Below, one piece after another: positions 1-64,000 of a stretch of 64,000 nucleotides of DNA; the first letter of the stretch is position 1; each line of letters opens with the position of its first letter. The notes under the pieces were generated by a model that saw only the letters and a program-made list of their open reading frames with translations, was not told the DNA's origin and did no database searches. The position numbers and the translations under genes were made by a program. Source of the DNA: Deltaproteobacteria bacterium. Its GTDB lineage: Bacteria > Myxococcota_A > Polyangia > Polyangiales > Polyangiaceae. The stretch lies in NCBI GenBank assembly GCA_016875405.1, contig VGRJ01000001.1:1-64000 (forward strand), given 5' to 3'.

Positions 1-6
1 AGACTC

Positions 7-1695
7 GTGTGGCCGCTCGTCGTTGCGTCGACGCTCGCGGTCGGCTGTCAGCGGGCGCGCGCCCACGACACCGACTCGAGCGCGAAAGCGACCTCGAGCG
101 CCGCACCGCTCCCGTCGAGGGCCCTCGCGACCGACGCGGTGCTACCGCGGCCAGCCGAGAGCCCGAGCGCATCCCCCGGCGCGACCCGGACGGCCGCGGA
201 GCGCTGCGGCGACGCGCGAGAAGCCGCGCTGCTCGAGCCCGCTTTGCCGGGCGCCGAGGCTTACGAGCGCGAGCGCCTTGACTTCGCGCGAGTGCGCGGT
301 CGCTCCCTCCTCTGGAAGCGCGCCCCGGGAGCGCTGTCGCCCGCGCTGTCCGAGGCCCTCGCGCGGCGCGGCAAGCGCGACTCGGTCGTCGATGTGTTGC
401 GACGACTCGAGCGTCAGCTCGCCACACCCGCCGCGCGGCGCGACGCGTTCCTACGCGAGGGGTACTTGTTCGCCGACGACGTCGAGCTCGCGCTCGCGCT
501 CGTCGAGCAACTGCAGCTCGTCGAGCTGTTCGACGAGCCGATGCTCGTGCTCGAGCGCGGCGTGGAGCGTCACGTGCTCGTGCGCGCGCCGAAGACTCGG
601 TGGCTCGCCGAGCGTTATCTCTACAAAGGCGGACCGAACGCCGGCATGCCTGCCGAGCTCCTGCTCGGCGACCGCATCGCGACCCGCGCCGAAGCGCTCG
701 ACGCCGCCGCACCGCTCGTGGTCGACCTGCGCGCGCTCGCCGAGACGGTCTCGTTCGACCGCATTCGGCCGCTACGCTTGACCGAGCGACACCTCGTCGC
801 GGAGCTGCGCTACGGGCCGGACACCTGGGTGCCGGCGCTGCTCGAGGTCAGCGGCGCAAAGGCCGCGCTCGCCTGCGAGGCGCCGACTCCGGCCGCCGAA
901 GCGAAGCGCCGCGCGTTCGTCGCGGACCGTGCGCCGCTCGACGCCGCGATGGTGCGCGTCCGCGAGGTCGTACGCGCGATGACGAAGGAGGAGCTGCCGT
1001 TCGACGCGGCGCCCGAGCAAACGAACGGAGTGCTCCGGCGCGACTGGCGGCGCGCATACCTTCAGGGCAAGACCCAGTTCTCGAGCAGCGGGCGGGACTA
1101 CCCCGTCTACACGGACGATGGGCAGCCGCGCCCTCCGCAGGTGTGCATCGACTTCCTGACCGACGTGTGGGAGCGCGCGAGCGGGACCTGGTATCAGCCC
1201 GCCGTCGTCGAGGATCTCGAGGGCAAGCGCGGTCAGCTCGGGCCGCAGCCAAAGCTCCTCGAGGGCGGGATCCGCTTCGATCAGACGCGGATCAAGAATC
1301 GGCGGAGCGTCGTTCAGTTCGAGCGCTTCACGCGCAAGAACGACGAGCTCTTCGACGTGTGGGAGGTCCCGAAGCGCGAGCGTGTGAAGTTCGAGGAGCG
1401 GGCCGAGTTCTACCGCTACCTCGAGACCGCGGCTGACCGCTTCCGCGTCGGCGACATGCTGATCATCCACGGCTACAAGGAAGGCGGCAGGCCGCACTAC
1501 CACAGCCTTCTCATCACCGAGACCTGCCCGGTAACCGGTGCGATTTCGCTCGTCGCATCGAACGCGGTGAAGCCTCGTGAACAGACGCTCGAGGGGATCA
1601 TGCACCTCTCGCCCGGCCGCACATTGCGGTCGCGCATTCGCGTCCGCGCTCCGTGGCTCGGGCTCGTCGCGAAGACGAACGCTGCCCCGCGATGA
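7..1695 (+). CDS. putative lipoprotein, hypothetical
   Basis: Long ORF with short hydrophobic N-terminus and lipobox-like LAVGC; frame is open to the window edge so the true start may lie upstream. Confidence 0.65.
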   Translation: MWPLVVASTLAVGCQRARAHDTDSSAKATSSAAPLPSRALATDAVLPRPAESPSASPGATRTAAERCGDAREAALLEPALPGAEAYERERLDFARVRGRSLLWKRAPGALSPALSEALARRGKRDSVVDVLRRLERQLATPAARRDAFLREGYLFADDVELALALVEQLQLVELFDEPMLVLERGVERHVLVRAPKTRWLAERYLYKGGPNAGMPAELLLGDRIATRAEALDAAAPLVVDLRALAETVSFDRIRPLRLTERHLVAELRYGPDTWVPALLEVSGAKAALACEAPTPAAEAKRRAFVADRAPLDAAMVRVREVVRAMTKEELPFDAAPEQTNGVLRRDWRRAYLQGKTQFSSSGRDYPVYTDDGQPRPPQVCIDFLTDVWERASGTWYQPAVVEDLEGKRGQLGPQPKLLEGGIRFDQTRIKNRRSVVQFERFTRKNDELFDVWEVPKRERVKFEERAEFYRYLETAADRFRVGDMLIIHGYKEGGRPHYHSLLITETCPVTGAISLVASNAVKPREQTLEGIMHLSPGRTLRSRIRVRAPWLGLVAKTNAAPR

Positions 1696-1731
1696 GGCGA
1701 CGTCGCGGGGACGACGGCGCGCCTCCCTCGG

Positions 1732-2406
1732 TCACTCGACCGCGAGCGTGAACGCGACCTGCGCCTTGACCGGAATGCACTCGGTCTCGTCGCAGACGCC
1801 GAACTTGAGCGTGCCGGAGATCGTCTTCGTGCCGCCGGTAGAGGCCGTGAGCGTGACGGGGATCGAGCTGCGCTTCTCGCCAAACGCGGCGCCGGAGAAC
1901 TTCTCGGCCGCGAACGAGATCCCCTCGGGCGCCGGATCGGGCTTGAACACCGACGGGTACTTCTCGTTGCAGTGGTAGCGGCCCGACGCGGTGAAGACCG
2001 CGGCGAGGGGCACGGCCGCTCCCACCTTTGCGCGCTGCGGACCCGAGAGGTAGGCCGCGTATTCGGCGCCCGTTCGTCGATGGCCCTCTACCATCGGGGC
2101 GGACGCTGGCTCGACCGCGACCGCCGAAGCCGCTCCGGTCGAAAGGACCTCCGCGGCGGTGCCGGTGCCGGAGGGCCGCCCGCCACGTGCGGCCGCGGGG
2201 CTCTCGGCGGGTGGAGCCGCGGCCGGCGGGCTCGAGGCGTGGCTCGCCGGCGAGCTCGTTTCAGCGGCCGTCGCGAGCGGCGACGGTGAGCCCGACGTCG
2301 CCGCGGACGCCACGCGGGAAGTCTCGCCCGACGGCGGCGCTTCGGTCGAGCACGCCAGCGCGAGCGTGGTGAGGAGCGAGAGAGAGCTTCGGCCCGAGCG
2401 CGTCAT
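1732..2406 (-). CDS. putative lipoprotein with C-terminal domain resembling the N-terminal domain of DsbD-type proteins
   Basis: Start MTRSGRSSLSLLTTLALACS with lipobox; Ser/Ala-rich linker; C-terminal YHCNEKYPSVFKPD...CDETECIPVKAQVAF. Confidence 0.55.
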   Translation of the reverse strand: MTRSGRSSLSLLTTLALACSTEAPPSGETSRVASAATSGSPSPLATAAETSSPASHASSPPAAAPPAESPAAARGGRPSGTGTAAEVLSTGAASAVAVEPASAPMVEGHRRTGAEYAAYLSGPQRAKVGAAVPLAAVFTASGRYHCNEKYPSVFKPDPAPEGISFAAEKFSGAAFGEKRSSIPVTLTASTGGTKTISGTLKFGVCDETECIPVKAQVAFTLAVE

Positions 2407-2432
2407 GGGAGAGTCCTGCGCGGCGAGGTCGC

Positions 2433-4277
2433 CTAGCCCTCGACCGCAACCCCGAGGCGTCGGCGGAGCGTCGCGCAGCGCTTCGAGGTGAAGAAGAGGA
2501 CGAGCTCGTCGAGCATGCCATCGACGTCGCTCGAGCCCTCGGCGCGAAGCACGGTCTCGGCGGCCGCGAGGTCGTTCGAGAGCAGCAAGCCCGTGCTCGC
2601 GACGGTGCGCTCGACCGACTCGAGCCAGCGCGCGATGTTGAGCCGCCCCCCGTTCTCGACGAAGCGCGCGAGCGAGCGGCGCAGGCGCGCGCGCCCAGGC
2701 TCGCCGAGCAGCGGCTTGATGATCACGCCGAGAGGCTCGACGCGGGCTCTCGTCTCCTCGGTCAGCGCGAGCTGCGGGTCGACGACGAGCAGGGCCGCGA
2801 TGACCCAGTCCTCGAGCCGCCGGATCGACCCCGACGGCCGAGCGAGCAGATGCTCCCGTCGGTACCACGCGAGATGGCTTCCCGCGAGAAAGGCGAGCTC
2901 TCGAGGCGAGCGGCCCTCGAGCGCGCGGAGCCCGAGGCGCGTCGCGGGACGCGGCGTGAGTACGATGTCCGCACCCCGGTCGAGGTCACGCGCAAGGTGA
3001 ATGGGCGGCAGCTTGACGCCGAGGATCGCCGCGGCCCAGCTGAGACAGCGCACCGCGGGCTCGGTCGAGCGCTGCGGATCGACGAGCGTCGTCGGATCGA
3101 GCTCATCGGGCGTCAGGCTCGCCCGCAGCGCGGTGACGTGTCCGAGCAACACCGCTGGTGCGATCTCGGCGAGCGTGTCCCCGATGGTGCGATCCTGCTC
3201 CGGGTGGACGAGGAGCTCGCGCCACTCGTCCTCGAATACCGCGCGCGTCGGGCGGACCACGGCCTCCTCGAAATGGGCGAGGTACGTGGCGCGCTCCTGG
3301 TCGTGCGCCTCGCCGATGAAGACGAGCGCGTGGGCGATGCAGTAGCGACGATCGAGATCGTCGGCGCGCTGCAACGACCGATACAGGGCGCGGAGCAGAT
3401 CGGGATCGCGCGGACTCGTCTTGAGGAGCCGATGCAGCTCGGCCGGATCGTTCCGCGGCACCACGACGCGCGGAGCCTCGTGGAGCTTCGGGACGGGCGG
3501 CAGCGGCGGGATCGGCGCAGCTGAGACGGCCTCGACGACCTCCTCCTCGACGTCGACAACGATGACGTCCGAGGCAGCCGCGCGCAGCGCCTCGGAGATC
3601 GGACGACGCGAGCGGTGGCGACCGGGCGCCCGAGGTTCGACGGCGCGTGCCTCGGCACGGGGGGTCGCGAGGGCGTCGGGCACGGCAGGCTCGGCGCGCG
3701 AAGCCTCTGCGGCCTCGGACACGTCAGCGGGCGGAGCGTCCGCCTCGTCGCCCGCGCACTCGAGCTCGCCGAGGCGCTCCTCGAACTCGGCGACGCGAGC
3801 GGCGAGCCGCTCGTTCTCCTGCTCGAGGCGCTCACCCTCACCGACGAGGCGCGCGTTGTCGGCCTCGAGACGATCGACTCGCGACGAGAGCACCACGCGC
3901 TCGAGCTCGAGCGAGCTCTCGCGGGCGTCCCATGAGTCAGCGAGCGGCGCGAGGCTCTTGCGCGACCGTCGCGACGCGCGCGACCCGTCACGTAGCTCGT
4001 CCTCGTCATGCCCCTTCTCGACCACCGCGACGCGATGCCGGGCCTCATGCGCGGCGAGGAGCGTCTCCTCGACAGGGCGCGTCGCAGCGTCGTCGAGCCC
4101 GAGCAGCTCGGCGGCGGTGCGGAGCTGGCGCCGCTTGTCGGGCGTGATGAGGCCGTCCCAGATCACCTCAGCGAAGAGCGCAGCGTACCGCGCCTCGGCT
4201 TCCGAGAGCTCCACGCCGAACGCCGTTGACGTTGGCAGGAACGCGGTGGCGTCGTGTGTGAACGGCTCGTCTGACAT
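2433..4277 (-). CDS. hypothetical protein
   Basis: Long ORF, start MSDEPFTHD; coiled-coil-like central segment. Confidence 0.65.
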   Translation of the reverse strand: MSDEPFTHDATAFLPTSTAFGVELSEAEARYAALFAEVIWDGLITPDKRRQLRTAAELLGLDDAATRPVEETLLAAHEARHRVAVVEKGHDEDELRDGSRASRRSRKSLAPLADSWDARESSLELERVVLSSRVDRLEADNARLVGEGERLEQENERLAARVAEFEERLGELECAGDEADAPPADVSEAAEASRAEPAVPDALATPRAEARAVEPRAPGRHRSRRPISEALRAAASDVIVVDVEEEVVEAVSAAPIPPLPPVPKLHEAPRVVVPRNDPAELHRLLKTSPRDPDLLRALYRSLQRADDLDRRYCIAHALVFIGEAHDQERATYLAHFEEAVVRPTRAVFEDEWRELLVHPEQDRTIGDTLAEIAPAVLLGHVTALRASLTPDELDPTTLVDPQRSTEPAVRCLSWAAAILGVKLPPIHLARDLDRGADIVLTPRPATRLGLRALEGRSPRELAFLAGSHLAWYRREHLLARPSGSIRRLEDWVIAALLVVDPQLALTEETRARVEPLGVIIKPLLGEPGRARLRRSLARFVENGGRLNIARWLESVERTVASTGLLLSNDLAAAETVLRAEGSSDVDGMLDELVLFFTSKRCATLRRRLGVAVEG

Positions 4278-4346
4278 GGGCCCCCGTGACCTCCGCTCGA
4301 GAGGCACCGCGCCAACGCGGTGCCATCCTGGTAGGCTACCAAGCTC

Positions 4347-4432
4347 GGCCCCTTGGCGGAATTGGCAGACGCGGCGGACTTAAAATCCGCGAGCTCTTAC
4401 GAGCTGTCCCGGTTCGACCCCGGGCGGGGCCA
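4347..4432 (+). tRNA. tRNA-Leu(TAA)
   Basis: Anticodon stem-loop GCGGA-CTTAAAA-TCCGC, long variable arm, T-arm CCCGG-TTCGACC-CCGGG, acceptor GGCCCC/GGGGCC. Confidence 0.93.
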
Positions 4433-4489
4433 CCGAGCATCCCGGTTCGCGACACGGCGGAACGGAGCACGCTCTCCGGCGCGCTCGAG

Positions 4490-5050
4490 TCAGCGCTTCA
4501 CGCGCTCGAGGTACTTGCCGTCACGCGTGTCGACCTTGATCCACTCGCCCTCGTTGATGAAGAGCGGGACCTGCACGACCGCGCCGGTCGACAGCGTCGC
4601 CGGCTTGGACGCGCCGCCAGAGGTGTCGCCCTTCACGCCAGGCTCGCTCTCGACGATCTGAAGCTCGACGTGTGCGGGCAGCTCGCAGGCGATCGGGCGC
4701 TCGCCGAGGATCGTCACCTCGACGCTCATGCCGTCGGCGAGGAAGAGCTTCTGGTCGCCGACGACCTCGGCCGGTACGTACTGCTGGTCACCCGAGTGCG
4801 GGTCCATGAAGACGAAGCTGTCACCATCCTGGTAGATGTACGTCATCTGACGCATCTCGACGTCGGCGACCTCGAGGCTCTCACCGCTCTTCCAGGTCTT
4901 CTCGACGGTGTTGCCGGTCTCGAGGTTGCGGAGCCGGCAGCGCGTGAAGGCCTGCCCCTTGCCGGGCTTGACGAACTGGAAGTCGACGACGATGTAGGGC
5001 TGGCCGTCGACCATGAGCTTGAGGTTCTTGCGGATGTCACTCGTGTCCAT
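4490..5050 (-). CDS. efp: elongation factor P
   Basis: MDTSDIRKNLKLMVDGQPYIVVDFQFVKPGKGQAFTRCRLRNLETG... canonical EF-P with KPGKGQAF loop. Confidence 0.95.
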   Translation of the reverse strand: MDTSDIRKNLKLMVDGQPYIVVDFQFVKPGKGQAFTRCRLRNLETGNTVEKTWKSGESLEVADVEMRQMTYIYQDGDSFVFMDPHSGDQQYVPAEVVGDQKLFLADGMSVEVTILGERPIACELPAHVELQIVESEPGVKGDTSGGASKPATLSTGAVVQVPLFINEGEWIKVDTRDGKYLERVKR

Positions 5051-5106
5051 GGGGCGCGCGGCATGTAGCACGACTCGTCGGCGATTTATATGGCAAGCTT
5101 CTTGTC

Positions 5107-5967
5107 GTGGATGACCTCGACGAAGAGCTTCGCGACATCAAGCGTGAGATCATCGAGTCGCGCGGCCTCGTCATCAAGACGAACAACCTGACCAACGCCC
5201 TCGCGGCGGACCTGAAGACCATCGGCCGAAGGCAGCAGACGTTCGAGCGCCGCGCCTTCTGGAACAGCGCCGCGGCGAACGTCCTCTTCGTGGTCGTGGT
5301 CCTCGGCGTGGTGAAGGTGTCGTGGGACTTTCGCGCGGACTCGGTCGAGCGCGAGATCACTCGCTCGCAGACCGAAGGGAAGCGGCTGCGCGAAGAGCTC
5401 GACGGCGTGCAGCGCTTCGAGGACGAGCGGGCACGCGCGGAATCTGCCGCCGCGACCTTCTACGAGCTGATCCGGACCGGGAAGCGAAAGGAGCTCCTCG
5501 AGGGCTACGAGGCCGTCGCCAAGGAGCGGCTCACCCGCGCCGAACGCGCGTTCTTCGGGGACGAGGTCAAGCGCGCGCGCGGTCAACTCTCGGTGGCCGC
5601 CTACCACACGGGCATCGACCAGGTGCGGACCGGCAAGTGGCAAGAGGCCGTCGCCTCGCTCGAGGATGCGCTTCGCAACGACGACGCCGGGACCCACGCG
5701 CCCGCGGCGCGGCTCGCGCTCGCGCAGGCGTACCGCAAGCTGAACCGCCAGCGAGACGCGATCCCGCTCCTCGTCAAGCTGTCGGAGGCCTCGGCGGATC
5801 CCGAGGTCCAGGACGACGCGGCGTTCCTGCTCTCCGAGTGCTTGGTCGACATCCAGGCTTGGAACGACGCCAAGACCGCGCTGCGCACCTTCCTGCGGCG
5901 GTTCCCGCAGAGCTCGTTCGCGAACGACGCACGCATGACCCTCGCGGACGTCGAGGCGAAGCACTGA
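5107..5967 (+). CDS. TPR-like membrane-anchored protein
   Basis: GTG start, one TM segment (AAANVLFVVVVLGVVKV), C-terminal helical repeats of TPR style. Confidence 0.7.
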   Translation: MDDLDEELRDIKREIIESRGLVIKTNNLTNALAADLKTIGRRQQTFERRAFWNSAAANVLFVVVVLGVVKVSWDFRADSVEREITRSQTEGKRLREELDGVQRFEDERARAESAAATFYELIRTGKRKELLEGYEAVAKERLTRAERAFFGDEVKRARGQLSVAAYHTGIDQVRTGKWQEAVASLEDALRNDDAGTHAPAARLALAQAYRKLNRQRDAIPLLVKLSEASADPEVQDDAAFLLSECLVDIQAWNDAKTALRTFLRRFPQSSFANDARMTLADVEAKH

Positions 5968-5995
5968 CGCCCCCGTGATATAGGGCGCCACGAAC

Positions 5996-6937
5996 ATGAC
6001 GGGCCTCGACCGGAAGCTCCTCCTCCTGCGCGAGCTGTTGCAGACGCCGCGCGAAGAGCTCGTCCACTTTCCGCGGCGGGCAGGTCTTTACACGCAGCCC
6101 TCGCGCGAGGAGCTCGAGCAAGCGCAGGACCTCGTCGAGGCGATCGTGCAGGCGCTTGGCGAAGACGGCGGACCGGCCTGGCAGCGCGTGCGCGACGCCT
6201 GGCTCGGCTCGCGGCGGCGGCACGGCGCCCCTCCGGCCCCGGGTCTCGTCGATCCGCCTGCGCCCGCGTGGATCGGCGCGCAGCCCGCGAAGCCGGCGCT
6301 CGGCGACCCGGCGCCCGGGACCGAGGATGCGGCCTCGCTCGAACGGCAACGCCAGCGCTTCGTCCCTCAGGCTCCGCCAGTCTCAGTGGCAGCTGCGATG
6401 CCCCTCGCGCTCTCGCAGACGCCGCCGACGCCGCCCATCTCCCCGCTGCGCGAGCTGCTCGCCGCGGAGGCTCGAGCGCAGCCGCCCGCGCCCCCTCCGA
6501 TGCCACACCACGCCGCCGCGCGCCCGACCGGCCCCACCCTACCGCCAACTCCCGTCTGGCCGCGTGAGGCCGCCTGGCCACCTGCGCCGCCGGTCCACGG
6601 AGAGTCCTACGCCCTCGGCCCCGCGGTTGCGGTCGGCGCAAGCCCTGCGGTGACCGCGCCGCCGGCGCACGCCCCGTCGCGCGAAGTGCGGGCGCTCGGG
6701 GGTGTGGATCTCGGCGCCTGGACGACCTCGCGGTACGCGGCCCTGTGCGCGGCCTGTTCGGCCGACCCGGCGCGAGCCGCCGATACCGCGCGCGAGTACG
6801 GCCTCCCCGACGAAGCGTCGCGCCGCCTCGTCGCGGACTACTTCACGGATCGCTTCGACCGCGATCCGACCGAGCAAGAGCTGTGGGAGCGACTCGTCCA
6901 GCAGTTCCGCAAGCGCCTCGTCCATCGAACGACATGA
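5996..6937 (+). CDS. hypothetical Pro/Ala-rich protein
   Basis: ATG ORF following 5967 in the same direction; low-complexity Pro/Ala centre. Confidence 0.6.
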   Translation: MTGLDRKLLLLRELLQTPREELVHFPRRAGLYTQPSREELEQAQDLVEAIVQALGEDGGPAWQRVRDAWLGSRRRHGAPPAPGLVDPPAPAWIGAQPAKPALGDPAPGTEDAASLERQRQRFVPQAPPVSVAAAMPLALSQTPPTPPISPLRELLAAEARAQPPAPPPMPHHAAARPTGPTLPPTPVWPREAAWPPAPPVHGESYALGPAVAVGASPAVTAPPAHAPSREVRALGGVDLGAWTTSRYAALCAACSADPARAADTAREYGLPDEASRRLVADYFTDRFDRDPTEQELWERLVQQFRKRLVHRTT

Positions 6938-6976
6938 CGAGCGCCACGGTCACGGGTTGATTTTTATCAAGCACCG

Positions 6977-7888
6977 TCACGCCTGAGCGGGCCACACGCG
7001 CTCGCGCGGCACCCACTCGGCACGACCGGGGCCGAGCTCGCAGAGAAAGTGGCCTCCCTGACCGCCGAGGAGCGTCGCCGAGTAGGTCGCGCCGTCGCTC
7101 CAGAGCACCTGGACGGGCATCCCCGCGTAGGGCAGGGGCGTACTCGAGGGTGTCGGCGCTCCGGTCTGCGGTGACTCGAGCGGTCGCGCGTGCGGCCCGA
7201 GCAGCGCGTCGTCGAGATGCAGCGCGTGTCGATACGCGCCGAACAGCAGCGCCGCCGAGAGGACGAGGGTGCCGGCGACGCCGAGGAGCATGAGCCCGAC
7301 GTCGCTCGGCGCGACCCCGTAGCCACCCTGGCTCATGAGCGCCCAGTCGTAGAAGCCGTGGATCCCCACCGCCACGGTGAGTCCGCCGACGATCCAGCCC
7401 GCCGCGGCACCGCGCGCGAACCGCGCGCGCCCGACGAAGTATCCCATGAGCCCGGAGGCGAGCGCGTGCATCGGCACCGCGGTGAGGGCCCGCAAGATCC
7501 CGATCGCGAGGTTCCCGCCGGCGTAGAGGATGTTCTCGAGGAGCGCGAAGCCGAGGCTCGCGGCGGCGGTGTAGAGGATGCCGTCCATGACCTCGTCGAA
7601 GTGCGGCTTCCGCCAGAGGTAGACGAGCACGCAGGCGAGCTTCAGCGTCTCCTCTGTGAACCCCGCGATGAGGAACGCGTCGAGGAAGCGGCCGCCCGCG
7701 TGGGTCACGTCGCCAAGGGCCGCCGACATCGCGAGCTCGATGAGCGCCGCGGGGATGCACGATCCGATGCCGAGGAGCACGACGTTGCGCACGCTCCCCG
7801 GCGGCTCAGGCCGCTTCGAGTCGAGGCGCTGAAACACCCAGAGGAGGAAAAGCGCGGGTGCGATCGCGACGGCGAGCGTGAGCTGCAC
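6977..7888 (-). CDS. PrsW family intramembrane metalloprotease-like protein
   Basis: Polytopic; EETLK, FALLENILY, PMHALASGLMGYFVG motifs. Confidence 0.82.
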   Translation of the reverse strand: MQLTLAVAIAPALFLLWVFQRLDSKRPEPPGSVRNVVLLGIGSCIPAALIELAMSAALGDVTHAGGRFLDAFLIAGFTEETLKLACVLVYLWRKPHFDEVMDGILYTAAASLGFALLENILYAGGNLAIGILRALTAVPMHALASGLMGYFVGRARFARGAAAGWIVGGLTVAVGIHGFYDWALMSQGGYGVAPSDVGLMLLGVAGTLVLSAALLFGAYRHALHLDDALLGPHARPLESPQTGAPTPSSTPLPYAGMPVQVLWSDGATYSATLLGGQGGHFLCELGPGRAEWVPRERVWPAQA

Positions 7889-8070
7889 GCGGCGAGCATG
7901 ACACAGACGAGTCGCAGGCCGCCTTTCTTTGATGCTTCAGTGTAGAACCCTTGACCGCTCGCCGGACTCACAGTCCGAGCCCGGCGACGGCGTTGTCGCG
8001 GCGCAGGCTCGCGATATGGCGTCAAATTCGGCCTCTGAGGCGCTCGTGGACTAGAAATGCCGGCCAGCCT

Positions 8071-8874
8071 ATGCGCGCGTCCGGCTCGCTTCTGCTCATC
8101 CTCACAGGGAGTCTGTTCGCGTGCGATGCGGCCATCGATGAACGTGAGGCATCGAGCGGTCGCATCGCCACGGGGGCCGCCGCGTTGGACCTCGCGACGA
8201 GGGCGGGCGTCGAGGTCGCCGGAGGCCAAAGCCTTCCGGCGAGTCGACCACAGGAGCCGCGCGACAAAAGACACGAAGAAGAAGAGGTCACGTGCGCGCG
8301 TACCGCGATGTCGGGCCGCGACCTCGCCGTCGTTCTCGCGCGTGGGCACGTCGCGCGGTTCGGTCGAGAACCGGAGGAGCGACGGCTCCTCGGTGCGTGG
8401 TCGCTCGCAGCCCTCGAGGGGCACCGCGGCGAGCGACTCTACGGCTACAACATCGGCAACCTGATGCCTGCGAAAGGGATGCCGTCGTGCCTGCACCCGA
8501 CAGCGAGTGAGGCGGGGCGCCCGGTGCGCCTCCGTATGTTCTCGACGCCAAGCGAGGGCGCGGAGGCGTTCTGGGCAGCGCTCGGACCAACCAGCGGGCC
8601 CCTCTTCGCCGATCTCGATCAAGGTCGCTGGCTCGCGTTTGCCGATGCCCTCGCGGAACGGGGCTTTCATCGCGCCGAGCCCGAGCGATACCGAGACGGG
8701 CTGCCTCGGCTCGCCGAGTCCGCGACGCAGCTCCTCTTGCCGCGCCTCCGCGGCGAGCTCGCGGCGCGCGAACCCTCCGCCTCGTCAACCGAGCTGTTCG
8801 GAGCGTATTCACGCTTGCCCGTCTCGGTCTTCGTGTCGAAGAGCTCACCCGTCCACATCCCTAAAACCATATGA
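8071..8874 (+). CDS. hypothetical lipoprotein
   Basis: MRASGSLLLILTGSLFACD lipobox; YGYNIGNLMP and FSTPSEGAEAFWAAL faintly resemble lysozyme-like domains. Confidence 0.6.
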   Translation: MRASGSLLLILTGSLFACDAAIDEREASSGRIATGAAALDLATRAGVEVAGGQSLPASRPQEPRDKRHEEEEVTCARTAMSGRDLAVVLARGHVARFGREPEERRLLGAWSLAALEGHRGERLYGYNIGNLMPAKGMPSCLHPTASEAGRPVRLRMFSTPSEGAEAFWAALGPTSGPLFADLDQGRWLAFADALAERGFHRAEPERYRDGLPRLAESATQLLLPRLRGELAAREPSASSTELFGAYSRLPVSVFVSKSSPVHIPKTI

Positions 8875-10064
8875 GAATGCCAAGCTCTCGCATCTTGCTG
8901 GCCATCGCCGCAACCACCGCCACAACGGTGGTCGTCGGACCGCTGCGCACCGCTTCGAGCGCCGACCCTGTCGCCACGACGAGTGCTTCAGCCGCAGCGT
9001 CGCCGAGCGCGCCTCCAACACCGCCGACCTGCGAGGAGGCGTGCGCGACCGCGGTACGCGCGCTCGGGGAGTGCGAGCTCTCGACCGGCGGGCTGCTCGT
9101 CGCGATCGGAGGGGCCGCGCGACTCAGCCAGCTCGACTGCAAAGGCTACTGCGCGACTATCGACTCCGCCGAGGTCACCCGCATCGACGCGTGCTTCCCA
9201 CGCCTGCGCTGTGAGGACTACCGCGCTTGCCTCGCCGAGGTCGGCGCGACAGCGACGAGAGCCTCCGAGACGACGACGCGCGAGCGCGATGGCGCCGAGA
9301 TGATCACCGTCCCCGCAGGCCCATTCGTGCGCGGGGTCCCCCGAGTGGCGCGCGCGCTGCGCGACGTGGAACGGAAGACGGTCGAGCTCCCAGCCTTTCG
9401 GATCGACCGCGACGAGGTCACCGTCGCGCGGTACCGACGCTGCTATGTCGAGGGGGGGTGCAAGGCGCCCTCAGTCGACGGCGAGCCGGACCCGGCCACG
9501 GTCAGCGAGGACTCCGAGACGACGCCGAAGCTGCGCGGCTGCAACTGGGGCGTCGCGGGTCGCGACAAGCACCCGATCAATTGCGTCGACTACGCAGGCG
9601 CGCGCGCCTACTGCGCCTGGGTCGGAGCGCGCCTGCCCACTGAGCTTGAGTGGGAGAAGGCGGCGCGCGGCGGCGACGCGCGGCGCTACCCTTGGGGGGT
9701 CTGGGACCGGACGTGCAAGCGGCTCGTGTGGGATCCCGGCAACTCGATCCCGACCCGCGGTTGCTCGAAACGCTCGACCGCCGAGGTCGGCACTTCCCCG
9801 GGTGGGGACTCTCCCTTCGGCGTCCACGACATGGCCGGAAACGTCTGGGAGTGGGTCGGTGGCATGTACGTCGAGGGGGAATATGCGGATCCACAGACCG
9901 ACGCGACACTTGCGCCAGGTCAGGCGTACGGAGTCGTGCGCGGCGGAGGTTGGGGGCGCGACGACGGCGACGCGCTGGCGCACGACGTGACGACCCGCTT
10001 TATATGGTTCAAGGAGCACCGAATCGAAGGCGTCGGCTTCCGCTGCGCAATGGGGGCGCCGTGA
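8871..10064 (+). CDS. SUMF1/FGE-sulfatase-domain secreted protein
   Basis: ITVPAGPFVRG...RLPTELEWEKAARGG...FGVHDMAGNVWEWVGG...VVRGGGWGRDD...GVGFRC. Confidence 0.85.
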   Translation: MRMPSSRILLAIAATTATTVVVGPLRTASSADPVATTSASAAASPSAPPTPPTCEEACATAVRALGECELSTGGLLVAIGGAARLSQLDCKGYCATIDSAEVTRIDACFPRLRCEDYRACLAEVGATATRASETTTRERDGAEMITVPAGPFVRGVPRVARALRDVERKTVELPAFRIDRDEVTVARYRRCYVEGGCKAPSVDGEPDPATVSEDSETTPKLRGCNWGVAGRDKHPINCVDYAGARAYCAWVGARLPTELEWEKAARGGDARRYPWGVWDRTCKRLVWDPGNSIPTRGCSKRSTAEVGTSPGGDSPFGVHDMAGNVWEWVGGMYVEGEYADPQTDATLAPGQAYGVVRGGGWGRDDGDALAHDVTTRFIWFKEHRIEGVGFRCAMGAP

Positions 10065-11953
10065 GCGCGCGCACCGCGAGACAGGCGAACCTCCTCTGGC
10101 TCGCCTGCGTCTGCAGCGGGCTGTCGCTCGGCGCGTGCTCGAAGGCTGGAGCGCCGAACGCGAGCGTAAGCGCGAGCGCGACTGCCTCCGGAGCCGCAGC
10201 GAGCGCAGAGTCCGAGGTCGGGATCCCGGCGGAGGCACTCGCGGCAGCAGGCCTCACCACCCAGGACTTCGAGCCCGGACCCGCGCCATCGCTCCCATCG
10301 GTGCCCGCCGCTGAAAAGGTCGCGCCTGGACCGGGCAGCTGGAGCGACAGCCTCGCCGCGCTCGTCGGTGCGTCCCCTCGCCGACCGGTCGCCAAGCCCG
10401 TGAGCGTGCCGGACCCATGGCCGGAGTGCGCGACAACCTTCGCTCGCGACGCGAGCGCGAAGAAGCACGAGGTCGCATGGTCCGCGCGCAAGAAGGCCGC
10501 CGCAGCGTATTTCGCGCGCGCGGACGGGCTCGCGCAGACGCACTGGGCTCCCGTGCAACGGAGCTTCTGGCAAGCGCGTCGGCGGCTCATCGACGCGACG
10601 GCCGAGGGCTGCACCATCGACGCGCCGTCGGCCCCATGCGCACCGTTCGTCGAGCGCCTGCGCGCGAGCGAAGCGCTCGGAGCCTTCTCCTGCACCGTGA
10701 AGCACGTCCTACGAGCGACGGACGCTCCGGCGCGCGACCTCGTCGCCTGTGAGGTCGATGCATACAGATTCCTGCTCGAGATCCGCGACGACGCTCGCAG
10801 CGCCGTGCTCGGCGCCGAGCTGGCGGCCGCTGCGGAACGGAGCGGGCTCGCTGAAGCGCTCGGAGCGCAGCGCCTCGACCCGGCCACCGACAGGCTGCCC
10901 GCGGCACCGCTCTCGCCTCCAAAGCTGCGCCTCGACGGGCTGGAGGGGCTTGTCCGCTTCGCCCCGCGCGAGGGTGACGCAGCAGGCGCGCTCGAGGCGC
11001 TCACCTCGAGCGGGCTCGAGCCAACCGTCGTCGTGTCGCTGTGGGGCGAGAAGGCCCTCTGGCTCGTTCGTCCGAAGAAGGGCTCAACACCATCCGTCGT
11101 GCTCGAGCAGCGCGGTGAACCACCACCCCCGCCCGCGCCAACTCCTCGACCGGCACGAGAGCCCGACGACGACGATGACGACGACGACGAGCGGAAGCCG
11201 GAAGCCCAAGGGCCGACCGCCCCCCGCTGCACCGGGACGGGGCGCTGGGATTTGGCAGCCTGTTCCGCGCAGAGTGAGGAGGGCTCGCTCGCGCCTTGGT
11301 TCCGCGTTGCTGGCGGTCCTGGGCGTCCGCAGATCGCGGTGTTCCCAGCGCAGCCAGGCCAAGCCGTCGGGATGACGTGGCCGCCCGACGAGAGCGCGCG
11401 TGTCCTCGCGTTCCGGCGCGAGGTCATCTCGCGCGGTGGGTTCGGCGCGTTCACGTGCTCTCTGGCAGATGCGAACCTCGCAACGGACAGTGACCATCCG
11501 TTCGACGAGCGCACGCTTGCGCTCGCGCGACGCGCAGGCGTCCCCGAGGGCGAGCTGGTGGAGTGGCGGCTCTCATGCCTCACGGGCGAAGACGCCGGCG
11601 GCGGGCTCGTCGTCCTCCACGTCCCGTCCTACGACCTGTGGGCGGACGCGACGCTCGGCGTCGACGGTTACTCGGTGAAGGAGTACCACGCGGTCCGCGG
11701 CGGTCACTTTGCCGGGCCGCTCCGCGCGATCGCCGAGGCGGGTCTCCTCAACCTGCCACGGGGTGCGAAGCTCGAGGTGTCGGGGTATGCGTCGCTGCGC
11801 CGCGCGTCGTCCGGCGAGTGGCACGTCGGCTTCGCGTCGAGCTGCCCCGAGAGCGGCCTCCCATGCGAGTTCCGTGACGGACGCGGATCGCCGACCATCA
11901 CCAGCGTGGCGATGGAAGCCTGCGACGTGAGCGGCTTCGCGTATCCACGCTGA
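10061..11953 (+). CDS. hypothetical lipoprotein with Pro-rich/poly-Asp linker
   Basis: GTG start overlapping upstream stop (GTGA); LSLGACSKAG lipobox; PPPPPAPTPRPAREPDDDDDDDDERK linker. Confidence 0.68.
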   Translation: MSARTARQANLLWLACVCSGLSLGACSKAGAPNASVSASATASGAAASAESEVGIPAEALAAAGLTTQDFEPGPAPSLPSVPAAEKVAPGPGSWSDSLAALVGASPRRPVAKPVSVPDPWPECATTFARDASAKKHEVAWSARKKAAAAYFARADGLAQTHWAPVQRSFWQARRRLIDATAEGCTIDAPSAPCAPFVERLRASEALGAFSCTVKHVLRATDAPARDLVACEVDAYRFLLEIRDDARSAVLGAELAAAAERSGLAEALGAQRLDPATDRLPAAPLSPPKLRLDGLEGLVRFAPREGDAAGALEALTSSGLEPTVVVSLWGEKALWLVRPKKGSTPSVVLEQRGEPPPPPAPTPRPAREPDDDDDDDDERKPEAQGPTAPRCTGTGRWDLAACSAQSEEGSLAPWFRVAGGPGRPQIAVFPAQPGQAVGMTWPPDESARVLAFRREVISRGGFGAFTCSLADANLATDSDHPFDERTLALARRAGVPEGELVEWRLSCLTGEDAGGGLVVLHVPSYDLWADATLGVDGYSVKEYHAVRGGHFAGPLRAIAEAGLLNLPRGAKLEVSGYASLRRASSGEWHVGFASSCPESGLPCEFRDGRGSPTITSVAMEACDVSGFAYPR

Positions 11954-12075
11954 GCCGGCCGAGCGCGAGCCGAAGGGGTCGACGTCGCAGCTCCGGCAGA
12001 GCGCGGCTAGCCCCCCCGCGTACCGCGCGCGTCGGAGCTGAGCAGGTCGGGCCCGTCAGCTCCGCATCGGTCGGG

Positions 12076-13215
12076 TCACTTGCAGACGGCGTTGTTCATC
12101 GGATCGATCTGGGTGTTGCCCTTGCACTCCTTGTCGCTGCACGAGCCCTTGTCGTTGCAGTAGTCACAGGAGCCGAGGAGTTTGTCGCTGCAGTCGGGGT
12201 CCATCGCGCCGCAGCCGCAATCGCAGACATCGGCCGACGGTCCCGCCTCCTTCTCGTCGTAGAAAAAGAGGTCGCACTTCCACGCGCTCGGCACGCACTT
12301 GCCCTCGCCGCAGAACTCGTTCGCCATGCAGCCGGCCACCGTCTCGGCGGGCATCAGCTCACAGTCGGGATCCGGGACGCCGCAACCACAGTCGCAGCCG
12401 TTGCCCTTGCCGCCGTTGAACTTGGCGGGAGCGCATGTCCAAGCCTCCGGCGTACCCTCGCAGGTCGCCTTCATGCCGCACGTCTGCCCCTTGTAACAGC
12501 CATCGACGCTGTTCGCGGGGTTCGCGCAGTCCGGGTCGACGGTGCCGCAGTTGCAGTCGCAGAAGATCTCCGACGCGCCGGCCTTGGTCTCGTCGTAGTA
12601 GGCCGGATTGCAGGTCCAGCCGTCGGCGGGCGGCTTGATGTCGAACGTGAAGGAGGCGAGCGCGGCGCACTTGCCGTTCGGGACCGGCGTCACGTCTCCG
12701 GAGGCGTCGTCGATCGTGACCTCCTCGAACACTACGTTGGTCATCTTGCCCGTGAGGAGGAACTTTCCGTCGTACTTCGTCACGTCGACGGTGCCCGCCT
12801 TCGCGAAGTAGTAGGCCGCGGCGCCATCCTGCGTGGAGTCCTCCTCAAGGAGCACGCAGATCTCGTCGGTCCCGCACCCGGCCGTAGACTTGGGGGGCTT
12901 GAGGGTCGTCGTTCCTACGGCCTTTTCCGTCAGGACGATGCCGACGTAGTCCTCGTCCGCGCCGCCGAGGTTCGGCGTCGCCACGCCCGCGAAGACCGGC
13001 GAGGTGCTGCTCGCGAGCGCGAAGCCGGAGACGTCGGCGATCGCCACGCACTTGGCATCCGAACCATCGCCCCCGCTGCCCGCGCCGCCCGAGCCTACCG
13101 TCGCCGAGACCGTCACCGTGGTCGAGGGCGAGTCGGACCCGCCGCAAGCAGGCGCGAGGGTGGCGGCCGCGAGGCCAGCGACGAAAGCCGTGAGGATGAG
13201 AGGACGCTTCATCAT
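12076..13215 (-). CDS. secreted Cys-rich lipoprotein with three CDC-x-CG..DPDC modules
   Basis: MMKRPLILTAFVAGLAAATLAPACGG lipobox; repeated W-x-C...CDC(N/G)CG..DPDC. Confidence 0.75.
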   Translation of the reverse strand: MMKRPLILTAFVAGLAAATLAPACGGSDSPSTTVTVSATVGSGGAGSGGDGSDAKCVAIADVSGFALASSTSPVFAGVATPNLGGADEDYVGIVLTEKAVGTTTLKPPKSTAGCGTDEICVLLEEDSTQDGAAAYYFAKAGTVDVTKYDGKFLLTGKMTNVVFEEVTIDDASGDVTPVPNGKCAALASFTFDIKPPADGWTCNPAYYDETKAGASEIFCDCNCGTVDPDCANPANSVDGCYKGQTCGMKATCEGTPEAWTCAPAKFNGGKGNGCDCGCGVPDPDCELMPAETVAGCMANEFCGEGKCVPSAWKCDLFFYDEKEAGPSADVCDCGCGAMDPDCSDKLLGSCDYCNDKGSCSDKECKGNTQIDPMNNAVCK

Positions 13216-13291
13216 GGTTCTCCTCGAGTTCCGCTGTCGGTACGCGAGTCACGGACAGAAGTCGACGGCGTGCTGCTGACATCCCGCGGTC

Positions 13292-14080
13292 TCAGCCGAG
13301 CCACGCGCGCTCGAGCCAGGCGAGTGAATCGGGGGCGGCGCGGAGCTCTTGGTCGAGCGCCCGCACCGGTGCAGAGGGACCAAGGGGCGCACCGTAAGCG
13401 CGCGCGTAGAGCACCCACGACGGCAGCTCGTAGTGGTGGAGGAGCGGCCCCATCGGATGGGTCGCGGCGCTCGCCAGGACGGCAGCAGCCGACTCGAGGT
13501 CCGCCGCCCCGACGAGCGCGGTAGCAGTGTCGAAGAGCAGCTGACGGAGCGACTCGAACGAGGCCTCGGGAGCAGCGACCATGCGCTCGATCATGCGCTC
13601 GAAGCCCTCGTCGTCGAGGCCGGCAGACTCTGCCGCGTCGCGCATCGCGGGGACCTGCGTCTCGAGGAAGCCGGAATCGGGCGCGTGACCGACGAGCCGC
13701 CCGACGAGGTAGACGTCGAAGGCGCTCGCGATCGACTCGGCGAGGAGCAGCCCGTCCGAGGAGCGCGCGTGCTCGCCGAGCGCGCGGTGAGCGAGCGCGT
13801 GCCACGCGCCGTGGGCGAGCTGATCGGCGGCGAGGTGCTCGTCGACGAGAACTTCGATCGCGTCACCTGGATTCCAGAAGGCGAGGTTGAGGAGCAGCGC
13901 CGACTCGTAGCGCTCGAGGGCGCTGCCGGGCTGCGGCACCAAGAAGCGTGCGCCCGTCTTCGACATGGCGTCTTTCAGCTCGCGGTAGAGACCGACGTGA
14001 CGAAACGACGACTCGTCGTCGAGGGTGAGCTCGGCGAGCGGCAGCGAACGGAGGAGCGGCATCTCGGGACAGTCGCGCAT
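13292..14080 (-). CDS. hypothetical protein
   Basis: ORF with start MRDCPEMPLLRSL or MPLLRSL (14062); compact globular sequence. Confidence 0.55.
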   Translation of the reverse strand: MRDCPEMPLLRSLPLAELTLDDESSFRHVGLYRELKDAMSKTGARFLVPQPGSALERYESALLLNLAFWNPGDAIEVLVDEHLAADQLAHGAWHALAHRALGEHARSSDGLLLAESIASAFDVYLVGRLVGHAPDSGFLETQVPAMRDAAESAGLDDEGFERMIERMVAAPEASFESLRQLLFDTATALVGAADLESAAAVLASAATHPMGPLLHHYELPSWVLYARAYGAPLGPSAPVRALDQELRAAPDSLAWLERAWLG

Positions 14081-14128
14081 CCGGTGGACACTTGCCACTT
14101 CAACGCGCGCATGCGAAACCCGGCGGCG

Positions 14129-15418
14129 ATGAAGGCACGACTCCTGACGGGCTTGTTCGGAACCTGGATCTGCGGCGCGGCGTTCGTAGGCTGCAAGAGC
14201 GATGCGCCACCGCCCGCACCGACGCCCGAGGCGAGCTCGACCGCGGCGGCCGCGGCCTCTGGGAAGCCCGACGCGCTCGTGCACCATCTGCCCGCGTTCT
14301 CGGACGCGACGAACAAGCGCTTTCGCATCGAGCTGTGCTTCTACGGCGCATACGGCCTGCGCCTGACGCGCGACGCGTACCTCGCGAGCCTCGGCGGCAA
14401 GGAGCCGGCCGAGGGCAAGCTTCCAACCTTTGGCGACTTCCCGACCCTCGACGACCCGACGGGAGCGCCCACCGCGAGCCCGAGCGCGGCTTCGAGCGCC
14501 ACGCCCGCGGGGCCGAAGGCGGAGCCCCGGCTCGCCCCGAAGGCCGCTCCGACCGCGTCCGCCTCGGCGGCTGCTGCGGGGACCGCGTCATCTGGAGCCG
14601 CGGTCACCGCGACGCGCCCGACCCTCAACGTGCCAGGCCTCGAGCGGCTGCCGTTCACCCGCTACGTGAGCTCGTGCACGCTCGCGACGCGCAAGGAAGG
14701 CAAGAACTCGAGCGAGGAGCCGATCGACAAGGCGATCACCGAGTTCGATGCGTGGGCGAGCAACGTGAACCGACTGGTGATGGGCGCGCAGCGCTACTAC
14801 TCGGCGAAGCAGTACGACGGAGACAAGTTCGAGCGCGGCCGTTCGCTGCACAAGGAGCTCACCGAGAGCTTCGCGGCGCTCGATGAGAAGTTCGCCGCGC
14901 TGACCCAAGCGTTTCTTGCTTGGGAGGTCACGCTCGGCAAGCCAGAGGAGAAGCTCGACAAGGGCGCCGAGGCCGGCTTCGAGGCGCTTCAGACCGCACG
15001 GGTGCTCGCCGCCGCGCTGCTCGCCGACAAGCCCGACGCCGAGGCTCTCGCGAAGGCCGTCGAAGCGGTCGTGAAGGCACGCGAGGCGCTCGAGGCGGTC
15101 GGCAAGGACGACCCGAAGACGCCTTATCCGCGGGAGCTTGGCGCACGCCTCGGCAAGCTTGTGGTCGCGGCAGGCAAGGCCAAGGACGCGCTCGCCGATC
15201 GGCGCGCCTCGATCGGCGCGACGTTCCTCGTGTTGAACGAGGTCGCGGGGCTCGTCGAGGCACACCACCGTGCGCTCGGCCAGCACCTGCGGGCGAGCGG
15301 GCAGACGCGCCCGGGGTCGCCGATCACGACGCTGCGTCCGCGCATGGAAAGTCTCGGAGGCCGCCCCGACGCGCGCACCGTGAGGCCTCGCCCTGGCAAG
15401 GAAGAGCATCCGGAGTGA
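14129..15418 (+). CDS. YiiG/DUF3829-like lipoprotein
   Basis: MKARLLTGLFGTWICGAAFVGCKSD lipobox; FDAWASNVNRLVMGAQRYYSAKQYDGDKF helical domain. Confidence 0.65.
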   Translation: MKARLLTGLFGTWICGAAFVGCKSDAPPPAPTPEASSTAAAAASGKPDALVHHLPAFSDATNKRFRIELCFYGAYGLRLTRDAYLASLGGKEPAEGKLPTFGDFPTLDDPTGAPTASPSAASSATPAGPKAEPRLAPKAAPTASASAAAAGTASSGAAVTATRPTLNVPGLERLPFTRYVSSCTLATRKEGKNSSEEPIDKAITEFDAWASNVNRLVMGAQRYYSAKQYDGDKFERGRSLHKELTESFAALDEKFAALTQAFLAWEVTLGKPEEKLDKGAEAGFEALQTARVLAAALLADKPDAEALAKAVEAVVKAREALEAVGKDDPKTPYPRELGARLGKLVVAAGKAKDALADRRASIGATFLVLNEVAGLVEAHHRALGQHLRASGQTRPGSPITTLRPRMESLGGRPDARTVRPRPGKEEHPE

Positions 15419-15539
15419 GGGTCCCTCGCCCCCGCGCCACGACCTCGACGCGCCCGAGCGACAGGCGCGCGCGGTATGCCGGACGCGAGCCCTGAGTCGG
15501 GCGAGCTGCACGAACGGCACGACGCTCGCTCGAGCAACG

Positions 15540-15577
15540 ACGGCCCCGGTGGAAGCTCCGCCGGGGCCGTGTTCGTT
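15540..15577. terminator. candidate bidirectional terminator
   Basis: Stem CGGCCCCGGTGG-AAGCT-CCGCCGGGGCCG (one G-T pair) between convergent genes ending 15418 and 15609. Confidence 0.65.
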
Positions 15578-15608
15578 TCGCTGACGGGCCGAGCCCGCGA
15601 GCGCCAGG

Positions 15609-17645
15609 TCAGATGAACGGGTTCACGTGGACTGGCTGCTTGCTCTCGCGCAGGTTGTACGAGACGCGCTTCGCGAAGTGGCCGACGAGGGCCGCCGCGA
15701 CGCCAAACATCGCCACGCCGATCCCAGTCTGAAGCGCGACGGGGATCAGAGGCGAGGACGCCTCGGGGAGACCTCCCTCACCGACCCTCGACGACGGCGA
15801 CGTGCCGAGCACCCAGAGCGCTGTGAGCAGGAACGCCGCGAATGACATCGGCACGAACCACTTCCAGCACAGGTTCATGAGCTGATCGATGCGGACGCGC
15901 GGCAGCGTCCAGCGGATCCACACCACGACGAAGATCAGGACCCACGCCTTGAGGAGGAAGAAAAAGACGCCACCCGCCTGGAGCGCGAGGCTCGCCTCCT
16001 GCTGGGCCGGCGTCACGCCGGGGAGCTGCCAACCGCCGAGGAACAGCGCGGTCGCGATGCCACAGAAGACGAAGACGTTCGCCCACTCCGCAAAGAAGAA
16101 AAACAGGTAACGCATGCCGGAGTACTCCGTGGAGTAACCGGCGACGAGCTCGCTCTCGGCCTCGGGGAGGTCGAAGGGCGCGCGGTTGCCTTCGGCGAGC
16201 GCGGTCGTGAAGAACAGGAAGAACAGGCCGAACGAGACGGGATTCTTGAAGACGAACCAATACCAGGGCCAGCCACCCTTCGAGAGGAACATGTCGCCGA
16301 GCCCGCCTTGCGCCTGGATGATGTCCTGCATCCGCAGCGAGCCCGTCATCATCACGACGCAGACGATCGAGACGGCCGCGGGGATCTCGTAGCTGATCAC
16401 CTGCGCCGCCGCGCGCACGCCGCCGAGCAGCGACCACTTGTTGTTCGACGCCCAGCCGCCGGTCATGAGGCCAATCGCGACGAGCGAGGTGACGGCGACG
16501 ACGAACAAGATGCCCACGTCGAGATCGGCGGCGATCAGGTACTGGCCGAACGGCATCACCACGAAGGTCGCTGAGACGCCGATGAAGACGAGGTAGGGCG
16601 CCAGGCGGAAGAGGGGCTCGTCGCTGTCGGTGGGGACGATGTCTTCCTTGACGATCGACTTGATGCCGTCCGCCATCCACACGATGAAGCCCTGCGGGCC
16701 GGCGCGGTTCGGTCCGATGCGCGACTGCATGCGCGCCGAGACGCGACGCTCGACCCAGGTGATGATGCCGGCGGTCGGCGCCATGAAGAGCAGGAGGATC
16801 GCGGCGGCGACGCCGAGGATCATCGCAGCGGCAAGGATGTCGTTCGGCAGCGAGCCGCCGTCGAACCCGGACATCGACACCTGGCGAAGCTCGGGCGTCG
16901 CGGCGCCACGCTTGATGCCGAGCTGGGCGACGCGCGCTCCGGGCTGCGGCACGAGATCGCCCACCGAGAGCACGGACACGCCGTTGAAGCTGACGAGCAG
17001 ATCGCCCGTCGAAATTCCCGCGCGATCCGCCGGGCTCGCGGCGGCGACTCCCGAGACGAGCAGGCCGCCCGAGACGGGCGAGCGCGTGTCGTCGATGCGC
17101 AGGCCGAGGTGCGCGAGCGCCTTGGTGCCGATCTCGGAGCGCTTCTCGAGGGCCACGCGGCGAATCGAGGGCGCGCGCAGGTCGAGCGTGATGCCGAGGA
17201 CCTTGCCTTGCACCGCGGTGCCGTCCTGCGCCGTCGCGGCGAGGGCGACGGTGACGTCGCCTTGGAACGTCGTGTGCGCGGCCTCCTCGCCGTAGCCGCA
17301 GAACTTGGCAACGACGGCATCGGACAGGACGAAGCTGACCTTGTCGGCCGCAGGCTTCGCGCCCTCGATGACAATGTGGGCCTCCTCGCCCTCGGGGCTC
17401 TTGCCGGGCTGGAAGATACGACCGTCGAACGTGACCGTCGCGGTCTTCGCCTCGGCCGCGGGCAGTCGGGTGCCGAGCACCTCGATGTGATCCCCGACCT
17501 CGGCGTCACGCGGGACGACGTCGACGAGCTCGAGGAGGTTCGGCGCCTCGGCGCGCTTGCACCCCACCATCAGCGCGAAGAGCGCGAGGAGGAAGACGAG
17601 CGCCGACCGGGAGCGTGCGCGAATCGAAGAATCCTTTCGCCGCAT
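15609..17645 (-). CDS. nuoH: NADH-quinone oxidoreductase subunit H (NuoH) with N-terminal lipobox/TIG-like/PDZ-like extension
   Basis: C-terminal ERRVSARMQSRIGPNRAGPQGF...EGNRAPFDLPEAESELVAGYSTEYSG is NuoH; N-terminal LFALMVGCKRA and GLLVSGVAAASPADRAGISTGDLLVSFNGVSV are PDZ-like. Confidence 0.85.
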   Translation of the reverse strand: MRRKDSSIRARSRSALVFLLALFALMVGCKRAEAPNLLELVDVVPRDAEVGDHIEVLGTRLPAAEAKTATVTFDGRIFQPGKSPEGEEAHIVIEGAKPAADKVSFVLSDAVVAKFCGYGEEAAHTTFQGDVTVALAATAQDGTAVQGKVLGITLDLRAPSIRRVALEKRSEIGTKALAHLGLRIDDTRSPVSGGLLVSGVAAASPADRAGISTGDLLVSFNGVSVLSVGDLVPQPGARVAQLGIKRGAATPELRQVSMSGFDGGSLPNDILAAAMILGVAAAILLLFMAPTAGIITWVERRVSARMQSRIGPNRAGPQGFIVWMADGIKSIVKEDIVPTDSDEPLFRLAPYLVFIGVSATFVVMPFGQYLIAADLDVGILFVVAVTSLVAIGLMTGGWASNNKWSLLGGVRAAAQVISYEIPAAVSIVCVVMMTGSLRMQDIIQAQGGLGDMFLSKGGWPWYWFVFKNPVSFGLFFLFFTTALAEGNRAPFDLPEAESELVAGYSTEYSGMRYLFFFFAEWANVFVFCGIATALFLGGWQLPGVTPAQQEASLALQAGGVFFFLLKAWVLIFVVVWIRWTLPRVRIDQLMNLCWKWFVPMSFAAFLLTALWVLGTSPSSRVGEGGLPEASSPLIPVALQTGIGVAMFGVAAALVGHFAKRVSYNLRESKQPVHVNPFI

Positions 17646-17686
17646 GGCCCGGGACTTATAGACCGGCACCCGGTCAAGGTCGAGTA

Positions 17687-18451
17687 TCAGGCGGCACTGA
17701 ACATCGGTCTGCCGTCGGGGCCGCGCGCCACCTCGATGGGCGAGCCGAAGGCACGGCCGAGGAGGTCCCCGGTCATCACCTCGTCCGGGGCCCCGGACGC
17801 GAGGACGCGCCCGGCGTCGAGCAGGACCACCTGGTCGGCGAAGCGGGCGGCGGCGGTGAGGTCGTGCATCGCCACGACGCAGGTAAGGCCCCGCTCGTCG
17901 ACGCAGCGCCGCAGGAGCTCGTGGCACGCACGCGCATGACGCAAATCAAGCTGAGACGTCGGCTCATCGAGCAGCAGCACGGGCGCGCCCTGAGCGAGCA
18001 CGCGGGCGAGGTGAGCCCGCTGCTGCTCGCCGCCGGAGAGCGCCTCGAAGCCCCGATCCGCCAGCGCGGAGAGCTCGCATGCGGCGAGGGCCTCCGCGAC
18101 CGCGCGGGCATCGTCGGGCCCCGGCCGATGCCACGCATCCTGATGGGGTGCGCGCCCCATCGCCACCACCTCGGCCACCGTGAACCCGGCTGGGATCTCG
18201 CCGCGCTGCGGCAGAAAGGCCACGCACCGCGCCCGCTCGCGGCGATCGAGCCCCTCGACGCTCCGCTCGCCGAGGGACAGCCCCCCCTCGATTGGGACGA
18301 GCCCGGCAATCGCGCGAAGGAGCGTGCTCTTCCCCGATCCGTTCGGGCCGAGGATCGCCGTCAGCGCGCCGCCCGAGAGCTCGAGGCTAACGTCGGCGAG
18401 GACCGCGCGCCCGCCGTACGAGACCCCGACCGTCCGAAGCGAGACTTCCAC
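17687..18451 (-). CDS. ABC transporter ATP-binding protein, haem/iron-siderophore (HmuV/FecE) type
   Basis: Walker A GPNGSGKST, signature LSGGEQQR, Walker B VLLLDEPTS, LDLRH. Confidence 0.85.
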   Translation of the reverse strand: MEVSLRTVGVSYGGRAVLADVSLELSGGALTAILGPNGSGKSTLLRAIAGLVPIEGGLSLGERSVEGLDRRERARCVAFLPQRGEIPAGFTVAEVVAMGRAPHQDAWHRPGPDDARAVAEALAACELSALADRGFEALSGGEQQRAHLARVLAQGAPVLLLDEPTSQLDLRHARACHELLRRCVDERGLTCVVAMHDLTAAARFADQVVLLDAGRVLASGAPDEVMTGDLLGRAFGSPIEVARGPDGRPMFSAA

Positions 18452-18549
18452 GAGGCGCGAGGCTAGCGCGAATCCCGGCGCGGGAGGCGCACGCTGGACT
18501 TGCGCACGCCGGGGACCGATGGTGGACTCCAGCAAGTCGACTTCGCAGC

Positions 18550-19215
18550 ATGGGCATGACCATCGAGACAGGAGCCAGCGGCGGCGCGACCTCGCCTAAG
18601 GTCGAGGAGGCGCGGCGCGTCATCAAGCGGTACTCGAACCGCAAGCTCTACGACACGCGGGACAGCCGCTACGTCACGCTTCAGCAAATCGGCGAGATGG
18701 TCCGGCGCGGCGAGCACGTGCAGGTGATCGACAACCGCTCGAAGGAAGACAAGACCGAGGCCACCCTCGCCCTGATTCTGTCCGAGGACTTGAAGACCGA
18801 GCCTGGACGCGAGCAGCTCGGGACGCTGCGGATCCTGCTGCAAGATCGCGGAGAGAAGCTCCTGTCGAGCCTGCGAGGAGGGCCGATCGGGCGCCTGATC
18901 CCCGGCACGGAGCGAGCGAGCGCCCCCGGCGAGCGTCAAGCCGAAGCCCCGCCCGCCGGGGTCGCGCCGCCGCTCGACGCCGGCGAGCGCTCCGGGTCGA
19001 AATCGCGGCTCGACGGGATCGTGGCGAGCTCGCGGCAGACCTTCGAAGACCTGCAAGCGACCCTCGACGAGCGGATCCAGGCGGCGGTCCCGGGCCTCGG
19101 CCTCATCCGCGGCCTGCGCGCCGACCTCGCGGCGCTTGACAGGCGGCTCGCGACCATCGAGCGCCACCTCGGCCTCGCGTCGCCCGAGGAGCCCGACAAA
19201 CCCGAAGGATCCTGA
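18550..19215 (+). CDS. polyhydroxyalkanoate accumulation regulator DNA-binding-domain (PhaR-like) protein
   Basis: VIKRYSNRKLYDTRDSRYVTLQQIGEMVRRGEHVQVIDNRS. Confidence 0.85.
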   Translation: MGMTIETGASGGATSPKVEEARRVIKRYSNRKLYDTRDSRYVTLQQIGEMVRRGEHVQVIDNRSKEDKTEATLALILSEDLKTEPGREQLGTLRILLQDRGEKLLSSLRGGPIGRLIPGTERASAPGERQAEAPPAGVAPPLDAGERSGSKSRLDGIVASSRQTFEDLQATLDERIQAAVPGLGLIRGLRADLAALDRRLATIERHLGLASPEEPDKPEGS

Positions 19216-19322
19216 ACACATGGCGAGCCTTTGCCGCGCCGCCGCGAGCTTGCCGCGCGCCGCGTAAGCTGACAGCATGAGGGTCGAGACGCGCGTCAGG
19301 AATAGGCTCCACGACGCCCCTG

Positions 19323-20042
19323 TTGCTCCTCGCGATGACGTACTTGAAGCCCGCTACCCGCGCCGACCGCGACCCAGAGCGCCCCGTGGCCTTCGAGGCG
19401 GAGGTGCTCGACCACCTCGACTCGATGTTCGGCGTGGCCATGCGGATGACGCGCGACGAGGCGGCTGCCGAAGACCTCGTCCAGGACACGGTCGTGAAGG
19501 CGGTCCGTGCGCGCGACCAGTACCAGCCCGGCACCAACCTCAAGGCCTGGCTGCTGCGGATCCTCACGAACACCTTCCTCAACCGACACCGGCGCGGCGG
19601 GCTCGAGCGAGAGCTCTTCGAGGGGCCGGACGCGACGCCGCTCGCCGACCGATGGATCGGCGCCGCCACGATGCGCGGGATGTACGACCCCGAGCGCGAG
19701 GCGCTGGTGCCGCTCGTCGAGGCGGAGGTCCGCGACGCGCTCGAGGCCCTGCCCGAGGCGTTTCGGCTCGTGGTCGTCCTGTCGGACATCGAGGGGCTCT
19801 CGTACCGCGAGATCGCCGACACGATGGGCTGCCCCGTCGGGACCGTAATGTCGCGCCTGCACCGCGCGCGGCGCATGCTGCAAGAGTCGCTCCGCGATCA
19901 GGCGGTCGCGCTCGGGCTCGTCGACGAGGACGAGGACGAGCTCTCGCGGCGCCGGGCGGCGGCCGGTGATGACGCCGCGCCCGTCGACCTCGCGCGCTAC
20001 CGGAAGCGCCGCGGGCAGACGACCCTAGGAGAGACGAAGTGA
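19323..20042 (+). CDS. ECF-type RNA polymerase sigma factor
   Basis: Region 2 AAAEDLVQDTVVKAVRARDQYQPGTNLKAWLLRILTNTF; region 4 LSDIEGLSYREIADTMGCPVGTVMSRLHRARRML; start could be 19335. Confidence 0.9.
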   Translation: MLLAMTYLKPATRADRDPERPVAFEAEVLDHLDSMFGVAMRMTRDEAAAEDLVQDTVVKAVRARDQYQPGTNLKAWLLRILTNTFLNRHRRGGLERELFEGPDATPLADRWIGAATMRGMYDPEREALVPLVEAEVRDALEALPEAFRLVVVLSDIEGLSYREIADTMGCPVGTVMSRLHRARRMLQESLRDQAVALGLVDEDEDELSRRRAAAGDDAAPVDLARYRKRRGQTTLGETK

Positions 20043-20953
20043 GCGAGGACGCGGTGACGCAGGACTGTACGCGCCTCGATCGCTGGCTGACGGCGTTCCT
20101 CGACGACGAGCTCGACGCCGTGCACGTCCTCGAGGTGGAAGAGCACCTCGGTGCGTGCGAGCCGTGCCGTGAGCGTGTCGCGCTCGATCGCGCGGTGCGC
20201 TCGAGCCTCCGCGCGACGCGGCCAGCCGCCTCGAGCTCGCTGCGCCAGCGAGCCGCCGCCGCCCTCCTCGCCGAACGCGCGGCGCGAGAGCAAGCCGCGC
20301 GAGAGGCCTCCGCGGCGCACGACGACGAGCGACCGAGCGCAGCGCGGGCCGACGCAGGAGCCGCTTCGACGAGGTCGGCGCCGAAGCTTGTCCGGGTGCG
20401 GCTCGTGGCGCCGCTCGCCGTTGCCGCGGCCGTAGCCCTCGTCGCGGGAGGTGCGGCCTACCGCACACGTGAGGCCGAGACCGCCGCGCGCGTGAAGAAT
20501 CTCCACCCGGCCACCGCACACATGGCGAGCACGTTTGATCGCTTCCTCGACGAGCTCGTCGAGGCCCACATGCAGCCGCCGCCGCCCGAGGTGACGGACG
20601 ACGACGGCCTTCATAAGCTGAACCCGTTCATCGGCGTGCGCGTGTCACGCCCCGAGCTCACCGCGCTCGGCGCGCGCTACCTCGGCGCCCGCATGCATCA
20701 CCGCCAAGCGGCGATGCTGCAGTACGCGGTCGGGGATCGCCGGCGGGTCACGCTCTACGTGTTCGATCCGGCGCGCGTGCCGGTCGACGCCAACCGGCTG
20801 CAACCCCGCGTGGTCGATAACAAGCACCTCTACCTCGGCCATGTCCGCGGCTATGCGGTCGCGGCCTCCGAGCGCGACGGCGTGGGCTACGCGCTCGCGT
20901 CGGACCTCAGCGATCAGGAGACCGAGAAGGCAATCGTGATGGCGGCTCGCTGA
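20039..20953 (+). CDS. anti-sigma factor with ZAS-type zinc-binding domain
   Basis: HLGACEPC (HX3CX2C) N-terminal motif; TM segment; overlaps sigma gene by GTGA. Confidence 0.87.
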   Translation: MSEDAVTQDCTRLDRWLTAFLDDELDAVHVLEVEEHLGACEPCRERVALDRAVRSSLRATRPAASSSLRQRAAAALLAERAAREQAAREASAAHDDERPSAARADAGAASTRSAPKLVRVRLVAPLAVAAAVALVAGGAAYRTREAETAARVKNLHPATAHMASTFDRFLDELVEAHMQPPPPEVTDDDGLHKLNPFIGVRVSRPELTALGARYLGARMHHRQAAMLQYAVGDRRRVTLYVFDPARVPVDANRLQPRVVDNKHLYLGHVRGYAVAASERDGVGYALASDLSDQETEKAIVMAAR

Positions 20954-20983
20954 CCCGGAGGCTACCCTAACTTAGGCGGGTCA
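20951..20983. promoter_or_regulatory. nested inverted repeat upstream of FixH-like operon
   Basis: TGACCC(20951)...CCTAA-C-TTAGG (20966-20976)...GGGTCA(20978-20983). Confidence 0.4.
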
Positions 20984-21016
20984 ACGCGCCGCAACTCCGC
21001 CGCTCGAGGCTCGACG

Positions 21017-21475
21017 ATGAACGCTCCCTCCCTCGCCGTCGCCCTTCTATTGCTCGCCGGATGCTCCAACGAGACGGAGGGCCCGAGCGGGGACAGCCCA
21101 TGCGATGGCTCGTCGGTCGCGCCGATGACGTACGTCGTCGGGCTCGAGGCTCGCGGCGGGACCGGAGCGCTCGGGTTCACGCTCGAGGACGCGCTGCCCG
21201 CCCCCCCGGGTCGCGGGACGAACCGCTGGGAGGTCCAAGTCCGGACGAGCGCCGGCGAGCCTGCGACCGGCGCCAGCATCACGAAGCTGCGGCCCTGGAT
21301 GCCGGACCACGGGCACGGGTCGGCGACGAAGCCGACGACGACGATGGGCCCCGAGGGCCTCGCGACGATCGATGCCTTGGAACTCGTGATGCCCGGCGTG
21401 TGGACGGTGACCGTCGCGGCCGAGCATGAAGGTGTCGCGGACGAGGCGACCTTCGCCTTCTGCACCGACGGGTGA
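21017..21475 (+). CDS. FixH/YtkA-like lipoprotein
   Basis: LLLAGCSNE lipobox; KLRPWMPDHGHGSATKP...VMPGVWTVTVAA. Confidence 0.72.
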   Translation: MNAPSLAVALLLLAGCSNETEGPSGDSPCDGSSVAPMTYVVGLEARGGTGALGFTLEDALPAPPGRGTNRWEVQVRTSAGEPATGASITKLRPWMPDHGHGSATKPTTTMGPEGLATIDALELVMPGVWTVTVAAEHEGVADEATFAFCTDG

Positions 21476-21478
21476 ACC

Positions 21479-21892
21479 GTGAGCGGGCCCATTCGCTACG
21501 CTCGGCTCCTCTTCGCGGCACTTGCGGTCGCGCTCGGTTCGACGGGGTGCGGCGAGGAGTGCGCGACGGTCTCGACGGCGTGCGATCCGCTCTACTCACC
21601 GTCGTTCGACGACGTGCATGCGCGCACGCTCGCGACGTCGTGCGCGACCGCCGGCTCGGCGTGCCATGGCTCCGAGGGCGGCCGCAGTGGCCTCGTCCTC
21701 TCGGAGCCCGAGGGAGCGTACCGCGCGCTCGTCGAGGCCGGTCGCGTGATCCCGGGGGACCCCGGATGCAGCGAGCTCGTCGCGCGCATCGTGTCGACCG
21801 ATCCCGACGTTCAGATGCCTCCGGGCGCGCCGCTGTCGGACGCCGAGCGGTGCGCGATCGTGCAGTGGATCGCGAACGGAGCCACGCGATGA
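21479..21892 (+). CDS. cytochrome-c-like secreted protein with atypical CX6CH
   Basis: STGCGEEC lipobox; CATAGSACHG; C-terminal MPPGAPLSDAERCAIVQWIANGA typical of cytochrome-c-like domains. Confidence 0.68.
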   Translation: MSGPIRYARLLFAALAVALGSTGCGEECATVSTACDPLYSPSFDDVHARTLATSCATAGSACHGSEGGRSGLVLSEPEGAYRALVEAGRVIPGDPGCSELVARIVSTDPDVQMPPGAPLSDAERCAIVQWIANGATR

Positions 21893-23232
21893 GCCGCGGT
21901 TCGTACGCCCTAGGACTCGTCGCGGCGCTGGCCGCCTCGAGCAGCTGCACGTCGGAGTCTCCGAAGCTGCTGCAAGGCGAGGCGTTGAAGGATCCCGAGT
22001 CGTGCCGGAGCTGCCACGCGAGCCACGTCGACGAGTGGTCGGGGAGCATGCACGCCTACGCGGCCGAGGACCCCGTGTTCGTCGCGATGAACGCCGTTGG
22101 GCAGCGCGAGACGAACGGCGCGCTCGGGGACTTCTGCGTGAAGTGCCACGCCCCCATCGCGGTCCTCGAAGGCGCGACCAAGGATGGCTCGAACCTCGCC
22201 GAGCTGCCGCCCTACATGCGCGGCGTGACCTGCTACTTCTGCCACTCGGTCGAGTCTGTCGAGGGCACGCACAACAACCCGCTACGCCTCGCGAGCGACG
22301 GCGTCATGCGCGGAGGGATCGCCGACCCAGTCGACAACCCGGCGCACGCCTCGAGCTACTCGCGCTGGCTCGACCGCGATCGCCGAGAGTCGTCGGACAT
22401 GTGCGGCGCATGTCACGACATCGTGAGCCCCGCCGGCGCGCACATCGAGCGCACCTTCTCGGAGTGGCAGGCGAGCCAATTCGGCAACGGCGAGGCGGCA
22501 CGCGTGTCCTGCGGGAACTGTCACATGCCGGGACGCAAGGCGCCGATCGCCGACTTCGACGGCGTGAAGCTACGCGAGTTCCACGGGCACGAGTGGCCAG
22601 GCGTCGACGTGGCGCTGACGCCATTTCCGAACCGCGAGAAGCAGCGCGCGGCGGTCGAGAAGTCACTGGCGGAGACGCTGATCGCGCAGCTTTGCGTGAG
22701 CCCTCCCCTCGCCGATCTGACGGTCGACGTCGTCCTCGAGAACGCCTTCGCGGGGCACGCCTTCCCGAGCGGTGCCGCCCCGGATCGACGCTTCTGGGTC
22801 GAGCTCGTCGCGCGGAAGGGTGACGCGGTGGTGTTCGAGAGCGGCGTGGTGCCCGACGGTGGGGCGGTCGCCGAGCTCGGCGATCCAAACCTCCTCTTGT
22901 TCCGCGATCGCGTGTTCGACGCGGAGGGCAAGGAGACGCACTCGTTTTGGCAAGCCGCAAGCTACGAGTCGAACCTGCTGATGCCTCGCCCGGCGCCTGA
23001 CCATCGCTTCACGAAGAGCTATCGCGTCCCGCTGAAGGCAGGTCTCGCCGATCGCGTGACGATGCGCATGTGGGCGCAGCCGGTCGGCCTCGACGTGCTC
23101 GCGCCGCTCGTCGCCTCGGGCGATCTCGCCCCCGAGGTGGTCGCGGCGATACCGACCTTCCCCGTGACGACGGTCGAGTGGGTCGCCGCGGACGGCTACG
23201 GGTGTGTGCCGAAGGACGCCTTCGGGCCATGA
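21889..23232 (+). CDS. multihaem c-type cytochrome (five CXXCH)
   Basis: CRSCH, CVKCH, CYFCH, CGACH, CGNCH; ATGA overlap with upstream gene. Confidence 0.9.
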   Translation: MSRGSYALGLVAALAASSSCTSESPKLLQGEALKDPESCRSCHASHVDEWSGSMHAYAAEDPVFVAMNAVGQRETNGALGDFCVKCHAPIAVLEGATKDGSNLAELPPYMRGVTCYFCHSVESVEGTHNNPLRLASDGVMRGGIADPVDNPAHASSYSRWLDRDRRESSDMCGACHDIVSPAGAHIERTFSEWQASQFGNGEAARVSCGNCHMPGRKAPIADFDGVKLREFHGHEWPGVDVALTPFPNREKQRAAVEKSLAETLIAQLCVSPPLADLTVDVVLENAFAGHAFPSGAAPDRRFWVELVARKGDAVVFESGVVPDGGAVAELGDPNLLLFRDRVFDAEGKETHSFWQAASYESNLLMPRPAPDHRFTKSYRVPLKAGLADRVTMRMWAQPVGLDVLAPLVASGDLAPEVVAAIPTFPVTTVEWVAADGYGCVPKDAFGP

Positions 23233-24497
23233 ACGACGACTCGGCTCGCGCCGACGACGGCGCCCCCGTGATCAACCTTCGCTGGCTCGTGCGGCTCCGC
23301 TGGGGCGCAGCGCTCGGGCAGGCATCCGTGATCCTGATCGCGCGCGAGCTCTTTACGCTCGAGCTTCCGCTCGCCTGGCTCTTCGCCCTCATCGCCGTCG
23401 AAGCGGTGACGAACCTCGCGTGCGTCGAGCTCCTCCGGCGGCGCGCGGTCCAGGAGTGGACCTTGGCCTCGGTGATGGCCCTCGACGTGCTCTTGCTGAC
23501 GGGGCTTCTCCATTTCTCGGGCGGCAGCTTCAATCCGTTCAACTTTCTCTACCTCGTCCACATCGCGCTCGCGGCCGTCGTGCTGCGCCCGGCTTACACG
23601 TGGGGGCTCGTCGCGCTGTCGCTCGCCTGCTTTGGCTCGCTCTTCGGCGGCGTGCTCGGCCTCCCTGTGCGTGACCATGTGCACCACGCCGAGCAGATGG
23701 AAATGCACCTGCGAGGGATGTGGGTCGCCTTCGCGGTCGCAGCGGCGTTCATCGTCTACTTCGTCGACCGCATCCGTCGGGCCCTCGCAGCGCGAGACGG
23801 TGAGCTCGCTCGGTCCCGCGCGCGCGTCGAGCGGAGCGACCGCTTGGCCTCGCTGGGCACGCTCGCCGCTGGTGCCGCGCACGAGCTGGCGACGCCACTC
23901 GGCACGATCGCGGTCGCGGCAGGAGAGCTCGACGCAGCGCTCACCCGCGGCGATCGCGCCTCGATCTCCGAGGACGTGGCGCTCATCCAGGATCAAGTCC
24001 GACGCTGCCGCGCGATCCTCGATCAGATGGCCGCCGGCGATGCCCCCGGCGAAGCCCCCGAGCTCGTCACGCTCGCATCGCTCGCCGAGAGCGTCGCGCG
24101 GACGATGCGGCCGGTCGGCTCGATAGAGCTCGCGCTCGACGGGGCCGTGGCCACGCGAGCCGCGCGCTTGCCGCGCCGGGCCGTCGAACAGGCCCTCCGG
24201 GCGCTCGTCAAGAATGCCTGCGACGCAAGCGACGGCGCGCCGGTGACGCTAAGCGGCGGCTCCGATGGCGAGTCGCTGTGGCTCGAGGTGCGCGATCAAG
24301 GCCGCGGCATGGCGCCCGAGGTGCTCGCGCGCGTCGGCGAGCCTTTCTTCACCACCAAAGAGACGGGCACGGGGATGGGCCTCGGGCTCTACCTGACGAA
24401 CGCCCTCGCAGAGCAGCTCGGAGGGCGCCTCGACATCGAGTCGGAGCTCGGTCGAGGGACGTCGGTCCGCTTCGTCCTGCCCTCGCGCACGGCGTGA
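23229..24497 (+). CDS. RegB/PrrB-like membrane sensor histidine kinase
   Basis: Six-TM-type N-terminus with SGGSFNPFNFLYLVHI, H-box GAAHELATPLGTIAVAAGEL, QDQVRRCRAIL, ATPase motifs. Confidence 0.88.
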   Translation: MNDDSARADDGAPVINLRWLVRLRWGAALGQASVILIARELFTLELPLAWLFALIAVEAVTNLACVELLRRRAVQEWTLASVMALDVLLLTGLLHFSGGSFNPFNFLYLVHIALAAVVLRPAYTWGLVALSLACFGSLFGGVLGLPVRDHVHHAEQMEMHLRGMWVAFAVAAAFIVYFVDRIRRALAARDGELARSRARVERSDRLASLGTLAAGAAHELATPLGTIAVAAGELDAALTRGDRASISEDVALIQDQVRRCRAILDQMAAGDAPGEAPELVTLASLAESVARTMRPVGSIELALDGAVATRAARLPRRAVEQALRALVKNACDASDGAPVTLSGGSDGESLWLEVRDQGRGMAPEVLARVGEPFFTTKETGTGMGLGLYLTNALAEQLGGRLDIESELGRGTSVRFVLPSRTA

Positions 24498-24500
24498 CGC

Positions 24501-25427
24501 TCAGAACGAGGTGAGCGCCGCGAAGCTCCCACCCACCACCGCGTTCTGGTTCCGGCCGAGGTCGGAGATGGGCGGCGTGACGAAGAGCGAGCTCTGAAAC
24601 CGAACCCGACTCGAGATCGGGTAGAGCCCAGAGATCGCGAGGTGCAGCGAACGTCGCCCCGTATCAGGCCGGTCCTCACCGTCGATGCTCGCGTCCCCCT
24701 CGCCCGAGTACGACACCGAAGCCGCCACGGCGGAGAGGTTCGGGAAGATGTAGCTCGCGTTGACGAGCGCGGTGAGCTGCGTCCCGAGCGTCGTCTCCAC
24801 CGGGCCGGCGAGCCGCGTCAGGCGTTGCGCGACGAGCCCCGTCGCCCCGACGAGCCAGTGACCGAGGCGCTTCTCGAGCGCGACGGCCGCGTGGAGCTGA
24901 ACGGCGCCGATCCCGGTCGCGTCCGCGGCGAGCGGACCGCGCGCGAGCTCGGGCGGGCGCCCCGTCGGCAAGGTGCTGCCGACCAAGACGGCGATCCCAG
25001 GAACGTAGCGGTGCTCGAACTCGCGGAGCACCTCGACTCGCACGCCGAGGTTTGCGTCGCCGAAGCCTGCGCCCAAGTCGCCCTTGTCAGGCGTGACGCG
25101 GCGAGTCGTCTGCCACGGGACGAGCGCCGCGAGCTGCACGCGCGGACCGATGCGCACCGCGGCGAGCAGCGCGACCGAGAGATCGACCTCGGAGCTGCCG
25201 TCGGGCATCGCCGAGAAGGCGCCATACGGTCCGTAAGAGCCGATCACCCCTTGCGATCGGAGCTCGAGCCCGACGAGCCCGCGCTCGTGCGTCGTGAGGC
25301 GCGCCGGCGTAACAGCGCTCGCGGCGGAGCAACAGGCCTGCGCGCGCGCGTCGCCGGAGACGACGAAGCACGCCGCCGTGAGGCCGAAGCCGAGCACGCT
25401 AGCGAACGTCGAACGAGAGCGTCGCAT
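24501..25427 (-). CDS. outer-membrane beta-barrel/transporter-like protein
   Basis: Signal peptide MRRSRSTFASVLGFGLTAACFVVSGDARAQ; alternating beta-strand pattern, C-terminal Phe. Confidence 0.65.
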   Translation of the reverse strand: MRRSRSTFASVLGFGLTAACFVVSGDARAQACCSAASAVTPARLTTHERGLVGLELRSQGVIGSYGPYGAFSAMPDGSSEVDLSVALLAAVRIGPRVQLAALVPWQTTRRVTPDKGDLGAGFGDANLGVRVEVLREFEHRYVPGIAVLVGSTLPTGRPPELARGPLAADATGIGAVQLHAAVALEKRLGHWLVGATGLVAQRLTRLAGPVETTLGTQLTALVNASYIFPNLSAVAASVSYSGEGDASIDGEDRPDTGRRSLHLAISGLYPISSRVRFQSSLFVTPPISDLGRNQNAVVGGSFAALTSF

Positions 25428-25827
25428 GGTCTTCGTCAGGTCCGATCGCGGTGCGGAGCTCCCACACGCCGGCCATGAACAGCGAGACGTCGGTGAGCAG
25501 GTAGTGGCCTGGCTCGAGTTCGACGCTCGTGCCGTCATACGGAGAACCATGGCCCATCGCTGGCATCCAGGGCGTGGCCTCAAGCGTCAGACCGCTCGCT
25601 GGGGCGCCCGTCTCGGCTCGGTCGACGCGCACGTCGAAGGCGTGCACGCCGCGCACGAGCGGCGCTCCCCCGGGGACGGTCGCTTCGAGCCGATAGCGCC
25701 CGTCGCGCGAGAGCGCAGTCGCCGGATACGGAAGCGCGGATGGCTCCATCGACTCGCCGCATCCCGCGACGAACACGAGCGATGCGAGGGCGAGCGCGAG
25801 GCGTGGGACCACGCCGGCCCAGTACAC
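25399..25827 (-). CDS. FixH/YtkA-like lipoprotein
   Basis: LALASLVFVAGCGES lipobox; LEATPWMPAMGHGSPYDG...MAGVWELRTAI; start uncertain (GTG 25827 or 25812, or ATG 25932). Confidence 0.65.
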   Translation of the reverse strand: MYWAGVVPRLALALASLVFVAGCGESMEPSALPYPATALSRDGRYRLEATVPGGAPLVRGVHAFDVRVDRAETGAPASGLTLEATPWMPAMGHGSPYDGTSVELEPGHYLLTDVSLFMAGVWELRTAIGPDEDHATLSFDVR

Positions 25828-25868
25828 GAAGGCGCGCGGGGAGGCCCTGCGGTAATTCGTCGCAGGCC

Positions 25869-25883
25869 GCGACAACGTGTCGC
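25869..25883. promoter_or_regulatory. palindrome GCGACA-ACG-TGTCGC between divergent FixH-like and RegA-like genes
   Basis: Perfect 6+3+6 inverted repeat in the intergenic region. Confidence 0.45.
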
Positions 25884-25930
25884 CTTGCGAGCCCGACGCG
25901 GCGGACGGATAAACCCCAAGAGCCGCCCTC

Positions 25931-26482
25931 ATGACCGAATCTGAGCTCCCCTCGATGCTGCTCGTCGACGACGACGACGCCTTTCGCTCACGCCTCGCGC
26001 GGGCGCTCGAGGGGCGCGGCTTCGAGGTCCGCGCCGCGAGCGAGCCGGCCGAAGCGCTGCGGCTCGCGCGGCAGGAGTCCCCGGAGTTCGCGGTCGTCGA
26101 TCTGCGGATGCCGAGCGGCCACGGGCTCGAGCTCGTGCGCGACCTGAGGGCGATCGATCCCGCCACGAAGATCGTCGTGCTGACCGGCTATGGCAGCATC
26201 TCGTCGGCGATCGACGCGGTGCGCCTGGGGGCGACCCACTACCTGCCGAAGCCGGCGACCGTCGACGAGCTGCTCGCAGCGTTTCGACGCGACGACCTGC
26301 CCCCGCTCCAAGCGGTCGAGGGGACCCAGGACGCGACCCCCTCGCTCGCTCGCGCGGAGTGGGAGCACATGAACAGGGTGCTCGGGGACTGCAATGGAAA
26401 CATCTCGGAGGCCGCGAGGCGGCTCGGGCTGCACCGACGCTCCCTGCAACGGAAGCTCCAGAAGCGCCCTCCTCACAAGTGA
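25931..26482 (+). CDS. RegA/PrrA/ActR-type response regulator
   Basis: LLVDDDDAFRSRLARAL...VVDLRMPSGHGLELV...VLTGYGSISSAIDAVRLGATHYLPKP...GNISEAARRLGLHRRSLQRKLQKRPP. Confidence 0.92.
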   Translation: MTESELPSMLLVDDDDAFRSRLARALEGRGFEVRAASEPAEALRLARQESPEFAVVDLRMPSGHGLELVRDLRAIDPATKIVVLTGYGSISSAIDAVRLGATHYLPKPATVDELLAAFRRDDLPPLQAVEGTQDATPSLARAEWEHMNRVLGDCNGNISEAARRLGLHRRSLQRKLQKRPPHK

Positions 26483-26522
26483 CGTGTCATCGGCGCCGTC
26501 GACGCGCCACCAAGGATTGACC

Positions 26523-27002
26523 ATGATCAAATACAGCCAGGCTTCGTTCACCCTGTCCGCCTCGCTCCTGGTCGTCCTGAGCGGCTGTTCGCACGGCGAG
26601 CCCACGCTCGACCTCAGCGTCACGCCGACGACGTTCGCCCTGGGCGAGCCCGCCCGGGCCACGGTCGCCACGACCAACTTCGAGCTGTTGGCCGATGACC
26701 ACTCGGGCGGCGAGGCGCACGAGCACGCCGACGACGAGCACCACGCCGGCCACTACCACGTCTACCTCGACTCGCTCGAGACCGAGCCGCTCTATCAGGG
26801 TTACGCGCCGTCGCTCGACATCCTGATCACCGCCGCGCAAACGACGCCCGGCGAGCACGTGCTCATCGCGCGCCTCCACACCCTCGACCACAAGATCCTC
26901 CTGCCGCAGGTGACCGATAGCGTGACGATCACGCTGACCGACGGAGGCGCGGGCGGCGCGGGCGGCGCGGGCGGCGCGGGCGGCGCGGGCGGCGCGGACT
27001 GA
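26523..27002 (+). CDS. His-rich lipoprotein with Gly/Ala repeat tail
   Basis: LLVVLSGCSHG lipobox; DDHSGGEAHEHADDEHHAGHYHVYLD; C-terminal (GGA)n. Confidence 0.72.
   Translation: MIKYSQASFTLSASLLVVLSGCSHGEPTLDLSVTPTTFALGEPARATVATTNFELLADDHSGGEAHEHADDEHHAGHYHVYLDSLETEPLYQGYAPSLDILITAAQTTPGEHVLIARLHTLDHKILLPQVTDSVTITLTDGGAGGAGGAGGAGGAGGAD
26944..26998 (+). repeat. 9-bp minisatellite (GGCGCGGGC)n
   Basis: About five to six tandem units encoding GGA/GAG at the C-terminus of the His-rich lipoprotein. Confidence 0.88.
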
Positions 27003-27053
27003 CGCGCGAGGGTCACCCCATCGCGGGGCCGTGCTAAGGGTCGTCGGCGTCGC

Positions 27054-28130
27054 ATGGCCCTCATCTCCCGCAAGAAGCGGCCCTACCCGATGAGCGAGCG
27101 CCTGCGCGGCTTCCTCGAGCGGCACGGGCGCATGAAGCCGCTGCCCGTCTCGTTTGAGCTGCTCGGCCGCTACAGCGAGGCGGTGACGCTCTACGACAAG
27201 CGTGGCCGTGACACGCTGTGGCAGACGGTCCTCTACCCGCAGGGCCTTCGCGAGGAGATCGGGCAGGCGCTCGTCGAGACCTACGCCACGCTGAAGGTGT
27301 CCGGGCGCATGCGTCTCATGGAGCACCTCGTCACCGATCGCGTCGACCTGTGTACCTGGGGCAACACCGCGCCCTTCCGCGTCCGCATCCTCAACAAGAT
27401 CAACGAGAACTTCGACTACTTCTACGTCAAGCGCGCCGACGCCTCGCGCATCTACGGCCTCGAGCTCGAGCACCTGCTCTCGCCGAACCGAATCGAGTTC
27501 CAATGCGACGGCAACACGCTCGTCGAGGAGCACATCGCGGGGATCCCGGGCGATGACTTCATCGCAAAGTGGCTCGACGGGCAGCACCTCAGCGAGATCC
27601 GACTCGCGAAGGAGTTCGTAAAGTTCAACGTGCGTTGCTTCGTGCGGCTCCTCGGCGACATGCATGCGGGCAACTGGGTCGTCGACATCACGCCGGACTT
27701 CGACGAGACGCACTACCGCATCCGGGCGATCGACTTCGACCAGCAGAGCCACGAAGGTCGCCTGCGCGTCTACCTGCCGCAGTTCTACCGGCAGAACAAC
27801 GCGATCGTCTTCATCGGCATGCGCTGCATGACGAAGGAGACCTACGAACAGTATCGCCAGGAGGAGCTAACGCTCATCGCCTCGCGCGCTGCCGCCGAGA
27901 AGGATCGCCTGGCCGATCTCCTCGACGTGATGAGCGGCGACGAGCTCGGCACTCGCGCCAACGTGGCCTCGCTCGCGAGCGAACTCGCCGAGCACTACGA
28001 CGACGGGAGCTTCCACGACTGCCAGTCGATGGGAGACCTCGTCCGCGCCTCGCTCGCGCTCCTGCCGAGCCACCACGCGCTCGCCACCATGCCCATGCCG
28101 CGCGCCTCGCGGCCTCGAGCCCGGCCGTGA
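27054..28130 (+). CDS. putative kinase-fold protein, family unassigned
   Basis: RLLGDMHAGNWVVDI...YRIRAIDFDQQS resembles HxxN...D catalytic and DFD metal motifs of kinase-like folds. Confidence 0.6.
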   Translation: MALISRKKRPYPMSERLRGFLERHGRMKPLPVSFELLGRYSEAVTLYDKRGRDTLWQTVLYPQGLREEIGQALVETYATLKVSGRMRLMEHLVTDRVDLCTWGNTAPFRVRILNKINENFDYFYVKRADASRIYGLELEHLLSPNRIEFQCDGNTLVEEHIAGIPGDDFIAKWLDGQHLSEIRLAKEFVKFNVRCFVRLLGDMHAGNWVVDITPDFDETHYRIRAIDFDQQSHEGRLRVYLPQFYRQNNAIVFIGMRCMTKETYEQYRQEELTLIASRAAAEKDRLADLLDVMSGDELGTRANVASLASELAEHYDDGSFHDCQSMGDLVRASLALLPSHHALATMPMPRASRPRARP

Positions 28131-28247
28131 CCCCGCTGACGGACGAGCGCCGCGAATCGTCAAGCGATTGACGGACGAGCCCCGCCGTCGCGCGCATTGC
28201 GAGCGATCGGCTGGGACCTTCACACGTCGCTCGGGTTGGCATCCCCG

Positions 28248-30158
28248 ATGCAACGACGCGTCGTAATGCGCTCGGTTCACCCTCGCCCGCTGGTCTCGCT
28301 CGTCCTGCCGACGTGCGATCGCCCGAACCTCTTCGCGCGGGCCCTCGAGAGCGCGCTCGACCAACGCTACGAGAACCTCGAGGTCCTGGTCGTCAACGAC
28401 GGCGGCGTCCCGGTCGAGGCCGTGATCGGAGAGCTCGATCGGCACGGTCGCGTGGTGCAGCTGCGACTTCCGGTGCGGCGCGGCCCGGCGATCGCTCGCA
28501 ACCACGGGTTGCGCCTCGCGCGAGGCGAGTACGTCGGCTTCCTCGACGACGACGACACCCTCGACCCCTGCCACGTGGCCACCCTTGTCGCCGCCCTGCG
28601 GAGCGGCGAGCACCGCATCGCCTACGCGCACGCGCGACGCAGGCTCGAGGAGGCTCGTGACGGGCAGCTCGTGCTCGTACGAGAAGACGTCCGCTGGCCG
28701 ACCGAGGCGCCACCGGTCACGACGGAGGCGCTGCTTCACCAGAACCCGCTTCCCTTGCAGGCCGCCCTGCTTCACCGAAGCTGCCTCGAGGAGTGCGGCG
28801 GCTTCGACGAGACGCTGTCGGTGCTCGAAGACTGGGAGCTTTGGCTGCGCCTCTCGCGCTACTTCGCGTTCCTCGAGGTGGGTGAGACCACGAGCACGAC
28901 GACGGCTCACCCGGACGGGCTCCTCCGCGCGCGGGCGCGCGACCTCCACGCGAGCGCACGACGGGTCGCCGCGCTTCACGCCGATCTCTGGAGCGGCCGC
29001 CCCGAGGCACTCGCGGCGCAGGCCAGGTTGCTCGAGCGACTCGCGCGAATCGAAGCCACGGCAGCCCCCACCTGCTCGCTACTCGTGCCCGTACGCCGGG
29101 AGAGCGTCGGACACCTCCGAGGGTTCTTCGAGCAGCTCCGACGGAGTGTCCGCGGCGTGCAGGTCGAGATCGTCGCGATCAATCGCGGGTTGAGCCCCGA
29201 AGCCGCGCGCGAGCTCGAGGCCCTCGACACGCGCGTCGTCACGAGCACGCGCTCGCTCGGTGAATCCCTCGACCAAGCCGTCGCCGCCGCGAGCGGGGCG
29301 AACGTCGTCGCCGTGCGGAGCGACGTCATCCTCGAAGACGGCTGGCTGCAAGCGCTCCTCGCCGAGCGCGATGGCGAGGCGATCGTGGGCGGTAAGACGC
29401 TCGATACCTCGGGACGCGTCGCGCATGCAGGCCTCGCGCTCCGCAGCGCGGGCGACGGCCTGCGCCCGCTCTTCGTCGGCGTCGAAGCGAATGCGACCGA
29501 GCTCTTCTCACACCGCGAGGTCGACGCCATCGCGAGCGCGACGGTCCTCGTGCCACGGTCGGTCGCGAGCTCTCAAGGCTTCGGGTCGATCGACGACTGG
29601 TCCGCGCTCGCCGACCTCTGCCTCCGCGCGCGCGCTGCAGGCACACCGGTGCGCCTCGCGGCAGCGAGCGTCGCTTATCGGATCCCGAGCCGAGTCGAAG
29701 CCCCCTGGCTCGACCCCGCCGCGACCGCGGCCCTCGCTCCGGCGGCGGCACGCCTCTTCGATGCGCTCGGCGAGACGGCTCCTTCACCGACGAGCGTGCG
29801 CAGCGGCGCGAGCCGGAGACCCCTCGACGTCGCAGGGCTCCTCGAAGGGCGGAGCGCCGCCGAGGCGTGGGAGCTCCTCGTGAAGCTCGCCGACGCACGC
29901 CCTGACGACGGGGACGTGATCCAGGAGCTCTCCCGCGTCGGCCTCGCTCGCGGCGCGTGGCGAGAGCTCTCGACGCTGCTCGGGCGGTACGTCGCGATGC
30001 ACCCGGACGATCACGAGAAGCGCTATGCGCTCGTCAGCGTCAGCTTGCGCGCCGACGATCCCCAAGCGGCGCGGAGGCACTTCGAGGAGCTCGTCGCGCG
30101 CGCTCCGACGATGGTCGGCCTCGAGTCGCTACGCCGGCGGCTCACCCGCGCCGCGTGA
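28248..30158 (+). CDS. tandem family-2 glycosyltransferase-like protein with TPR-like C-terminus
   Basis: VSLVLPTCDRPNLFARALESALDQRYENLEVLVVNDGG...EYVGFLDDDDTL; second GT2-like segment ~aa 285-495. Confidence 0.8.
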   Translation: MQRRVVMRSVHPRPLVSLVLPTCDRPNLFARALESALDQRYENLEVLVVNDGGVPVEAVIGELDRHGRVVQLRLPVRRGPAIARNHGLRLARGEYVGFLDDDDTLDPCHVATLVAALRSGEHRIAYAHARRRLEEARDGQLVLVREDVRWPTEAPPVTTEALLHQNPLPLQAALLHRSCLEECGGFDETLSVLEDWELWLRLSRYFAFLEVGETTSTTTAHPDGLLRARARDLHASARRVAALHADLWSGRPEALAAQARLLERLARIEATAAPTCSLLVPVRRESVGHLRGFFEQLRRSVRGVQVEIVAINRGLSPEAARELEALDTRVVTSTRSLGESLDQAVAAASGANVVAVRSDVILEDGWLQALLAERDGEAIVGGKTLDTSGRVAHAGLALRSAGDGLRPLFVGVEANATELFSHREVDAIASATVLVPRSVASSQGFGSIDDWSALADLCLRARAAGTPVRLAAASVAYRIPSRVEAPWLDPAATAALAPAAARLFDALGETAPSPTSVRSGASRRPLDVAGLLEGRSAAEAWELLVKLADARPDDGDVIQELSRVGLARGAWRELSTLLGRYVAMHPDDHEKRYALVSVSLRADDPQAARRHFEELVARAPTMVGLESLRRRLTRAA

Positions 30159-30213
30159 GCCTCCGCTTCGGAGCGGGGCAATCGAAGAATTGGCGCGTTG
30201 CCGGACATCGTCT

Positions 30214-32391
30214 ATGGCCAACGCCATGGCACAAGGCGGAGTCACACAGAAGGCCGCGACGCATCGAGCCGATGAAGGACGCTCCCTTCGAAAGACTGGC
30301 ATCGTGATCCTCGTCTGCGCGGGGATCTTGGTCCACGCGGAGCGAGCGTCCGCGCATGACAAACGCGAGGACGCCGAGGCCCAGCGCGCCTTCTCCGAAG
30401 AAGAGCAGGCGCGCGAGCAGGCGAAGGCCGAGGCGAAGGACGCCGTCGACGTCTTCGTGAGCGGCGATCGCACGCCTGGCTCGGCCTCGGGCGCGACCAT
30501 CACCGGCAGCGAATTGAAGGCTCGACCGAAGCTGCGACCGGCCGACGCGCTGCAGGCGGCGGGCGGACTCATCGCGGTCCAGCACGCCGGCGGCGGCAAG
30601 GCGAACCAATATTTTCTCAGGGGCTTCGACATCGACCACGGCACCGACCTCTTGCTCACCATCGACGGCGTACCAGTGAACCTGGTGAGCCATGGACACG
30701 GCCAGGGGTACGCGGACCTCAACTTCGTCATCCCCGAGGTCATCACCTCGCTCGACGTGTACAAGGGCAGCTACCACACCGAGCTCGGCGATTTCGCCAC
30801 AGCGGGGAGCGTCAACTTTCGACTCGCGGACATCCTGCCCGAGAGCTTCGCGGCCGCGAGCGTCGGTCAGTACGGCATCCTGCGCGGCGTCGGCACGGTG
30901 TCGCGCACCGTGGGAGACGACTGGCGCTTCACCGTCGCGGGCGAGGTCGCGACCCAGGATGGGCCTTTCGAAAACGCCGAAAAATACAGGCGAATGAACG
31001 CGTACCTGCGCGCGACTCACGACCTTTCGCCGTCGAGCAGCGTCACGATGACCTGGATGAGCCACACCGGACGCTGGCGCGCCAACGGGCAGCTCCCCGC
31101 GCGCGCGGTCGCGTCAGGGCTCATCGATCGGTTCGGAACGCTCGACCCGACCGAGGGCGGAACGACGCAGCGGCATATCGCGTCGCTGCGCTACAACGCC
31201 CGTATCGCCGACGACGCCGCGCTCGACGTGCTCGCCTACGCGCAGCGCTACGACTGGCGCCTCTATTCAAACTTCACGTTCTTCCTCGACGATCCTGTCA
31301 ACGGCGATCAGATCGAGCAAACGGACGGCCGCTGGGTGTTCGGCGTGAACGGGGGCGCGCGCCTCTTGCACCGACACTTCGGTCCCGTGCAAATCGAGAC
31401 TCGCGCGGGCCTCCAGGTTCGGAGCGACGGCATCGACAACGGGCTGTTTCATACGCGCGCGACCGAGCGCCTCGACACACGCGTCGACGCCGGGATCTCG
31501 CAGACGAGCCTTGGCCTCTACGTCGAGGAGCGCCTCGCCTACAAGAAGTGGCTCGCCGTTCGCGCCGGCGTGCGCGTCGATCGCCTCGACGTATCGGTCA
31601 CCGATCGCAAGACCCCGACCGGTCCGGAGAGCCTCGAGGGCTCGGCCGGCGACATGCTCGCTTCGCCGAAGCTCTCGGTGGTCCTCGCGCCCCACACGAC
31701 GACCCAGCTCTACTTGAACTACGGCCGCGGCTTTCACTCGAACGACGCCCGCGGCGCGACGCGAAGGACGGACCCGGCGACGCTCCTCGTCCCCGCGACG
31801 ACCTATGAGGTTGGAGCGCGCGTAAGGCCATGGCGCCCGCTCGTCTTGACGGCGGCGGCGTACCGCATCGATCTCGACAGCGAGCTCGTCTGGTCGGGCG
31901 ATGCGGGGACGACCGAGCCGAGCGAGGCGACGAGGCGGATTGGCCTCGAGATGGGCGGGCGACTCAACCTGAATCGCTGGCTCTTCGCCGACGTCGACCT
32001 GACGCTGAACCGCGCCGCGTTCAAGGGCAACGCGGGCAACGGCGGCGCCGTCGCGCTCGCGCCGACGAGGACCCTCTCGGCAGGCATCGGTGCACGGGCA
32101 AAGTTCGGGACCTTCGGTTCGCTGCGCGTTCGACACGTGGGCGAGCGCCCCGCGAACGAGGACGGCTCGCTCGTCGCCGAAGGGTTCACGATCGTCGATG
32201 CGCAGGTTGGCCATCGCTACAAAGCCTTCGAGGCGACGGTCGACGTTCAGAACCTGCTGAACAGCGAGTGGCGCGAGGTCCAGTTCGCGACCACGAGCCG
32301 CCTCGCGAACGAGGCGAAGCCGGTCGACGAGGTGAACTTCACCCCCGGCTGGCCGATCACGGTGCGCGCGACGCTCGCGGCGTACTTCTGA
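30214..32391 (+). CDS. TonB-dependent outer-membrane receptor
   Basis: Plug RPADALQAAGGLIAVQHAGGGKANQYFLRGFDIDHGTDLLLTIDGVPVN; C-terminal beta-barrel ending in aromatic residues. Confidence 0.88.
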   Translation: MANAMAQGGVTQKAATHRADEGRSLRKTGIVILVCAGILVHAERASAHDKREDAEAQRAFSEEEQAREQAKAEAKDAVDVFVSGDRTPGSASGATITGSELKARPKLRPADALQAAGGLIAVQHAGGGKANQYFLRGFDIDHGTDLLLTIDGVPVNLVSHGHGQGYADLNFVIPEVITSLDVYKGSYHTELGDFATAGSVNFRLADILPESFAAASVGQYGILRGVGTVSRTVGDDWRFTVAGEVATQDGPFENAEKYRRMNAYLRATHDLSPSSSVTMTWMSHTGRWRANGQLPARAVASGLIDRFGTLDPTEGGTTQRHIASLRYNARIADDAALDVLAYAQRYDWRLYSNFTFFLDDPVNGDQIEQTDGRWVFGVNGGARLLHRHFGPVQIETRAGLQVRSDGIDNGLFHTRATERLDTRVDAGISQTSLGLYVEERLAYKKWLAVRAGVRVDRLDVSVTDRKTPTGPESLEGSAGDMLASPKLSVVLAPHTTTQLYLNYGRGFHSNDARGATRRTDPATLLVPATTYEVGARVRPWRPLVLTAAAYRIDLDSELVWSGDAGTTEPSEATRRIGLEMGGRLNLNRWLFADVDLTLNRAAFKGNAGNGGAVALAPTRTLSAGIGARAKFGTFGSLRVRHVGERPANEDGSLVAEGFTIVDAQVGHRYKAFEATVDVQNLLNSEWREVQFATTSRLANEAKPVDEVNFTPGWPITVRATLAAYF

Positions 32392-32436
32392 CACGCGCTC
32401 CGGCAGTCGAGCCTCGGGATGCTCGCGGGCGCGTGC

Positions 32437-33807
32437 TCAGCGACGACCGAGGAGCACCTTCGGGGTCGACATCGCCTCGTAAGCGTAGCGGAGCCCCTCG
32501 CGGCCCATGCCGCTGCGCTTCACGCCGCCGTAGGGCATCACGTCGAAGCGCATCGACGGGTGGTCGTTCCAGATCACGCCACCGACCTCGAGCTCGCGGA
32601 AGGCGCGCTCGACGAGCACCTGATCGCGCGTGAAGACGCTCGCGTGAAGGCCGAAGCGCGAGGCGTTCACCGCCGCGAAGGCCTCCTCGGCCGAGGCAAA
32701 GCTCGAGAGCGTCAACACCGGCGCGAACGCCTCTTCGTGGGCGAGCTTGGCCAGCGGCGGGACGCCCTCGAGGAGGGTCGGGTAGACGAGCCTGCCCTCG
32801 CGCGTGCCGCCGACGAGCAGCCGCGCGCCGAGCGCCACGGCTTCGTCGATCCAGTCGAGCGCGCGAATGGCCGCGTGCTCGTCGATCATCGGACCGCAGA
32901 CCGTCTTCGGGTCGAGCGGGTCACCGACGGGGAGCGCGCGTGTCTCGGCGATCAGGGCCTCGCGGAACGAATCGAGGGCGCTCGCCTCGACGCGCGCGTG
33001 CTGCGCCGAGATGCACACCTGCCCCGCGTAGCCGTATGCGCTCGTCGCGATGCGCGTCGCCGCGAAGCCGAGGTCGGCGTCTGCGAACACGAGCGCCGAG
33101 GCGTCCCCGCCGAGCTCGAGGATGACGGGGCGACCGCCCGCGACCTCGCGTACGCGAAACCCGACGGCTTCGGAGCCGGTAAAGCTGACGAGCGCGATGC
33201 GTGGGTCGGCGACGGCGCGCTCCGAGACCTCAGGCGAGCCGCCTAGCGCGTTCAGCACGCCCGGAGGCAAGCCTGCCTCTTGGATGAGCCGAACGAGCGC
33301 CATCGTCGACCGATAGGCGAGCGGCGAAAGCTTCAAGACGACGGTGTCGCCCGCTGCGAGTGCCGGCGCGAGCTTGTGAGCCGCGAGGTTGTACGGCCAG
33401 TTGTAGGGGACGATGGCGAGCACCACACCCACGCCGAAGCGCTCGACCTCGCAGCAGTAGTCTCGCCCTCGTGCGTCTCGCTCGAGCGAGAGCTCCTCGC
33501 GGGCTCGGGCGTCGAGCAGCTCGGCCGCGAGGCGGAAGGTAACCGCGAGGCGCGTCACCTCGGCGCGTGCCCAGACGATCGGCTTCGCGATCTCGCGCGC
33601 CATTTCTTCGGCGAGCACGTCGAGCTGGGTCTCGACCATGCTCGCGACTCTCATCAAGAGCTCGCGTCGCTCGGCGCGGGTGGTCCGTGACCAGGCGGGA
33701 AACGCGCGAGACGCCGCGGCGATGGCCTCATCCATCGTGGACCACGGCGCCTCGCGTCCGCGTTCGCGCCAGCGACCATCGACGAGCGCTTGATCGTCTT
33801 GGCTCAA
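32437..33807 (-). CDS. aldehyde dehydrogenase family protein
   Basis: IVPYNWPYN, FTGSEAVG, ELGGDAS, GYAGQVCIS catalytic Cys, EEAFAPVL. Confidence 0.92.
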   Translation of the reverse strand: MSQDDQALVDGRWRERGREAPWSTMDEAIAAASRAFPAWSRTTRAERRELLMRVASMVETQLDVLAEEMAREIAKPIVWARAEVTRLAVTFRLAAELLDARAREELSLERDARGRDYCCEVERFGVGVVLAIVPYNWPYNLAAHKLAPALAAGDTVVLKLSPLAYRSTMALVRLIQEAGLPPGVLNALGGSPEVSERAVADPRIALVSFTGSEAVGFRVREVAGGRPVILELGGDASALVFADADLGFAATRIATSAYGYAGQVCISAQHARVEASALDSFREALIAETRALPVGDPLDPKTVCGPMIDEHAAIRALDWIDEAVALGARLLVGGTREGRLVYPTLLEGVPPLAKLAHEEAFAPVLTLSSFASAEEAFAAVNASRFGLHASVFTRDQVLVERAFRELEVGGVIWNDHPSMRFDVMPYGGVKRSGMGREGLRYAYEAMSTPKVLLGRR

Positions 33808-33854
33808 TCGTCTCGCCTCACGGCGCCAGTCGATGCGGGCGGTTCAGACTTCGG

Positions 33855-33939
33855 CGGAGAGAGCGGGATTCGAACCCGCGGTACCTTTCGGTACACACGA
33901 TTTCCAGTCGTGCACCTTCGACCACTCGGTCACCTCTCC
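33855..33939 (-). tRNA. tRNA-Ser(GGA)
   Basis: Minus strand GGAGAGGTGACCGAGTGG...CACGA-CTGGAAA-TCGTG...GGGTTCGAATCCC...TCTCTCC-G with long variable arm. Confidence 0.95.
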
Positions 33940-33988
33940 GGGCGGCTGACCTCATAGGCCAACGCGCCTCCCCGGGCAAGCGTGCGCG

Positions 33989-35323
33989 TCACCTCGCAGC
34001 GAAGCGAGTGACGACGTCGGTCAGGACCTCAGTGCCCCAGCGAAGGCCATCGATCGGGATACGCTCGTCGTGCCCGTGGAACATGTCGGCGAAGCGCATG
34101 CCGGGCGGCAACTTCACCGGCGCGAAGCCGTACCAGCGGGCGCCGAGGCGGGTGAACGACTTCGCATCGGTGAACCCGGGGATCATGTACGGCACCGGGA
34201 TCGCGTCGGGCTCGCGCTCCGCGAGCACCTCGAGGATGCGATCGTAGAGCGGAGAGCGGACGGGCTCCGTCTCGACGGGCGGAGCCGAGCGGAGGACCTC
34301 GAGCTCGAACTCGGGGCCGAGCACCGCGCCGAGCTCGCGCAGGAAGTCGTCGTCCGTCTGTCCCGGTAGAGTGCGCCCGTCGATCTCGACCTCGGCGACT
34401 CCTGGGATCACGTTCGTCTTCTGGCCCGCGCGCACCACGGTCGGCGAGGCGGTGTTCGCGAGCATCGCGCCGAGCGCACGGCCGACACTCGGATCCGGGA
34501 GCGCCTTCAAGAGACGCGGAAGGAGACCCGGGCTCGTGAGCGCGCGGAGCAGGGGCTGAAGCGCCGCCGGCTGCGCCGACGCGATCCCCGAGAGGAAGTC
34601 GGTCACGACGCGCGTACGGTGCGGCGGGAGCCCCTTCGCGAGGCGCGCCACGCCGCTCGCGAGTTTGTAGACGGCGGAGTCGGTCCGGGGCATCGAGCCG
34701 TGGCCCGGCTCGCCGCGGACGCGCGCGCGTACCCAGCAAAATCCCTTCTCGGCGACCTGAACCGTGAAGAAGCGCTTGCCACCGAGCTCGAGGTTGAAGC
34801 CCCCACCCTCGCCGATCGCGTACTCCGCCCGCACGAGCTCCGGGTGATGGTCGCAGAGCCAACCGGACCCAAACTCGCAACCAGCCTCCTCATCGGCCAC
34901 GCCCGCGAAGATGATGTCGCGGTCGAGCCGCACCCCCTCGCGCGCGAGGCGCGTCAGCAGCGCGACGGACATCGCCGCGTGGTTCTTCATGTCGATGGCG
35001 CCGCGACCCCACAGGCACCCTTCGGCGACGACGCCCGAGAACGGCGGGTAGCGCCACGCCGAGGGGTCCGCTTCGACGACGTCGAGGTGCGCCGTCAGGA
35101 GAATCGGGGGCTTCGCGCCCGTGCCGCGGTGGCGCGCGACGACGTTGGCGCGGCACGGCGCGCTCTCGAGGACCACGGGCTCGAGCCCGGCCGCGGCGAG
35201 CTCGGCGGCGAGCAACGCGGCAGCCTCGCGCTCGTTTCCGGGCGGGTTCGTGGTGTCGATGCGCAGCAACCGCTGGCAGAGATCCACCGCATGATCGCAG
35301 AGCTCGGCGTCGGCATTCAGCAT
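33989..35323 (-). CDS. M20 family metallopeptidase
   Basis: PPILLTAHLDVV, LWGRGAIDMKN, GVADEEAG, PGHGSMP. Confidence 0.88.
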   Translation of the reverse strand: MLNADAELCDHAVDLCQRLLRIDTTNPPGNEREAAALLAAELAAAGLEPVVLESAPCRANVVARHRGTGAKPPILLTAHLDVVEADPSAWRYPPFSGVVAEGCLWGRGAIDMKNHAAMSVALLTRLAREGVRLDRDIIFAGVADEEAGCEFGSGWLCDHHPELVRAEYAIGEGGGFNLELGGKRFFTVQVAEKGFCWVRARVRGEPGHGSMPRTDSAVYKLASGVARLAKGLPPHRTRVVTDFLSGIASAQPAALQPLLRALTSPGLLPRLLKALPDPSVGRALGAMLANTASPTVVRAGQKTNVIPGVAEVEIDGRTLPGQTDDDFLRELGAVLGPEFELEVLRSAPPVETEPVRSPLYDRILEVLAEREPDAIPVPYMIPGFTDAKSFTRLGARWYGFAPVKLPPGMRFADMFHGHDERIPIDGLRWGTEVLTDVVTRFAAR

Positions 35324-35333
35324 GCGCGGGACG

Positions 35334-36893
35334 TTACCACGCGCCGAGGGAGACCGGCCTCGCGAGCCCGCGCCGATCGAGGCGCAGACCGCGAACATGG
35401 CCCGCGGAGTCCTCGAGCAAGAGCAGCATCGCGCGCGGTCCCCCGAAGGCCTCGAGGCGCCGAACCTCGAACCCTGCGGCCCGACCTTCAAGGAGCAGGA
35501 GCTCGCCGCGAACGCGGCCCTCTCCCTCGTCGAACGCGGCACGCAGAGCCCCCGTGCGATCGAGCCATACGACCGCGAGCGCGTCACCGACGGGCGCCGC
35601 CACGATCGAATCACCGCTCGGCAGCGAAGTCGTCCGACGGCTGCAAGCCGCGCTGTCGCAGCGAACGCGCTCGAAGGCGTCCGCGACGACCGACGTGTAG
35701 TGGAGCGCCCCATCGAAGCAGGCCGCGCGACCGCCGGGAACGAGCGCTTCGTTACGGATCGACGAGCCCGTCCCGACGAGCGCGATCGGTGAGCCCGAAG
35801 CCTCCCCGACCAGCGCGTGCGTCCCGCGCGTCGAGCATCGGGCGAGGAGCCTCCGCGGCGCGACCGCGCGCCCGATGGTGAACCGATCGGCAAGTTTAAC
35901 GCCGTCGAATCGCGCGAAGTAAATGGGAACGTCGCCGTCCCCCGCGAGCCACCAGGCGACGCCGGTCGGCCAGGCGATGGCCGTGGCGTCGGCAGGGATC
36001 TCGGTGCGGCGATTCTCCTCCGAGCGGCCCGGAGCGAGCCGGACGAGACGCCAGTGCTTGCGGTCGCCGTTGGACGCATCGTACTCGGCCTGGAGCACCA
36101 CGGCCTCTCCGCTCGCGCCGACGACTGCATCTCCTTGGCTTCCGGGGAGCGTCCAGAGCCGCGTCCCCGACGCCACGTCGACGAGCGCCGCCCCAGACTC
36201 GACCTGCACGAGCGCGAGCTCGGGGCCGTCGTCGTCCGACCACGCCGAGCGCGACTCGCCCTCGAGCCCGGCGGGCTGGGGACGGCACCCGAGCACCGGC
36301 GCGGCCGCATCACCTGCGAGGTCGAGGCGACACGCGCGTGGTCGGTCTCCCGCGAGTCGCAGGCGCACTTCACCGTCCCGCAGGAGCTCCGCGCTGCGAA
36401 CGTCGGCGATGCCCTTGACGCCCGTCAATTCTGGGAGTGACGCAGCCTCGAGCCGCGCGCTCGCGACGGCGGGGAGCGGACCGCGGTACGTGGGGCGCCC
36501 GGCGGGTAAGCCCGCGCGACGCAGCGCCTCCCACGCCGCGTCGATCCCGGCGTCGCGCGTGCGAGGGGACGCACCGAGCAAAGGGGCGAGTCGTGGGAGA
36601 CCCGCGAGCCCGGGCCGCAGCGGCGGGGCAGCGAGCGCGCGATCGAGAGCCTGAAGCTCTGTGGCGCAACGGTTCGGCCACCCCGAGGAGGCGCCCTCGG
36701 CGAGCGCGATGGATCGCATGCGCGCGCTCGGCCTCTCGCCTGAGCCGAGGCCAGGCCCGAGCACGCAGAGCTCCGCATCGACCCAGCGATCGGCGGCCTC
36801 GGCGCGCGCGCGGTCGTCGAGGACCCCTCCGGCGACGTACCACGCGGAGAGGCTCGCCACGGCCGCCATCGAGAGCGTCGCGAGCCAGCGCAT
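35334..36893 (-). CDS. hypothetical protein with N-terminal signal/anchor
   Basis: Start MRWLATLSMAAVASLSAWYVAGG. Confidence 0.62.
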   Translation of the reverse strand: MRWLATLSMAAVASLSAWYVAGGVLDDRARAEAADRWVDAELCVLGPGLGSGERPSARMRSIALAEGASSGWPNRCATELQALDRALAAPPLRPGLAGLPRLAPLLGASPRTRDAGIDAAWEALRRAGLPAGRPTYRGPLPAVASARLEAASLPELTGVKGIADVRSAELLRDGEVRLRLAGDRPRACRLDLAGDAAAPVLGCRPQPAGLEGESRSAWSDDDGPELALVQVESGAALVDVASGTRLWTLPGSQGDAVVGASGEAVVLQAEYDASNGDRKHWRLVRLAPGRSEENRRTEIPADATAIAWPTGVAWWLAGDGDVPIYFARFDGVKLADRFTIGRAVAPRRLLARCSTRGTHALVGEASGSPIALVGTGSSIRNEALVPGGRAACFDGALHYTSVVADAFERVRCDSAACSRRTTSLPSGDSIVAAPVGDALAVVWLDRTGALRAAFDEGEGRVRGELLLLEGRAAGFEVRRLEAFGGPRAMLLLLEDSAGHVRGLRLDRRGLARPVSLGAW

Positions 36894-36948
36894 CGAAGTC
36901 GAGAGGTAACGAGCGTCGCGAGGAGGAGGCAACAAACCGAGGGCGTTC

Positions 36949-38256
36949 TCAGCCGAGGAACGCGTCACGAAGCCCGAGCCCCACCTCGCTGAGGAGCGCG
37001 GCGGCGAGCCCGCACGCGAGGAGTCGAAGGCCTGCGCCGACGCCGGCGGCCAGGCGATGCGGCACGGTCGAGAGGGCGGCGCCGAGCGACGCGACAAACG
37101 CCGGCGCGAGCGCGAGGTGCGCGGCCGATGGCAAGGCGAGCGCCAGGAGCCAACCCGCGCCTGCGGCGACGAGCCACCCGTCGACCCCACGAGCCCGACG
37201 TCGGCGGGCCGCGGCGAGCAGCGCGGTCGACGCGAACGCGAAGAGGAAGCTCGCGGGTTCGGGCCAAGCGATCGTCACGCACGCGAAGAGATCGAACCAC
37301 ACGGCGCGGGGCCCGGCGCGGAGCGCGGCGAGCGGCTCCGGGCGGCCCGCGAGCTCACGCGTGAGCGCGAGCACGTTGTCGCCGTGGTGCTGAAGGCTCG
37401 CGCGCGACAAGTGCTCGAGGTCGTCGCTCGGGCGGTGGTAGTGCGAGGCACCGCGAATGAAGGCGAAGTTGTACCCGGGGATCCCCGCCTCACCAAACAC
37501 CGTAAGGTCGGTGTCGTTCGGCATCCGCTCGTAGACCGCCGAGAAGAGTGAGCTCGTCGCGGGTCGCTCGAGCGCCCCGATCGCGCGAACGCCGGTCCAG
37601 CCGAGGTGCTTTGTCTCGAAGAGCAGACTCGGCCCATGCGTGCCGCGCGCCTCGACGTTGACCACCGCCCCGGCCCTCGAGGACTCCTCGGCGTTCACGA
37701 CGAAGGCCTGCGCGCCCAAGAGCCCCGCTTCTTCACCATCGTCGAAGAGGACGACGACGTCGTGCTCGAGCGGCGGACTCGCGACAAGGGCTCGCGCGAC
37801 CTCGAGGAGCGTCGCGACGCCAGCCCCATCGTCGCTCGCGCCAGGCGCGGTCGGTACGGAGTCGTAGTGCGCGACGAGCACGAGGGCATCGTTCGTCGGG
37901 TAGCGCCCCCGAATCGTGACGACGACGTTCTCGACCTCGGCGCCTCGTCCGCCACGCCACGCGCTCGTGCGATCGACGCGCGGCTCGAGGCCAAGGGTCT
38001 GCAGCTCGAGCTCGATTCGACGACGCACCTCGCGGTTCGCCACGCTTCCGCGCGGGTGAGGACGCGACTCCCCGAGCACCCGCGCGAGCGTCGCGTAGGC
38101 GCGCGCCGACGAGAACTCACCGAGCGGCGCCTCGGCGGCTCGAGGCGGAGGCCCGTCCCAGCGCCACACCGTGACGAGCGACGCGACGACCACCACGACC
38201 GCCGTTACGAGGCGCGCTCGAACGGGACGCGACTCCGCGGGCGACGCGTTCGACAT
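36949..38256 (-). CDS. M28 family peptidase with C-terminal TM segments
   Basis: VLVAHYDSVPTAPGASDDGAGVATLLE, LFDDGEEAGLLGA, TVFGEAGIPGYNFAFIRGASHYH. Confidence 0.87.
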   Translation of the reverse strand: MSNASPAESRPVRARLVTAVVVVVASLVTVWRWDGPPPRAAEAPLGEFSSARAYATLARVLGESRPHPRGSVANREVRRRIELELQTLGLEPRVDRTSAWRGGRGAEVENVVVTIRGRYPTNDALVLVAHYDSVPTAPGASDDGAGVATLLEVARALVASPPLEHDVVVLFDDGEEAGLLGAQAFVVNAEESSRAGAVVNVEARGTHGPSLLFETKHLGWTGVRAIGALERPATSSLFSAVYERMPNDTDLTVFGEAGIPGYNFAFIRGASHYHRPSDDLEHLSRASLQHHGDNVLALTRELAGRPEPLAALRAGPRAVWFDLFACVTIAWPEPASFLFAFASTALLAAARRRRARGVDGWLVAAGAGWLLALALPSAAHLALAPAFVASLGAALSTVPHRLAAGVGAGLRLLACGLAAALLSEVGLGLRDAFLG

Positions 38257-38289
38257 TGTCGTCGCGAGGATACCTGCGACAATTCTGCC

Positions 38290-38937
38290 GTGCTCCCCGA
38301 AGTGCTCCGCGGTCTCATCTTCGACATGGACGGGCTCATGATCGACAGCGAGCCGGTGTGGTGGCGGGTCGAGCACGCGCTGGCGCGCGAGTTCGGCGTC
38401 GCCTGGACGGACGCGCTCGCCCTCTCGTGCATGGGAACCGGCCTGCCGAACCTCATCCGAACGATGCGCGCACACGGCCTCCCGCTCGACGAAGCGACCG
38501 GCGTCGAGCGCGTCATCGACGACTTCATCGCGAGGATCGGCGAGGTCGAGCTCCTGCCGGGGTGCGTCGAGCTCCTCGACGCGGCGCGCGAGCGGGGCAT
38601 TCGCGTCGCGCTCGCCTCCTCGTCGACACGAGGCCTCGTCGAGGCCGTCCTCGCCCAATTTCGGCTCGCGGACCGCTTTGACGCGGCGATCTCGGGAGAG
38701 GCCGTGTCACGCCCCAAGCCCGCCCCCGACATCTTCCTGCTCGCGGCCGAGCGCCTCGGCGTGGACGTGGGCGAAGCAGTGGTGCTCGAAGACTCGCGCG
38801 CGGGGGTGACCGCCGCGAGGGACGCAGGCATCGCGGTCATCGCGATCCCCGAGGGAGATCCCACGCCCTTCGTGCCGATCGCGACGCTGGTCCTCCGCGA
38901 CTTGCACGAAGCGCGTGCGAGGCTTGGGCTCGGCTGA
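38290..38937 (+). CDS. HAD family hydrolase (beta-phosphoglucomutase-like)
   Basis: GLIFDMDGLMIDSEPVWW, ALASSSTRGLVEAVL, VLEDSRAGVTAARDAG; GTG start. Confidence 0.88.
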   Translation: MLPEVLRGLIFDMDGLMIDSEPVWWRVEHALAREFGVAWTDALALSCMGTGLPNLIRTMRAHGLPLDEATGVERVIDDFIARIGEVELLPGCVELLDAARERGIRVALASSSTRGLVEAVLAQFRLADRFDAAISGEAVSRPKPAPDIFLLAAERLGVDVGEAVVLEDSRAGVTAARDAGIAVIAIPEGDPTPFVPIATLVLRDLHEARARLGLG

Positions 38938-38959
38938 CCGCCCGGTGAGGCTCCCGACG

Positions 38960-39943
38960 ATGACGGAACGATCCCCTACGCGAACCTCCTCGCAAGACGA
39001 GCATGACGCGCCTCCACGCCGCGCCGGCGCGCGACCAGCCGTTCACCTCGCGCTGTTCGCCGCGACACTGGCCTCGTTGTTCGTAACGGGGGCGATGCAG
39101 GCGTACCCGCAGGGCGAACCTTGGAGCGTCGCTGGGCTCCTTCGCAACTTGCCGCGTGGCTGGACCTTCGCGGTCCCGATGATGGCGATCCTCCTCTGCC
39201 ACGAGTTTGGGCACTACTTCGCTGCCCGATGGCACGGAGTCCCCGCGTCGCTCCCTTACTTTATCCCGCTCCCGTTCCTGAGCCCCTTCGGAACGATGGG
39301 CGCAGTGATCTCGATGCCCGAGCGAATTCGCTCGCGCAACGCGCTCCTCGACATCGGCGCCGCGGGCCCACTCGCCGGACTCGTCGTCGCGTTGCCTGTC
39401 CTCGCGCTTGGCCTCTCGCGCTCACCGGTCGTGGTGCCGAGCGGCGGATGGGTCGAGGGCCAGTCGATCCTCTACCTCGCCATGAAGCGCGTCTTCGTCG
39501 GAGCGATCCCGCCGGGCCATGACGTGCTCCTCGATCCGACGGCGTTCGCGGGCTGGGCCGGGCTCTTCGTCACGGTGTTGAACCTCTTGCCGATCGGACA
39601 GCTTGACGGTGGTCACGTCGCCTATGCGCTCTTCGGGCCGCTCCAAGATCGCATCGCGCGCGTGCTACACGGCGCCCTCCCCTTCGTGTTCGTCTACAAC
39701 CTCGTCACCTACCGGAGCGCGGAGCCCGGCCTCGTGTGGCTGGTTTGGTTCGGGCTGCTGTTCGTCCTGACGCGTGCCACCGGCGGCAATCACCCGCCGA
39801 CCGAATCCCCCGACGAGCCGCTGAGCCCCGCCCGGCGGCTCATCGGGCTCGTCTGCCTCGCGCTCTTCGTCCTCTTGTTCATGCCGACCCCGATGCGCGA
39901 GGCGGAGCCGGCCGCGCCCCCTAGCGCTGAAACTTCGCCGTGA
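38960..39943 (+). CDS. site-2 protease family (M50) membrane metalloprotease
   Basis: LLCHEFGHYFAARWHG (HExxH) and NLLPIGQLDGGHVAYALFG. Confidence 0.88.
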   Translation: MTERSPTRTSSQDEHDAPPRRAGARPAVHLALFAATLASLFVTGAMQAYPQGEPWSVAGLLRNLPRGWTFAVPMMAILLCHEFGHYFAARWHGVPASLPYFIPLPFLSPFGTMGAVISMPERIRSRNALLDIGAAGPLAGLVVALPVLALGLSRSPVVVPSGGWVEGQSILYLAMKRVFVGAIPPGHDVLLDPTAFAGWAGLFVTVLNLLPIGQLDGGHVAYALFGPLQDRIARVLHGALPFVFVYNLVTYRSAEPGLVWLVWFGLLFVLTRATGGNHPPTESPDEPLSPARRLIGLVCLALFVLLFMPTPMREAEPAAPPSAETSP

Positions 39944-40406
39944 GCGCGGGGACCACGTTCGCGGGGACGTAGCGGCTGACGTTCCCGCCGTGGCTCGCGA
40001 TCTCGCGTATGAGCGACGCCGTCACGAAGCCGAATTTGCTCGCGGTGGGGAGGAACACCGTCTCGACGTCGGGCGCCATGTCGGCGTTCGCCTGCGCGAT
40101 CTGCAGCTCGTACTCGAAATCCATCGAGTGCCTGAGCCCACGGATCAAGATGTGGGCGCCGACGTCCTTGCAGAAGTCGATGAGCAGCCCTCCGAACGAG
40201 GTGACCTCGATGTTCGGAAGCGACGTGGCAGCTCCGCGGAGCATGCCGAGCCGCTCGTCGACCGAGAAGAGCGGTGCGCGGGTCGGATGAACCCCCACGG
40301 CGACGACGACGCGATCGAAGAGCCGCGCCGCGCGCTGCATGAGATCCACGTGGCCGAGCGTCACCGGATCGAAGCTGCCGGCGTAGACCGCGAGCCGCGG
40401 GCTCAT
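39921..40406 (-). CDS. coaD: phosphopantetheine adenylyltransferase
   Basis: LAVYAGSFDPVTLGHVDLMQRAARLFDRVVVAV...LIRGLRHSMDFEYELQIAQANADMAPDVETVFL. Confidence 0.95.
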   Translation of the reverse strand: MSPRLAVYAGSFDPVTLGHVDLMQRAARLFDRVVVAVGVHPTRAPLFSVDERLGMLRGAATSLPNIEVTSFGGLLIDFCKDVGAHILIRGLRHSMDFEYELQIAQANADMAPDVETVFLPTASKFGFVTASLIREIASHGGNVSRYVPANVVPALTAKFQR

Positions 40407-41749
40407 CGCGGAGCTCCGACGCCCGGCGCGGGGACCGCCTCGGCGCCCGGGTCGACCATGCCGGCCTCGTTCTCGTAGACCGGAGGCGGAGGCACCGGCG
40501 GCGACTGCTCGAGCCACATCACGCGGCCGCCCTCTCCGAGCGTCACGCGGAACGCGCCGAGGAGCGTCGAACCGACCGCACCGTCGAGGTCGACCTCGAG
40601 CTCGCGTTCGAGCTTCTCGAGGGTAGAGCTCGACACCGCCGTCACCGACGCGAGCGCAAAGCTCCCGAGCTTCAGGACCGAGACCTTGCCCTGACGGACG
40701 TCCGTACCGGCACCCTCGGGACGAGCGAGCGTCGTCGGGTCGACGCCCGCTTTCTTCCAGCCTGCCACGTCGAGCGCAAGCGGGTAGCCCATGCTCGAGT
40801 CGACGAGGACCGACGTCGCAGCCTCACCATCTCCGAGCGCGCCACCGACCACCATTCCGCCGCCGCGCAGGTACGCGACGTCGAGGCGACTCGCGAGCGG
40901 CGGTGCGGGCGGTGCGAACGCTCGGGCGACGAATTGACGACCTCGAAAGTCGAGCGTCGCGTTCAGGTGGCGGAGCAAATTCGCGCCGAGGAGCGCCTTG
41001 ATCGGACCGCCGAGCTGCTGCGAGAGCCCGGTGAGGTCCTGGGCGAGCGCGGGTACGTCGCGGACCTCGAGCTTGCGACCGAAGCGCATCGAGATCCAGC
41101 TGGGCTTTGCGCTCGAGCTCGAGCCGGAGTCGAGCATCACCTCGGCTGTTCCCGTCGCCACGAGGGCGAGCACCGGCTCGCCGTTGATCTCGACGGGCAC
41201 CACGTAGAGAGGCGCCGCGCCCGGGGCGATGCGCGACATCTCGACCGACACCACCGAGCCCTCGCTCGACGAGATGTCGAAGGGCTTTCGCCCGACCCCG
41301 CCGTGGGCGAGCGCGCTGATCGACTTGGCCCATCCGTCGTCGACGTCGGGATCCGTGAGCAGTTGGTCGAGCTCCTCCGCCGCCTTCTCGACGTCGCCTC
41401 GGTACCAGTGCGCGCGCCCTCGCAGCGACGCGGCGGCTGAGCCGCGGACCCCTCGCAAGAGGCGCAGGACCTCGTCATACTCGAGCTTCCCGAGCGCGAT
41501 CTTCGCGGCCACGACCTTGACGTCCGGGTCCTCGGGGACGAGGTCGAGCGCTTGCCTCACCGAGTCGTTGGCCTGCTCGAGCGCGACCTGACGGTACTCG
41601 GCGAGCGCGCGCTGAAACCACTTCTCCGCCTTCTCGGGGCGCTCCGAGTGCGGGGCCTGCGGCGCCGGGCACCCCGTGAGCGTCAAGCCTAGGGCGAGCG
41701 CGAACACGCGCGGAAAGAGAGGGACCGTGGAGCGGAGGCGCGTCTTCAT
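40403..41749 (-). CDS. TPR plus retropepsin-like aspartyl protease domain lipoprotein
   Basis: LALGLTLTGCPAP lipobox; VEINGEPVLALVATGTAEVMLDSGSSSS...KALLGANLLRHLNATLDFRGRQFVAR. Confidence 0.7.
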   Translation of the reverse strand: MKTRLRSTVPLFPRVFALALGLTLTGCPAPQAPHSERPEKAEKWFQRALAEYRQVALEQANDSVRQALDLVPEDPDVKVVAAKIALGKLEYDEVLRLLRGVRGSAAASLRGRAHWYRGDVEKAAEELDQLLTDPDVDDGWAKSISALAHGGVGRKPFDISSSEGSVVSVEMSRIAPGAAPLYVVPVEINGEPVLALVATGTAEVMLDSGSSSSAKPSWISMRFGRKLEVRDVPALAQDLTGLSQQLGGPIKALLGANLLRHLNATLDFRGRQFVARAFAPPAPPLASRLDVAYLRGGGMVVGGALGDGEAATSVLVDSSMGYPLALDVAGWKKAGVDPTTLARPEGAGTDVRQGKVSVLKLGSFALASVTAVSSSTLEKLERELEVDLDGAVGSTLLGAFRVTLGEGGRVMWLEQSPPVPPPPVYENEAGMVDPGAEAVPAPGVGAPR

Positions 41750-42591
41750 GAGGAGCCGGGACTCGTGAGCGGCTCCAGGCTGAGGATGCGGTCGATCCTG
41801 AGCTCCCGGCGGCCGCGGGAGTGGGTCAGATACCCGATCACCATCGGTGGGTCGAGTTCCGTCCGCATGGCGGTGACGTGGAAGGGGATCTCCTGCGCCG
41901 CGCGCCCCGACGGTCGATAACGGAGCCGAAGCGAGCGGCCCGTGAGCAGCGCCTCCTCGAGCCCTGCGACCACCTCGGGCCTCGCGTGAGCCAGGCCGGT
42001 GTGTACGTGCCACAGGTCGCGAGGCGTCTTCGGCTGAAGGACCTCGTTGACCCGCGCGAACAGGCCGCGCAGCACGCGCACGTCGTTGTCGGCACGATGC
42101 GCGGCTTTGCACTCGATGCCGAGCTCGTTGGCGAGGATCGAGAGGCGATGGCTCTTGAAATTGAATGCGCGCCTCGAGAGGTGGAGCGTGTCGAGGTGAT
42201 GCGGCGCGCTCCACTCGATGCCCGCTCGCGCGAGCTCGGCCTTGAGAAACGCGACGTCGTACGAGGCGCCGTGCGCCACCAGGATCCCGCCCTCGAAGAG
42301 CGCCTTTACCCGGCCTGCGAGCTCGGCGAAGGTCGGAGCGCCCGCGAGGTCGGACTCGCCGATGCCGTGGATCGACGCGTTCCCGATTGGGCCCTCGGGG
42401 TCGCAGAAGCTCACGAGGCGCTCGACCGTCTCGCCGCCGACCACGCGCTCGATGCAGAGCTGCACCACGCGATCGCGGCGCTCGTCGAGGCCCGTCATCT
42501 CGAGATCGACGAACACGAGAGGCGCAGCCTCGAGGGGCGCGTCCCACGGCCCTCCGCGCGGGGGCTCAACGGGGCGTCGGGCGCGCGACAT
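41746..42591 (-). CDS. DnaQ-like 3'-5' exonuclease with WYL-like C-terminal segment
   Basis: FVDLEMTGLDERRDRVVQ, HGIGESDL, VAHGASYDVAFLK, AHRADNDVRVL; C-terminal GRSLRLRYRPSGRAAQEIPFHVTAM...VIGYLTHSRGRRELRIDRILSLEPL. Confidence 0.83.
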   Translation of the reverse strand: MSRARRPVEPPRGGPWDAPLEAAPLVFVDLEMTGLDERRDRVVQLCIERVVGGETVERLVSFCDPEGPIGNASIHGIGESDLAGAPTFAELAGRVKALFEGGILVAHGASYDVAFLKAELARAGIEWSAPHHLDTLHLSRRAFNFKSHRLSILANELGIECKAAHRADNDVRVLRGLFARVNEVLQPKTPRDLWHVHTGLAHARPEVVAGLEEALLTGRSLRLRYRPSGRAAQEIPFHVTAMRTELDPPMVIGYLTHSRGRRELRIDRILSLEPLTSPGSS

Positions 42592-42678
42592 GGCGACAGG
42601 AGACCCGGCGTCGAGCCTCGCGACAAGGACAAGCGTGATCGCTCGACGCGAGCCGTGTGCCTCTGGCATGGTGCCGAG

Positions 42679-43296
42679 GTGGCCACGCGGCGCGCCTGTT
42701 GGTTCGTGTCCATCGCGGCTCTTGTGGCGTGCCGTGGCGTCGAGCCTCGCGGCGGAGAACCGCCGAGACAGCTCGTGAACCCACCCTCGCTCGCGCCGAC
42801 GCCAGGAGCGTCCGTCCTTCCCGCTGCCGCGTCGCCCTCGAGTCGCCCATCGCCGTCAAGCTCGAGCGCCGCGAGTACGGCGCCCGGCGGGGCTCCATCC
42901 CCTGGCGCATGCGCGGAGCCGCGTGTCGAGCTCACGTTGCCAGCGGACTCGGGCGAACTCCGTGAGAACGCCTCTCCCGAGCGAGAGAGCGCGGGGCGCG
43001 GACGAGGCCGGTCGCTCCTCGACGCGCTGCGAGCCCACCTCCCCTCGACACGTTGCTGTTTCGAGGCGTGGGCGCGGAGCGAGCCCGCTGTGGAGGGTCG
43101 CGCCCTGCTGGCCATCACCGTCGATGCACGCGGTGCGCTGCGCTCGTTGTCGCTCGATCCGGCGCGCTCGTCGTTCGGCGACGCTGCGGTCGCGACCTGT
43201 GTCAAGGCAGCGCTGGAGCAGGTGGGCTTTCCCACGTCGCCCGACGGGCGCGAGGCGACGGTCGAGTATCCGCTCCGGCTTCGCTTAATCCGCTGA
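42679..43296 (+). CDS. AgmX/PglI C-terminal-domain-like lipoprotein
   Basis: GTG start; SIAALVACRG lipobox; LLAITVDARGALRSLSLDPARSSFGDAAVATCVKAALEQVGFPTSPDGREATVEYPLRL. Confidence 0.65.
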   Translation: MATRRACWFVSIAALVACRGVEPRGGEPPRQLVNPPSLAPTPGASVLPAAASPSSRPSPSSSSAASTAPGGAPSPGACAEPRVELTLPADSGELRENASPERESAGRGRGRSLLDALRAHLPSTRCCFEAWARSEPAVEGRALLAITVDARGALRSLSLDPARSSFGDAAVATCVKAALEQVGFPTSPDGREATVEYPLRLRLIR

Positions 43297-43376
43297 GCGA
43301 GAGTGTCGGGCGGATCGTGCGGGTGCTGGCGACGCTTGCCGCGTCCCAAGTCAGCACCTAGCAGAGCGATCAAACA

Positions 43377-43426
43377 CAGCGAGACGCACCCCAGTCCACA
43401 CGCCTCCCCTGGAGTGCGTCTCGCTG
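43377..43426. other. 18-bp intergenic inverted repeat
   Basis: CAGCGAGACGCACCCCAG (43377-43394) / CTGGAGTGCGTCTCGCTG (43409-43426), one mismatch, 14-nt loop. Confidence 0.85.
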
Positions 43427-43620
43427 ATAGCAATGCGGTCGAGCCGATGTCTCGGTCTCGACCTGGCGCGGTCGGTCGACGTTGAGTCGCTGCGTGGACC
43501 GCGCGCCCGCGCCGACCGTCGTTCGGTCGGGCGGGACTTCTCGCCGCAGCTCCCCATCGAGGACGAGGAGCGGCAAGTGAGGTCGGTCGGCTCGAGGTGC
43601 TCTCGAGCAGACCGTCGATC

Positions 43621-43961
43621 TCAGGCGTTCGTCGACGGGGTCGACGGAGCCGGCGGCACGGCGGGTGCCGCAGCAGGAACCGGAGCAGCCTTCACGAGCG
43701 GCGCGGCCACCGGGGGCTTCACAGAGGGCTTCTTCGCAGGAGCCTTCTTCGCCACCGACTTCTTTGCCGGCTTCTTCGCAGAGGTTTTTTTAGCGCGAGC
43801 GGGCGCCTTTGCCGCCTGCTTCCGCGTCGCGCTCAGGCTTTTTTTGCGGCCTTCTTCGCGGGGGCCTTCTTGGCGGCCTTCTTCGGAGCAGCCTTCTTCG
43901 CGGGGGCCTTCTTGGCGGCCTTCTTCGGAGCAGCCTTCTTCGCGGTCTTCTTCGCAGCCAT
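43621..43961 (-). CDS. histone H1-like Lys/Ala-rich protein, requires -1 frameshift at A7
   Basis: MAAKKTAKKAAPKKAAKKAPAKKAA... in frame 0 to TGA at 43835-43833; -1 frame continues KKSLSATRKQAAKAPARAKKTSAKKPAKKS...; RBS AGGAGG upstream. Confidence 0.72.
43858..43941 (-). repeat. two perfect 42-bp tandem repeats
   Basis: gcgggggccttcttggcggccttcttcggagcagccttcttc x2 within the histone-like gene. Confidence 0.92.
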
Positions 43962-44053
43962 GTTCAAATCCTCCTGGACCTGTCGCGTCGGTTGCCTCCT
44001 CGTGTCTGCCAGCGGGCAAACGTGGAAGGAGCAGGGCAACAGATGTTGCAAGA

Positions 44054-44083
44054 CGTATAGTGCCATCTATGGCAGACCGTCAA
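44054..44083 (-). promoter_or_regulatory. candidate sigma-70-type promoter with operator palindrome in spacer
   Basis: Minus strand TTGACG-N18-TATACG; spacer contains TGCCAT-AG-ATGGCA. Confidence 0.55.
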
Positions 44084-44209
44084 CGGAAAAAATGATCAGC
44101 TACCGATCAGGTGTTCCGTTGCGGGCGTTCCGTAGTTAGGCGCGGGCTCCCTGCGCGCCACGCGCGCCTTGTCGAAGGGCGCCTTCCTCGGTAGGGTGAC
44201 GCCCTCGCG

Positions 44210-45022
44210 ATGACGACGAAGATCTTGGCGATCCTGGGGGTCGCGGCGACGCTCTTCGGCAGCGGCTGCGGCTATTCGGAGGAAGAGATGCGCGCGCGGC
44301 TGCGTGACATCGAGGGGCTGCGCCAGCAGCTCGCTGCCGAGGGCGCGAACAACAAGAAATTCCAGCGCGAGCTCGACGAGGCGCGGACCCAGATCGAGCA
44401 GCTGAAGAGCCAGCTGTCGGACGCAAACGTCGACGTCGCGAACCTGAAGAGTGACGTCGAGGAGAAGGCGAAGGCCCTCGAGGAGTACAAGCGGCGCGCC
44501 GCGCAGCTCGAGGAGATCCGACGTCGGTTCGACCTCTTGCGCTCGAAGCTGCAGGATCTCACCCGCCTCGGCCTCAAGGTCACCCTGCGCCACAACAGGA
44601 TGGTGATCGAGCTGCCGGGCGATGTGCTCTTCGACTCCGGGCGCGAGACGTTGAAAAAGCAGGGCGAGGAGATCCTGCTCAAGATCGCTGACGTCGTGCG
44701 GCGCGACCCGGCGCTCATGGAGCGTGATTTCCAGGTCGCCGGCCACACCGACAGCCAGGCCTACGGCGTCGGTCCGTTCAAGGACAACTGGGGCCTTAGC
44801 GTCATGCGTGCCCGCGAGGTGTTGAGCTTCCTCGTCCGTCCGGAGGACAAGAAGGGCGGCGGATTGAAGCCCGAGCGGTGGAGCGCCTCCGGCTACGGGG
44901 ACACCGATCCCATCGCCGCAAACGACTCGCCCGAGGGGCGACAGTCGAACCGTCGCTGCGAGCTCGTCGTACTACCAAAGCTTGAAGAAATGCTGGATCT
45001 GAAGTCGATCACCGGCGAGTGA
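44210..45022 (+). CDS. OmpA family lipoprotein
   Basis: FGSGCGYSEEE lipobox; coiled coil; VLFDSGRETLKKQGEEILLKIADVV...VAGHTDSQ...WGLSVMRAREVLSFL. Confidence 0.9.
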   Translation: MTTKILAILGVAATLFGSGCGYSEEEMRARLRDIEGLRQQLAAEGANNKKFQRELDEARTQIEQLKSQLSDANVDVANLKSDVEEKAKALEEYKRRAAQLEEIRRRFDLLRSKLQDLTRLGLKVTLRHNRMVIELPGDVLFDSGRETLKKQGEEILLKIADVVRRDPALMERDFQVAGHTDSQAYGVGPFKDNWGLSVMRAREVLSFLVRPEDKKGGGLKPERWSASGYGDTDPIAANDSPEGRQSNRRCELVVLPKLEEMLDLKSITGE

Positions 45023-45081
45023 CCGACGACGTGGCGCGGCGCTCGCGGTGAACTTCGAGCCCGCGGGAGAGGAGCTCGAAC

Positions 45082-46014
45082 GTGAAGTCGCGCGTCGCCA
45101 CCATCGACATCGGAACGAACTCCGTGCTGCTCCTCGTCGCGGCGCGGGATGGCCAGCACGTCCGGGCGCTGGTCGAGCGCGCCACCATCACCCGCCTTGG
45201 CGAAGGCGTCGATCGAACGGGCGAGCTCGCACCCGCGGCGGTCGAGCGGACGCTCGCTTGCTTGCGCGAGTACGCCGACGAGATCGGACGCTGGGACGTC
45301 GACGCCGTGGCCGCCGTGGGCACGAGCGCGATGCGCGACGCCGCGGGCGGCGAGGCCTTCTGTGACGCCGCCGAAGCCGTGCTCGGGGCGCGACCGAGCG
45401 TCATCAGCGGCGAGCGCGAGGCGCAGCTCACCTTCGACGGAGCGCTCATGGGCCTCGAGCCGGAGGGCGTGCTCGCGGTGTTCGACATCGGCGGCGGCAG
45501 CACCGAGATCATCGTCGGTGCGCGCATCGGCCGCGGCCGGGGGACCCTCGCTCGCGCCAAGAGCCTCGACATCGGCGCGGTGCGCCTCACGGAGCGCCAC
45601 GTCCGACACGACCCGCCGCTGCCCTCCGAGCTCGACGCGATCCGCCGCGCTGTTCGCGACGCCCTGAAGGACGCGCCCTCGATGCGAGGCCGACCGCTCG
45701 TCGGCGTCGCAGGCACCGTGACGACGCTGACCGCGTTCGCGCACGGCATCGCGCCCTACGACGCTCGGCAGGTGCACGGAGCCGTGCTGTCGCGCGTGGC
45801 GCTCGGAGAGGCGGTCGCGACCCTGGCCGCAACGCCGCTCGAGGAGCGAAGGCAGCTCGCCGCCATCGAGCCAAAGCGCGCGGACGTGATCGTCGCTGGC
45901 GGCATCCTGGCCGAGGAGCTGTGCGACGCGGCGGAGGCGGACCGCTTGATCGCGTCCGACCGCGGCGTGCGTTGGGGGCTCGCGCTGGAATGCCTGGACG
46001 AGCCGACGCGTTGA
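45082..46014 (+). CDS. Ppx/GppA family phosphatase
   Basis: VATIDIGTNSVLLLVAA; AVGTSAMRDA; VFDIGGGSTEIIVG. Confidence 0.92.
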   Translation: MKSRVATIDIGTNSVLLLVAARDGQHVRALVERATITRLGEGVDRTGELAPAAVERTLACLREYADEIGRWDVDAVAAVGTSAMRDAAGGEAFCDAAEAVLGARPSVISGEREAQLTFDGALMGLEPEGVLAVFDIGGGSTEIIVGARIGRGRGTLARAKSLDIGAVRLTERHVRHDPPLPSELDAIRRAVRDALKDAPSMRGRPLVGVAGTVTTLTAFAHGIAPYDARQVHGAVLSRVALGEAVATLAATPLEERRQLAAIEPKRADVIVAGGILAEELCDAAEADRLIASDRGVRWGLALECLDEPTR

Positions 46015-46067
46015 TCTCGGAAGGCGGAGGCGGCTGCCTAGTCGAACTCTGTCCGGGTGGAAAGTTC

Positions 46068-46096
46068 TTGACGAATCGACGCGTGTTTACTAAGGT
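46068..46096 (+). promoter_or_regulatory. candidate sigma-70-type promoter upstream of CarD-family gene
   Basis: TTGACG-N17-TAAGGT. Confidence 0.45.
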
Positions 46097-46320
46097 TCGC
46101 CGCGCCTAGCGCGTCGAATGTCCACCGGGACGCAGTTGCAGGCCCAACGGCAACAAGACCCACCAACCACCAGCGGAAGAGCCGCTGACGCCTTCGACCG
46201 GACTGCTCCGGAACCGCCGGCGCCATCGCTCGAACGCTAGGCATCGAAGGACGCGCACTCCTGCGCGTCGACGAGGACGTGCCCAAGGCGCGCAGGCATC
46301 GAGAAGGAGAGATACCGAAC

Positions 46321-46827
46321 ATGCAGGCCAATGCAGACGTTCAGTTCAAGGTCGGCGACAAGGCGGTCTACCCCGCGCAGGGCGTGGCCGAGGTCGTGGA
46401 CATCGAGGAGAAGGACATCGCCGGGAATCGGCAGCGCTTCTACGTCCTGCGCATCCTCGACACGGACCGTAAGATCATGGTGCCGGTCAAGAACGCGAAC
46501 GCCGTCGGCCTCCGACAGGTGATCTCGGAGCAGGAGATCCAGGAGATCTTCGACATCCTCCGCGAGCGTACGATCGCGTTCGACAATCAGACCTGGAACC
46601 GCCGCTACCGCGGGTTCATGGACAAGATCAAGACGGGCTCGATCTACGACGTCGCCGAGGTGCTCCGTGACCTCTACCGTCTGAAGACCGACAAGCAACT
46701 CTCCTTCGGCGAGCGACGCATGCTGGACACCGCGCGCACGCTGATCGTGAAGGAGATCGCGATCGCCCGGAACCAGACCGAAGAGAACGTGAAGAACGAG
46801 ATCGAAGCGATCTTCTTCACGAACTGA
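46321..46827 (+). CDS. cdnL: CarD family transcriptional regulator (CdnL-like)
   Basis: FKVGDKAVYPAQGVAEVVDIEEKDIAGNRQRFYVLRIL...DLYRLKTDKQLSFGERRMLDTARTLIVKEIA; RBS GAAGGAGA. Confidence 0.92.
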   Translation: MQANADVQFKVGDKAVYPAQGVAEVVDIEEKDIAGNRQRFYVLRILDTDRKIMVPVKNANAVGLRQVISEQEIQEIFDILRERTIAFDNQTWNRRYRGFMDKIKTGSIYDVAEVLRDLYRLKTDKQLSFGERRMLDTARTLIVKEIAIARNQTEENVKNEIEAIFFTN

Positions 46828-47022
46828 CCCGCCTGGACCACCCCACGAGAGGGGCTCGCCGCGGACGAGTCTCCAAGCCAACCCCTCCGGCGGAGCGGCG
46901 GTGACCACGAGGTCGCCGCCGCTCGCGTTTTGTAAGCCGGAGAGCTATGTCGCGGGTCGGGTTCGTGGCATGCTGAATACCTCGCGGACGCCGCGCATCG
47001 AACCCTCGTCGGACGTCCCCGC

Positions 47023-49353
47023 ATGAGCGCCGAAGACAAGCCTCATACCCCGCCAAAGCCGGTCCGCCCGAGCGTCAGCATCGGGCACATGGTCCGCAAG
47101 TACTGGCCGACGGCGGTGACCACCTTCGTCGCGGTCGTGACGGGCACGGTGTTCTACACGCTCGGCCAGACGCGCATCTACCAGGCCGAAGCGACGGTGA
47201 TGTTCGACCCGCGGCCGCCGAAGCCGCTCGGCCATCGCGTCGAGACCATCGTCGACCTCGGGACCGACAACTACTGGGGCAATCAGGAGTACTACGAGAC
47301 CCAGTACCACATCATCAAGTCGCGCCGAATCTCGCTCATGGTCGTCAACGAGCTCGGGCTCCACAACGACCTCGCCTTCTTGCAAAACACCCCATCAGGG
47401 GGAAGCCCGAAGGGCACGTCGGCGAAGGTCTCGCCGGAGCGCGCGGCGGACGAGCTGCGAGGCCGTATCGAGGTGCAGCCGGTTCGAGACAGCCGGCTCG
47501 CGACCGTCAAGCTGAAGGACGCGAACCCGGATCGCGCCCAGCGAATCCTGTCTGCCCTCATCGACAGCTACGTGAACCAGAACCTCGAGAACGCGCTCGA
47601 GAACACGAGCACGGCGAGCGACTGGCTGCGCAACCAGCTCGACACGTTGAACGGCGACCTCAAGACGAGCGAGGAGGCGCTGCACTCCTATAAGAAGCAG
47701 AACGACATCCTCTCGGTCGCGTTCGACGACAAGTCGAGCATGCTCTCCGACGAGATGAAGGCGGTGAACGCCGAGCTCACTCGCGTCAAGGCGCTCCTGC
47801 AAGAGGCCTCGGCGCGCAAGGCGGTGCTCGACTCGGTGCCAGAGAACGACCCGCGGCTCATCCAGTCGTCCGAGCTCATGAAGAGCGCCGTGCTCACCTC
47901 GCTCCGCGCGCAGTTCGAGCAGGCGTCGAGCGAGCGCGATGCCCTCCTCGGCGCGGGCAAGGGCAAGAACCATCACGAGGTTCGCGCCTCCGAGCGGCGC
48001 GTCCGCTCCGCCGAAGCGGCCATTCAAAAAGAGATCCAGAACATCAAGCGCTCGGTGGCGCGAGACCTCGAGGTGCTCGGGAAGCAGGCCGGCGGTCTGC
48101 AGGGCATGCTCAACAAGTCGAAGGATCAGGCCCACTCGCTGAACCAGCTCGAGATCGAGTTCAACCGCCTGCGTCGCAACAAAGAGAACACCGAAAAGCT
48201 CTACTCCCTCGTGCTCGAGCGCACGAAGGAGGCCGACCTCGCGCAGATGATGCGGGTCAACAACATCAGCGTCGTCGATCGTCCGCTGCAGCCGCGCTCG
48301 CCCGTGTCGCCGAAGGTTCCCCTCAACTTGGCCGCCGGCATCTTCGGCGGCCTCCTGCTCGGGATCGCCGCGGCGTTCATTCGTGGCCTGATGGACCGAA
48401 CGGTCAAGGTCCCCGACGACCTCGAGGAGGAGTTCGGGCTGACCTTCCTCGGGCTCTTGCCGCAGGTAGCGAGCGGCCTCTTCGGCTCGGGCGGCTACAA
48501 GTACGGCTACGCGAAGCGCAAGCGGCGGCGCGGTCAGCCGGTGAAGGAGGGCAAGCCAGAGCTCATCGTCCACGATCAGCCGACGAGCAACGTGGCCGAG
48601 GCGTCGCGCGCCATCCGCACCAACCTCATGTTCATGGCGCCGGACAACCCGCATCAGGTCCTCCTCGTGACGAGTCCGGGGCCGTCCGAGGGCAAGACGA
48701 CGGTGGCCTGCTCGATCAGCGTGGCGATGGCGCAGACGGGCCAGCGCGTGCTCCTCGTCGACTGCGATCTCCGCCGGCCCCGCATCCACCGCGTCTTTGA
48801 TCGTGGCTCCGAGAGCGGCGTCTCGACCGCCCTCCTCGGTGGCAGCCTCGACGAGGCGATCACGCCGACGCCGGTGCCGAACCTCTACGTCCTCCCCGCC
48901 GGCCCGATCCCGCCGAACCCTGCCGAGCTCCTCCACACCGAGAAGTTCCGACAGCTCATCGCCGAGCTCCGTGGTCGCTACGACCGCGTGATCATCGACA
49001 GCCCGCCAGTCGTCGCGGTCACCGACCCGACGATCCTGTCGACGCTCGTCGATGGGACGGTGCTCGTGGTGCGCGCGTTCAAGACGCGCAAGGAGCTGGC
49101 GCGTCACGCGCTCCGCTCGATCCAGGACGTGGGCGGCAAGCTCGTCGGTGGCGTCCTGAACGCCGTCGACTTCTCGAAGATCGAGTACAAATACTCGTAC
49201 TACTACTACCGGCGCGAGGGTTACTACGGCGAGGAGAAAGCCGACGCAAAGACGCGCGAGCGCGCCCTCGAGGTGGTCGCCGGGCGACGCGGGTCCTCGC
49301 GCGACACAAACGACGACGACGACAACGCCGCGGCCTCGTCCCCGGCCGAGTGA
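47023..49353 (+). CDS. polysaccharide chain-length determinant / BY-type tyrosine autokinase (Wzc-like)
   Basis: Wzz-like N-terminus, TSPGPSEGKTTVACSISVAMA Walker A, VDCDLRRPRIH Walker A', Tyr-rich tail YKYSYYYYRREGYYGEE. Confidence 0.92.
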   Translation: MSAEDKPHTPPKPVRPSVSIGHMVRKYWPTAVTTFVAVVTGTVFYTLGQTRIYQAEATVMFDPRPPKPLGHRVETIVDLGTDNYWGNQEYYETQYHIIKSRRISLMVVNELGLHNDLAFLQNTPSGGSPKGTSAKVSPERAADELRGRIEVQPVRDSRLATVKLKDANPDRAQRILSALIDSYVNQNLENALENTSTASDWLRNQLDTLNGDLKTSEEALHSYKKQNDILSVAFDDKSSMLSDEMKAVNAELTRVKALLQEASARKAVLDSVPENDPRLIQSSELMKSAVLTSLRAQFEQASSERDALLGAGKGKNHHEVRASERRVRSAEAAIQKEIQNIKRSVARDLEVLGKQAGGLQGMLNKSKDQAHSLNQLEIEFNRLRRNKENTEKLYSLVLERTKEADLAQMMRVNNISVVDRPLQPRSPVSPKVPLNLAAGIFGGLLLGIAAAFIRGLMDRTVKVPDDLEEEFGLTFLGLLPQVASGLFGSGGYKYGYAKRKRRRGQPVKEGKPELIVHDQPTSNVAEASRAIRTNLMFMAPDNPHQVLLVTSPGPSEGKTTVACSISVAMAQTGQRVLLVDCDLRRPRIHRVFDRGSESGVSTALLGGSLDEAITPTPVPNLYVLPAGPIPPNPAELLHTEKFRQLIAELRGRYDRVIIDSPPVVAVTDPTILSTLVDGTVLVVRAFKTRKELARHALRSIQDVGGKLVGGVLNAVDFSKIEYKYSYYYYRREGYYGEEKADAKTRERALEVVAGRRGSSRDTNDDDDNAAASSPAE

Positions 49354-49361
49354 GAGCGACC

Positions 49362-50318
49362 ATGAAGGCATTCATCACCGGAGGTGCTGGATTCATCGGC
49401 TCCCACCTCACCGAAGCGCTGCTCGACGCCGGCCACGAGGTCTTCATCCTCGACGACCTGTCGACAGGCTCCGCCGAGAATTTCCGCCCCTTCAAGGCGA
49501 ACCCGCGATTTCACCACCACATCGCGTCCTTCCTCGAGGTCCCGCTCGTAAACGAGCTCGTCGACACGGCCGACGTGACCTACCACCTCGCGGCCGCCGT
49601 CGGCGTCAAGCTCATCGTCGAGAGCCCGGTCCACACGATCGAGACGAACGTGCGCGGCACCGAGATCGTGCTCGCCGCAGCGGCGAAGAAGCAGCGCCCT
49701 GTGTTCATCGCATCGACGAGCGAGGTCTACGGCAAATCAGCGGAGTTTCCATTCCGCGAAGAGGGCGACCTCGTGATGGGCGCGACCAGCAAGGGTCGCT
49801 GGTCGTACGCTTGCTCCAAGGCGATCGACGAGTTTCTCGCGCTCGCCTACTTCAAAGAGAGAAAGCTCCCAACGGTCGTCGGGCGCCTCTTCAACACCGT
49901 CGGCCCGCGTCAGTCGGCGCGCTACGGCATGGTCTTGCCGAGCTTTGCGCGTCAAGCCCTCGCGGGTGAGCCGATCACGGTCTACGGCGACGGGACCCAG
50001 TCGCGCTGCTTCTGCCATGTAAAGGACACCGTGCGCGCGCTCGTCGGGGTGATGCAGAACAGCCGGGCGTACGGCGAGGTGTTCAACATCGGGAGCACAC
50101 GCGAGGTCAGCATCGGCGGGCTCGCCGAGATGGTGCGCGACGCCGCGGGCTCGAAGAGCGAGATCGTCCGCGTCCCCTACGCGGAGGCGTACGCCGAGGG
50201 CTTCGAGGATATGATGCGGCGCGTCCCAAGCATCGAAAAGATCCGCGGTCACCTCGGCTGGGAGCCGAAGATCGCGCTGGAAGAGATCGTGCGCGATGTC
50301 GTCGCCTCCGTCGCGTAG
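49362..50318 (+). CDS. NAD-dependent epimerase/dehydratase
   Basis: ITGGAGFIGSHLTEALL; YACSK; nucleotide-sugar SDR fold. Confidence 0.92.
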   Translation: MKAFITGGAGFIGSHLTEALLDAGHEVFILDDLSTGSAENFRPFKANPRFHHHIASFLEVPLVNELVDTADVTYHLAAAVGVKLIVESPVHTIETNVRGTEIVLAAAAKKQRPVFIASTSEVYGKSAEFPFREEGDLVMGATSKGRWSYACSKAIDEFLALAYFKERKLPTVVGRLFNTVGPRQSARYGMVLPSFARQALAGEPITVYGDGTQSRCFCHVKDTVRALVGVMQNSRAYGEVFNIGSTREVSIGGLAEMVRDAAGSKSEIVRVPYAEAYAEGFEDMMRRVPSIEKIRGHLGWEPKIALEEIVRDVVASVA

Positions 50319-51528
50319 GCGTCGCGTCGCGCTCGTCACGACCCACCCGGTGCAGTACCACGGGCCGTGGTTTCGAAGGCTCGCCGCGAACGCGGGCGTC
50401 GAGCTACAGGTGCTGTTCGCGTGCGATCACGGCACGAAGCCGAGCTTCGACGCCGGCTTCAACGCGACGTTCGCCTGGGATCGCCTGCTCACCGACGGGT
50501 ATCGCCACGAGTTCTTGCCGAACGTTCACCCGGACCCAGGGCCACACGGCTTCTGGAACCGTACGAACCCGGTGCTTTGGAGCCGCATCCATCCGCGCGA
50601 GTTCGACGCGGTCATCGTGTTCGGGTGGGGCTTCGCGAGCGCGCTCCTCGCGGTCGCGGCGGCGCGCGCGCACGGCGTGCCGGTGGTCATGCACTCGGAG
50701 TCCAACCTTGGACCGTACACGCGTCCTCCGTGGAAGACGGCCGCCCGCAAGGCCATGCTGTCGGCGCTCTTCTCGCAGTGCGACGCGTTCCTCTCGGTGG
50801 GGTCGAAGGGTCACGAGATGTACCTCGCCTACGGAGCCGAGCCCGAGCAGGTGTTCATCGCGAATTACTGCGCCGACAACGACTTCTTCGAGGGTGAGCG
50901 CGAGCGCTTGGCACCGGAGCGCCCTGCGCTGCGAAGCGCCCTCGGTGTCGAGGACGAGCGCCCGGTCCTCGTGTGCTCGGGCAAGCTCTTCCCGGACAAA
51001 GAACCCCTCGAATTGCTCGAGGCCTTCGCCATCGTGAGGCGCGAGCGCCCGGCGCGCCTCGTGTTCCTCGGCGATGGTCCGCTGCGCCGCGACGTCGAGC
51101 GCGTGGCGCGCGAGCGAGGGGTCGGAGACGACGTGGTGATCACGGGCTTTCGCAATCAGCGCGAGCTCGGCGCGGCGTACGCCGCGGCCGACATGATGGT
51201 GTTCCCGTCGAAGCGCGAGACGTGGGGCATTGTGGTCAACGAGGCCATGCTGTTCGGCCTGCCGGTCATCTGCTCGGACCAGGTGACGGCGCACCACGAT
51301 CTCGTCGTGCCGGGCGTCACGGGTGACACCTACCCTTCGGGCGACTCGGTCGCCCTCGCCTCGATCTTGTCGAAGCGGCTCGCCGACCCGACGACGCTCC
51401 GACGGATGGGCGCGCGCGGGCTCGAGCGCATCCGGGGCTGGAACTACGACGTGGCGACGCAGCACACCATCGAAGCGATCGAGTTCGCCGTGACGCGAGC
51501 TCGTGGGCGCGGGGCCGCCGTCGCATGA
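50296..51528 (+). CDS. family-4 glycosyltransferase
   Basis: GKLFPDKEPLELLEAFAIV...LGDGPLRRDVERVARERGV...FPSKRETWGIVVNEAMLFGLPVI. Confidence 0.9.
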   Translation: MSSPPSRRRRVALVTTHPVQYHGPWFRRLAANAGVELQVLFACDHGTKPSFDAGFNATFAWDRLLTDGYRHEFLPNVHPDPGPHGFWNRTNPVLWSRIHPREFDAVIVFGWGFASALLAVAAARAHGVPVVMHSESNLGPYTRPPWKTAARKAMLSALFSQCDAFLSVGSKGHEMYLAYGAEPEQVFIANYCADNDFFEGERERLAPERPALRSALGVEDERPVLVCSGKLFPDKEPLELLEAFAIVRRERPARLVFLGDGPLRRDVERVARERGVGDDVVITGFRNQRELGAAYAAADMMVFPSKRETWGIVVNEAMLFGLPVICSDQVTAHHDLVVPGVTGDTYPSGDSVALASILSKRLADPTTLRRMGARGLERIRGWNYDVATQHTIEAIEFAVTRARGRGAAVA

Positions 51529-52991
51529 CCCGAAGCGCCGCCGACGCGAAGCCGTCGCGCGTCGCACGCGTCGTCGTCTGGACCCTACCGCTCTTCAACG
51601 TGGCGATCGCGATCGTCACGCAGCTCGTGGTGCCTCGCATGCTGCAGCTCGGCCTCTCAGAGGCCGACTACACGGTGTACGTCGGCCTCACCTCGGTCGC
51701 GGCCTACGTCGGGCTCGGCGAGGGCGGAGTCCTCGTGTCGCTCTTGCGCGAGCTCTCAAGGCTCCACGGGGCTTACGACCTCGCAGGGTTCGCGGCCGAG
51801 GCGCGGCGGTCTCGACGATTGTTCGCCGTCGCGGCGACGATCGGCGGCGTCCTCGCGAGCGTGGCCTTGTCGAGCCAAGCGACGCTCGTCACAGGGCGGC
51901 CGACGCTCTTCCTCGCCGGAGCGCTCGGTCTCGTCGCTGCCGCGATGCTGGAGCTCGCGCTCGGGAGTTTTCAGGCCGCGATGCTCTTCGCGACCGGACG
52001 CTACCTCGCCGGGCAGCTCTTTGGGACCGTGTCGGTCGTCGCGCCGCTCGGCGCCCTCACGGCTGCCCTGCTTCTGACGAGGAGCCTCACCGCCGCGGTG
52101 TGGGCCCAAGCGCTGACGACGATGGCGCTCTCGCTCGCGCGCGGTGTGCATGGTGCCATCCTGCTCCGGCGCGAGACGCGCGCCGTCGAGTCGTCGCCAA
52201 AGCCCGCGCCGCTCGGGACGGTGGTCGGCCCCGGGGCGCTGCTCAAGCTCGCCGAGGTCCTGCAGTCTGCTTCCTTCCCGCACCTGCTCACGGTCCTCGC
52301 ACCGTGGGTCGTCCCGGGAGCGATCCCCGCGCGCACCTACGCAAACGCGACCCGCCTGGTCACGCAACAGTTCGTCAATTTGCTCCAGGTGCACGTGACG
52401 CGCGGGCTCGCCGGAGACGACAGCGCGCGGGCGCAAGCCCGCGAGAACTACGCTGTCGCAGCCACCTTCCTCACCTCGCTGCAGCTGCTCGAGCTCGCAG
52501 GGGCAGCCGCCCTCGCGTCCACGGTGTTCGCGGTCTGGCTGCCCAACCAGGCGGAGCACGTCGCCACGCTGCTCCCTTTCATGCTCGCGTGGCAGGCGCT
52601 CCTCGCCGCGTGCCTACCGGCCGACATCCTGTTCGTGGCCGCCGGGCACATGCGGCTCCTCGGACTCGTGAGACTTGGGTCGACGGCCCTCGGCCTCGTG
52701 GCGGTCGGGCTCGCGACGGGACCGCTCGGCCGCGGAGCGTTGGGCTTCGGGCTCGCGCTCGCAGCGCTCCCGCTGGCCGCGTTTGGACTGTGGGGAGAGT
52801 TGACTTTACTCAAGAGCGATGCGCCCCCACGCGAGGTCACCGTTCGACGCTACGGGCTCGCGTTCGCGGCCGCGCTGGGCTGCGTCGTCTTTCGCGAGAG
52901 GCCGATGCTCGCGGTGGCGACGTGCGCGCTCGCAGCGCTGCCGGGCCTGCCGTCCTCGATTCGCGGCGTCCGTCGGCTCTTAAAGCGTTAG
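51525..52991 (+). CDS. Wzx-like polysaccharide flippase
   Basis: Polytopic 488-aa protein in a polysaccharide locus; overlaps upstream gene by ATGA. Confidence 0.78.
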   Translation: MTRSAADAKPSRVARVVVWTLPLFNVAIAIVTQLVVPRMLQLGLSEADYTVYVGLTSVAAYVGLGEGGVLVSLLRELSRLHGAYDLAGFAAEARRSRRLFAVAATIGGVLASVALSSQATLVTGRPTLFLAGALGLVAAAMLELALGSFQAAMLFATGRYLAGQLFGTVSVVAPLGALTAALLLTRSLTAAVWAQALTTMALSLARGVHGAILLRRETRAVESSPKPAPLGTVVGPGALLKLAEVLQSASFPHLLTVLAPWVVPGAIPARTYANATRLVTQQFVNLLQVHVTRGLAGDDSARAQARENYAVAATFLTSLQLLELAGAAALASTVFAVWLPNQAEHVATLLPFMLAWQALLAACLPADILFVAAGHMRLLGLVRLGSTALGLVAVGLATGPLGRGALGFGLALAALPLAAFGLWGELTLLKSDAPPREVTVRRYGLAFAAALGCVVFRERPMLAVATCALAALPGLPSSIRGVRRLLKR

Positions 52992-53924
52992 CAGGCCGAG
53001 CGCGAGCACGGCTCGATCCGCGAGGCGCTCGTAACCCGCGAGCGTGTAGTGACATCCGTCGTGGTACGCGGGGTCCCTCGTCAGGTCGTCGACCAAGACG
53101 AGTCGAACGCGCGGGTCGACGGCGGCGACGGTGGCTTGCGCCGCACGCACGCCGTCGGTGCGACGACCGCACGCGCCCTCCGCGGTCTGGACGATGACGA
53201 TGCGCTCGAGCTTCGGGTAGTCGTGCCACCACGCCGCGACGAGCGTCTCGAGGCTCGCCCCATACTCGGCGGCGGAAGCCTCGCCATCGGCCTCACCCTG
53301 CGCCCACAGGACCACCGTGGGCTCCGCCCCCGACGCGGTCCACGAATCACGCGCAAGGCGGTAGTTGTTGCGGCCGCTCGAATCGACGTCGCCCGCGACC
53401 ATGGCCACGTCGCTCGAGGCGGGGAGGAAGTACGAGAGCGCCTGCCCAGGCCAGCCGTGGTTGTCGACGCGACCGGGCACCTCGGAGCTCCCGAGGATGC
53501 CGCGCATCGTTCGGCCGGCGAGCGCGCCGACGCCGGCGCCGACATGTCCGGGAAGCCCGACCTTGGCCGTGACCCAACCTTCGCCCTCCCAAGTGAGCAG
53601 GTCTGCGCTGTCGTAGATGCCGGCTTCAGGGAACTCGAACGTGGTCGCGTTGGACTGCCCGTTGACGAAGAGGACGGAGTCGCTCGGGCCGCTCTCGGCT
53701 CCACCGGCGCCCGCCGATACGGCCGGCCTCGAGCCCCCGCGTGGCGCCGCGCTCGAGTTCGTCGAGTCGCCGACCGAGGCATCGAGCGGCGCGCCGTCGA
53801 CCAACGTCATGAATTCGCTGCGACCCCCGACGCACGCCGTGGTCGTGACGACGAACCACGCCGCGAGGGCCGCCGTCGACGAACGGTGAGACGGCCGAAG
53901 AGGGCTTGCCTTGCGGAGCTCCAT
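52980..53924 (-). CDS. SASA-domain carbohydrate acetylesterase
   Basis: LFVNGQSNATTF; VVLWAQGEADGEASAAEY; GCHYTLAGYERLAD. Confidence 0.8.
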   Translation of the reverse strand: MELRKASPLRPSHRSSTAALAAWFVVTTTACVGGRSEFMTLVDGAPLDASVGDSTNSSAAPRGGSRPAVSAGAGGAESGPSDSVLFVNGQSNATTFEFPEAGIYDSADLLTWEGEGWVTAKVGLPGHVGAGVGALAGRTMRGILGSSEVPGRVDNHGWPGQALSYFLPASSDVAMVAGDVDSSGRNNYRLARDSWTASGAEPTVVLWAQGEADGEASAAEYGASLETLVAAWWHDYPKLERIVIVQTAEGACGRRTDGVRAAQATVAAVDPRVRLVLVDDLTRDPAYHDGCHYTLAGYERLADRAVLALGLLTL

Positions 53925-53955
53925 GCGCGAGGGAGCCTATCACTTTTGCGCATGC

Positions 53956-54447
53956 TCAAGGGCCCGCCACGCCGGGGCGGCGCGGCAGCGGCGGGAGCTC
54001 CGGGAACGCGAGCTCGACCCGCCAGAGGTCCTTCTCAAGGACGCATGGGATGTGCACGACTTGATCGGAGCCGACCCCCAACACATCGACGAGGGCGTGC
54101 TTGCCGACGACCTTCGCCTCGAAGGACTGAGGGGCGAAGCGCAGCCGCGCGCGCGAAGGCACGATCATCGACCAAGGCGTGCGCTGACGGCCGCTCGCGT
54201 TGCTGTAACGTTCCGCTCGCGCCTTCAGGTTCGACTGCGCCGCTTCGGACAGCAACTCGTAGACGGCCTTGGCGTCCTCGTCGGCTCCGTCGAGTGCGCC
54301 GAGCCGCTCGGTGAGCTCACGCACCGCACCCTCCGGGGTCGCGTCGACCGGGCGGCGGGAGCAGCCCGTCGCGAGGCCAATGACGAAGAGGAGCAGGGCC
54401 GCGGCGCGCACGGGAATTAGCCTTTCGCAAGTACCGCGGGCGTGCAA
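53956..54447 (-). CDS. hypothetical lipoprotein
   Basis: LLLFVIGLATGCSRRP lipobox; start may be GTG 54411. Confidence 0.6.
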   Translation of the reverse strand: MHARGTCERLIPVRAAALLLFVIGLATGCSRRPVDATPEGAVRELTERLGALDGADEDAKAVYELLSEAAQSNLKARAERYSNASGRQRTPWSMIVPSRARLRFAPQSFEAKVVGKHALVDVLGVGSDQVVHIPCVLEKDLWRVELAFPELPPLPRRPGVAGP

Positions 54448-54456
54448 GGCACCACG

Positions 54457-55512
54457 TCAGCCGGCGAATCCGAGGCGCTCGGCGAGGGTGCGTGCCCGAT
54501 GGACGTAAGTGTGTTCGGCGAGCACGAGCGAGTGACCGGCCGCAGCGACTCGTCGCCGAAGCGGCTCGTCGGCGAGCAGGCGACGAATGGCCGAGACGAG
54601 CGCGCGATCATCGGCGGCGTAGACGGTGTGCTCCGCGTCGCGAAAAATATCCGCGAGCTCGGGGCACCCCGTGTTCACCGTCGCGACGCCGAAGAGCAGG
54701 TTCTCGAAGAAGCGCATGTTCGCCGCAGGATAGTTCGTCGGGTCGATGAGGTTGATGCACACCTTGGCTACGGACGAAGCCGTCGCGAGCTCACGGCCGA
54801 AGAGCTCACGACCTTGCCAATAATGGTCGACCCGGCCTGGCGCGGCCGAGCTCTTCTGCCAAGCGTCGCCTCCCCACACGGCCACCGAAATCCCGGCGTC
54901 GAGGAGCGCCAGGACCGAACGCTCGCGCTCGGGACGGTGATTGCCGATGAAGATGACATCCGCGGCGTAGCGAGCGCGCGTCGCATCGTCGAGCGGGTCC
55001 GCCTCATGGAGCTCCGGGTCAGCAGCGAGCGGAATCCACTCGACCCGCCGCGCACCGAGTCGCCCGAACGCCTCGACGGATTGCTTGCCGTAGCTGGCGA
55101 CGAGGTCATAAAACGGGAGGCACTCGAGGTCGTCGCGTCCGAGGTTGAGCAGCGTGTCGGGCCACACGAACGCGGAGCGGGTGTCGGGTACCGAGGCGAC
55201 CAACTGCGCGAGAGCGCCGACGCGGAGCGGGACGTGGCCGACGACGAGCACGAGGTCGGGGCGGACCTCGAGGGCCGCGAGCAAGAACTCTCGGTTCGCC
55301 TTGCGCACCCACGACTCGACGGGCACAAAGTCGTTGAAGCGCGCCCCGAGGACTCCGAGCCGCGCTTGCCGTCGAACCGCCGCGTCGAGATCGAACCCGG
55401 AGACACGCCAACCGAGCGCGGAGAACGCCCGGCGGTAGCTCGCCGCGAGCTGAAAGGACTCGCCCAATCCGACGCACAAGACGCGGCGCGCCATCGCGAT
55501 TCTGTCTATCAT
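54457..55512 (-). CDS. CgeB-like glycosyltransferase
   Basis: DVIFIGNHRPERERSVLALLDAGISVAVWGGDAW...NMRFFENLLFGVATVNTGCPELADIF. Confidence 0.75.
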   Translation of the reverse strand: MIDRIAMARRVLCVGLGESFQLAASYRRAFSALGWRVSGFDLDAAVRRQARLGVLGARFNDFVPVESWVRKANREFLLAALEVRPDLVLVVGHVPLRVGALAQLVASVPDTRSAFVWPDTLLNLGRDDLECLPFYDLVASYGKQSVEAFGRLGARRVEWIPLAADPELHEADPLDDATRARYAADVIFIGNHRPERERSVLALLDAGISVAVWGGDAWQKSSAAPGRVDHYWQGRELFGRELATASSVAKVCINLIDPTNYPAANMRFFENLLFGVATVNTGCPELADIFRDAEHTVYAADDRALVSAIRRLLADEPLRRRVAAAGHSLVLAEHTYVHRARTLAERLGFAG

Positions 55513-55518
55513 TCGTCC

Positions 55519-57429
55519 GTGGCCGACGACCAGGATCGATTTGGCGAGCACGCTTCCTCGGCCGATTCTTCACCTCTCCCAAGGGGTGCCGACGCCTCGG
55601 CGCGCGCCCTCGGCGACTGGGCGCGGTCGAATCTCTTGCCGCTGCTCGAGGGGGTCCACCCGAGTCTGCCCATTCTCGAGCTCGGCTGCGGCCCCGGCGA
55701 CCTGCTCGCATGCCTATCGAACGCGGGCTTCGCGCACGTGAGCGGCATCGAGGCCTCGAGCGAGCAGACGGCTCTCGCGCATGCTCGTGGGCTCGCGGTG
55801 CAGCGGGGCGACGCGCTCGAACAGCTCGAAGGACCAGGCTCGAGGTTCGGGGCGATCCTCGCGATGGGCCTGCTCGAACAGCTGGGCCGCGACCAGCACC
55901 TCACGCTCTTGACCGCGATCCACGATCGCCTGCTCCCGGGAGGCGTGCTCGTCGTCAAGACATCGAACGGGAGAAGCTTCGCTCCAACCCGATGGCTGGT
56001 CGGCAAACGAAGCCGAAACTCCGCGTTCACGCCGGAGTCGCTGGAGCAAGTCCTTCGACTCGCCGGCTTCGAAGACGTCGTCGCACGGGACGACGCGCCG
56101 GTCGCAGACTCGCTCACCAACACGCTTCGCCGCCGCGTCGAGGGCAGCGCCAGGGCGCTTCATTACCTCGGGACCGGTCGCTCGCAGACGGTCTGGAGCG
56201 AGCGCATGCTCTGTCGAAGCCGAAAGCCGGGTGTGCTGCCAGGGCCCGACTCGACGGCGGCGACCCCGGTGCGGGCGATGACCTTTGCGCGACCGAGCGC
56301 CCCTGCACCTCGAGAAGAAACGCCTCGCCCGTCGGGGGAACGCGCGCGGGTGCTCATCATCGGCCAGGCGCTCGCGGACATGATGATGGAGTCGTACCAG
56401 CGAGCGCTCTCACCCTATTACGATGTCAAGGTCGTCGACCCGTTCTCGGTCCTCGCGAACCTCGAGAAGAAGCTCTTCGGCACCCACTTCGGTGCGCAGG
56501 TAAACCGCGTCGCCGCCACCGTGTCGCGCGTTGCCCTCGGCAGCGAGATCGCGCCTGCCGAAGCTCGGATCCTGCGCGCGGCCGAGGAGTTCGACCCCGA
56601 CCTGATCCTGACCGACAGCGTCGAGGTGCTCCGCCCGAAGCTCGTCGAAGCGCTACGCAAGACGTGTCCGCACGCCAAGCTGATCGGCCAGTTCGGAGAC
56701 GCGATTTCGAACTTCGGTCGAGGTTACGTGTTCATCGCCGACTACGACCGCTTGTTCTTCAAGGACCGCTACATCGTCGACAAGCTACGGGCGAAGCTCC
56801 GATCGACGACGGCTTTCTACCTGCCGCAGTCGTGCGATCGTAGCCTTCACCGACGCGTCGAGTTGACTGACGCCGATCGGCATCGATACGGCTGCGACAT
56901 CGCCCTTTACGGCAACGCGTACCTCTACCGCGCGGCGACCTTGACGCCCCTGCTCGGTCGAGACGTGAAGGTCTGGGGGGGAGGCTTGCCGCGCTGGGCC
57001 AATCACAGGACCGCGTCGATGTTCACCGGCCATTACATCGCCGGAGAAGAGAAGTGTCGCGCGATGCTCGCGGCGAAAATCGCGCTGAACCCCAACCATT
57101 ACGCCGAGATCCAGGGGACCAACAAGCGCACCTTCGAGCTCGCGGCGGTCGGCGCGTTCCAGCTGACCGACACGCCCGCCCTCGCAGACGTCTTCGACTC
57201 CGCCACCGAGGTCGCGCAGTACGACACCGTCGAGGACCTGCTCGACAAGATCGACTTTTACCTCGCGCATCCGGAGCTTCGCACCGCGATGGCCGAACGG
57301 GCCCACGTACGGGCCCACAGCTCGCACACCTACGAACACCGCTGGGTGGCGATGCTCGAGACGCTCGACCTGCGCCCGCCGGCGGATTTTCCGGTCCAGC
57401 CGACGGACGTCAAGATCTGGGCTAGCTGA
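55519..57429 (+). CDS. SAM-methyltransferase fused to CgeB-like glycosyltransferase
   Basis: ILELGCGPGDLLACLSNAG methyltransferase motif I; C-terminal IALYGNAYLYRAATLTPLLGRDVKVWGGG...NKRTFELAAVGAFQLTDTPALADVF. Confidence 0.82.
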   Translation: MADDQDRFGEHASSADSSPLPRGADASARALGDWARSNLLPLLEGVHPSLPILELGCGPGDLLACLSNAGFAHVSGIEASSEQTALAHARGLAVQRGDALEQLEGPGSRFGAILAMGLLEQLGRDQHLTLLTAIHDRLLPGGVLVVKTSNGRSFAPTRWLVGKRSRNSAFTPESLEQVLRLAGFEDVVARDDAPVADSLTNTLRRRVEGSARALHYLGTGRSQTVWSERMLCRSRKPGVLPGPDSTAATPVRAMTFARPSAPAPREETPRPSGERARVLIIGQALADMMMESYQRALSPYYDVKVVDPFSVLANLEKKLFGTHFGAQVNRVAATVSRVALGSEIAPAEARILRAAEEFDPDLILTDSVEVLRPKLVEALRKTCPHAKLIGQFGDAISNFGRGYVFIADYDRLFFKDRYIVDKLRAKLRSTTAFYLPQSCDRSLHRRVELTDADRHRYGCDIALYGNAYLYRAATLTPLLGRDVKVWGGGLPRWANHRTASMFTGHYIAGEEKCRAMLAAKIALNPNHYAEIQGTNKRTFELAAVGAFQLTDTPALADVFDSATEVAQYDTVEDLLDKIDFYLAHPELRTAMAERAHVRAHSSHTYEHRWVAMLETLDLRPPADFPVQPTDVKIWAS

Positions 57430-57441
57430 GGGCCTCGGCGT

Positions 57442-57465
57442 CGGTCCCATGTCGCGACGGGACCG
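57442..57465. terminator. weak hairpin between convergent genes
   Basis: CGGTCCC-ATGTCGCGAC-GGGACCG; no T tract. Confidence 0.3.
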
Positions 57466-57501
57466 GGCGTCACGACGTGGCCGGACGCCCTCCGCTCGCG
57501 G

Positions 57502-59136
57502 CTACTTGGGGCTCACCGCTCGTCGGGCGCCGGTCCCGACCGGGCCGTTGATGTAGCCGCCCCAGATGATGATCTCGCTCGTGGTCTTACCGGTCCACAC
57601 GCCGGCCGTGTCGCTGCGCGCCGCGAGCGAAGCGTCGGTCGGGAACGCGGACCAAGTCCCGCCGTTGGCGCCGGGGCGCCACACGCCACCATCGCCCAAA
57701 TAGTCGCCGCAGCCGGCGCCCTCGCAGCCTCCCCAGAGGAAGATCCCCGCGTCGAGGACGAAGCCGGTGTAGCGCGCACGCGCGGAGGGTGCCTTCGGGT
57801 CTCCAGCCTTCAGCTTGTACCAAAATCCGTCGAGCGCGTTGGGGAAGGTGTCCCAGAAGAAGAGCGTGTCGCTGTAGTTACCGCCGTCCCAGCCCCCGAA
57901 GAGGTAGAAACCGGAGCCTTGCGTCGGGTTCTGGGGGAAGGCGGTCGCGCTCTCGAGCAACATCGACGGTAAAGCCCCAGCACTCGCGTTCATGTTGACC
58001 GAGAGCCAGCTGTTCGCGACCGGGTCGTAGAGCGCGCCGTTCTTGAACCAGTCCAGGTTGTCGGTGCCGCCCCAGACAAACATGAAGCCGTTCGGTTTCG
58101 CGACGGTCGGCTTCTGCCAGCCGTAAGAGAAGTTGAAGCGTGCCCCGAGCGGCGACGCGGCCATCGCGCTCCAGGTGTTGGTCGCGATGTCGTAGACGCC
58201 ACCGGTGTTGACTGCGCCGTTGGCGCCGCGCCCGCCCCAAACGATGATCTTGGATCCGGTGTAGACCATCGCTTGAGCCTGACGAAGGCTGGGCTGCCCG
58301 GCCGTCGCCATGGCCGTCCAGGTGTCGGTCGCTGGGTCGTAAATGCCGCCCTTTCCGGCGTATGCGCCGACTCCGTATCCGCCCCAAACGATCATCTTGG
58401 TGCCAGTCCAGAGCGCCTCGTGGTTGTGGCGCGGGCCAGGGTTGTTCACCGACGAGGTCGCAGTCCACGTGTCGGTCACGGGATCGTAGCTGTGGCCGGT
58501 GTCGGTGATCGCGGCCTTGGTGTAGCCGCCGAAGACGATCATCTTCGAGCCGGTCCAGATCGCGCTGTGGTTGTAGCGGGCGAGCGGGGCGTTGACCGTC
58601 GCGATCGGGACCCAGACCTTGCAGCTTCCGGCGCCATCGCAAGACGCCCCGGTGCCGCCATCGGCGTAGCAGGCGGTGAACTTGGGCTTCGCGCTCAGGC
58701 TGCAGACATTGTTGGTGCACGACCATCCGCAGCTCGCGCTGCCGCAGTCGGCCACGGACGAGCACATCTTGCCGCCGCCTGACGCGCTCGACGACATCGC
58801 GCTCGACGACATCGCGCTCGACGACATCGCGCTTGACGACATCGCGCTCGACGACATCGCGCTCGACGACATCGCGCTCGACGCCTCGGCGCTCGACGCC
58901 TCGGCGGATGACGCCACGTCGGTGGCGGTCTCGCCGCCCTGCGTCTGAGTGCTGCCGCCGCTGCCGGTGACCGCGGACATCACGCCGCCGGCGCCGCCCT
59001 GAGCGGACGTGGTCACCTCGCCTCCGCCTGCCGCGGACGAGGAGGGGGTCACGATGACGGTGGTGCTGTCGCCGCACGCGGCGAGCCCGAGCGGAAGTCC
59101 GACGCCGAGAAGGAAGACCAGGGAGGTTGCGCGCAT
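57502..59136 (-). CDS. Kelch-repeat lipoprotein with Ser-rich tandem-repeat linker
   Basis: GLAACGDS lipobox; repeated YNHSAIWTGSKMIVFGGY/HNHEALWTGTKMIVWGGY blades. Confidence 0.87.
   Translation of the reverse strand: MRATSLVFLLGVGLPLGLAACGDSTTVIVTPSSSAAGGGEVTTSAQGGAGGVMSAVTGSGGSTQTQGGETATDVASSAEASSAEASSAMSSSAMSSSAMSSSAMSSSAMSSSAMSSSASGGGKMCSSVADCGSASCGWSCTNNVCSLSAKPKFTACYADGGTGASCDGAGSCKVWVPIATVNAPLARYNHSAIWTGSKMIVFGGYTKAAITDTGHSYDPVTDTWTATSSVNNPGPRHNHEALWTGTKMIVWGGYGVGAYAGKGGIYDPATDTWTAMATAGQPSLRQAQAMVYTGSKIIVWGGRGANGAVNTGGVYDIATNTWSAMAASPLGARFNFSYGWQKPTVAKPNGFMFVWGGTDNLDWFKNGALYDPVANSWLSVNMNASAGALPSMLLESATAFPQNPTQGSGFYLFGGWDGGNYSDTLFFWDTFPNALDGFWYKLKAGDPKAPSARARYTGFVLDAGIFLWGGCEGAGCGDYLGDGGVWRPGANGGTWSAFPTDASLAARSDTAGVWTGKTTSEIIIWGGYINGPVGTGARRAVSPK
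58787..58905. repeat. 15-bp tandem repeat (GACATCGCGCTCGAC)n
   Basis: Six near-perfect units plus two degenerate units encoding SSAMS/SSAEA on the minus strand. Confidence 0.92.
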
Positions 59137-59225
59137 AGGAGATCTGAGTCTACAGCTCAAGGCTCGGAGCGCACAATCGTGAGAAAGCCGACACGGTTCC
59201 TACCGCCCGCCCCGACTGCGAGTCC

Positions 59226-60380
59226 GTGCGCGTCCTCCACCTGAACCCCACCTTCTACCCGAGCACGCGCGACGGCGGGCCCAGCGAGAGCCTCCTCTTG
59301 CTCGTACGGGGTCTCCGCGAGGCGGGCGTGGACGCCGAGATCGTCACGACGAACGGCGATGGACCGAAGAACAGCGCGGTGCCGCTCGGACGCCGCGTCG
59401 AGCATGCAGGAGTGCCGGTGACCTACTTCGAGCGCTTTCCGAGGGCGGGGTTCGCGCCGTCAGCAAGCCTCGTGCGACACGTGGCGGCGGTCGCCCGGGG
59501 CTTCGATCTCGTGCACGTCCACGCGCTGTTCAGCTTTCCATCCACCGCAGGCGCCGCGACGTGCCGGGCCCTCGCCGTCCCCTACGTGCTGTCACCGCGC
59601 GGCATGTGCGAGCCCTGGGCTCTCGGGCATCGCGCGTGGAAGAAAGCGCCCTATTTTCGAGCGTTCGAGCGCGGCAACCTGCTCGCCGCGAGGGCCCTTC
59701 ACGCCACGAGCGGCAGCGAGGCGGCAAACCTTCGCGCGCTCCTTCGCGGCCCCGAGGTCTTCGTCGTCCCCAACGCGATCGAGCTTCCCGCCGCGGCCCT
59801 CGACGTCGAGCGCATCCCTGGGCGTGTCGTGTTTCTCGGACGGCTCCACCCGGTCAAGGGGCTCGACGTCCTCGTGCGAGCGATGAGCCTCGTCACCGCG
59901 CGACGCCCGGACGCCGAGCTGATCGTCGCGGGTCCGGATCATCATGGCGAAGGCGCGCGCATCGCATGCATCGTCGCGACCCTCACGCCGCGACCGCGTG
60001 TACGCGTCGTGGGAGAAGTCCACGGGGCCGACAAGGCGTGCTTGCTCGCGTCGGCGAGCGCGCTCGCGCTGACGTCGAAGAGCGAGAGCTTCGCGAGGGT
60101 CGTCGTGGAGGCGCTCGCCCACGGAACGCCCGCTGTGGTCTCGCGCGCCTGCCCTTGGCCCGAGCTCGAGGCTCGCGGCGCGGGGCGTTGGGTCGAGGGT
60201 CAGCCCGCAACCATCGCCAACGCCCTCGTCGACGTGCTGGACGAGGCGACGCGCCCCTCGGCCCGAAGCGAGGCCGCCCGAGCACTCGCGAGGGAGTACG
60301 ACGTGGCTGCCGTCGGCGCGACGATGGCGACCCGCTACCGGGAGTTGATCGAGCTCAATCCTCGACCCGCACCACGATGA
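59226..60380 (+). CDS. family-4 glycosyltransferase
   Basis: GTG start; LHLNPTFYPSTRDGGPSESLLLLVRGL...FLGRLHPVKGLDVLVRAM...SKSESFARVVVEALAHGTPAVV. Confidence 0.9.
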   Translation: MRVLHLNPTFYPSTRDGGPSESLLLLVRGLREAGVDAEIVTTNGDGPKNSAVPLGRRVEHAGVPVTYFERFPRAGFAPSASLVRHVAAVARGFDLVHVHALFSFPSTAGAATCRALAVPYVLSPRGMCEPWALGHRAWKKAPYFRAFERGNLLAARALHATSGSEAANLRALLRGPEVFVVPNAIELPAAALDVERIPGRVVFLGRLHPVKGLDVLVRAMSLVTARRPDAELIVAGPDHHGEGARIACIVATLTPRPRVRVVGEVHGADKACLLASASALALTSKSESFARVVVEALAHGTPAVVSRACPWPELEARGAGRWVEGQPATIANALVDVLDEATRPSARSEAARALAREYDVAAVGATMATRYRELIELNPRPAPR

Positions 60381-61893
60381 CGTGCTCGGCCAAGACTCGG
60401 ACGAGCAGCAGCACGCCGAAGCAGAAGGCCGCGGCCTGAAACGCACCGACGAGCACGTTCGACGCATCGGACTCGATGTTCAAGAGCCCGGCGAGCGCCG
60501 CTGAGGCGAGGATGACCATGCCGTCACCACCCCGGCCATGGTTGAAAAGCGCGTAGAGCGCTCGGTAGTAGAGGCCGACGACGAGCATCCCGACGAACAC
60601 GCCGAGCGGCCCGAAGTTCATGTACATCTCAACGATCTGAGCGCAGTTGAACGACGTCTGATGGTCCTGTGGGTTCAGCAGGCGGTAGCGGTGGCCAAAG
60701 TCCTGGCCGAGCGGCTGGTCAGGCCTATCCGGGGCGAAGATGCGCGGGACGAACGACCAGAGCATGACCCGGTACGTCTCGCCGTCCGTGTGAGGGATTC
60801 GACGCGGGGTCTGGTTGATGACGAACGCGAGCGTCCCGAGGTAGCTCGTACGCTCCCTTGATTCGCGCGACGCGTTCTCGACGAAGCGCGAGCTGTCGGC
60901 GTCCGCCTGCTTCATCGTCAGATCAAGAAACAGCGCAACGCGATCCAGCGGGCCAACGTAGGTGTTTCGGATCTCCTTCCGAAACGAGTGCTTGCTGTAG
61001 GTGAACGGCATCGCGAACAGGATGCAGAGGATCCCCGCGCGCCACGGGATGGAGCCGCGCTCCGCCACGTACACGAAAAACATGGGCACGAGCGCCCACG
61101 CGAGCTGAGCCAGCGCTCCGCTCGCGAGCGAAAACAGGATGTACATCAGGTAGCAGCCCGATGCCACGATGCCCTGCGCGAAGGTCAGCTTGCCGCGAAG
61201 GTGAAGCAGCAGCATGCCGCTCAACAAGAGGAGCGGCGTGCGCACCGTCACGTTGGCGATCGCCTTGAGGTTCGGTGCAATGTCGCGCGAGGCCGTGAGC
61301 ACGTAGGCCGAGAGCGAGACACCGAGGAAGGCGACGACGATGCAGTACCAGGCGATCCGCTCGAGATCGAACGGCATCTTCAGGTTCGGCAAGACGTCGA
61401 CCATCTTGCCGAACGGCGAGTAGAAGGCGAGCTGCATCAAAAGCACGCCCGCCAGCGTCAGAGCCACGGCGGTGGTGACCTCTTCGACCTCGTAGATTCG
61501 GCTCTTCACCATGACCGTGTCGAGGAACACGGGGAGGCCGAAGTAGATGAAGTAGAGGACGTTGATGATCGGGAAGAGCGGGACTTGCTTGGGCTTGCGC
61601 CGCACGACGTCGTACATCGGCGCGGTGCAGACCCAGAGGAGCACCGACGCGACCGCGAGGCGTAACGCGGGCACGCGCGCGGGAGCGACGTAGAGAAGCA
61701 CCAGGTTCAAGAATCCGACGAGCGCGAGGTACGTGACGACCGCGGCCGCGGTTCCGAAGTAGGCCTCGAGGATCGAGAAGGACTGCGCACGTCGCTCTTG
61801 CCGTTCGCTGAGCTGCGCGTTCGGTTGCACTCCGCCCACCGGGCGGCGGGATGCTGCCGGGTTGTCGAGGGGCGCTTGGGCGTCGGTCGTCAT
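60355..61893 (-). CDS. Wzy-like polysaccharide polymerase
   Basis: Polytopic 512-aa protein with MYMNFGPLGVFVGMLVVGLYYRALY near the C-terminus. Confidence 0.75.
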   Translation of the reverse strand: MTTDAQAPLDNPAASRRPVGGVQPNAQLSERQERRAQSFSILEAYFGTAAAVVTYLALVGFLNLVLLYVAPARVPALRLAVASVLLWVCTAPMYDVVRRKPKQVPLFPIINVLYFIYFGLPVFLDTVMVKSRIYEVEEVTTAVALTLAGVLLMQLAFYSPFGKMVDVLPNLKMPFDLERIAWYCIVVAFLGVSLSAYVLTASRDIAPNLKAIANVTVRTPLLLLSGMLLLHLRGKLTFAQGIVASGCYLMYILFSLASGALAQLAWALVPMFFVYVAERGSIPWRAGILCILFAMPFTYSKHSFRKEIRNTYVGPLDRVALFLDLTMKQADADSSRFVENASRESRERTSYLGTLAFVINQTPRRIPHTDGETYRVMLWSFVPRIFAPDRPDQPLGQDFGHRYRLLNPQDHQTSFNCAQIVEMYMNFGPLGVFVGMLVVGLYYRALYALFNHGRGGDGMVILASAALAGLLNIESDASNVLVGAFQAAAFCFGVLLLVRVLAEHVIVVRVED

Positions 61894-63044
61894 CCCTGGG
61901 TCATCGTAGCGGTTCGTAGGCGCCGGCGGGCTGGCAATTCAACGAGGCGATGCGCCGCGACCGACACGGCGACGAGCACCCCGAAGAAGGCCGCGAGATC
62001 GACGCCGCGCGAGAGCCCGAGGTCGAGCCTACGCCATCCCGACCACACCGGCGACTGCAAGATGTAGAGCCCGAAACTCGCCTCGCCGAGCAGCAGCAGG
62101 AGCGGCGACGAGAGCGCCGGCGACACCATGGGGAGCCCGAGCGCGACCGCCAGGATCAAGGCCCCGAAGGCGGGCGCGAGCAGGCCGTTGTGGAAGAGGA
62201 GGTTCGTCGCGCCGGGCGGCGTTGCGAGGAGCAGGCCGAGGACGCTCATGGCGCCGACGCCCAAGGGGACGCGCGCCCGGAGGAGGCGCTCGCGGAGCGG
62301 CGAATCGAAGAGCTCGGCGAGCAGGATGCCGAGCGCGAAGGTGGGCAGGTGCAGGAGCGGATCGTATTTGACGAGCGCGAGGAGGAGCTCGTCACGCGTC
62401 GTGGCGAGATAGACGACCGGAGCGAAGAGCGCGACCAGGTAGAGCCCGAGCGCGAGCCCGAGGCGCGAGCGACGAGGCGCGAGGAGGCGCGGCAAGAGCG
62501 CGGGAAACGCAGCGTAGAAGAGGGCTTCCACCGAGATCGACCATGACGGCGGGTTCCACCACGTGTGCGCGCCGGGGAGCCATGCCTGAGCGAGCCCGAG
62601 CGAGACGAGACCGGCCGCCGTCGTCTTCGCGGCGAACACGACCGGCGAGCCGTCGGCCGCGAGGCGATGGCCGATCGAGACGGGAGCCGCGGCGAGCCAC
62701 GCGACGAGGTAGAGCGGGTACACGCGCGCGAAGCGGTTCCACCAGAACGCGCCGGACGTGCCGCGCATGCGCACGGTGCCGTCCTCCGAGCGGTCGACGT
62801 AGTTGTAGGCGAGGATGAACCCCGACAAGAGGTAGAAGAAGCTCACGCCCACGTAGCCATGAGCGAGTACGTTGCGGATCACGGCCGGGGTCGCGGCCGG
62901 GAGCGCAGGCTCGGCGAAGTGGTAGAGGACGACGTGCGCTGCCGCGAAGAAGCGGAGGCCCGTCAGCGCGTCGAGCGGCTCGCGGCGGGCTTGGCGCGGC
63001 GGGGCGGCACGCGCGTACGACGGAGAGCTCGCGGCCTCGCTCAT
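61890..63044 (-). CDS. acyltransferase-3 family membrane protein
   Basis: LDALTGLRFFAAAHVVLYHF...GYVGVSFFYLLSGFILAYNY. Confidence 0.9.
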   Translation of the reverse strand: MSEAASSPSYARAAPPRQARREPLDALTGLRFFAAAHVVLYHFAEPALPAATPAVIRNVLAHGYVGVSFFYLLSGFILAYNYVDRSEDGTVRMRGTSGAFWWNRFARVYPLYLVAWLAAAPVSIGHRLAADGSPVVFAAKTTAAGLVSLGLAQAWLPGAHTWWNPPSWSISVEALFYAAFPALLPRLLAPRRSRLGLALGLYLVALFAPVVYLATTRDELLLALVKYDPLLHLPTFALGILLAELFDSPLRERLLRARVPLGVGAMSVLGLLLATPPGATNLLFHNGLLAPAFGALILAVALGLPMVSPALSSPLLLLLGEASFGLYILQSPVWSGWRRLDLGLSRGVDLAAFFGVLVAVSVAAHRLVELPARRRLRTATMTQG

Positions 63045-63124
63045 CGGCCGAGGAGCCTAGCGACGCGACGCGCGCGGTGCCGCTTTTTTTGAGGGCCGAG
63101 TGGCGCGTGGCATCGTGCGCCGCG

Positions 63125-64000
63125 ATGAGCCAGGTCGCCTCCGAGCACGGCACGAGCCGGCTGCGTCTCGTTGCGGGCGACAACCTCCCGGCGATGGCGC
63201 GACTCGCGACCGAGGGCGTGCGCGTCGAGCTCGCCTATCTCGATCCGCCGTTCTTCACCCAGCGGCTGCACCTGCGGACGGTACGGCACGGGCGCGGCGG
63301 CGAGGCGACGCGCAGCAAGGTGACCGCGTTCGACGATCGATGGCCGAACTTCGACGCCTACCTCGAGGTGATGGAGGCTCGGATCGTCGCGGTACGCGAG
63401 CTTCTGTCGGACCAGGGCGCGATGGTGCTCCACGTCGACCCGACGAGCAGCCACTACCTCAAGGTCGCGTGCGACCGGATCTTCGGGCGCGACGCCTTCG
63501 CGAGCGAGATCGTGTGGCGCTACCGGCGCTGGCCCGCGCGCACCCGAAACTTTCAGCGCGTGCACGACGTCCTCTTGCGCTACGTCAAGAATCCGCGCCT
63601 CGAGCCACGCTTCGTGCAGCTCTACGAGCCGCTCGCGCCCTCGACCGTCGCGACCTGGGGCCAAGCCAAGCAGCTCGCGGCGTTTGGTCGAGATGGGCGG
63701 CGGGTGCGCTCGACGCGAACCGACGAGGCCTCGCCGGGCGTGCCGATGGGCGACGTCTGGGAGATCGGCGTCATCGCGCCCGTCGCGCGCGAGCGAACCG
63801 GCTACCCCACGCAGAAGCCCGCCGCGCTGCTCGAGCGGATCGTCGCGTCCGGGACCTACCCCGGCGACACCGTGCTCGACCCGTACTGCGGCAGCGGCAC
63901 CACGCTGGCCGTGGCCGCGACGCTCGGCCGCCACGCGATCGGCATCGACCAGAGCCCGGAGGCACTTCGCGTAACCCGCGAGCGCCTCGCGGCGGCTGGC
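63125..64000 (+). CDS. site-specific DNA methyltransferase (N4/N6, beta-type motif order), truncated by window edge
   Basis: Manual translation from ATG 63125, open to the edge: LAYLDPPFFTQR ... GYPTQKPAALLERIVASGTYPGDTVLDPYCGSGTTLAVAATLGRHAIGID; absent from ORF track because no stop is reached. Confidence 0.9.
   Translation, partial: MSQVASEHGTSRLRLVAGDNLPAMARLATEGVRVELAYLDPPFFTQRLHLRTVRHGRGGEATRSKVTAFDDRWPNFDAYLEVMEARIVAVRELLSDQGAMVLHVDPTSSHYLKVACDRIFGRDAFASEIVWRYRRWPARTRNFQRVHDVLLRYVKNPRLEPRFVQLYEPLAPSTVATWGQAKQLAAFGRDGRRVRSTRTDEASPGVPMGDVWEIGVIAPVARERTGYPTQKPAALLERIVASGTYPGDTVLDPYCGSGTTLAVAATLGRHAIGIDQSPEALRVTRERLAAAG

Follow-up and report, generated by a model that had tools for sequence, protein, structure and literature searches.

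Is a histone H1-like gene that stops early in frame 0, and whose second half is reachable only via a −1 shift at a run of adenines, one gene with two products? The question is raised by the minus strand of a stretch of 64,000 nucleotides, referred to here as the window. The best explanation, which we hold to be probable, is one gene with programmed −1 recoding at A_AAA_AAA and two products; judged from the sequences, the short and the long protein are probably made on purpose. A sequence-only reading of the locus had proposed a −1 frameshift or transcriptional slippage as a candidate, and this is now supported in that the tail is conserved as protein and the layout is kept in the closest relatives. 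The sequence, coordinates, frames and lengths claimed there were recovered unchanged, with 42 aa for the short form, 113 aa for the long form and a −1 frame that is open to 43621, and the A7 at 43845-43839 was reconfirmed to lie in the X XXY YYZ phase.

Anatomy of the split gene

The features of the gene and its surroundings are summarized in Table 1. Frame 0 ends with GCA AAA AAA GCC TGA, and the long product carries a net charge of +34. With regard to lysine codons in the head, AAA is used only twice, both times within the slip site, and AAG is used for the other 16. Only about 37 runs of at least seven A's were counted in the 5.02-Mb assembly, two of them within the H1-like gene. Since A runs are rare genome-wide, AAA codons occur only at the site and four other species have the same layout, the slip run is regarded as more than chance. 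The genome of the window carries both tRNA-Lys(UUU) and tRNA-Lys(CUU).

Table 1. Coordinates of the split histone H1-like gene and associated features in the window.
Feature	Position	Strand	Basis
Conserved upstream region: promoter-like TTGACG (44083-44078) and TATACG (44059-44054); inverted repeat GCAACATCTGTTGC (44049-44036)	44036..44083	−	Alignment
Shine-Dalgarno sequence CCAGGAGG upstream of ATG 43961	43977-43970	−	Sequence; rated good
Head of 41 frame-0 codons, from the ATG through the second slip-site AAA, common to both products	43839..43961	−	Sequence
Short-product ORF, 42 aa, net charge +18, ends GCC TGA	43833..43961	−	Translation
Slip site A_AAA_AAA (A7, G next)	43839..43845	−	Sequence and relatives
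0-frame stop TGA, one codon past slip site	43833..43835	−	Kept in four species
Predicted stimulatory stem-loop, 43833-43822 AGCGCGAcGCGG / 43802-43792 CCGCUCGCGCU, 11 bp, one bulged C	43792..43833	−	Predicted fold
−1-frame tail, 72 codons and stop TGA; base 43839 read twice	43621..43839	−	Conserved −1 frame
Divergent OmpA-family gene, synteny anchor for the H1-like gene across the order	44210..45022	+	Locus comparison

In-frame translation would give a 42-aa peptide with a charge of +18 that ends in AAKKA. If the ribosome slipped back by one base at AAA AAA, aided by the predicted stem-loop 5 nt downstream, the 113-aa protein would be made. This long protein would bear the ancestral second half, with further basic repeats that are followed in most species by an acidic end of the PPNF..DDESE type; the acidic end is found in relatives and is absent from the window's own species. 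Re-initiation or coupling as a route to the tail was rejected, as no −1-frame ATG, GTG or TTG lies 11 codons or fewer from the stop in any of G000, G004, G001 and G003, and none is shared.

A second A7 is located within the −1 tail (43785-43791, minus strand, GCT AAA AAA ACC), 54 bases past the slip site. At this position, AAGAAA was found in G004 and A6 in G001, so the second A7 is specific to the window's species.

Conservation of the split layout

The orthologues in congeners were found by a DNA search of relatives, with separate lake MAGs of freshwater myxobacteria as their source. The split layout, consisting of a slip run, a stop just after it and a −1 tail, was present in five species, namely the window's species, three congeners and one species of a neighboring genus (G076). 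An alignment of close relatives had been offered in the sequence-only reading as its own means of refutation; in this alignment, all three elements of the layout were retained, and a single frame was encountered only in other genera. The slip runs are A7, A7, A7 and A9 within the genus and A8G in the neighboring genus, with the slippery heptamer in the 0-frame phase reading A_AAA_AAA in four species and A_AAA_AAG in G076. The 0-frame stop is TGA in the four species of the genus and TAA, directly behind the run, in G076.

At the slip site, G004 and G001 have an identical GCCGCAAAAAAAGCCTGAGCGCGACGCGGAAGCAGG. The Baikal species (G003) has GCCGCAAAAAAAAACTGAGTTCGAGC, where AAC replaces GCC as the post-slip codon and the run becomes A9 with its phase unchanged. 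In G076, AGT AAA AAA AAG TAA is followed by a −1 tail of 92 codons ending in LPPNFGPYGDESE; in its head of 74 codons, 32 lysines are encoded by AAG, and AAA codons are confined to the slip site. Two further genomes of the neighboring genus, G075 and G077, break off at contig ends. The long form comprises 127-150 aa in the congeners, with a charge of up to +39 in 150 aa.

A search for the slip-site pattern with one mismatch allowed covered 183 genomes of the order and gave matches in 4, each belonging to the window's genus; the pattern is carried by the named MAG records Polyangiaceae RH-23may17-336 and ZH-3nov15-113 and Myxococcales Baikal-deep-G134. Two other matches, in a Micrarchaeota MAG and a Proteobacteria MAG, were attributed to chance in unrelated contexts, and a K-rich +1 continuation in G033 was set aside as a low-complexity contig end. 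Four of the five genomes sampled from the genus showed the split layout; the fifth is 67% complete, and the orthologous locus was not found there. The neighboring OmpA proteins are only 62-77% identical between the four species of the genus, which argues that the conservation of the slip site is not mere recency.

Predicted stem-loop and route of the proposed frameshift

The predicted stem starts 5 nt past the A7, behind the spacer GCCUG, and was calculated at about −22 kcal/mol. Bacterial frameshift stimulators usually start 5-8 nt downstream (PMC4066793). A different stem, GCCTG/CAGGC, had been named earlier as following the slip site; it did not hold up, as it starts 0 nt downstream without a spacer and does not occur in the predicted fold. 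In three species, stem and spacer are invariant, with variation in 0 of 23 stem columns vs. 5 of 19 loop columns (p 0.014). Within the gene, the stem window ranks 20 of 459, 18 of 570 and 10 of 528 in the three species (top 2-4%). The fold stability was unremarkable in comparison with composition-matched shuffles (z = 0.22), and the argument for the stem therefore rests on its position and conservation. No covariation was seen in the stem among these three species, in which it does not vary.

For G003, no stem was found at the usual spacing, and its A9 may need none. In G076, a 5-bp stem with a UUCG loop, GAGCG(UUCG)CGCUC, lies 8 nt downstream in short folds only; longer folds favor other pairings. 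An upstream Shine-Dalgarno-like stimulator was found in none of G000, G004 and G001, and G003 has only a weak GGCGG. The Rfam search returned only a sub-threshold match, located far upstream on the other strand.

The same long protein would also result from programmed transcriptional slippage, in which the RNA polymerase adds one A (A7 to A8, A9 to A10) and the transcript is translated ordinarily. The long peptide would be identical, and the lack of a stem at the usual spacing in G003 is consistent with this route. The A8 of G076 and the A9 of G003 fall within the run lengths at which polymerase slippage is listed (more than 7 A's; PMC3711429); however, the exact A7 in three of the five species lies at the edge of this range. 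Furthermore, the three A7 species keep the 5-nt spacer and a stem of the type that stimulates ribosomal shifting (PMC4066793), and all five species share the phase A_AAA_AAA / A_AAA_AAG. The exact A7 and the conservation of phase, spacer and stem favor the ribosomal route, and slippage by the polymerase, for which the A8 and A9 leave room, is considered less likely. As to efficiency, E. coli cassettes of an unrelated gene gave 10% frameshifting with A7 and 40% with A9 (PMC3711429), and A_AAA_AAA is much less slippery than A_AAA_AAG in E. coli (PMC5009743). For the programmed −1 recoding that we prefer, we infer that it would be mainly ribosomal, that both products would be made, and that the isoforms would bind or compact DNA differently.

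Origin of the tail and selection

Across the whole order, the H1-like gene and the OmpA-like gene sit back to back in divergent orientation, which allows the orthologue to be identified in other genera. At this OmpA locus, more than 50 further orthologues are single open frames of 37-201 aa, and many of these finish in acidic SDESE, DDGEE or SDEE. In the close, single-frame genus g43, the protein ends in LPLPPNFGGGDESE or LPMPPNFGGGDESE, and the −1 tails of the three congeners end in MPPKFSVDDESE, MPPNFSVDDDSE and MPPNFGMDDEAE. The g43 C-terminus and the −1 tails have the same PPNF..DESE motif, and in an end-anchored match to g43, the tails of the three congeners beat all 20,000 shuffles. Given the single-frame orthologues elsewhere and a g43 protein ending in the same motif, the −1 tail, as read from this comparison, is the old C-terminus; the long product is accordingly read as the ancestral protein and the short product as derived. 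In the OmpA tree, the split species and the single-frame g43 fall into one clade (support 96/97), and the tree fits one origin with later re-fusion as well as two origins.

The window's C-terminus STPSTNA (43621-43665, minus strand) stands where all other split orthologues have an acidic DDESE-type end. Because VDPVDER is encoded in another frame at this place, a late indel at the C-terminus in the window's species is possible.

For pairs of tails compared in the −1 frame, dN/dS values were 0.27-0.40, and a third-position excess was found in every pair (p 0.001-0.04), with both measures taken from alignments with repeats and from non-independent pairs. By these measures, purifying selection acts on the −1 reading of the tail. 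Over the last six head codons and the first 17 tail codons, synonymous change was below that of the neighboring OmpA gene (p 0.003, 0.001 and 0.005); in comparison with the rest of the H1-like gene, the suppression at the site was significant in only one of three pairs.

The selection on the tail bears on the possibility of a decayed gene, in which an ancestral indel truncated the protein and left the short form as the only product, with the tail as a mere remnant. Loss of the tail is tolerated, as many family members at the locus have only short H1-like proteins of 37-66 aa, and the C-terminus of the window is unlike that of its relatives. Decay is nevertheless improbable in view of a tail that is open in five species, with its third-position excess and a dN/dS of about 0.4 or less, a terminal motif that is kept in four of the five split species, and a slip run that persists through substitutions. 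Homopolymers are error-prone, and an assembly or sequencing indel could hide a true A8, but the same phase in five assemblies with differing run lengths and contexts, from separately named MAG projects, renders an error very unlikely. A phase-variable homopolymer, whose run length would toggle the split and fused states at the DNA level, would fit the position of the run at the frame junction and is hardly credible, given that all five genomes show the split phase and that the longer G003 run is explained by phase-keeping substitutions.

Paralogues and upstream region

The genome of the window harbors a 36-aa paralogue that resembles the short form, ends in AAKKA and has AAG AAG at the position matching the slip site. 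A second, short H1-like paralogue with the same KKA-TGA end in one frame was observed in G000 (contig C40:12016-12144, L050), G001 (C29, L051) and G004 (C4, L052), and further H1-like stretches exist elsewhere in these three genomes.

Upstream of the split gene, the TTGACG/TATACG pair and the inverted repeat are strongly conserved; the repeat takes the form GCAACAGCTGTTGC in G003, and close versions of the upstream elements are present in G076 and G052. The sequence elements of this region suggest a promoter and an operator placed at or past the transcription start. The divergent neighbors (44210-46827, plus strand) are genes for an OmpA-family protein, a Ppx/GppA phosphatase and a CarD-type regulator. 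The vicinity of a Ppx-family gene is worth mentioning, because the H1-like protein AlgP organizes polyphosphate granules in Pseudomonas (PMC9239181).

Comparison with known systems and implications

Few ordinary chromosomal genes of bacteria show well-supported −1 recoding, and the known cases are mostly mobile elements and phages. The −1 recoding mechanism itself is already known. With dnaX of E. coli and its two-ORF A-run forms in Chlorobi, the H1-like gene shares an A-rich Lys-Lys slip site in the X XXY YYZ phase, a nearby stop, a downstream stem-loop (here a predicted one) and two proteins with a common N-terminus. However, the two genes are unrelated, no Shine-Dalgarno stimulator was found here, and in E. 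coli dnaX the shifted product is shorter than the in-frame one, whereas the shifted product of the H1-like gene is the long one. The magnesium chelatase frameshift genes (Antonov et al. 2013, PMC3711429) likewise consist of two ORFs connected through a −1 shift at a stretch of 7-11 A's, with a fused gene in relatives, but they encode enzyme subunits instead of a DNA-binding-type protein, and there is no short basic product. Similar to the H1-like gene, copA of E. coli (PMC5009743) is a non-mobile chromosomal gene with a −1 frameshift and two products from one start; its shift yields the shorter (70-aa) product, whereas the shift extends the H1-like protein.

With regard to protein families, AlgP (Pseudomonas), Hc2 (Chlamydia) and the Burkholderia H1-like proteins are likewise Lys/Ala/Pro-rich, of low complexity and strongly basic. 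In contrast to these, the protein of the window stays below the family cut-offs, with 13.5 bits for the long form against the HC2 family Pfam PF07382 (cut-off 40) and 14.8 bits against NCBIfam NF038053 (cut-off 80), and its length leaves no room for an N-terminal helical domain of the AlgP type. No report on recoding of AlgP, Hc2 or Burkholderia H1-like proteins was found, and the full-text open-access literature yielded nothing on programmed ribosomal frameshifting with histone H1-like proteins. Judged by title and abstract, none of the open-access papers containing both 'histone H1-like' and 'frameshift' deals with recoding such genes, and histones are absent from the main text of a large survey of prokaryotic frame transitions. 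An H1-like protein is likely to be new as a client gene of recoding.

For annotation, the consequence is that gene callers would report split H1-like genes as proteins of 32-74 aa and miss the conserved half. If the recoding is true, it adds a DNA-binding-type protein with a visible before and after, i.e., single-frame orthologues at the locus vs. a recoding clade. Tentatively, a conserved recoding switch may set the ratio of the short basic to the long acidic-tailed isoform of a chromatin-type protein, and this ratio might respond to Lys-tRNA charging or translation rate, which would tie nucleoid packing to the nutrient state.
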